Shown: positions 1-33,773, numbered from the stretch's first letter. The stretch: DNA of 33,773 nt from Hyphococcus sp. (GCA_021776315.1 JAJFGD010000003.1:1-33773), one strand, 5' to 3'. Notes: generated from the sequence alone by a model not told the origin. Program-made: numbers and translations.

Positions 1-890
1 ATGTCCGGTCTTGAATAGTGGCCAGCGATATCGCAAGCCGCTTTGGCCGCCCTAACAATGTCGAGTGATCCTTCTGCAATCAGTATTTCTTCGCCCGATC
101 CGGCTATGGCGATGATTTCGCCGCGTGGATCGATGATTGCCGAATGACCAGTATGTTCCCAAACACCAAGCTGTCGCCAGCGTTCTGGGATGTCCTTTTC
201 AAACCTTAGCCCTGCAACGCAAATGACATAGGCAGCAGCCTGACTGGCGAATGCTCTTGAAAGAAGATGCTGGCGCGCCCAACAATATTCACCGTCACGT
301 GGCTTTTTCTCCCACCCTGGCCAAAGAGCTGCGTGAATTTGGGTGCCTTGTGCGACAAGCGCATATCCGGGCAACATCATCTGGTGTTCCCAGCAGTTTA
401 GAGCACTGATGCGACCGTATGGGCGCTCATCCACCGTTAGTCCCGCAGCATCACCATCGCCCCAAATAATTCGCTCTGCATGGGTTGGTTTTAATTTGCG
501 GTGTCTGTTGAGGATAACACCTTCCCGTCCGACTGTGAGCGCTGTGCAATAGGTGGTTCCTTGGGTATACGGATCGCGCTCAGCGACACCGATCGTGACA
601 TCAATACCGGCTGCTTTTGCCGCGGCACAAAGTGCGTCTGTTTCCGGTCCTGGGATATCGATCGAGTTTTCAAGATAAACGGCGCTTGCTTCCCAAGTGA
701 GGTCGACAATTTCTCCTTCAACCCAGAATGGATATCCGGGCAACCAGCTTTCGCCAAAGGCTGCAAAATCAGCCCCCTTCTTTCCGGCGTCGGCAATAAG
801 TGCACAAGCCTTTTCTGTAGAGGCTGATTTGTCAAAAAGGACGGGCGCAGCTTGAATCGCAGCGAGGCGAAATTTGTTTTTTTTGTTCAT
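1..890 (-). CDS. Nitrilase / carbon-nitrogen hydrolase, 3' end cut by the window edge
   Basis: Minus-strand frame from ATG at 890 is open to base 1, so it is absent from the ORF track. It reads MNKKNKFRLAAIQAAPVLFDKS...FGESWLPGYPFW...HRKLKPTHAERIIWG...ALNCWEHQMMLPGYA, giving the Glu-Lys-Cys nitrilase triad. Confidence 0.93.
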   Translation of the reverse strand, partial: MNKKNKFRLAAIQAAPVLFDKSASTEKACALIADAGKKGADFAAFGESWLPGYPFWVEGEIVDLTWEASAVYLENSIDIPGPETDALCAAAKAAGIDVTIGVAERDPYTQGTTYCTALTVGREGVILNRHRKLKPTHAERIIWGDGDAAGLTVDERPYGRISALNCWEHQMMLPGYALVAQGTQIHAALWPGWEKKPRDGEYCWARQHLLSRAFASQAAAYVICVAGLRFEKDIPERWRQLGVWEHTGHSAIIDPRGEIIAIAGSGEEILIAEGSLDIVRAAKAACDIAGHYSRPD

Positions 891-1135
891 ATTCCTACGA
901 GTTTTGGCGTTATAAAGATGAATGGGAATGATAGTGGCTCCGAAAAGGATATCCAGAACTGTTTGGTAATCATCCGCATAATATGTGCCGACAAGAGTCA
1001 ATTGGCCGGATCAGGTATCGGCGGACTTTTCATTGCCCTCCAAAACACGCCGATTTCCGTCGGTTTCAGGTGGTTGGCTTGAGGCAAAACAAAGGGTAAA
1101 CTTGGCTTTCAAGCAAATGCGTAGGAGGGGTGCTT

Positions 1136-1600
1136 ATGAACAGAATAATACTGCCGCTGGCGATTTTTGCGGCGCTGTTCTTTACGCCGTTATTTTCAGA
1201 AACAACAACTGGTTCTGTAACAGGTGAAACTGTTACACCGCGAAGCGGACAGTTTTTCATTGGCAATACGGTAGATTGTTTTCTTAAACGAGATTTTTCG
1301 ATATCCGGTGAGTGTGAACCCGCTGGTGGGATGCAAGGACTGGCGATCGCAGGGGCAGCAGGCTTTTCTATTATCGCCGCGGCGCTGGGCGTTGTCGGAA
1401 TCCTTCCATTCGTTGGGCGGCTTACAAGCATTGTGACGGTTGTTGCTGGGATCGTCGCGGTTGGTGCAATGGGGTATTTAATTCTCACCATGATGGATAC
1501 GTCCGAGGGCTTTGGCGGTGTTCAGTGGGGGGCATACCTAACTGGCGGTGCCGGGTTGCTCACATTGATCTCTGGCTTGTCGGGAATTCGAGGGCGCTAA
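1136..1600 (+). CDS. Small membrane protein with N-terminal signal/TM segment and several hydrophobic segments
   Basis: ORF with AGGAGGGG just upstream of ATG 1136 (the track uses GTG 1130). Hydrophobic stretches in the translation; followed by a terminator. Confidence 0.7.
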   Translation: MNRIILPLAIFAALFFTPLFSETTTGSVTGETVTPRSGQFFIGNTVDCFLKRDFSISGECEPAGGMQGLAIAGAAGFSIIAAALGVVGILPFVGRLTSIVTVVAGIVAVGAMGYLILTMMDTSEGFGGVQWGAYLTGGAGLLTLISGLSGIRGR

Positions 1601-1620
1601 CACAAAGATAAACGACCAAC

Positions 1621-1650
1621 AAAAAAGGCCGCAAAATGCGGCCTTTTTTA
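1621..1650 (+). terminator. Rho-independent terminator
   Basis: GGCCGCA-AAA-TGCGGCC stem-loop (1627-1643) flanked by A6 and T7 tracts. Confidence 0.85.
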
Positions 1651-1681
1651 TTTTGTAAATAGTGAAAAAATCGACAGTTAA

Positions 1682-2284
1682 TTAACGCAGCGGGGAGCGA
1701 TCCCGGCTCAGAAATGACGGTGTGCTCGATCCTTTGCCATTTGCTTCTGGCTCTTCATCAACACCGTTTGCTGTGGCTGGGCGTGGCGCAGATGACGACG
1801 GACGGGTCCGACGAAAATCTTTGGCAGATGAGTCAGAAAGCGGATCGTCTGAGTGACGACAGTTACCTTCAAAATGGGCACCGGTTTCGACAGACAACGA
1901 ACTATGCAGAATGTCGCCCTGAATATAGGCAGTCGCGGCAAGCGAAACCGATTTGGCGCGAATACCGCCTTCAACACGTCCGCGAACTGTAACGGTTTCA
2001 CAGATGACTTCACCTTTAACGACAGCTTTGTCGCCAATAATCAATGACCCGGCTTTCAAATCGCCTTCGAGTGAGCCATCAAATTGGATTTCGCCAGCTG
2101 AGTTGACGTTGCCGCGCATTACGACGTCAGCGGAGATTATGGACGGGACGCCCGCTGCCTTCATAGAACTAGACCTTTTTGAGGAGGATTGAGCATTTGC
2201 CTGCGGTGCCGGGGCATCGCGAAGAGAACCTGATTGCGCATTAGATTCTGCGCCATTCTTGCTGGATTTAGCTTTCGAAAACAT
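1682..2284 (-). CDS. Bactofilin (polymer-forming cytoskeletal protein)
   Basis: Translation IISADVVMRGNVNSAGEIQFDGSLEGDLKAGSLIIGDKAVVKGEVICETVTVRGRVEGGIRAKSVSL has the bactofilin beta-helix pattern. Adjacent to an M23 peptidase. Likely start MFSK at 2284; the track extends to 2299. Confidence 0.88.
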   Translation of the reverse strand: MFSKAKSSKNGAESNAQSGSLRDAPAPQANAQSSSKRSSSMKAAGVPSIISADVVMRGNVNSAGEIQFDGSLEGDLKAGSLIIGDKAVVKGEVICETVTVRGRVEGGIRAKSVSLAATAYIQGDILHSSLSVETGAHFEGNCRHSDDPLSDSSAKDFRRTRPSSSAPRPATANGVDEEPEANGKGSSTPSFLSRDRSPLR

Positions 2285-3590
2285 ATCTACCTGCCTCAAT
2301 GAAACGGCGTGGGTTCACGGGTCTTCCTTTAAAATGGATTTCGTAGTGTACATGCGGCCCCGTTGATCGCCCGCTTGACCCTAATTCACCCACTTTATCA
2401 TGAAGGTTGACCTTTTGCCCCGCCTTTACTGATATACGATTCATATGCGCGTAACGCGTTATGAAACCATTACCGTGGTCGATTTCGACCACTCTCCCAA
2501 AACCCGACCGGGTCCCCGCGAATTTAACCAGTCCCGCTGCCGTCGCTGTGACAGGTGACGCCCAAGCCGCAGCAAAATCAATGCCATGGTGACTGGAATG
2601 GCGTCCATTAATTGGGTCGCGCCGAATACCGAAGCCGCTTGTAAATCGTCGACTGACTGTCAACGGTGATGAAAGGGGCACATAGTCCACTGCAGCCTGA
2701 ATTGCAGCGAGCTCGTCTACAGCTTCTAAGGCACGGTTAGCATGTTTGAAAAAGCGGGCGCTCGACCCATCAATATTCGCTAAGTCAATGAACGGTCCGC
2801 CTTGTGCGAGCGCAATATTCGAAATTTTGGCGGGCGTTACCAGCGACTCTGAGGTGACGCCTGTGCTTTCCAAAACCATTTCTAATGCTTCAATTTGCTG
2901 CGTGGCTTTTTCTTCGATCGACGCAATCAGCAATGTTTGCTCAAGGAATAATTCAGCAGCAGCGATTTCCATCGTCTGAATGGCGTCAGCCGCCGGTCCG
3001 TCGCCGGAGAAATTTGATGAGCTTTTGCGCTTCAGGACTTCGGCAGCAGCTTCTTTGCGCAATATTGAAATTCTTGATTGGCGTGGTGTTGGTTCACCAG
3101 GCGTAATGTCTATCATTACGCGATTGCCATTAGTGGGTTGTTGACCATTTGGCCCACCTGCTGCGGCCAAACCATTCGCGAGGGTATCTATGTCCTGATC
3201 AATGGTCGCTTTGCGTTCAACCATATTGCGCAACATTTGGTGGCGCGCGGAAATATCGTCCATGGTGGAGTCAAATTCCTGCTCAATTATATGATTAAGC
3301 ACGTTGACGTCGTCATAGGCTTTTTGGGCGTCCACTAGGCGCTTAGACAATGTCGTTTCCATCACACGAAAGTCGCGTTCTTTGGCAACAATGATTTGTT
3401 CTTTAAAAACAACATTGACGGATGCGTAGGCAATCCACATCAAGGCGGCCCCAACCACAAAGGCGAGCGCTACCTGCGTTTTTGTCGACATCGATATGAA
3501 ATGTACTACGCCATCACTTCGATGATAGATTTGTCGCTCCTTGAAGAAGCGACTCAACATACGCCTATATTTGCCGGAACGACGGCTCAT
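2268..3590 (-). CDS. M23 family metallopeptidase, membrane-anchored with coiled coil
   Basis: C-terminus has HHGIDFAAAWASPVTATAAGLVKFAG...GRVVEIDHGNGFITRYAHM...GSSGRSTGPHVHYEI (HxxxD and HxH motifs). N-terminal TM segment. Confidence 0.9.
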   Translation of the reverse strand: MSRRSGKYRRMLSRFFKERQIYHRSDGVVHFISMSTKTQVALAFVVGAALMWIAYASVNVVFKEQIIVAKERDFRVMETTLSKRLVDAQKAYDDVNVLNHIIEQEFDSTMDDISARHQMLRNMVERKATIDQDIDTLANGLAAAGGPNGQQPTNGNRVMIDITPGEPTPRQSRISILRKEAAAEVLKRKSSSNFSGDGPAADAIQTMEIAAAELFLEQTLLIASIEEKATQQIEALEMVLESTGVTSESLVTPAKISNIALAQGGPFIDLANIDGSSARFFKHANRALEAVDELAAIQAAVDYVPLSSPLTVSRRFTSGFGIRRDPINGRHSSHHGIDFAAAWASPVTATAAGLVKFAGTRSGFGRVVEIDHGNGFITRYAHMNRISVKAGQKVNLHDKVGELGSSGRSTGPHVHYEIHFKGRPVNPRRFIEAGRYVFES

Positions 3591-3747
3591 TCAACTAACG
3601 CCCCTTGGACACACACGGACTAAATATGCGCTGCCACCCCTTGATATAGCAGCGTATAATTGAAAATTACGCAACAGTTATGTGATCGTATAACGATATT
3701 TTTTAGAGAAACTTAAGCAATTCGCAAGCCATTCCATTTTTTATGTT

Positions 3748-4560
3748 TCAATTTGGGTCATAAAAGGCGCGTGGGAGGCCTGCTTGGGCTCTGGCATCGT
3801 GGTTAAATGGGGGTTTTAGAGCACCAGCGAAGAATTCTGACTTGAGACGATGAAAAGTCGAAGGGGGATCCATGTTTGAGGCATTGCAGGCCTCGAAAAA
3901 CCATTGTTTTCCACAGGCAACATGCCCAATCTCATCGTCATATATAATGGTCAGGATTTCAGCGCTTTTCTCGTCATTTTCGCGCCGTAGGCGCGAAATC
4001 ATACTAGGCGTGACGTCAAGTCCTCTCGCTTCCAAAATGAGTGGTGCAACGGCTAGCCTTGCTAAAAAGTTTTCAGCGGTATTTTCAGCAGCCTCCCAAA
4101 GACCGTCATGGGCCGGAAAATCGCCATATTGGCAATTAAATGCAGCTAATCTGGTGTTGATTAGGCCGAAATGCCTTGCTTCGTCGCCCCCAACATTTAT
4201 CCAGTCCGCCACAAATTTGCGGCTATCAAGGCCCAAAACCTCTACTTTTTCGGAAAATCGAGCGGCCATATCAAAGGCAAGATCAATTGCGTTATACTCT
4301 ATATGGGCAATGGCATGGAGTAATGCGGCTCGCCCCTTTTCCGATCCAAATCGACGTCTTGGCATTTCGGTGGGCGGCTGCAAAAGCGGTCGATCTGGAC
4401 GGCTCGGTCGGTTGGGTAGTTGCTTACGACAAACGCCAATAGGGACACCTTCAGTAAGGGCCTTTACTGCATACTGTGCTGCTTGCATTTTTTTGACAGG
4501 CTCAGCAGAATTCAGGACGTTAAGACAAAGGTCCAGTAGGTTTTTTGATTGCTTATTCAA
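3748..4560 (-). CDS. Ferritin-like domain protein, DUF455 family
   Basis: Contains HAIAHIEYNAIDLAFDMAARF...GGDEARHFGLINTRL...IIYDDEIGHVACGKQWF. Likely TTG start at 4560 overlapping the bcp stop as TTGA; the ORF-track extension to 4710 lies inside bcp. Confidence 0.82.
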   Translation of the reverse strand: MNKQSKNLLDLCLNVLNSAEPVKKMQAAQYAVKALTEGVPIGVCRKQLPNRPSRPDRPLLQPPTEMPRRRFGSEKGRAALLHAIAHIEYNAIDLAFDMAARFSEKVEVLGLDSRKFVADWINVGGDEARHFGLINTRLAAFNCQYGDFPAHDGLWEAAENTAENFLARLAVAPLILEARGLDVTPSMISRLRRENDEKSAEILTIIYDDEIGHVACGKQWFFEACNASNMDPPSTFHRLKSEFFAGALKPPFNHDARAQAGLPRAFYDPN

Positions 4561-5027
4561 AGTGATTTGACCGCGCCTAGGACATCTTCCGAATGGTCCG
4601 CAACTTTCACCTTTCTCCAGATACGCCGGATAACGCCCTTTTCGTCGACCAAGAATGTTGAGCGTTCGATACCCATATATTTGCGCCCATACATGTTCTT
4701 TTCGACCCAAACGCCATATTTTTCAGTCACTTTCCCAGCTTCGTCTGAAGCGAGGTGGATTTTCAAATCGTACTTGTCTTTAAATTTTTGGTGTTTTGCG
4801 ATGGTATCTCGAGACACCCCAACAATAACGGCCCCCGCGCGTTTGAATTTTGCAACGTCCTTTGAAAACGCGATCGCTTCCTTCGTGCAACCAGGCGTAT
4901 CGTCTTTCGGGTAGAAATAGAGGACGACCTTTTTGCCTTTCAGGTCTTTCGATGAGATTTTGGTTCCATCGTCTCCGTCAATTGAGAAAGCAGGGGCTCT
5001 GCTCCCTTCTTCGAGCACTTTTGTCAT
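4557..5027 (-). CDS. bcp: Thioredoxin-dependent peroxiredoxin (bacterioferritin comigratory protein)
   Basis: LKGKKVVLYFYPKDDTPGCTKEAIAF is the classic Bcp/PrxQ motif. Confidence 0.93.
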   Translation of the reverse strand: MTKVLEEGSRAPAFSIDGDDGTKISSKDLKGKKVVLYFYPKDDTPGCTKEAIAFSKDVAKFKRAGAVIVGVSRDTIAKHQKFKDKYDLKIHLASDEAGKVTEKYGVWVEKNMYGRKYMGIERSTFLVDEKGVIRRIWRKVKVADHSEDVLGAVKSL

Positions 5028-5207
5028 TCGGGATTCCTGATTAGTTCATGATTTTACTGCACTTTATCGGTAGGATCGAGCGACACCAACCTTTTTATGG
5101 ACTTGCGAAGGCCGTGAATGGCCGGTACCGGTATAGGATTGAGCGCTCTTGTGCTGGGGGAGGGCGGACAGTTTGTATCAGGGTAGCCGGCAACGGTTAG
5201 TTTCGGC

Positions 5208-8200
5208 ATGAAAAAACACGCCGCGAAGGCCTGTCTCATCTGTTTTGAGATAGTGGCTATTATTCTTGCCGTAACTGCGGCGGGCGGGGTGTATCTATAT
5301 TGGCAGCTTGAACGCGGCCCGGTTTCCTTGACTATGCTGAAACCCAGCATTGAGCACACAATTTCTCATCGTTTCCCTGAAGGTTTTGATGCATCGATCG
5401 AGCGAGTGGAAATCATGCGCCAAGTCGATGGTGCTTTGGCAATAAGTTTGGTTGCCCTCGATGTGCGTGATGCGGAAAATAGAAAAGTGGCTGGTGCGAA
5501 AGCCATTGTCACGGATTTCAGTATTGGAATTTTTTCAGGTGCATTTGGAGCCAGAAATATCGAAGCACACAATGCCGAGTTTCTAATCGTCCGCAACGAA
5601 CGCCAGCGTGTCAAAATTCCAGTGGCACAACGCCGAACTCGAAAATCTCCCATGAATATTTTGGCACCGGCTTTCGATGGCCGATTGCTAAAAAGTGCAT
5701 TTGAAAGCGCGGAAATCGAGAATGCCATAGTTCGATTTTATGATGAACCGTCTGGTAGAACTTGGATTACGCAAAATGCTGGCGTTTCACTAAACCGTAC
5801 TAATAGCGGTCTTGTGGCATCTGTATCGGGAGACGTGGATGCAGACGGTGCCCCTGCTGGGCTTAAAGCAAACGCACAATATACAGAAAATAGCGGCGTT
5901 ATTTCGGTTGAAATGGACGGTACGAATTTTCCCATTGGAGATATTTTAACGACATTATATGGAGACCGGGCTGCGTTTATTGATGCACCAGTATCTGGAA
6001 ACGCCGTTATCTCTTTTACGACGCAAGGCGAAGTTTTGTCATCGCAATTTATCGCCAATGTCGATCAGGGCACGTTGACTGTCGCGAATAAGCCACTGGA
6101 AATTTCTACAATCAACTGGCAAACGACGTTTAACCCAAGCGAAAATCAGTTTGAAATTGAACAGTTATCTTTTGAGGTAGGCGGGAATAAAGGCGTCGTC
6201 GAAGGATCGGTTTCGATAGCCTATGCCGATATCGTTCAAGAACCAGACAGTATCTCGTTTGCTTTGACATGACGAGATCTTGTTGCTGACATACCTGAAA
6301 TATTACCAAAAACAGTCCCTGTTTCCGAAGCTCGTGTCGTCGGTGCCTATCGTTTTTCCGATCGTCGATTGGCCCTGCATAGCATTGACATCTCATTGTT
6401 GGATATTTTGATTGGAGCGAATGTAACGCTTGCTTTCCCGCAGGCAGAATCCGCAGTCTCGCCGTTGTCGCCAGAAGTCAGGGTCAATCTTGCCGTTGAT
6501 GGAGACCTTGATCCACATAGACTATTGCATATTTGGCCGTTGGGCGTGGCAATGGGCGCGCGCGACTGGATCGAGGATCGGATTGAAACAGCTGTCATCA
6601 GCAACATTGAAGCGGTTGTTGATCTTCCCGCAGGGGCTGTCGGTGCTGATGGCTTGATTCCTGATGAAACGATGTCGGTCACTTTTGATGTCGGTGAAGC
6701 GAAGGCCTTTTTCGTCAAGGAAATGACCCCAATTACAAATGGATCTGGTCGTGGTGTACTGCGCGGAAACAGCTTCATGCTTTTCGTTGATCAGGCGCGC
6801 GTTGGCGACATAACAATTCCGACAGGGGAAGTTGAGTTTCCGGAATTTATTCCCAAGTGGCAGCCGACCTATATTCGCTTTTCAGCAGATGGGCGGTCGG
6901 AGAGTATGTTGGGGTTGCTTGATCAAGCACCTCTAAGCTTACTTTCCAAAATAAATCTACAGCCAAATCAATTTGTTGGTGATGCATCTGCTGAAATCGA
7001 AATTATGCGGCCAAACAAACGCCACGTACCTGCGGATGAATTCCGTTATAGCGGAAATGCTACATTTGAGCATATGGAAATTTCTGACCTTCTTGGAGGT
7101 GCCGATTTGTCCGGGGCGAATGGAAATGTCGAACTAAAAGCGCGATCAATGATCGTTACGGCGAAAGCGCAGCTATCTGATGCGCCAATGTCGGTTGAAT
7201 GGGAGCAAAAATTCTTTGACGAAGATGGCCCATCTTCGTTCAAAGTCGCTGGTACAATCGATTCCTCGACGGGTGATCTATTTGGTATTCCATCTCGCCA
7301 ATATTTGCGCGGCCCAGTCGCATTTAATGTTAACGCTTCTGGTGATCTTGGGGCGTTTGATACGGTTGATATATCAGCAGATTTTTCCAATGCGGCTTTG
7401 ACCGTCGACACGTTGGGATGGCGAAAGCCCATGGGCGAGCCCGTCAAAGGAAAGGTTCGTTTCGATATTTCTGCCGATGCATTTGCGATCAACAACCTAA
7501 GCTTAGAAGGCGAAACAATTTCAATCGCGGGTAATCTTCGGTTTAGTGATAGCGGTGCATTAGAGCATGCGCACATGCCTAGAATTTTTATGACGGACGC
7601 AGCGGATATTTCGATCACCGCTCGACGAAACGCTTCAAATGAACTTGTGGTGAATTCGGTCGGTGAATATTTTAACGCAGGGCCATTAATTGAAACCTTT
7701 ATAGTGGGTGGTTCAAACAAGGGTGAAACAAACGACAATGGTTTTGATTGGGGTCCGGGATTGTCATTGACGGCACGCATCGATCGCATTTCGATGCGTG
7801 ATGATGTGGAGTATAAAGTGGCGTCCTTGGACCTTTGGCGTGATTCAGACGGCCTGCAAGCATTAGATTTTGCAGCATTTGATCGCGATGGTCCTCCGTT
7901 GACCGTCAATCTTTCTTTGACTGGTGAAGAGACCGGCCCCACTCGGGCAATCATTGCACAATCAGGCGCGATCGGGAGATTGTTACAGGGTGTATTCGGT
8001 TTGACGTCGGTAACCGGCGGGGAAGGGTCGATGCTGGTCAATTTAAAGGCCCCCGGTGACAATGGAATCCACGGCCAGATTGAGGCACGCAATCTGACGG
8101 TCGTTGGAACGCCGCTGCTAGCGAGAATTTTTTCGGCTGGATCGCTTGTTGGTCTTGCAAACCTACTAAGCAACGAAGGAATTGGTTTGTCTTACGCCTA

Positions 8201-8594
8201 TGGCGAATTTGATTTCGCGGATGGTGTATTGTCGATCGACGACATGCGTGCGACGGGTCCCTCTGTTGGCATTACTGCGGATGGAACCGCTGCGATGAGT
8301 GAAGGTGGTAAGATCAATCTCAATGGCGCAATTGCGCCCGTCTACCAGCTCAATTCAATCCTCGGAAATGCACCGATCATTGGTGATATTTTTGTGGGTA
8401 AAAAGGGCGAAGGAATACTAGCCCTGTCCTATTCAGTGACGGGCGAGCGAATTGCACCGTCCGTTTTGGTCAATCCACTGTCCGCGCTAACACCTGGCAT
8501 CTTTCGACGGTTATTTGAGCCGCAACAAACTATTGAAGAATCAATTACTAACGAAACGCCCTCAATTTCATTGGAAGCGGGAGAACAAGAATAA
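5208..8594 (+). pseudogene. AsmA-like / DUF3971-type (YhdP-like) protein interrupted by one in-frame TGA at 6270-6272
   Basis: ORFs 5208-6272 and 6369-8594 share a frame. The interval reads ...ISFALT*RDLVADIPEILPKTVPVSEARVVGAYRFSDRRLALHSIDISLLD without any other stop. C-terminal half has the AsmA-like pattern (GEGSMLVNLKAPGDNGIHGQIEARNLTVVGTPLLARIFSAGSLVGLANLLSNEGIGLSY). Confidence 0.7.
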
Positions 8595-9851
8595 TTAAGA
8601 CACTCGAATGATCGCGTGCTTCTTTTTGCCGATTGAAAGTTTTATTTTTCCGTCAACGAGATCTTCATTGGAAATCGGCCTTTCTTCACGAATGGATATG
8701 CCATTTATCTTTAGGGCACCCGCTTTAATGTGACGACGCGCTTCACCTTTTGATGCGCACAAACCAGTCGATATGAATTGATCAACCAAAGGAGTGCCTT
8801 CACTGATAGCGGAGGCTGTTAGTTCAATGGTAGGGAGGTCGCCTCCCAATGCCCCTTGTTCAAATGTTTTTTCTGCCGTCGCCGCGGCGCTTTCCGCTGC
8901 TTCACGCCCATGTAGCAAAGCCGTCGCTTCCGTCGCCAGGATCTTTTTAGCTTCGTTGATTTCTGCGCCTTCCAATGTTCCCAGGCGGCGAACTTCGTCC
9001 ATTGGTAATACGGTAAATCGAGATAACAGTTTTTCGACATCCGCATCTTCCGCATTCCGCCAATACTGCCAATAGTCATAGGGCGAGAACATTTCCGCAT
9101 TTAACCAAACCGCACCATTCTCGGTCTTACCCATTTTTTTGCCTGATGCGGTTGTTAAAAGAGGCGTTGTTAATCCGAAAACTTCAGTTTGATCTTTTCG
9201 CCTACAAAGCTCAACGCCATTGACGATATTACCCCATTGATCAGTTCCGCCAAGCTGTAATGTACAGCCATGTAAATTCAATAACTCATGAAAATCATAT
9301 GCCTGCATAAGCATGTAGTTAAATTCAAGAAAAGTCATTGGGCTTTCGCGATCAAGTCGCAATTTGACACTGTCAAATGTCAACATACGATTGATGGTAA
9401 AATGCACACCATAGTCGCGAAGAAACTCGACATAACTGAGCTTAGACAACCAGTCATCATTGTTGATCATCAAGGCGTCGGTGGGTCCATCACCGAAATT
9501 CAAAAACTCTGCAAAAACGCCCTTGATAGAATTTATATTGGCATTAATGTCTTCATCGCTCAAAAACTTGCGCTGTTCATCTTTCCCAGACGGGTCGCCG
9601 ACCTTCGTGGTCCCACCGCCCATCAGCGCTAGGGGGCGATGGCCCGTCTGTTGTAGCCAGTACAACATCATGATCTGGATTAGGCTGCCCGCGTGAAGGC
9701 TCTTTGCTGTCGCGTCGAAGCCAATATAGCCGGTCAGAACGCCGTCAGCAGCCTTCTCGTCCAGGCCTTCCAAATTGGTGCCTTGGGCAATGAAACCTCG
9801 GTCCTGGAGGACTTGTAGGAATTCGGATTTATAGTTCGTGTGATTGCTCAT
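8595..9851 (-). CDS. tyrS: Tyrosine--tRNA ligase
   Basis: [56 protein letters not shown]-terminal S4-like domain. Likely start [13 protein letters not shown] at 9851. Confidence 0.96.
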
Positions 9852-10003
9852 GGTGCGCTCTGATCGATGAATAGCCCGCCCGTAGCATGGTGCGGAGATT
9901 TTTCCAACGATTGGCAGAGGAAGTCGATCTATATTAAGAATGCGTTTAACCTTGGCGACGAGGCTGGAAGTGTAGGCGCAACCATTGGTGTTGAAGACAG
10001 AAC

Positions 10004-11137
10004 ATGAACGAAAAACTGACCTCAATCGGGTTGATGAGCGGTACGTCGCTTGATGGGATTGATGCCGCCATTTTGACCACGGATGGCAATGATGTCGTAG
10101 ACGTCGGCCCATCCCTGCATATCCCATATGAACGGGATTTGAAGATTTGGGTCCGCCGGGCGATTAAGGCTGCGATAGAAGGTAGGGATTCGGCTGCAGA
10201 AATCGGAAAGGCTGCGGGTGAGATCACAATTGCGCACATTCAAGCGGTCGAGGCTCTGCTCGAAAAGTCTGGCATGAAAAATACCGATATCGATGTGATT
10301 GGTTTTCATGGCCAAACAATTTTTCATCGGTCTGCGAGCGATACAGAATCCAGGGGACGCAGCTGGCAATTAGGTGATGGTCGCGTTTTGGCAGAGGAAA
10401 CGCGTATTGACGTTGTCAGTGATTTTCGTCAGGCAGACATTGCCGTTGGCGGTGAGGGAGCACCATTTGCGCCGATCTATCACCGCGCGCGCGTTGCCGC
10501 TATGGCGGAGTTGCCCCAATGTGCTGTAGGGGTCGTCAATCTCGGCGGTGTTTCCAATCTGACATACGTACCAGAGGGCGCGCGCGGTATCGACCTCGTC
10601 GCATTTGATTGCGGGCCGGGCAATGGCCTTCTTGATGAATGGGTCGACCTTAAAACTGGGGCTGCAATGGACCAAGATGGTGAATTGGCAAGGTCCGGTA
10701 CCGTCAATGAAGAAGTTTTGCGGTTGATGTTGTTGTCACCTTACTTAAGGCGCACGCCACCAAAATCACTTGATCGTTATGATTTCAAACTCGATCCTGT
10801 GATGAAACTGACGCCAGAAGATGGTGCTGCAACGCTCACCGCTTTTACGGCGGCTTGTATTGCGCAGTCTCAAAAGTTTTTGCCGGAACCGCCTGGAGGG
10901 TGGATCATTTGTGGCGGTGGGCGACATAATCAAGCAATGATGGATGCCCTAGCTGCGGCATTGGACGCACCAGTTGTGTCGGCCGAAGACGCTGGTTGGC
11001 GAGGGGATGATCTTGAGGCGGAATGTTTTGGATATTTGGCGGTCAGGAGCCTGAAAGGTATACCACTTAGCTATCCAAAAACGACCCGTGTACCTGCACC
11101 AACCAAGGGCGGTGTTTTTCACCGATCACCAGTATAA
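10004..11137 (+). CDS. anmK: Anhydro-N-acetylmuramic acid kinase
   Basis: [17 protein letters not shown]...[10 protein letters not shown]...[14 protein letters not shown]...[12 protein letters not shown]...ICGGGRHN. Divergent from tyrS. Confidence 0.95.
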
Positions 11138-11238
11138 ATGGCGAGAATTAAGGCGTGCGTTAACCAAACGGGGCTTGCCAATTATTGCGTTACGAAGCAA
11201 ACTATTGCTAGGTCCAATCAACGAGAGGAGGTGATCCG

Positions 11239-11316
11239 ATGTCGAGTGATTTCATGCAGCCAAAGAGGTCTTTGCGGGAAAAACACGGTTCGGGGCAGCC
11301 TTCGAACATTGATTAA
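11239..11316 (+). CDS. Candidate 25-aa small protein MSSDFMQPKRSLREKHGSGQPSNID
   Basis: ATG at 11239 lies 7 nt after AGGAGG in a full anti-SD complement (AGGAGGTGATC). Terminators follow. Too short for the ORF track. Confidence 0.45.
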   Translation: MSSDFMQPKRSLREKHGSGQPSNID

Positions 11317-11353
11317 CCGCCAGATTAAGGAAAGATCTTGAGGCCTTTTGGCT

Positions 11354-11374
11354 AAAGGAATCGTGATCCTTTTT
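11354..11374 (+). terminator. Possible first terminator of a tandem pair
   Basis: AAAGGA-ATCGTGA-TCCTTT stem-loop followed by TT. Confidence 0.4.
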
Positions 11375-11385
11375 AATAGGATTGA

Positions 11386-11414
11386 GGGCCGCTTGCATTA
11401 GCGGCCCTTTTTTT
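11386..11414 (+). terminator. Rho-independent terminator for the anmK-side transcript
   Basis: GGGCCGCT-TGCATT-AGCGGCCC stem followed by a T tract. Confidence 0.85.
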
Positions 11415-11415
11415 G

Positions 11416-11450
11416 TGTAAAAAAACGTGGCGTATTTTATGCCACGTTTT
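11416..11450 (-). terminator. Rho-independent terminator for the TonB receptor gene
   Basis: AAAACGTGGC (11422-11431) pairs with GCCACGTTTT (11441-11450); T-rich tract follows on the minus strand. Confidence 0.75.
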
Positions 11451-11476
11451 GAGGTGTTCATTGAAGAATGAGGAGC

Positions 11477-13783
11477 TTACAGATCAATACTGATGCCACC
11501 GAAAATCTCACGCTGTTTCCCGGGACGTGCACCATATGGGCGACGCGAAGCGACATAGTCTTGGTCGAAAAGGTTTTCGACTTTTAGTCGCAGCCGGACA
11601 CCTTCTTTGATTTTGTAATGAGCGGCAAGATCAACGATTGCACGATCATCGATCAGATCCAGAACGGGGATGACACCTTGTCCTGGCACGCCGCGGGTTT
11701 CACTGACATAGTTTAGATCGGCTGTTACGCCCCAATTATTTCCATTTACCCCTGCGGAAACATAAATCTGATGATCCGGTACATAAGGTACTTCATCACC
11801 CACCGCGATATCGCCAAAAATATCACTGGCGACGGCTGCTTGAAATTCTGATTGAGTATACGTGTAAGTAACTGCTATTGGGAACGAAATCCCGAAGTCG
11901 TTGTCAAAAGCCGTAGCAAGGTCAGTCGATGCGACGACTTCCAAGCCATATACGTCAACTTCGCCAGCATTGTCGGTATCACCTATTTCGCATTCATTGC
12001 CGCCTGTAGAATTGGTGCATTCGGCAATTAAGTTTGAATAGTCATTGAAGAAGCCAATAACTTCTATTGCACCCGCATCGCCGCCATAACGCCCTCCGGC
12101 TTCGTATGCAATTGATTCTTCAGGGTCTTGTGTTCGCGAGGAAACGGACGCCGGTGCAAATCCGCGGTGGGCACCAGCGAGTAATGAGAAATTATCTGTG
12201 ATGTCTACCAATGCACTTAAGCCAGGAAGAAAAATATCATATGAATTCTCACGAATGTTATCGGGTGACAGCGTTCGATCTGGTGTGTCCCAACGGCGTT
12301 GGCGTGTTTCTACAGATTCAAAACGAACACCACCAGTAATTGCAACGGGTCCTCGATAAAAAGTATCTTCAACGTAAAGAGATAGTGCTTCAGATTTTGA
12401 AAGCCGATTAGCTTGAGTGCCAGGCGCATTGTCTGTCGTTCGGATGATTACACCGTTGTCAATTCTGTATTGATCCTGCTCTTGGAACCTATCGACCTCA
12501 TCTTCATGGTAGCGAACTGATGCCACGACATTGTGATTAAACCCGAGCGCCGCGAAGCCAAAATTTGCGGCGGTTTGAATGCCATGTGTAGAATATGATC
12601 GGTTATTTTGGCGAATGCCTAGAACATCGTCAGGGCTAATGAGACCATCCGGACCTTGCAATACTTGAAATTCGTTCGCGCAACTCGTCGGTGCAATAAG
12701 TATTTCATTCAGAGTATTACAGTTATCTCTTCGTGCGTAATTCTCGGTGCTAGTTAAGAACGGGTCATCGAAAAACGGGTCAGAATTATCGAACCGGTCA
12801 AGCTTTTCCCAGTTGCGCGCGAATTCGGTATTATATGCAATTGTCGATAGCTTAATGTCACCATTGAATTCAATGCTGTGAGTCAACTGATAGGTATAAT
12901 GTTCGGTGTTGATTTGGTCCAATGCACTGGCATTATAGCGAATAAAGGGTCTAGATTGAATGTCTGTTTCGGTGAGCCCCAAATAGGTCTCATTCGATCG
13001 CTCATCGCTATATTGAAACTTAAATTCAAGACTTTGTGGTACCGTCGCTCCCGACTTGGAATAAAATCCCAGTTTCCCGACATAGTCTTGCAAAGAAAAG
13101 CCTGTGTCAGCTTCGGGATCGCGTTCGATTTCTTTAAAGCCTTCGCCTTTATCCTGATAAGTTTCGAGGAGAATGCCGACATCAAATGGCAGCTGTTCGA
13201 CTGCAAATTTTCCACCAGTCCATGCATGCACAGTGTTTCTATTTAGACTACTAGATAAAAATGTGACATGGGCCGCTGCATTATCGGGGATTGGCGTTGA
13301 GAAAAATTGAATTGCCCCAGCTGTCGTGAAAGGTCCGTACTTTACTGTTGATGGTCCTTTCGTCACTTCAACGGCATTCATGCGTGCTGAAAATGGAAAG
13401 TAATAAGCAGAAGGGGCAGAGTAGGGCGCAGGTGCCATTAAGACACCATCTTCCATGATGAGGACTTTAGAAGAGCGGTCGAGGCCAGAACCGCGAAGAC
13501 CGATATTGGGACGTAGCCCATATCCATCTTCTTCTTGGATATTCACACCTGGTACCTGGCGCAGAATACGATGAATGTCTGTGTACTTCTGAACAGCCAA
13601 TTTTTCGGGTGGAATATAAGCAACCGAACCGGCTACATCTTGAACGCCTCGTGCGACGCCAACAACGGTCATGATATCGATGTTATTTAATGCGACGATA
13701 TTGTCGTCTTGAGCCTGTGCCGGCCCGAATGCGACCAATAGGGCCGCGATACTCATCGCGCGATAGCGGCGTACTCTCAACAT
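11477..13783 (-). CDS. TonB-dependent outer-membrane receptor
   Basis: Signal peptide; plug (HRILRQVPGVNIQEEDGYGLRPNIGLRGSGLDRSSKVLIMEDGV); TonB-dependent C-terminus (RLKVENLFDQDYVASRRPYGARPGKQREIFGGISIDL). Confidence 0.93.
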   Translation of the reverse strand: MLRVRRYRAMSIAALLVAFGPAQAQDDNIVALNNIDIMTVVGVARGVQDVAGSVAYIPPEKLAVQKYTDIHRILRQVPGVNIQEEDGYGLRPNIGLRGSGLDRSSKVLIMEDGVLMAPAPYSAPSAYYFPFSARMNAVEVTKGPSTVKYGPFTTAGAIQFFSTPIPDNAAAHVTFLSSSLNRNTVHAWTGGKFAVEQLPFDVGILLETYQDKGEGFKEIERDPEADTGFSLQDYVGKLGFYSKSGATVPQSLEFKFQYSDERSNETYLGLTETDIQSRPFIRYNASALDQINTEHYTYQLTHSIEFNGDIKLSTIAYNTEFARNWEKLDRFDNSDPFFDDPFLTSTENYARRDNCNTLNEILIAPTSCANEFQVLQGPDGLISPDDVLGIRQNNRSYSTHGIQTAANFGFAALGFNHNVVASVRYHEDEVDRFQEQDQYRIDNGVIIRTTDNAPGTQANRLSKSEALSLYVEDTFYRGPVAITGGVRFESVETRQRRWDTPDRTLSPDNIRENSYDIFLPGLSALVDITDNFSLLAGAHRGFAPASVSSRTQDPEESIAYEAGGRYGGDAGAIEVIGFFNDYSNLIAECTNSTGGNECEIGDTDNAGEVDVYGLEVVASTDLATAFDNDFGISFPIAVTYTYTQSEFQAAVASDIFGDIAVGDEVPYVPDHQIYVSAGVNGNNWGVTADLNYVSETRGVPGQGVIPVLDLIDDRAIVDLAAHYKIKEGVRLRLKVENLFDQDYVASRRPYGARPGKQREIFGGISIDL

Positions 13784-13806
13784 CGAACGTTCTCTCCCTG
13801 ATGTTT

Positions 13807-13823
13807 TTGCGAATGATTTGCAA
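13807..13823. promoter_or_regulatory. Fur-like 17-bp near-palindrome upstream of the TonB receptor
   Basis: TTGCGAATGATTTGCAA, form TTGC-n-AAT-n-ATT-n-GCAA, 24 bp upstream of the ATG. Confidence 0.5.
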
Positions 13824-13951
13824 TAACATCAGCTAAGGCACTGGTGGGAGATCTGTCAATTGCAAATGTGTCGCAATCTTAAAAAAATTGGGCCAATGAC
13901 TTTGAATGGCAACCGTCGTAAACCGGCAATGGAACGAAGGAGACTACCGGC

Positions 13952-14254
13952 ATGGTGGCGAAGCTAAGCACAAACGAACGAGAATTGTTCTTGAAAAACA
14001 ACCCTAGTTGGTCGGTTTTGGAAAATCGGGACGCTGTTCAAAAAGTATTTGAATTCGCTGATTTTAACACTGCTTGGGGATTTATGAACCGTGTCGCTTT
14101 AGCTGCTGAAAAGGCTGATCATCACCCGGAGTGGTTCAATGTCTATAATAAGGTGGAAATTTCGCTGACTACCCATGATGCAGATGGCCTATCGCAGCGC
14201 GATGTTGAACTTGCTGGGGTCATTGATCGGGTTGCCAGTTCCATGGGTAGTTGA
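13952..14254 (+). CDS. 4a-hydroxytetrahydrobiopterin (pterin-4a-carbinolamine) dehydratase
   Basis: [41 protein letters not shown] family motif, 100 aa. Confidence 0.92.
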
Positions 14255-14348
14255 AATAGGCTTAGAAGGCCACAAAACGGCCATGGCCACGCCTTCTATA
14301 CGCCTGCAACAATGCGTAGTAAGAAGTTGAATTCAAACAGGGATTGAG

Positions 14349-15047
14349 ATGATGGCGACGATAGCGCTTGTTGATGATGATGAGAACATTCTGACTTCCG
14401 TATCGATGGTGCTCGAATCGGAAGGGCATAAGGTCGACACTTTTGAGGATGGTGCGGCAGCGCTGGAACATATTTCGGCGACGCCACCAGACTTGGTCGT
14501 CTCGGACATTAAGATGCCCACAATGGACGGAATGGAGCTATTGCGGCGCATCCGCCAAAATTCAGCCTTGCCGTTGATATTTCTGACTTCAAAAGATGAG
14601 GAAATAGACGAAGTACTCGGACTGACGATGGGGGCAGATGACTATGTCAAAAAACCCTTTTCTCAACGCTTACTATTGGAGCGGGTCAAGGCAGTCCTGC
14701 GACGTGCTGATGCGGGAGAGACCCCAACCCCTGAAGAAGAAAAGAAAATCCTTCGTCGCGGCAACCTTACGCTTGATCCAATGCGACATGCTTGCATGTG
14801 GAAAGAACAACAAGTTGTATTGACGGTCACTGAATTTCTAATCCTAGAATCCCTTGCGCAGCGTCCTGGCTTCGTCAAAAGCCGTGATCAACTCATGGAT
14901 GCCGCTTATGATGATCAAGTATATGTTGATGATCGAACGATCGACAGCCACATTAAGCGCATCCGGAAAAAGTTTCGCGTGTCAGATAAGGAATTTGACT
15001 CAATTGAGACGCTTTACGGTGTTGGTTACAAATACAAGGAAGATTAA
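14349..15047 (+). CDS. chvI: Response regulator, OmpR/PhoB family, ChvI-like
   Basis: Receiver ([22 protein letters not shown]...[12 protein letters not shown]...[28 protein letters not shown]) and winged helix ([16 protein letters not shown]). ChvG-like kinase and PTS genes follow. Confidence 0.88.
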
Positions 15048-15053
15048 CCGCAC

Positions 15054-16778
15054 ATGACGGAGCAGAGTGGCCAGGTGCGGAAACGTCGCGCGCACATGCC
15101 GCTGTCTCGCCTAACTCTGACAATTGTCCTTGCTAATTTGATTGGCCTAGTCATTTTGCTGCTTGGTTCGTTTGCGTTGACCCAATATCGCGATGGCTTG
15201 GTTCAAGCAAAGCTAGAAGGCGTTCGTGCGCAGGCACAAATTATCGCAGACGTTCTGGCGCAAGTTGCGATTGATGAAAGTTCATGCCAACCCGTCGAAG
15301 AGGCTGATATTATTCAGCAAGGCGACCAAACAACACTTTGTTCGCTTGCTCTCAATCAAACCGATGTACGGGAAGTTTTTAACCGAGTTTGGGATAGTTT
15401 TGAAGGTCGCGTGCGAATTTTCAATGCACCTCAGACTTTTGATGATCCCCCGGTATCTGATGCCATCGCGTTGTTAATTGAAGATGTTGTTTTGCGGGAA
15501 GATGAGATTATTGAAGAAACCCTCCCGTCCCTAGATTCCACCATTTCCACGAGAGCATTTACCGAGCGCGATATCTGGCATGACATCATGCACTCATTTT
15601 CACGTAATTACCGTCAGCAAGCCGCCCAGCGGACGATTGAATCTGAGCTAAACGAAGCATTAGCATCTTCACCATTTGCAACCGACCGGGGGGCGACCTC
15701 TGTTCGCATTAACGAAGAAGGGGAATTGGTTGCCTCAGTGTCAGTCCCTATTCGTCGTGTGCAAGCAATTTACGGATTGGTTACAGCAGAAATTGGTGGC
15801 ATTGACGCATTGGTGGAAGACGCGCGAATTGCGATCTTACCATTTTTTGGGTTGGCGATGGCAGCTGCTATCTTGTCGTCATTGCTGCTGACCGCAGCCA
15901 TTGCGCAGCCAATTCGGCAGCTCGCCATCGCGGCCGACCGCGTACGAGAGGGTATTTCTGCGGCCGGACGGGCGCGTATTCCCGATTTCACAAAGCGCAA
16001 GGATGAGATAGGTGAACTTTCAGGTTCGCTGACGTCAATGACGCATGCGATTTATGAGCGAATTGATGCGATTGAAAGTTTTGCCGCGGATGTCGCTCAT
16101 GAATTAAAAAATCCACTCACGTCGATACGCAGTGCGGCCGAAACACTCAACATTGCAAAGACAGAAGAGCAACAAGAGAAGTTGTTATCGGTCATTCAAA
16201 AAGATGTTGCGCGAATGGACCGATTGATCACGGATATTTCGAATGCATCGCGCCTTGACGCCGAGCTTGCGCGCGAAACAAGAGAAGCAGTCGACCTCAC
16301 TCAATTGATCAACGATATTGTCGGTGTATATAAACAAACAGGAAAATCCACGGAAGCTCGCGTTGAGTTTTCAGATCCGTTGCAAGCAACCTACGTGCTT
16401 GGCAATCCATCTGCATTGGGACAAGTTATCCGAAACGTGATTGACAATGCTCGCTCATTTAGCCCGCCAAACGGTGCTGTGCGTGTCGTTCTGGAGGGGC
16501 CGACGCAGCGCCAGGCTTTGGTGCGTATCACTGTCGAGGATGAGGGACCGGGGATTCCTCCTGAGAATATTGATGCAATTTTCAAGCGGTTTTATACAAA
16601 ACGGCCCAAAGGCTCAGCTTTTGGCAATAACTCTGGCCTTGGCTTAGCGATTTCGCGTCAAATTATTAACGCCCATGGCGGACGCATTTATGCGGAGAAT
16701 CGCAGTGAAAATGCAAAGGAAATCACCGATGAGCCAATTGGGGCGCGATTCGTAATTGAAATTCCTTCAGACGGATAG
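15054..16778 (+). CDS. chvG: Sensor histidine kinase, ChvG-like
   Basis: HAMP; H-box FAADVAHELKNPLTSIRSAAETL; N/G boxes (VIRNVIDNARSF, VEDEGPGIPPENIDAIFKRFYT, NNSGLGLAISRQI). Confidence 0.9.
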   Translation: MTEQSGQVRKRRAHMPLSRLTLTIVLANLIGLVILLLGSFALTQYRDGLVQAKLEGVRAQAQIIADVLAQVAIDESSCQPVEEADIIQQGDQTTLCSLALNQTDVREVFNRVWDSFEGRVRIFNAPQTFDDPPVSDAIALLIEDVVLREDEIIEETLPSLDSTISTRAFTERDIWHDIMHSFSRNYRQQAAQRTIESELNEALASSPFATDRGATSVRINEEGELVASVSVPIRRVQAIYGLVTAEIGGIDALVEDARIAILPFFGLAMAAAILSSLLLTAAIAQPIRQLAIAADRVREGISAAGRARIPDFTKRKDEIGELSGSLTSMTHAIYERIDAIESFAADVAHELKNPLTSIRSAAETLNIAKTEEQQEKLLSVIQKDVARMDRLITDISNASRLDAELARETREAVDLTQLINDIVGVYKQTGKSTEARVEFSDPLQATYVLGNPSALGQVIRNVIDNARSFSPPNGAVRVVLEGPTQRQALVRITVEDEGPGIPPENIDAIFKRFYTKRPKGSAFGNNSGLGLAISRQIINAHGGRIYAENRSENAKEITDEPIGARFVIEIPSDG

Positions 16779-16850
16779 GCTTTTTTTAGTGGACATCTGC
16801 AAAACAAATCGCACCATAGTGGTCGGCGAGAGCGATTTAGGGGCGTTTGG

Positions 16851-17264
16851 ATGATTGGATTGGTTGTGGTGACCCATGGGCGGTTGGCTGAGGAGTTTTT
16901 ATCGGCCGCTGAACATGTTGTTGGACCGCAAGAGCGTGTGAAGGCGGTCTCTATTGGACCTGACGACGATATGGAAAAACGTCGTCAAGATATTTTGGAT
17001 GCAGCGCAGGAAGTCGATGACGGTGAGGGCGTGGTCATATTGACGGATATGTTTGGTGGGACGCCGTCAAATCTAGCAATTGCCGTTATGGAAAAGGCGA
17101 ACGCCGAAGTCGTTGCTGGCGTTAATCTGCCAATGCTCATAAAACTTGCCTCTGTTCGTGCAGAGGGTGATTTGGGGGAAGCTGTTAAGGCGGCTCACGA
17201 AGCCGGACGAAAATATATAAATGTCGCCTCATGGGTGCTTTCGGGGGAATCGACGGAATCGTGA
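16851..17264 (+). CDS. PTS fructose/mannose-type EIIA component (PTS-ntr-like)
   Basis: MIGLVVVTHGRLAEEFLSAAEHVVG...VVILTDMFGGTPSNLAIAVM, with active-site His in VVTHG. Confidence 0.92.
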   Translation: MIGLVVVTHGRLAEEFLSAAEHVVGPQERVKAVSIGPDDDMEKRRQDILDAAQEVDDGEGVVILTDMFGGTPSNLAIAVMEKANAEVVAGVNLPMLIKLASVRAEGDLGEAVKAAHEAGRKYINVASWVLSGESTES

Positions 17265-17539
17265 GTGAAAACGCAACAGCCAACGTTGCAATCCAAAATA
17301 AGCTTGGCCTGCATATTAGGCCGTCACGACAATTCTCGTCTCTAGCGAAATCGTGGGATGCAGTTGTTACGGTGCGAAATCAAGAACGTAAAGCATCTGC
17401 TGACTCTCAACTTGATCTTTTAATGTTGCTTGCCAGCCATGGAACCATGTTGGAAATTTCTGCAACGGGCCCACAAGCCAAAGAGGCCGTGGACGCGTTA
17501 GTGAATTTGGTCAATGACCGCTTTGGCGAAGATGAGTAG
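17261..17539 (+). CDS. ptsH: HPr family phosphocarrier protein
   Basis: NKLGLHIRPSRQFSSLA (His-15 equivalent) and SQLDLLMLLASHGT (Ser-46 region). GTG start at 17261 overlaps the EIIA stop as GTGA; the track start at 17231 is probably too early. Confidence 0.88.
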   Translation: MSENATANVAIQNKLGLHIRPSRQFSSLAKSWDAVVTVRNQERKASADSQLDLLMLLASHGTMLEISATGPQAKEAVDALVNLVNDRFGEDE

Positions 17540-17543
17540 TTAC

Positions 17544-18671
17544 CTAAACTGAAGCGGTGCCCGAAAGTTCTGAAATCGTTACAGACTGACCATCGCGAAG
17601 CCTTTCGCCGCCACGAATAACGACGCTGTCGCCGGGTTCAACATCGCCAATGATTTCAATGAAATCTCCCTCAGCTGAGCCAAGTTCGACATCGATGCGT
17701 TTCGCAGCATTGTCTTCTCCGATTACGTAAACGCTAACGCGTTCGGCCCGAAGAACCAATGCATCCCGCGGTACAGCCGTAACACTCCGCACTTGCGCTG
17801 TTGGCAAACTGACCCGAACTGCGGAGCCGATATACCAAGCGGTATCTGGCAGCTCCAGTCGCAATTCCAACATGCGCGAGCGGTCATCGCCGACAGGAAC
17901 GACGGCTCGAACCACTGCATCCATTGTATCAAGACCATTCGCAACTCGAATGGCCTCGCCCGTAGTCACATTGCGGGCAAGTCCCGCAGGGGCACGCGCA
18001 GTAACTTCATACCGGCTGGTGTCGACCAAACGCACGAGCCCAGAACCGGAATTGGCAAATTCTCCGACTTGCATTTCTTGTGACACGATGCGGCCAGCAA
18101 ATGGTGCTTTGACTTCTGTCCGATCCAAGTTGGTCTGCGCACGACGCATTGCAACTTCTGCTTGCCGGACTGCTTGAACGGCTTCGTCGCGGTTTGACCG
18201 CATTTCATCAAGGGTGGCTTGCGATTCACCAGCATCTTCACCGAGGTCTAGAAATCGATTGTAGAGGCTATCGAGGTAGTCCGCGCGGGCCTTCAATCGT
18301 CTCACCTGCGCAACGCTATCATCCCGTGTAAACTCTGCATCGGCGGCATCGATGCGTGCAATAACGTCACCTGCTTCAACCTCAATCCCAATGTCGGCGA
18401 CCCACTCAATTTTGCCAGATGTTGCCGCAGCAACCAGACTGTCGCGCATCGATACGACCGAACCGGGTACCTCCGAACGTGGAGCAAGGGCCCGTATTTC
18501 AGCTTTTGCAACGGCAACTGCAGCAGGGGGTGGTCCTTGGGGGGCATCTGAACCGCCTTCGGAGGCGTCTGCAGTTGCGCCAATATTGTTGCCATAGACA
18601 AATGCCATAGTTCCGGCAGCGACTAAGACAAATGCAGCGCTACCCGATAGGATCAATTTCCGATTTATCAC
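17544..18671 (-). CDS. RND efflux periplasmic adaptor (membrane fusion protein)
   Basis: GKIEWVADIGIEVEAGDVIARID...RTEVKAPFAGRIVSQEMQVGEFANSGSGLVRLVD; directly upstream partner is an RND permease. Confidence 0.9.
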   Translation of the reverse strand: MINRKLILSGSAAFVLVAAGTMAFVYGNNIGATADASEGGSDAPQGPPPAAVAVAKAEIRALAPRSEVPGSVVSMRDSLVAAATSGKIEWVADIGIEVEAGDVIARIDAADAEFTRDDSVAQVRRLKARADYLDSLYNRFLDLGEDAGESQATLDEMRSNRDEAVQAVRQAEVAMRRAQTNLDRTEVKAPFAGRIVSQEMQVGEFANSGSGLVRLVDTSRYEVTARAPAGLARNVTTGEAIRVANGLDTMDAVVRAVVPVGDDRSRMLELRLELPDTAWYIGSAVRVSLPTAQVRSVTAVPRDALVLRAERVSVYVIGEDNAAKRIDVELGSAEGDFIEIIGDVEPGDSVVIRGGERLRDGQSVTISELSGTASV

Positions 18672-18686
18672 GAGATCATTTCCTTT

Positions 18687-21600
18687 TTATTCCGCAGGTT
18701 GGGGGATGGCACCGCGCGAGACGGGTTCGAGAGCATTGCGCGCTCCGAGTTGTAATAATGCCGGGAGTAGAAGTAGCGTGAAAATTGTAGATACGGCCAT
18801 TCCACCAACAATCACTGTTGCCAGCCCTCGATAGATTAGGCTTCCGGCACCAGGAGAAAGTACCAGCGGTAACATTCCCATTAGTGACGTTGAAGTTGAC
18901 ATAAAGATCGGACGTATTCTGAGCTTTAATGCTTCGCGCACCGCTTCGGGTCTAGATTTGCCGCGAGCTTCGGATTCGCGTGTTTGGGCAACCAATAGAA
19001 TTGCGTTGTTCACAACCAAGCCGAGCAAAATGATAAATCCGATCATGCCGAGCAAATCCAAGGGAAGGGGATTTACAAGGTCCATGCCGCGGATTGCCAA
19101 GATGCCGCCAACAGTTGCCATTGGCAGAGTGATGATGACGAGAGCCGAATCTTTTACCGATTTGAAAAGCGCTGCCATGATCAAGAACAAAATCGCGATG
19201 GCCAGTAAGAAATTGGTTCCAAGATTACTGACGGCGCGGGCAAGACTATCAGCGTCGCCGCCCCATTTAATTGATGCGCTGGCTGGCAAAACTTGGCGCA
19301 GCCGGTTTTCGGTTTCGCCTTTAAGGGCTTCAACCGCTGGTCCCAATGCCATGCCTGCTGGCGGTGTGATGCCGAGAGAAATCGTTCGACGGGCATCCAG
19401 TCGCCGAATTTGTTGTGGTCCAACACCACGTGAAATCGTTACCAATTCACCCAGAGGGACAATAGTTCCTGTTGGTGTCGCAATCGGCGCATTATCTAGA
19501 TATTCCGGTTCTGTCCATTCTTTTGCACGCAGGTAGATATCCAAACGTCCATCTTCATGGAAAAATTCGCCAAGCCATTGACCGTCGCCGAGGGCTCTAA
19601 CGGCTCTTGCTACGGCTTCTCGGGTCATACCGACTTCTGCAATTCGACGGTCATTCGGTGTGAGACGCAGCTCCGGAGTGACAATTTGAGGGTCAGGATT
19701 TGGCCAGACCTGAGCTCCAGGAAGTGCTTCCTGGATTACATCAATAGCTGACGGTACGGCAGCACCGAGAGCATCAAAGTCAGCGGCTTGCATTTCAAGA
19801 CTGATGGAACCACCGCCACCAAAATTCCCAAATAGGTCTCCTTGGCGTGCGAATGCACGCGTATCCGGAAAGCCAGCAAGGATTTCTTCGTTGACGATTT
19901 TCACCATCTCATCGATGCGAGACTGGTCATTAATTCTAATACCGGTGTTGCCGCCCCAAGATCCTGCGTAAAGGAAATAGTGACGCAGTGCCGGTTGTTT
20001 TTCGCCGGTCATATAGGGCTCTAATCGTTCGATAACGACTTCAGCGAATTCTTCACGAACCATGTCAGCACTGGCACCGGAGGGGAATCCGATGAATGCA
20101 TCGACCGCATCGCGTTTTACTGGCGGTAAATAATTCAGCTGCGGCCACATTAGAAATGAAATCGCGATGGGTATTACTGTTAGGCCACCGACCAATGCGA
20201 AGCGCCGCGGGTTTGTCGCGGTCAGCTTCATGATAAAATTTGCAATACGTTCAGAAAAATCCGGACGACTAGATGCTTTCTTAGGTTTGGCGTCTTGTTT
20301 GATAAACAAACGGGCCCCTGTCGGCAAAAGTGTAACAGCAACGATAAGGCTGAACGAAACAGCAATAGCGATTGTTAATGCAAGGTCGGCAAATAGTTGA
20401 CCTTCGACATCTTCAAAAAACATAATCGGTATGAAGATCGCCACTGTTGTTACCGTGGATGCGAACAATGCACCGAAAACTTGCCCAACGGCTGTTTGTG
20501 CAGCTTCAAAAGGTGATTTTCCTTCTTCGCGCAAGCGCACAAAATTTTCCAAGACAACAATAGCGGCATCAAGAACCATCCCCGTAGCAAACGCGAGACC
20601 GGCGAGAGAGATGACGTTAATAGACCGCCCAAAAAGGTTTAGCATGACAATTGTCGCCGTCAGACTAATTGGGATTGCCGCGGCAATTACAAAGGTTGCC
20701 GTCGCTCGTCTTAGGAACAGCCACAATGCCCCAATCGCCAACATTATTCCCAACAGGAGATTGTTTGTGAGCAGACCGATCGCCCGTTTGATAAAAACGG
20801 AAGGGTCAAAGCTTTTGTGGATTGCGTAACCGAGTTCTGCGAGTGAACCATCATTTAATTCGTCGAGCACTTCAGTGAGACCCTCGATTGCTTCAAGTGT
20901 ATTCGATCCTGGCTCACGGATCACTCTCATACCAATTGCGGGGTTGCCATTTTGATAAACAACACCCCCGCCATCATCGGGGCCCACATTTACATCCGCG
21001 ATATCGCCGAGGGTAATTGGCGCGCCGTCGCGCCATGCAAGAATTGTTTCTTCGAGCTGTGCTGCGTTAAAACGCCCTTCAAAACGTAACGTATAGTTTC
21101 GTCTTCCAACTTCTACGGAACCGCCTGAAACATCCGTCGAGCGGTTCACATTTTGAGATATCTCGTCAATTGTTATTCCCAGTTGTGCTGCCAAAAACGG
21201 ATCGAATTCAATTCGAACAATTTCCTCACCATCGTCCGAATTGATATCAATCCCAGCAACGCCAGGGATGGATTCGATTTCAGGTCTAATACGCTGTTCG
21301 GCAAATTCGCTAAGGCGAATGTCAGAATTTGTGTTGCCCGGTAATTTCTGCAAGAACAGAAAAATGAGTGTTTCGCCGGCGTTTCCACCACCTCCACCAA
21401 GGTTTACGCGCGGGCGTTCTGCTTCCGCTGGCAATCCGCGCACACGCTGCAATCGCGAATTCACCTCAGTGAACGCAGCATCCATGTCAGTGCCGAGCGC
21501 GAATTCCAAATTCATCCACGCACCGCCCTGATTGGACCAGGATTGTAGTTGGGTCATTCCTGGTATGCCACGCATTTCCCGTTCAATTGGTTCAGTAATC

Positions 21601-21800
21601 TCGCTCTCGATTTCACGAGGTGAGGCGGCACGCCATTCCGTCTGAATGCTGATTTGTGGTCTTTCGATGGCTGGGAATAGCTGTACCGGAAGTTGTGTGA
21701 TTGATATGATTCCGAGCAAAGTCACGATCGCCAAGATCACAGCCGCAGCCGCAGGGTTTTTTAAACAAAGACGGGTAAGACCCATGGTCTCTCTCTCCAA
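18687..21800 (-). CDS. RND efflux transporter permease (AcrB/MexB-like)
   Basis: About 1037 aa; QLPVQLFPAIERPQISIQTEW, GMVLDAAIVVLENF, GLVVNNAILLVAQTRE motifs. Confidence 0.95.
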   Translation of the reverse strand: MERETMGLTRLCLKNPAAAAVILAIVTLLGIISITQLPVQLFPAIERPQISIQTEWRAASPREIESEITEPIEREMRGIPGMTQLQSWSNQGGAWMNLEFALGTDMDAAFTEVNSRLQRVRGLPAEAERPRVNLGGGGGNAGETLIFLFLQKLPGNTNSDIRLSEFAEQRIRPEIESIPGVAGIDINSDDGEEIVRIEFDPFLAAQLGITIDEISQNVNRSTDVSGGSVEVGRRNYTLRFEGRFNAAQLEETILAWRDGAPITLGDIADVNVGPDDGGGVVYQNGNPAIGMRVIREPGSNTLEAIEGLTEVLDELNDGSLAELGYAIHKSFDPSVFIKRAIGLLTNNLLLGIMLAIGALWLFLRRATATFVIAAAIPISLTATIVMLNLFGRSINVISLAGLAFATGMVLDAAIVVLENFVRLREEGKSPFEAAQTAVGQVFGALFASTVTTVAIFIPIMFFEDVEGQLFADLALTIAIAVSFSLIVAVTLLPTGARLFIKQDAKPKKASSRPDFSERIANFIMKLTATNPRRFALVGGLTVIPIAISFLMWPQLNYLPPVKRDAVDAFIGFPSGASADMVREEFAEVVIERLEPYMTGEKQPALRHYFLYAGSWGGNTGIRINDQSRIDEMVKIVNEEILAGFPDTRAFARQGDLFGNFGGGGSISLEMQAADFDALGAAVPSAIDVIQEALPGAQVWPNPDPQIVTPELRLTPNDRRIAEVGMTREAVARAVRALGDGQWLGEFFHEDGRLDIYLRAKEWTEPEYLDNAPIATPTGTIVPLGELVTISRGVGPQQIRRLDARRTISLGITPPAGMALGPAVEALKGETENRLRQVLPASASIKWGGDADSLARAVSNLGTNFLLAIAILFLIMAALFKSVKDSALVIITLPMATVGGILAIRGMDLVNPLPLDLLGMIGFIILLGLVVNNAILLVAQTRESEARGKSRPEAVREALKLRIRPIFMSTSTSLMGMLPLVLSPGAGSLIYRGLATVIVGGMAVSTIFTLLLLPALLQLGARNALEPVSRGAIPQPAE

Positions 21801-21923
21801 TATTGGGTGATCTCGCGCGCGTTCATTCTCACCTTTATCCAGGCTGAGCGCATCTGTTTATCGATGAGTTGCTTTTAATTTGCGGTGAAGCGCGAAGGGG
21901 AGATCAGTTCCCTCATTAACTTT

Positions 21924-24200
21924 TTAATCAGAATTAGATTTTTGCTTCTGGCGTTTTAAATCTTTGCGTTGACGTTTAATTTCGTCGAGCTGTTTTTCAA
22001 GACCCGCTTGCGCTGCTAACAATGCTTTTTCTTGCATCTCAAGCATTTCCTGCTCGTCATATTGCTCTAATTCGCCTGCCATTCTTACCAATTCGTCTTC
22101 AGCAATATCCATCTCGCGCTCGGCGCGCTCTGCCGCTTGTTGCATGGCACGTTCGAATTCATATTCAGCGCGTTCGCGCTGATGTTCTGCACGGCTTTCA
22201 GCTAATTCCATTTCGCGTTCCGAACGCTCTTGCTCATTTTCCGCACGTTCTATCTCACGCATCATTTCTTTCTCGGCCCGTTCAGCGTCGCGTTCTGCGC
22301 GTTCGCGTGCGCGCTCTGATCGATGCATCGCCTTTTCAGACTCACGGCGGGCATGATTCATCGTTTTACGCGCTTCCTTTTGGGCATTGACGATGGCGTC
22401 TTTTTCTTCCTTGGAAAGCCATTCCCAATTCTCGTGACCTTCATTTGTGCTATAGGCAAACGACCGTAACTCGACAGGATGTTCATCATTGCCATTGCTG
22501 AACTCAAGCTGAAAGCCTTCAAACTCTTTTAGTTCATTCCAATCGAGCTCATTAAATATTTTTGCTGCCTTTTCATTGAAGCCCTTCAATCGATAAGAAA
22601 ATCTTTCGCTGACTGATTCAGGCGACGGTTTGACAATCGGTTCAGGATTAGCCTGGGCAAAAGGGGCAATCTCCAAATTAGGAACAATGATTGTCGGTGC
22701 GGAAATGGTAGACATGGAATTTGGTGTGGGTGTGACAAGTGGGGCTGGCGCTGCCATCGGCTTGGCAGCGAGAACAGGTGCCGGATTAATCGCAATACCA
22801 TCTTGAATCACTTCGAAGTGAAGATGTGGTCCTGTCGATTTACCGGTTGAGCCAACCGTTCCGATAATTTCCCCATCGCCGACGGATTCGCCCTTTTTAA
22901 CACGAAAGGAATCGAGATGAGCGTAGCGGGTTACTAGGCCATGACCATGATCGATCACAACAACATTCCCCCATGCCGATTGGCCTTTATATCTGTTCGT
23001 TGCGGCGATAACTTTCCCACTGCCAGCCGCGCGAATGGCCGTACCTTTTGCGGCTTTTATATCGACGCCTGTGTGTGCGCGCACCTCGTCACTAAGAACT
23101 TTGTTTCGCTCACCAAAAGGCATGGTAACCGTGCCTTTGAGTGGCACCGTTGGTAAGGCCTCTTCTGCCGGCTTTGGTGCAACAGCAAAGGCCGCTTGCG
23201 CGAAAGCAAGTATCGCAGCCGCCATGACGGTTAGAGCTAAACTAACTTTCTGCGGCATACTCAAAAATGAGTGTCGATGAGTATCAGATAAAATTGCATT
23301 CAATCGTTCACGCCTGGATCGTTTATCAAACGGTGTGAAAGATGGCACCAGATCATGACTGAGGCGCTGCGACGAACTGGCTGCAAATCGCAGACCCTGA
23401 ACGAAGCATTGGGCATATTCTCGACGTTCAGCACCAGAGGTAATAACGAGAGCATCCGCGGCCTGTTCTGCAGCCAAGTTGGCGCAAGCGGCAATGCGCT
23501 GCATGAATGGATTAAACCAGAAAACGGCCCTTACGGCGGTGCACAGAGCGAACAAACAAGTGTCGCCACGTTTGATGTGTGCCATTTCATGAGCGCCCAT
23601 TAAGATGGCGTCGTGCAAAGAAACCCGATCCAGGAGGTCCATTGGCATTAAAATGACAGGACGGAAAAACCCGTGCACGCAGACTGAGGATACTGCATCT
23701 GAATAGGCATAACGTGGCTCGCAATCGACACCGATACGTCGACGCCATTCTTCGAGCCCTACAAGCAGCTTAGGCTCATCGACGATGTCATATGCGTAGT
23801 GTACCCGATAGGAGAACCAAATCATTCGAATTAAGCCGAGCGTTAAGAATAATAAAAAGCCATAAAAATAAAGCACGGCGGCAGTTTCGAATATGGTCGA
23901 GAGTTCTAATGGTGGCGCGTGTGCTGCAATGGTCTCGACCGATACAGACGGTGCGATGCTCTCTGACGGTAAGGCCATTGGTGGTAATGGCGTACTTGTC
24001 CTCAACGATAATCCAAGCATGGCCGCTACAGGAGCAAATATAGCAGGTAGAGCCGAAACCGTTAGTGCGATTGGCCAAAGTTTATCGGCAAAGGCTTTAT
24101 TGTTTTTCTGTGTAAGGTGTCCAGCGCCAATGAACACTAGGGGGGCCCAGATCATGGAGGCGAGGAGGCAAACGAAGAATGCTTCAATAATTGCGTTCAT
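21924..24200 (-). CDS. Fusion of an M56 (BlaR1/MecR1-like) membrane metallopeptidase and an M23 peptidase, with a C-terminal charged coiled coil
   Basis: M56 motif AILMGAHEMAHIKRGDT...AAEQAADALV; M23 motifs HTGVDIKAAKGTAIRAAG, VVVIDHGHGLVTRYAH, STGPHLHFEV; Arg/Glu/Ala-rich tail. Start overlaps the BlaI stop as TAATG. Confidence 0.9.
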   Translation of the reverse strand: MNAIIEAFFVCLLASMIWAPLVFIGAGHLTQKNNKAFADKLWPIALTVSALPAIFAPVAAMLGLSLRTSTPLPPMALPSESIAPSVSVETIAAHAPPLELSTIFETAAVLYFYGFLLFLTLGLIRMIWFSYRVHYAYDIVDEPKLLVGLEEWRRRIGVDCEPRYAYSDAVSSVCVHGFFRPVILMPMDLLDRVSLHDAILMGAHEMAHIKRGDTCLFALCTAVRAVFWFNPFMQRIAACANLAAEQAADALVITSGAERREYAQCFVQGLRFAASSSQRLSHDLVPSFTPFDKRSRRERLNAILSDTHRHSFLSMPQKVSLALTVMAAAILAFAQAAFAVAPKPAEEALPTVPLKGTVTMPFGERNKVLSDEVRAHTGVDIKAAKGTAIRAAGSGKVIAATNRYKGQSAWGNVVVIDHGHGLVTRYAHLDSFRVKKGESVGDGEIIGTVGSTGKSTGPHLHFEVIQDGIAINPAPVLAAKPMAAPAPLVTPTPNSMSTISAPTIIVPNLEIAPFAQANPEPIVKPSPESVSERFSYRLKGFNEKAAKIFNELDWNELKEFEGFQLEFSNGNDEHPVELRSFAYSTNEGHENWEWLSKEEKDAIVNAQKEARKTMNHARRESEKAMHRSERARERAERDAERAEKEMMREIERAENEQERSEREMELAESRAEHQRERAEYEFERAMQQAAERAEREMDIAEDELVRMAGELEQYDEQEMLEMQEKALLAAQAGLEKQLDEIKRQRKDLKRQKQKSNSD

Positions 24201-24586
24201 TACTTCTCCTCCTCATTTCGCAGCATGGCTTCCAGTTCTGTAAGTTCTTCTTCGCTCAACAATTTCGAATCTGAGAAAAATGCTGCAGCAGGAGCAGTGT
24301 CGAGTTCCATAACGCGTTTGGAAAAATCAGCGATCATCCGTCCGATAATTGCGACCTTCGAAACTTCCGCTTCGTAAATGTTGACGCCGTCGACGGGGTA
24401 TTTAGCGATAAGGCCTTTTTCGAACATGCGTTCCAGAACGGTTCGGACCGTTGAGTATGACCAGCCAAATTCTTCAGCAATGCTATCGTGGATTTCTCGC
24501 GCATTGAGCTCTTTGGCGCGCCATAAGAGTTTTAGGATCGCGAGTTCTGGTTTGGTTGGATTTTCGGACTGGCGTTCGCCCATAGG
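24200..24586 (-). CDS. BlaI/MecI/CopY family transcriptional repressor
   Basis: PTKPELAILKLLWRAKELNAREIHDSIAEEFGWSYSTVRTVLERMFEKGLIAKYPVDG is a typical BlaI winged helix. Likely start MGERQ at 24586; the track extends to 24601. Confidence 0.92.
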   Translation of the reverse strand, partial: PMGERQSENPTKPELAILKLLWRAKELNAREIHDSIAEEFGWSYSTVRTVLERMFEKGLIAKYPVDGVNIYEAEVSKVAIIGRMIADFSKRVMELDTAPAAAFFSDSKLLSEEELTELEAMLRNEEEK

Positions 24587-24640
24587 TATCTCCCTACGCA
24601 ATTGCGTGCGGATAGCGGTGACTGGCAGATTCTTGCCTTG

Positions 24641-24679
24641 CTACATTTGTGGCGATACTAGCGGAGTGTGACAGATGTC
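24641..24679. promoter_or_regulatory. Two ACANNTGT dyads, candidate BlaI-family operators
   Basis: CTACATTTGTGG (24641-24652) and GACAGATGTC (24670-24679), centres 28 bp apart, upstream of the blaI-like gene. Confidence 0.45.
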
Positions 24680-24757
24680 GCAAGGGCCAATCCGGTTATG
24701 GAGTGCGCGCATGAGCCGAAATGAGGTGCCTGTGCGGTAAACCGATTACCTGGGACC

Positions 24758-25498
24758 TTAGAATTCAGACAATACGGCTCTCAATCGCTCAAGGTCAGCT
24801 GGTTCTGACAATCTATGGTCGCCATTTTTTGTTAGCTGAATTTGGACATCTTGGCTTGCCAACAGTTCCGCATATTTGAGTGCATGCTGATACGGTACGG
24901 CGTCGTCCTTCATACCCTGCAGAATACGAACGGGGCATTCAATTGGAATGGGGTCAGTCATCACCAGTTGATGACGGCCGTCCTCAAATAGTTTTTTTGT
25001 GATGATTTCCGGTTCGTCGGCGAAGTCTGATGGCTGCTCCAGCCGGCCCGTTTGTAAAATTGTATTTCGTTGATCATCATCGAATGACGGCCACATTAGC
25101 AATTCAGTAAAGTCTGGTGCGGGTGCAATACAAACGATGCCAACTATTTTTTCGCGCCGTTGCTTTGCAAGCAATGTCGCAACCCACGCACCCATAGACG
25201 AACCCACTAGAATTTGAGGTCCAGTTGCCAAAGCGTCGAATGCAGCAATGGCGTCACCAGTCCACTCACCAATACACCCATCTTCGAATGCGCCGTCTGA
25301 TTCGCCATGACCTGAATAATCGAACCGCAAAAATGCGCGCCCTTGCTCTTTTGCCCAATCGTCCAAAAAGCTAGCTTTTGTACCGAGCATGTCAGAGCGA
25401 AAGCCACCCAGCCATATAAGGCCAGGGCCCGTGCCATCCCGGCGTCGATAGGCGATGCGCCCATGGGGCCCGTCAAGAAATTCTGGTGTTGAACTCAT
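24758..25498 (-). CDS. Alpha/beta hydrolase
   Basis: FLRFDYSGHGESDGAFED...ILVGSSMGAWVATLLA (nucleophile elbow GSSMG)...ILQGMKDDAVPYQHAL...NGDHRLSEP. Confidence 0.9.
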   Translation of the reverse strand: MSSTPEFLDGPHGRIAYRRRDGTGPGLIWLGGFRSDMLGTKASFLDDWAKEQGRAFLRFDYSGHGESDGAFEDGCIGEWTGDAIAAFDALATGPQILVGSSMGAWVATLLAKQRREKIVGIVCIAPAPDFTELLMWPSFDDDQRNTILQTGRLEQPSDFADEPEIITKKLFEDGRHQLVMTDPIPIECPVRILQGMKDDAVPYQHALKYAELLASQDVQIQLTKNGDHRLSEPADLERLRAVLSEF

Positions 25499-25685
25499 GA
25501 TTGTACCTTTTCTTCTGCGCGGACCAAAAAGAGTGTTTTTAACATACTTTTTCGTACTGAATCGTATTTTTTCGCATCAAAAAAAGTGAGTCAAAACAAT
25601 AACTTATGCTTGTTTCGCATCTTTAAATCTCTATTTTCGTGGATGTCATCGAATACCCGATGTGTAGCTTTTTTGTAGACATTTT

Positions 25686-27182
25686 TTGGAGAACGAAATG
25701 AGAAAATCAGCCCTAGTTATCAACCTTAGAGATGAAGTGGAAAACGACCCTTTCACAAACGGCAATCAAAAATACCGTGAAGGGATTCCGAGCATCGCTT
25801 TCAACAAAACCACTCTCACGCAGTATCTGAAAAAGATTGAATCGGGCGCAATTAAACCCAGTTCGAAACGATTGGCGAAATGGACAGCAAACCCCCGAAT
25901 CCATATTCGAGCCACAAAGGATGATTTGGTGTTTGTGGACTATGGACGCGTTGCGGGGAAAAGGGGCCCAACGGCGCGAACACTGGGCAGTTTCAAAGAA
26001 TGGTCTAAACGGAAAAACTGGTTAGAAGAATTAAAGAGCGGAAAGTCGCTTGCTAAAATACTGAACCCCTCATTTATAATCGAAAAAGGTAAACCAGACG
26101 CGCAGCCCCTTGATGAGTCCAGCGAAACTATGGAAAATCTCTTGCCTCAATATTTTGCATCTGAGGCAATTAAGAAAAACAAATCCCGTAGAAATCAAAT
26201 CAATATCATAAAAAACCATTTCTTAAGCGAGTTTGGCACTAGGCATGTTGCGTCAATTTCAAAGGCAGAGTTGGTTGCATGGCGTGACGCAACGGTAAAA
26301 GGCCAAAACAAATTTCAATTGAAAAAAACCAAAGAAGCCAAAAAACGGGGCAAAAAGTCTAGGCATACGGGCAGTATTGATGTTGCGAACAAGGCGTTAT
26401 CAACCCTTTCGGGCGGAATAACTTATCTAGAAGATTCCGGTATTATCGAAACTGGCGTATTTCCCCGCATTAAAAAACTAGCCGACCCCAAGTCCCAACG
26501 GGAGCCATTACCGCCATTTCAACTACGTACTCTTTGGGAAGTCGCCGCAGAAATTAAAAACCAGCGAGTGGGTGACATTATCCGGCTTCTAATTCTCACC
26601 GGACAACGCAAAGATGCCATCGCGGGCCTAAAATGGTCGGATTTGAGTTTAGACAAGACAGGCCAGCCTTGGCTCACGGTCCCTACGGAGCGCTCAAAAG
26701 GCGGCCACGAATATAGCATTCCTATCTGTCAAAACGCTGTAAATATTTTGACTAAATACAATGATGGAGAAGACGGTTTAATATTTCCGACTCGTACGAG
26801 TTACGTCAAGCCAGATAGCCACCATAAAAGACAAGTTGATACTATCATGCGCCAAAAAATGGAAAGGGCAGGGCGGTTAGCTGACTATGATCCATCATGG
26901 AAGTTACACAACGTTAGAAAAAACATTCGAAACATTCTCAGTGCTAACGGAGTTACCGACCGTGTAGCCGAACTAATCACCGGCCATAAGCTGCAAGGCA
27001 TTACAGGGTCGGAGCTAAGGTATTTAACGCGCAACTTTAATCCAGAAATGATTAGAGCCTCCAAAACTACCGCACCAATTATATACGAGCTTTGCGTCGG
27101 TGACTGGGAGTCTGTTATTGAAAAGAACATTGACCCAAAAGGTGCGCCACTGAGAGAAAATCTGCACAAATTAATTACCTAG
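25686..27182 (+). CDS. int: Tyrosine-type site-specific recombinase (phage integrase family)
   Basis: DIIRLLILTGQRKDAIAGLKWSDLSLD...KLHNVRKNIRNILSANGVTDRVAELITGHKLQGITGSELRYL gives a plausible R...HxxR...H...Y set. Confidence 0.88.
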   Translation: MENEMRKSALVINLRDEVENDPFTNGNQKYREGIPSIAFNKTTLTQYLKKIESGAIKPSSKRLAKWTANPRIHIRATKDDLVFVDYGRVAGKRGPTARTLGSFKEWSKRKNWLEELKSGKSLAKILNPSFIIEKGKPDAQPLDESSETMENLLPQYFASEAIKKNKSRRNQINIIKNHFLSEFGTRHVASISKAELVAWRDATVKGQNKFQLKKTKEAKKRGKKSRHTGSIDVANKALSTLSGGITYLEDSGIIETGVFPRIKKLADPKSQREPLPPFQLRTLWEVAAEIKNQRVGDIIRLLILTGQRKDAIAGLKWSDLSLDKTGQPWLTVPTERSKGGHEYSIPICQNAVNILTKYNDGEDGLIFPTRTSYVKPDSHHKRQVDTIMRQKMERAGRLADYDPSWKLHNVRKNIRNILSANGVTDRVAELITGHKLQGITGSELRYLTRNFNPEMIRASKTTAPIIYELCVGDWESVIEKNIDPKGAPLRENLHKLIT

Positions 27183-27207
27183 TATTTATTCAGTGTAGTG
27201 ATTATGT

Positions 27208-27316
27208 TATAATGCAGTGTGGTAAGGAAGCGCAATATCTCTCACCTTACCGCAAATCCAATGAGCGCCCTAGATGGCTTAGCTCCCCCCGCTTCACGGT
27301 CATAGCGGGGTTTTTT
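27208..27316 (+). ncRNA. Candidate ~97-nt small RNA: extended -10, 5' hairpin, 3' terminator
   Basis: TGtTATAAT (27205-27213); predicted start near 27220; hairpin GGTAAGG (27221-27227)/CCTTACC (27245-27251); terminator CCCCGCT-N10-AGCGGGG-T6 (27287-27316). Confidence 0.4.
27287..27316 (+). terminator. Rho-independent terminator
   Basis: CCCCGCT/AGCGGGG stem, 10-nt loop, T6. Confidence 0.8.
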
Positions 27317-28103
27317 ATAGCCCAATCTGATTCTCCGCGTACACTATTGCGAAAAAAAGGGCAGTTCCAAAGAGTAAGCGAAGCAAATTTAGAAAAGTAT
27401 CCCTGAGAATTTGCCGAGTCCTTATAGCAATTTCATACAAAAAACCGTGTCCTATAATTTTAAGCAATAAAGACGACTTGGGGGGAACTTGTAAGCGTTC
27501 GCTCGCAAACCCGTCCTCTTGACCAACTTCCATGTCCCCATCAACATGATCCCATTTCCACCGGACCGGCTTATCTCGCCCTCTTCCAATTTCCCACAAA
27601 ATCATATTCGTCACGAACAACAACCAAAAAGGGAATAGAGTAAATAAAAGAAAACTCCTTAAGATAAATTTCGGAAAGACTTCAGGTAGAAAAATTGCAC
27701 TCACCCAAGAAATCTGTTTCTCCTGCTTAGCCCTGTACGCTTGGGCAAATAGAATTTCATAAAAGAAATTCCAAAATGCAATTCCCCCAATGACGTAAAG
27801 ACTCAAAATGTCTTGTACAACCGAGGATAACGAAAACCATGGCGCAGGTGGCAACCACGTCAACCACTGGCCTACTAAGTTGATTAACCCCGTGAATGTC
27901 CAACCAAGCCCTGCGAAGGCGTAGTCACGCATCAAGCGGTAGACATCTAGGAAGCCGCCCGCAATGCCCTGCATGTAGGGAAACAACGGCCCTTGAAATG
28001 CACCATAAACCAGCGATGACAACGCCATAACACTGGCGAGTACGCCTAAGAAACCAAATGTTCGGCTAATCATAAAAACCCCACCCCTGCGCAACATTAG
28101 CAA
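27315..28103 (-). CDS. Multi-pass membrane protein of unknown function within the island
   Basis: Long hydrophobic segments (FGFLGVLASVMALSSLVYGAF; FLLFTLFPFWLLFVTNMIL; LLRLLFGTALFFAIVYA). Possible start MISRTF at 28073 behind a G-rich SD. Confidence 0.7.
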   Translation of the reverse strand: MLMLRRGGVFMISRTFGFLGVLASVMALSSLVYGAFQGPLFPYMQGIAGGFLDVYRLMRDYAFAGLGWTFTGLINLVGQWLTWLPPAPWFSLSSVVQDILSLYVIGGIAFWNFFYEILFAQAYRAKQEKQISWVSAIFLPEVFPKFILRSFLLFTLFPFWLLFVTNMILWEIGRGRDKPVRWKWDHVDGDMEVGQEDGFASERLQVPPKSSLLLKIIGHGFLYEIAIRTRQILRDTFLNLLRLLFGTALFFAIVYAENQIGL

Positions 28104-28284
28104 TTTATTCCGGAACAGGCAAAAATGTCTTTGGTGCTATTTTGCTAGAAAATCATGCTGTGTGACTGGTGTCAATTTCCACTCACTTTTTTCGCATTCT
28201 TTTTTCCGCGGTACCCTTTTACCTCTTGATTGAGCCGCTTCTTACCGTATTTATACGACCAAAGAATTATTAGTTGGTACAGGG

Positions 28285-28599
28285 ATGAAATTAAATAGTT
28301 ATTATAAAATTTGGAGCCTTTCAGAAGCATTCAGGAGCGGTCTCACGCCAATCAAAAACCGTGCTGACTATTATCGATTTTGCGAAAACGGTCACAAACA
28401 CGGTCTCAAGCCGCCGCCAAACCTGTCTGCGGAAGGTTGCCACAAGACAGTTTATGCAGGGCACTGGATGGAGCTTGGAAAGGCAATGCAAAAGCGCGAC
28501 TGCGCTTCACCCGAGTATCGAATGCCCACCGAAGAGGAGCAAATGGAAATAGCCATAAGTAACTTTGAAAACGAGGAAACAAAACGAAAGGAAGGATAA
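28285..28599 (+). CDS. Hypothetical protein, 104 aa
   Basis: ORF with ACAGGG upstream; collinear with the downstream small ORF and primase gene. Confidence 0.6.
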   Translation: MKLNSYYKIWSLSEAFRSGLTPIKNRADYYRFCENGHKHGLKPPPNLSAEGCHKTVYAGHWMELGKAMQKRDCASPEYRMPTEEEQMEIAISNFENEETKRKEG

Positions 28600-28604
28600 A
28601 TACG

Positions 28605-28790
28605 ATGCATGAACTCGATGCGCGCGCATCAACGGCGGAATCTGTAATTTCACAACTTGATGAAAGTCAAATGCGCAAACTACTAACTTCAATAATTAAC
28701 TTCGCCTATGACCTACACACAAGTAAAAATTTCAAAGCAGCCCGTGAACTCCTTTCACGTATAAACAATGCAAATAAGGGAAACCAATAA
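28605..28790 (+). CDS. Hypothetical protein, 61 aa
   Basis: Lies 5 nt after the previous ORF; GGAAGG SD-like; stop overlaps the primase ATG as TAATG. Confidence 0.55.
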   Translation: MHELDARASTAESVISQLDESQMRKLLTSIINFAYDLHTSKNFKAARELLSRINNANKGNQ

Positions 28791-29935
28791 TGTCAGGGCG
28801 CTGTGAAACATCCCCTTTGCGTGAATTCGTTGACCAATGGGGACACCTGCCAATAAACATCTTGCCATGTGGTGGTCGTGACTGTGATTCAGGAAAATTA
28901 CCCGTTACCCTCGGGTCACTTAAAGCCAACGGAGAGCCCAAACGCTTTAAATGGGACCATTCAATTTTCAAGGGACAAACCGAGAATACTAAGCGCAAGC
29001 TCGCCTACAAATGGCCAGAAGCCAATGTGGGAATTATATGCGGTAAAGTCAGTGGCATCACAGTGATTGACGTCGATGACCAAGCCGACATCGAAAAGGC
29101 TATACAAACTTTTGGGGCAACGCCCTTGATGGTGCAGACCGTAAAAGGAACCCACCTTTACTATCGATTCAATGGTGAAAAATCCGAGACACTTACAAAA
29201 TACGGGTTAAGGGGCGAACTACAGGCCGATGGAAGGTACGTTATCGCGCCACCCAGCTTGCGGTATGATGTTGAGGGCAATTATCGCTTTGATCGTGGCG
29301 ACTATTCGCATTTAAATAGATTGCCTAAACTAAAGTTGCCAAAGGCAAAGCAAGAAACGAAGGCAAAATACAGTGCCAATAATCCCGCGCCAGAAGGCTT
29401 TCGTACGAATCACATGTTCTTGAGCTTGAAAGACGAATTTCCCTATTGCGACAGTCTGGATGACTTAGAGGATAGAGCACTCACAATTCGCGAAAACGAA
29501 ACGAAATATGATCTAGGTCATCCATTTACAGAAAAAGATGCAATCTCTCAGGCGCGAAGTGTTTGGGATAAAGGGCAAGCTGGCCACCTATTTTTCCGCG
29601 GTGATCCAAAAGGCTATATTTTGAGAAATGCCAGTGCGGTTGACTATTTATTTGATTTTTCGCTGCAAGATGAAAAAGGCAAGAAAACCTGCTCTAACAT
29701 CGCATTTGCTGCTATGGCGTTATATATCAAGCTTGTTTCGCAGTGGAGTAGACGTGATCCATACGGCAATCCAGAGCGGTTCTACATATGCGCAAAGCCA
29801 ATGGCCAATAAAACACTTGGGTGCTCAGAAAATACTATCCGCAAAGCGACTAAGCTATTGATTGACGCAGGAGCTATAATGCGGGTACACAAAGGTACAG
29901 GGCCGGGTAACCCTTCGGTATACGTATTTTCATAA
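28790..29935 (+). CDS. PrimPol-type DNA primase/polymerase (bifunctional primase-polymerase N-domain) with C-terminal winged-helix-like segment
   Basis: GKVSGITVIDVDDQAD (acidic motif), TVKGTHLYYRF, LQADGRYVIAPPSLR match prim-pol motifs. C-terminus CSENTIRKATKLLIDAGAIMRVHKGTGPGNPSVYVF resembles wHTH. No Walker motifs. Confidence 0.82.
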   Translation: MSGRCETSPLREFVDQWGHLPINILPCGGRDCDSGKLPVTLGSLKANGEPKRFKWDHSIFKGQTENTKRKLAYKWPEANVGIICGKVSGITVIDVDDQADIEKAIQTFGATPLMVQTVKGTHLYYRFNGEKSETLTKYGLRGELQADGRYVIAPPSLRYDVEGNYRFDRGDYSHLNRLPKLKLPKAKQETKAKYSANNPAPEGFRTNHMFLSLKDEFPYCDSLDDLEDRALTIRENETKYDLGHPFTEKDAISQARSVWDKGQAGHLFFRGDPKGYILRNASAVDYLFDFSLQDEKGKKTCSNIAFAAMALYIKLVSQWSRRDPYGNPERFYICAKPMANKTLGCSENTIRKATKLLIDAGAIMRVHKGTGPGNPSVYVFS

Positions 29936-30082
29936 TGACAAAATTGTGACTGATATTATCCGTGTAATGACAATACTAATAATACTATATATATAACAGT
30001 ATATAGCCAGATTAGCCCCAGCATAGCTTGGTGAGAAATTTTTCATAAATGCCCTTTTGTGTGGTCTGATTTCAAAAATTTC

Positions 30083-30180
30083 CAGCCAAAAAAAACCAAT
30101 GCCCTTTGGACACTGGCGGGAACCGTCTATCGCCGCTTCGCCGCCTGTAGCAGCAAGCTGCCATTGGTTCCCTTTGGCTG
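30083..30180. repeat. Imperfect 19-nt inverted repeat enclosing two smaller hairpins
   Basis: CAGCCAAA-AAA-AACCAATG (30083-30101) pairs with CATTGGTT-CCC-TTTGGCTG (30162-30180). Inside: GGCGG (30115-30119)/CCGCC (30141-30145), and GCAGC-AA-GCTGC (30150-30161). Confidence 0.7.
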
Positions 30181-30521
30181 AAGACGAAACATCACAGAGC
30201 CAACACAACCATTGCATTTTCACAAAAATTACTGTATAATGTTCGTATACGGATGGTAGCTGTTTCTTCTAAGTAATTATTTCCTGAGTGGCAGCAAGTG
30301 CTAAACGCCGTAGATTAAACTAATTCAGGCGTAGCTAGGTATTGATAGCAGTGTAGCTATTTTGGCTATAACTCATTGTTTTTATTTGAGCGCTCGTCAC
30401 TCATCCTGAAAGGGTTTTAGGCGTTAGAGCTGAACCCGTGCCCTCAAAATTCCAAAACACCAGAGACGCGCCTCCGACCCATAGCGCTACTATGCTATTT
30501 AACAGTTTATGAGTTTTAAAA

Positions 30522-31265
30522 ATGATTATTGATCAAAAAGATTCCAACCAAAAAGTCTTCCAAGTTACAGACGACCTCAACCAAATCACCGCAAGTGATT
30601 TTCGGGCTGGTTATGTACCACCAGAACTTGCTGTTTCAGACCATCCAGCCGTTTCTGCTGTTGCAACGCATATCAGCCGACCAAAGTTCATCATGGAAGG
30701 CCTGAAACGGTATGAGCGAGACCAGCGCGATTTTGACTTGGGCACGGAAGATACAAAACGCCACAGATTGCGAACGGTCGCCAATGCACATTGTGCCCCA
30801 GTACTGCACGAGATGAAAGAAGCTCTCAAGGTTGCTCAATCTAAGTTTGATCAATTGGAGGCAAAGCGAAAGCAGGCGTATGAGGCACCTAGAGTCGAAG
30901 TTGCGCAACGCCTTAATCAAATCAGAAACGAATTACAGTCGATGGATTCTGAGTCGCGTATACATCACATCGCGCGTGCATTGCGAGAAAACGACAACGA
31001 CACCATCGCGGCTATTGCTGCCTATCCTCAAAACGAAAATGTTTGCCCCAAGGCCTATTATTGGCAGGCAAGCCACGCTCATGAGGCTAACCATATGGGG
31101 CCAGATTCTTTAGTCCATCAAGACCTTGTTGCAGCCATAAACGGTTTAGAACGCTCAATAGAGTCCTTCGAGGTTGAGGCCGCGTTTTTTGGGGCTGGTG
31201 AAAATGATGCAGGCGAGGCGATCTATAACGCCGCAATAAATGCAGACTTCGAAGGGGGCAACTAA
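30522..31265 (+). CDS. Hypothetical protein, 247 aa, partly coiled coil
   Basis: Long ORF; heptad-like MKEALKVAQSKFDQLEAKRKQAYEAP; stop overlaps next start as TAATG. Confidence 0.7.
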   Translation: MIIDQKDSNQKVFQVTDDLNQITASDFRAGYVPPELAVSDHPAVSAVATHISRPKFIMEGLKRYERDQRDFDLGTEDTKRHRLRTVANAHCAPVLHEMKEALKVAQSKFDQLEAKRKQAYEAPRVEVAQRLNQIRNELQSMDSESRIHHIARALRENDNDTIAAIAAYPQNENVCPKAYYWQASHAHEANHMGPDSLVHQDLVAAINGLERSIESFEVEAAFFGAGENDAGEAIYNAAINADFEGGN

Positions 31266-31753
31266 TGCGTACTAATAAGATCATTCAAAACGGAGACGAA
31301 GCCAAGATTGCGGCCTTAATCGGTGAGGGGCTTTCTCTTCGGGAATTAGAAGATTGCACGCCATATACTTTCGGAGAACTTAGAACATTTCGCTCGCATG
31401 TCCTTAACGAAAAAGCTGCGAAGTCACTGGAAGTTGAATCTGGTGATTTTGTTCAAGAACTCGTCAATCAAAATTGTCGCCTAAAGACTCTACTTCAAAA
31501 CCACAAGCCGCGTGAAATCGAAACAACCCTCCGTATAGAGCAACGGCTAGGTGAAAACACAAAAGCATTAATCAGCCTACAGAAGGAAAAACTCTTAGAA
31601 GAACGCCAGAATGAAGAAAATGCAGAAAGCGCTCAAATTGGCGCGCTGGTCGCCAGTGTTCAAGCGGCCACTGAGGATTGCAAACAGTGCCGAAACTCCA
31701 TCAGAGAGGCGCTGAAGCCCCTTATTGAGGCGAATACTCATGACACAGAGTAA
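31265..31753 (+). CDS. Hypothetical protein with HTH-like N-terminus and coiled coil; candidate small-terminase analogue
   Basis: KIAALIGEGLSLRELEDCTPYTFGELRTFRSHV then a long helical region; immediately upstream of the terminase ATPase. Confidence 0.6.
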   Translation: MRTNKIIQNGDEAKIAALIGEGLSLRELEDCTPYTFGELRTFRSHVLNEKAAKSLEVESGDFVQELVNQNCRLKTLLQNHKPREIETTLRIEQRLGENTKALISLQKEKLLEERQNEENAESAQIGALVASVQAATEDCKQCRNSIREALKPLIEANTHDTE

Positions 31754-32546
31754 GGACGGATATCAGGCACTGGATAGGGCACTACAGAGGGATTTCTTCT
31801 TTAAGCAAAACAATTTGGTACCACTTCGATTTCAATTGGATTTGATGGAATTGGAACACGATGATTATCTCATCTTATGCAGTAGGAGATCAGGTAAGAC
31901 ATTTTCAGCCGCAGCATTGGCGGCACATCGGGCGTTAAATTATCCGGGTACTGATGTGCTATTCTGTTCGCCGACCGAACAACAAGCTAGAGAAACCATT
32001 AGAATCTGTAAGAATTTGATAATCGGTGCTTCTTGTGGTGCTGAAATCAGAAACTTCTACAACCTAGAGATTCAGTGTAAGAATAATTCCCGCATTTTGG
32101 GGGTGCAAACACAGCGCCCAGACAATTTGCGCGGTAAGGGGGCCAATGTCATCATTTTTGACGAAGCGGCCACAATATCCAATGAAGCATTTCAAACTTT
32201 GCTTCCTGTGTTGTCGGCAACAGAAAGGCCAAAATTCATTGCGTTGACCACTGCTAAAGGCAAGTCAGGTTGGTTCTATGATTTGTGGACAGATGAAACA
32301 GAAGAGGCGGTTAAGATCAAACTGACTGCGCTTGAGACTCCGCATATTTCAAAAGAGTTTCTCGAAAAAGCAAAGAAACGCATGAGTCCGACAACTTTTG
32401 AAAGGGAATACTTGTGTGAGTTTGGAGCGTCTGAATCTAGCTTCATTCCACAGCAAATTATTGACGATACTTTTCAGCCATTGGGCAATCTGGCAAATCA
32501 GGAGGATGCATGGACATTTCGCGAGTCGTTCACCATAGCAATATAA
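31740..32546 (+). CDS. Phage terminase large subunit, ATPase domain
   Basis: Walker A CSRRSGKTFSAA, Walker B VIIFDEAATIS, coupling motif ALTTAKGKSGWFYDLW, then FEREYLCEFGASESSFIP. Likely ATG at 31740; the track starts at 31725. Confidence 0.88.
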   Translation: MTQSKDGYQALDRALQRDFFFKQNNLVPLRFQLDLMELEHDDYLILCSRRSGKTFSAAALAAHRALNYPGTDVLFCSPTEQQARETIRICKNLIIGASCGAEIRNFYNLEIQCKNNSRILGVQTQRPDNLRGKGANVIIFDEAATISNEAFQTLLPVLSATERPKFIALTTAKGKSGWFYDLWTDETEEAVKIKLTALETPHISKEFLEKAKKRMSPTTFEREYLCEFGASESSFIPQQIIDDTFQPLGNLANQEDAWTFRESFTIAI

Positions 32547-33196
32547 TAGACTTAGGCCCTGACTTTGATCTATTGCAGAATCCACCTGTGCAGTTTTCGT
32601 TTTTCATCGGAGTCGATATTGGTAAAGCGCAAGACTCAACTGTCATCACAACAATTCAACGGAAAGATGTGAACTTTAAAAAAGTAAAGTATACAGAATA
32701 TAGTGTTCTCGATATTGTTAAGCTACCAAAAAAAGTAGACTTCGTAAAACAAGCACAACAAATTGCTGACTACTTAAGAAAAACAAACTTCAAAAATCAT
32801 TCATATGAATGTTGCGTTGATGCTAGCGGTGTTGGTGCGCCTGTTTGTGATTTCATCAAGAGTGAACATCCGGACGTTAAGATAAGACCAATTCATATAG
32901 TTTCAGGCGAAGGCAAAAAATACAATCGTTACAGTAGAAACTATCTGATCAATATGGTTCGAAACTGGATGGGCAAATCCAACTTTAAAATATCATCTGA
33001 CCTTGAAGAAGCTGATGAATTGAAGCGACAAATTGAAACGATTGAAGAAATCGAAACACAAGCGGGAAATATTCTCCTAAAGACTCAAACACAACATGAC
33101 GATCATTTGATGAGCCTCGCGCTTGCTTTAATCGAGCTTAACATAAAAGACAGAATTAGAGGCGGCACAACCGATTACCTTTTTTCACACCTCTAA
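32510..33196 (+). CDS. Phage terminase large subunit, RNase H-fold nuclease domain as a separate overlapping ORF
   Basis: FFIGVDIGKAQDSTVITTI, ECCVDASGVGAPVCDFI, HDDHLMSLALALIEL nuclease motifs. Own SD GGAGG at 32501-32505; overlaps the ATPase ORF by 37 nt in the -1 frame. Confidence 0.85.
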   Translation: MDISRVVHHSNIIDLGPDFDLLQNPPVQFSFFIGVDIGKAQDSTVITTIQRKDVNFKKVKYTEYSVLDIVKLPKKVDFVKQAQQIADYLRKTNFKNHSYECCVDASGVGAPVCDFIKSEHPDVKIRPIHIVSGEGKKYNRYSRNYLINMVRNWMGKSNFKISSDLEEADELKRQIETIEEIETQAGNILLKTQTQHDDHLMSLALALIELNIKDRIRGGTTDYLFSHL

Positions 33197-33295
33197 AGGG
33201 CTTTTACCATTTCTGGCAGTGCCTAAAACTGGCTTCAACGGCTGCTTTTCGCCAAGAGCGGCGCTCAATAATCATTTGCTTGCCATGCATACGAA

Positions 33296-33322
33296 AAAAC
33301 CCCGCACAAATGGCGGGGCTTT
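33296..33322. terminator. Hairpin terminator between convergent genes
   Basis: CCCCGC (33300-33305)/GCGGGG (33313-33318), with an upstream A6 that gives a T6 tract on the minus strand. Confidence 0.65.
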
Positions 33323-33343
33323 AGACGGTGAAACACATCTTGT

Positions 33344-33751
33344 TTAGTTGGATGTATTCGACCGACTTGAGTTGATGCTTACGGTGCTCACAACCTCACC
33401 ATAGTTGTCCATTAAGTCAGCCTTCATTTCAGCAAGGGCACTGTCAACGAGACTTTCATAAGCGTCACTGGACATTTCTGTCGCTGATGTCGTGAGGTCA
33501 AAAGACAATGCATATGTATATTGCGTGCCCGGTGTTTTCTCGGGGGCGATGTTAAAGTTGTTTGAACGCCCTGAATTGATACTAACGACCGAAACCTTTG
33601 GTGCTTCTTTCGGCGGTTTCTCGGCCTCAGATACTTCAGTCGGCTTTTTGAGTTTCTTTGGCTTCTTTTCATCCTCTGCGGAGGCGGTAACCCCAGCAAA
33701 TAACAAGGCAACAGCAGAGGCCGTCAGTGTAAGTGCAATATGTTTTTTCAT
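33344..33751 (-). CDS. Small exported protein with a duplicated VSxVSINSxRSNxxN motif
   Basis: Signal peptide MKKHIALTLTASAVALLFAGVTASAED, Lys/Pro/Glu-rich linker, VSVVSINSGRSNNFN mid-protein and VSTVSINSSRSNTSN at the C-terminus. Confidence 0.7.
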   Translation of the reverse strand: MKKHIALTLTASAVALLFAGVTASAEDEKKPKKLKKPTEVSEAEKPPKEAPKVSVVSINSGRSNNFNIAPEKTPGTQYTYALSFDLTTSATEMSSDAYESLVDSALAEMKADLMDNYGEVVSTVSINSSRSNTSN

Positions 33752-33773
33752 GTTCCATCCACCTTTCCTAGAT

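Follow-up and report, generated by a model that had tools for sequence, protein, structure and literature searches.

The locus raises the question of what kind of mobile element carries an integrase, a replication protein and a terminase without any recognised gene for a virus particle. The window analysed here, a 33,773-bp stretch of Hyphococcus sp. DNA, corresponds to the full length of contig C113 in a MAG of 275 contigs and 95% completeness. The first-pass annotation had described towards its right end a compact integrase-PrimPol-terminase island and read it as a satellite with its own terminase or a deleted prophage. The island is real, with profile matches to PF00589, PF09250 and PF03237 and small ORFs between them. 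Our analysis favours, with a probability of about 0.74, a phage satellite, integrated and about 8.6 kb long, that possesses its own terminase and is packaged in helper particles. The more interesting point is a separately encoded TerL nuclease that recurs in elements with no recognised capsid genes.

The GC content is about 44% in the island and about 50% in the ordinary chromosome to the left of 25.5 kb. In the Hyphococcus sp. genome, the island separates a hydrolase gene (24758-25498), its left-hand neighbour, from a conserved glycosyltransferase gene, and it is bounded by two copies of a 17-bp repeat that none of 2,000 base-shuffled flank controls could reach (longest 14 bp). The right attachment site, which the first-pass annotation could not see, is missing from the window because the contig stops at 33773; it lies on contig C127, which overlaps C113. 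The final 33 bp of C113 are identical to the end of C127, which reaches attR 373 bp past the window end and then enters the glycosyltransferase gene. Since contig C80 ends in the same 33-bp sequence, the C113-C127 join depends on the att repeats and on synteny. In joined coordinates, the element extends from 25509 to about 34146 and measures 8,621 bp from one att repeat to the other. Both the empty site and the two att repeats, for which comparison with related genomes had been proposed, were thus located: in about 12 genomes of the genus, the glycosyltransferase and hydrolase orthologues are adjacent and divergent, and joining the present flanks via one repeat leaves a 52-bp intergenic gap, compared with about 33-129 bp in genus relatives. 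The attB is therefore intergenic, between the hydrolase and glycosyltransferase genes; no tRNA or RNA feature was found at this site, and the window contains no tRNA. TGTAGA/TGTAGC motifs occur in pairs close to either end and may plausibly serve as integrase arm sites, the pair at the right end lying 116-127 bp inside attR (joined 34003/34014).

Table 1. Features of the element, in window coordinates unless stated otherwise.
Feature	Position	Strand	Remarks
attL core TTTCTTCTGCGCGGACC	25509-25525		17-bp exact direct repeat; 10 bp upstream of hydrolase start
Possible integrase arm sites (TGTAGC...TGTAGACATTTT)	25663-25685	+	Motif listing; putative function
Tyrosine integrase	25686-27182	+	498 aa from TTG; 494 aa from ATG 25698
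Predicted membrane protein, 262 aa	27315-28103	-	Probable cargo; hydrophobic segments read by eye
Small ORF, 104 aa	28285-28599	+	Possible regulator; upstream of PrimPol
Small ORF, 61 aa	28605-28790	+	1-bp overlap with PrimPol start
PrimPol replication protein	28790-29935	+	PF09250, E 1e-15; C-terminal HTH-like region
Non-coding region, 586 bp	29936-30521		Candidate replication origin and/or packaging site
Helical protein of terminase cluster, 247 aa	30522-31265	+	Resembles protein next to C200 TerL
Candidate small terminase (TerS), 162 aa	31265-31753	+	N-terminal HTH and long helix; directly before TerL
TerL ATPase, 268 aa	31740-32546	+	Alternative TTG start 31725
TerL RuvC-like nuclease	32510-33196	+	Separate ORF; AGGAGG, then ATG a few nt on
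Stem-loop terminator	~33294-33322	-	T-run on minus strand, read from the sequence
Secreted/periplasmic protein, 135 aa	33344-33751	-	Cargo; signal peptide by eye; inside element
attR, identical copy of TTTCTTCTGCGCGGACC	C127, joined 34130-34146		25 bp before glycosyltransferase start

The integrase matched PF00589 (E 4e-13) and phrog_1 (E 6e-33), and its catalytic R/H/R/H/Y residues are conserved with the integrase of a sister element on contig C200, to which it is 35-38% identical. The PrimPol is helicase-less, as had been proposed, with no helicase domain found using Pfam and PHROGs, while its C-terminal region displayed weak HTH_36 and DnaD-like matches. It shares 54% identity with a homologue in genome G020, the DxD and H residues being invariant. 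The G020 locus (L010 8262-14127) combines this PrimPol relative with AbiEi/AbiEii and contains no TerL within the 20 kb read; a gene placed there similarly to the 104-aa ORF (L010 8262-8612) gave a weak excisionase-type match. Downstream of the PrimPol gene, the 586-bp region revealed no convincing ORF, RNA family or clear iterons, and it includes an AT-rich palindrome (29976-30015) and an imperfect inverted repeat (30083-30101/30162-30180).

The TerL ATPase matched PF03237 (E 2e-20), phrog_2 (E 1e-38) and, in the PDB, T4 gp17 (1e-6), and possesses both a Walker A (SRRSGKT) and a Walker B (IIFDE) motif. The first-pass annotation was thus right that a large terminase is present but not that it is one gene, as the nuclease resides on a second ORF that overlaps the ATPase ORF by 37 bp in a different frame. 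This ORF matched PF17289 (7e-4) and phrog_27743 (1e-11), its family profile matched the TerL nuclease structures 5TGE/5M1F (1e-14), and the catalytic acids D36, D104 and D197-D198 are invariant across 12 diverse sequences. The defining components of a tailed-phage TerL, a Walker ATPase and a RuvC-like nuclease with its catalytic acids, are accordingly both encoded, on two ORFs, and the packaging motor is unusual because pump and cutter are two separate genes. The HTH of the candidate TerS was modelled by AlphaFold at pLDDT 94-96, and the protein aligns with a TerS-like family that precedes TerL in about 30 loci, one member of which is PF03592 (Terminase_2). The TerS profile scored weakly for this protein but strongly for its counterparts in C200 and in G045, a genome of the same genus, and a Foldseek search of the model returned solely LuxR/NarL-type HTH matches with E above 1. 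The adjoining 247-aa protein shares 30% identity over 90 aa (E 2e-6) with the 266-aa neighbour of the C200 TerL, while its resemblance to the 263-aa protein beside the G045 TerL was not significant; its AlphaFold model (pLDDT 46) was too poor and was discarded. Overall, both domain identity and intact active sites are established for the two TerL proteins.

The overlap between the two TerL ORFs brings in a different account, namely that the element is a genuine satellite in which a recent frameshift, or an indel in the assembly, disrupted terL, so that this copy can no longer package itself or the two-ORF structure is an artefact. The window split may indeed be a private frameshift: the nearest TerLs, in C200 and C142, are each encoded by one ORF, the data come from a MAG, the two ORFs share 37 bp and not a neat ATGA, and part of the AGGAGG that precedes the nuclease ATG derives from conserved Q-E codons. 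However, both halves are full-length and retain all catalytic residues, the nuclease ATG follows the AGGAGG by a few nucleotides, and many relatives, G045 among them, also encode the halves separately. The overlap also holds no -1 slippery heptamer, on which ground programmed frameshifting of terL was likewise considered and set aside. We regard a broken terL as unlikely, if far from negligible.

Pfam and PHROGs identified none of the ten main ORFs as a portal, capsid, protease, tail or lysis gene, and no portal gene follows the large terminase, in agreement with the first-pass annotation. Nor do portal, capsid or tail genes follow beyond 33773: none of the ORFs fully contained in the 373 bp before attR exceeds 60 aa, and the chromosomal gene begins after attR. 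A search of the whole MAG for Phage_portal (PF04860) gave no match, while four control genomes matched. A portal too divergent for Pfam and PHROGs could be missed, although there is little room for one. With no virus-particle genes recognised, the element probably rides in the particles of another phage; no helper phage was found. As in phage satellites generally, the element is integrated, has att sites and an integrase, and lacks a recognisable complete structural set. The terminator that had been placed after the terminase is present as a stem-loop, but its T-run lies on the minus strand and it therefore serves mainly the opposite-strand gene at 33344-33751, a gene correctly noted before that turns out to lie inside the element and not in its flank.

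Could the same gene content be that of a prophage stripped of its head and tail genes, with integrase, replication and terminase kept? All named genes have phage homologues, and a portal normally follows the terminase genes, as such an origin would predict. Against it, the element is complete from att to att with intact ORFs, sisters of similar content occur in one genome, and similar gene sets occur in distant taxa, so that lysis, portal and capsid genes would have to be lost repeatedly while int, replication and terminase genes were spared. The deleted-prophage option of the first-pass annotation is thus quite improbable, and its other option, a satellite that brings its own terminase, best accounts for an element with no structural genes past 33773 and with syntenic elements elsewhere.

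These relatives were compared further. The C200 element carries int, SIR2-like and ankyrin genes, a single-ORF 509-aa TerL (39-42% identical to the window terminase), a 108-aa TerS-like protein and the 266-aa protein, and the C142 element carries a TerL (79% identical to that of C200), a SIR2-like gene and an integrase adjoining tRNA-Arg. Both contigs are cut, their far ends lying outside the sequence; between the facing TerL and int genes no structural gene was found, cargo alone occupying the interval. The combination of int, replication, TerS-like and TerL genes without recognised structural genes was found in C200, C142, Acetobacter sacchari, two further alphaproteobacterial genomes and a Streptomyces plasmid, so that the search for the same gene order in other alphaproteobacteria, which had been suggested, returned similar sets. 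One such locus (L198) comprises tRNA-Arg, int, a primase-helicase, a PF03592 TerS, ATPase and nuclease, and another (L199) is a tRNA-Gly-adjacent two-gene-terminase element with CBASS cargo; neither has a recognised portal. In L198, one TerL ATPase gene is followed by two tandem nuclease genes (2186-3414). Repeats of the tRNA ends were not found within the sequenced L198, L199 and C142 loci. The Streptomyces plasmid (L186) combines int, PrimPol, a P4-type primase and a two-gene terminase. A C200 ORF (L007 18179-18658) weakly matches PF23343, a rolling-circle-type replication protein, suggesting that the sister satellites may replicate differently. Three 10-13 kb viral contigs with terminal repeats (L072, L076, L087) resembled satellites at first sight but were dropped from the evidence, since their runs of larger ORFs would also fit small phages that have a fused TerL. 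The acidobacterial loci L172, L175 and L176 look like orphan terminase genes amid chromosomal genes and were left out of the satellite count.

The SIR2-like proteins of the two sisters (L007 11600-12655 and L008 1166-2239) are only 21% identical yet take up equivalent positions, each lying between TerL and integrase, which is likely a hotspot for defence cargo. The CBASS cargo of L199 (11636-13851) is a pair of patatin phospholipase and CD-NTase. Defence-like cargo in sisters and relatives (SIR2-like, CBASS, AbiE) would also fit a defence island built from captured terminase parts, in which the terminase genes block helper packaging and do not package the element. Interference alone, however, requires neither the joint retention of TerS-like, ATPase and nuclease genes nor their intact active sites, and we consider such an island highly improbable.

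How widespread is the two-gene terminase? In the collected loci, ATPase and nuclease lie on separate ORFs in 48 and on one ORF in 83, numbers that are not population frequencies because the loci were gathered by similarity; some of the 48 whose ORFs overlap at length may reflect sequencing errors. An ATGA overlap joins the two ORFs of many split terminases, while in L174 the halves are separated by a 152-aa ORF and in L200 they are on opposite strands. In the acidobacterial locus L176, the orphan TerL genes have the ATPase/nuclease order reversed. Some split TerLs belong to phages that have a portal or connector (L021, PF12236; L025, phrog_145); others occur without a recognised portal, in the window, G045, L174, L198, L199, L051 and the Streptomyces plasmid. 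Portal absence is less certain in the Salinibacter plasmids L184 and L185 because large unassigned ORFs are present. The split is found again and again, in dozens of phage contigs as well as in elements of Alphaproteobacteria and Streptomyces that have no recognised portal. We found no description of separately encoded TerL ATPase and nuclease in the open literature searched, which is not proof of absence. On L184 and L185, the Salinibacter ruber plasmids pSR11 and pSR14, the two-gene terminase is annotated as 'terminase family protein' and 'hypothetical protein'; ParA is also encoded, together with a P4-type primase or primase-helicase.

Most split sequences fall into a single clade of the TerL tree, while the window groups with the fused C200 and C142 sequences with full support, implying either an independent split or re-fusion in the sisters; the window split may thus be independent of the main split clade. 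The nuclease family occurs in 7 of 387 alphaproteobacterial genomes, including that of Hyphococcus sp., and within the bacterial family the terminase occurs in two of 62 genomes, Hyphococcus sp. and G045. A collection of genome contigs yielded nine confirmed loci spanning Acidobacteria, Actinobacteria, Acetobacter and others. The element type has a sparse and patchy distribution, as would be expected for mobile DNA. Among isolated phages, the closest ATPase matches were the Thermus/Meiothermus phages Riverbug, MMP7 and MMP17 (about 31-33% identity), which differ in having a single-ORF TerL followed by a portal gene; the window nuclease matched no isolated phage. Viral contigs scanned with the individual window proteins (TerL ATPase, PrimPol and nuclease) and with an alignment of the integrase yielded no match, and the PrimPol, integrase and nuclease have no close relative in these contigs.

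Taken as a satellite with its own terminase, the element suggests the following mechanism. The integrase would insert and excise it at the intergenic attB, where both att sites are seen, and the PrimPol would start replication, probably from the 586-bp region, with a host or helper helicase. The TerS-like protein, the TerL ATPase and the separately translated nuclease may then assemble into a packaging motor that would recognise satellite DNA, dock on the portal of a helper procapsid, pump the DNA in and cut it, while heads, tails and lysis would be supplied by the helper and the membrane and secreted proteins would be cargo. From the gene content we infer packaging of the element in helper particles. 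More tentatively, at somewhat less than even odds, it may belong to a broad family, comprising satellites and satellite plasmids without a capsid of their own, in which a module of TerS-like protein, ATPase and free nuclease fills the procapsids of unrelated helpers.

Most described satellites borrow the helper TerL or encode both capsid and terminase. The closest precedent comes from glacier viromes, in which satellite plasmids encode PrimPol, integrase and terminase: satellite phage-plasmids of group 8, for which no phage structural genes were reported, are under 16 kb, carry PrimPol and integrase, in one case with a terminase, and were assembled from virus-size DNA (Bellas et al. 2015, PMC4490671). 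In contrast to the present element, they are plasmid-like circular scaffolds without an att-to-att chromosomal copy, and their terminase was not described as two genes. The cfPICI and Mulch/Flayer satellites likewise have their own TerS and TerL but encode portal, capsid and connectors, none of which was recognised here (PMC10690885). PICI/SaPI and P4-like satellites share an integrase, a replication protein and the lack of tail genes, some SaPIs also having terS, but use the helper TerL, and no PICI/P4 regulators or capsid-size genes were recognised in the element. Specifically, AlpA/Stl-type regulation, Pri-Rep and capsid redirection were unmatched, terS was represented by a weak candidate, and no P4 alpha-type primase-helicase, sid, psu or delta was matched. 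PICMIs are similarly minimal, with an integrase, a primase, few genes and no capsid remodelling, but they have a DUF3987/DUF5906 primase and a fis site, terminase genes being unmentioned (PMC10803314). In the present element, neither that primase, AlpA nor a fis insertion was found; it has a PF09250 PrimPol and a hydrolase-glycosyltransferase intergenic site. VEIMEs and Tycheposons are comparable as marine integrative elements with tyrosine recombinases that have been proposed to be satellites. Some of them carry terminase genes.

A comparative survey found the TerL architecture of N-terminal ATPase and C-terminal nuclease to be universal in the jumbo phages covered, and the TerL-associated nuclease domain to be universal across tailed phages (PMC7824862), whereas dozens of loci here have separate ATPase and nuclease genes, in one case on opposite strands, so that the two-gene TerL is of interest beyond satellites. 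The question of when and how cutting is coupled to pumping could be approached simply with a free nuclease. An element that supplies TerS and TerL but neither capsid nor portal would need a motor compatible with a foreign portal, and motor-portal compatibility would be directly testable. Terminase-only islands are easily overlooked or classed as prophage remnants.

As for the cargo, the 262-aa membrane protein gave no match in Pfam, PHROG and PADLOC searches. The 135-aa secreted family (MKKHIALTLTASAVALLFAGV...) was found in none of 27 other genomes of the genus, and paralogues are present in the same genome at C80 6104-6511 (79%) and C209 3458-3847 (48%), two of the three copies lying at contig ends.
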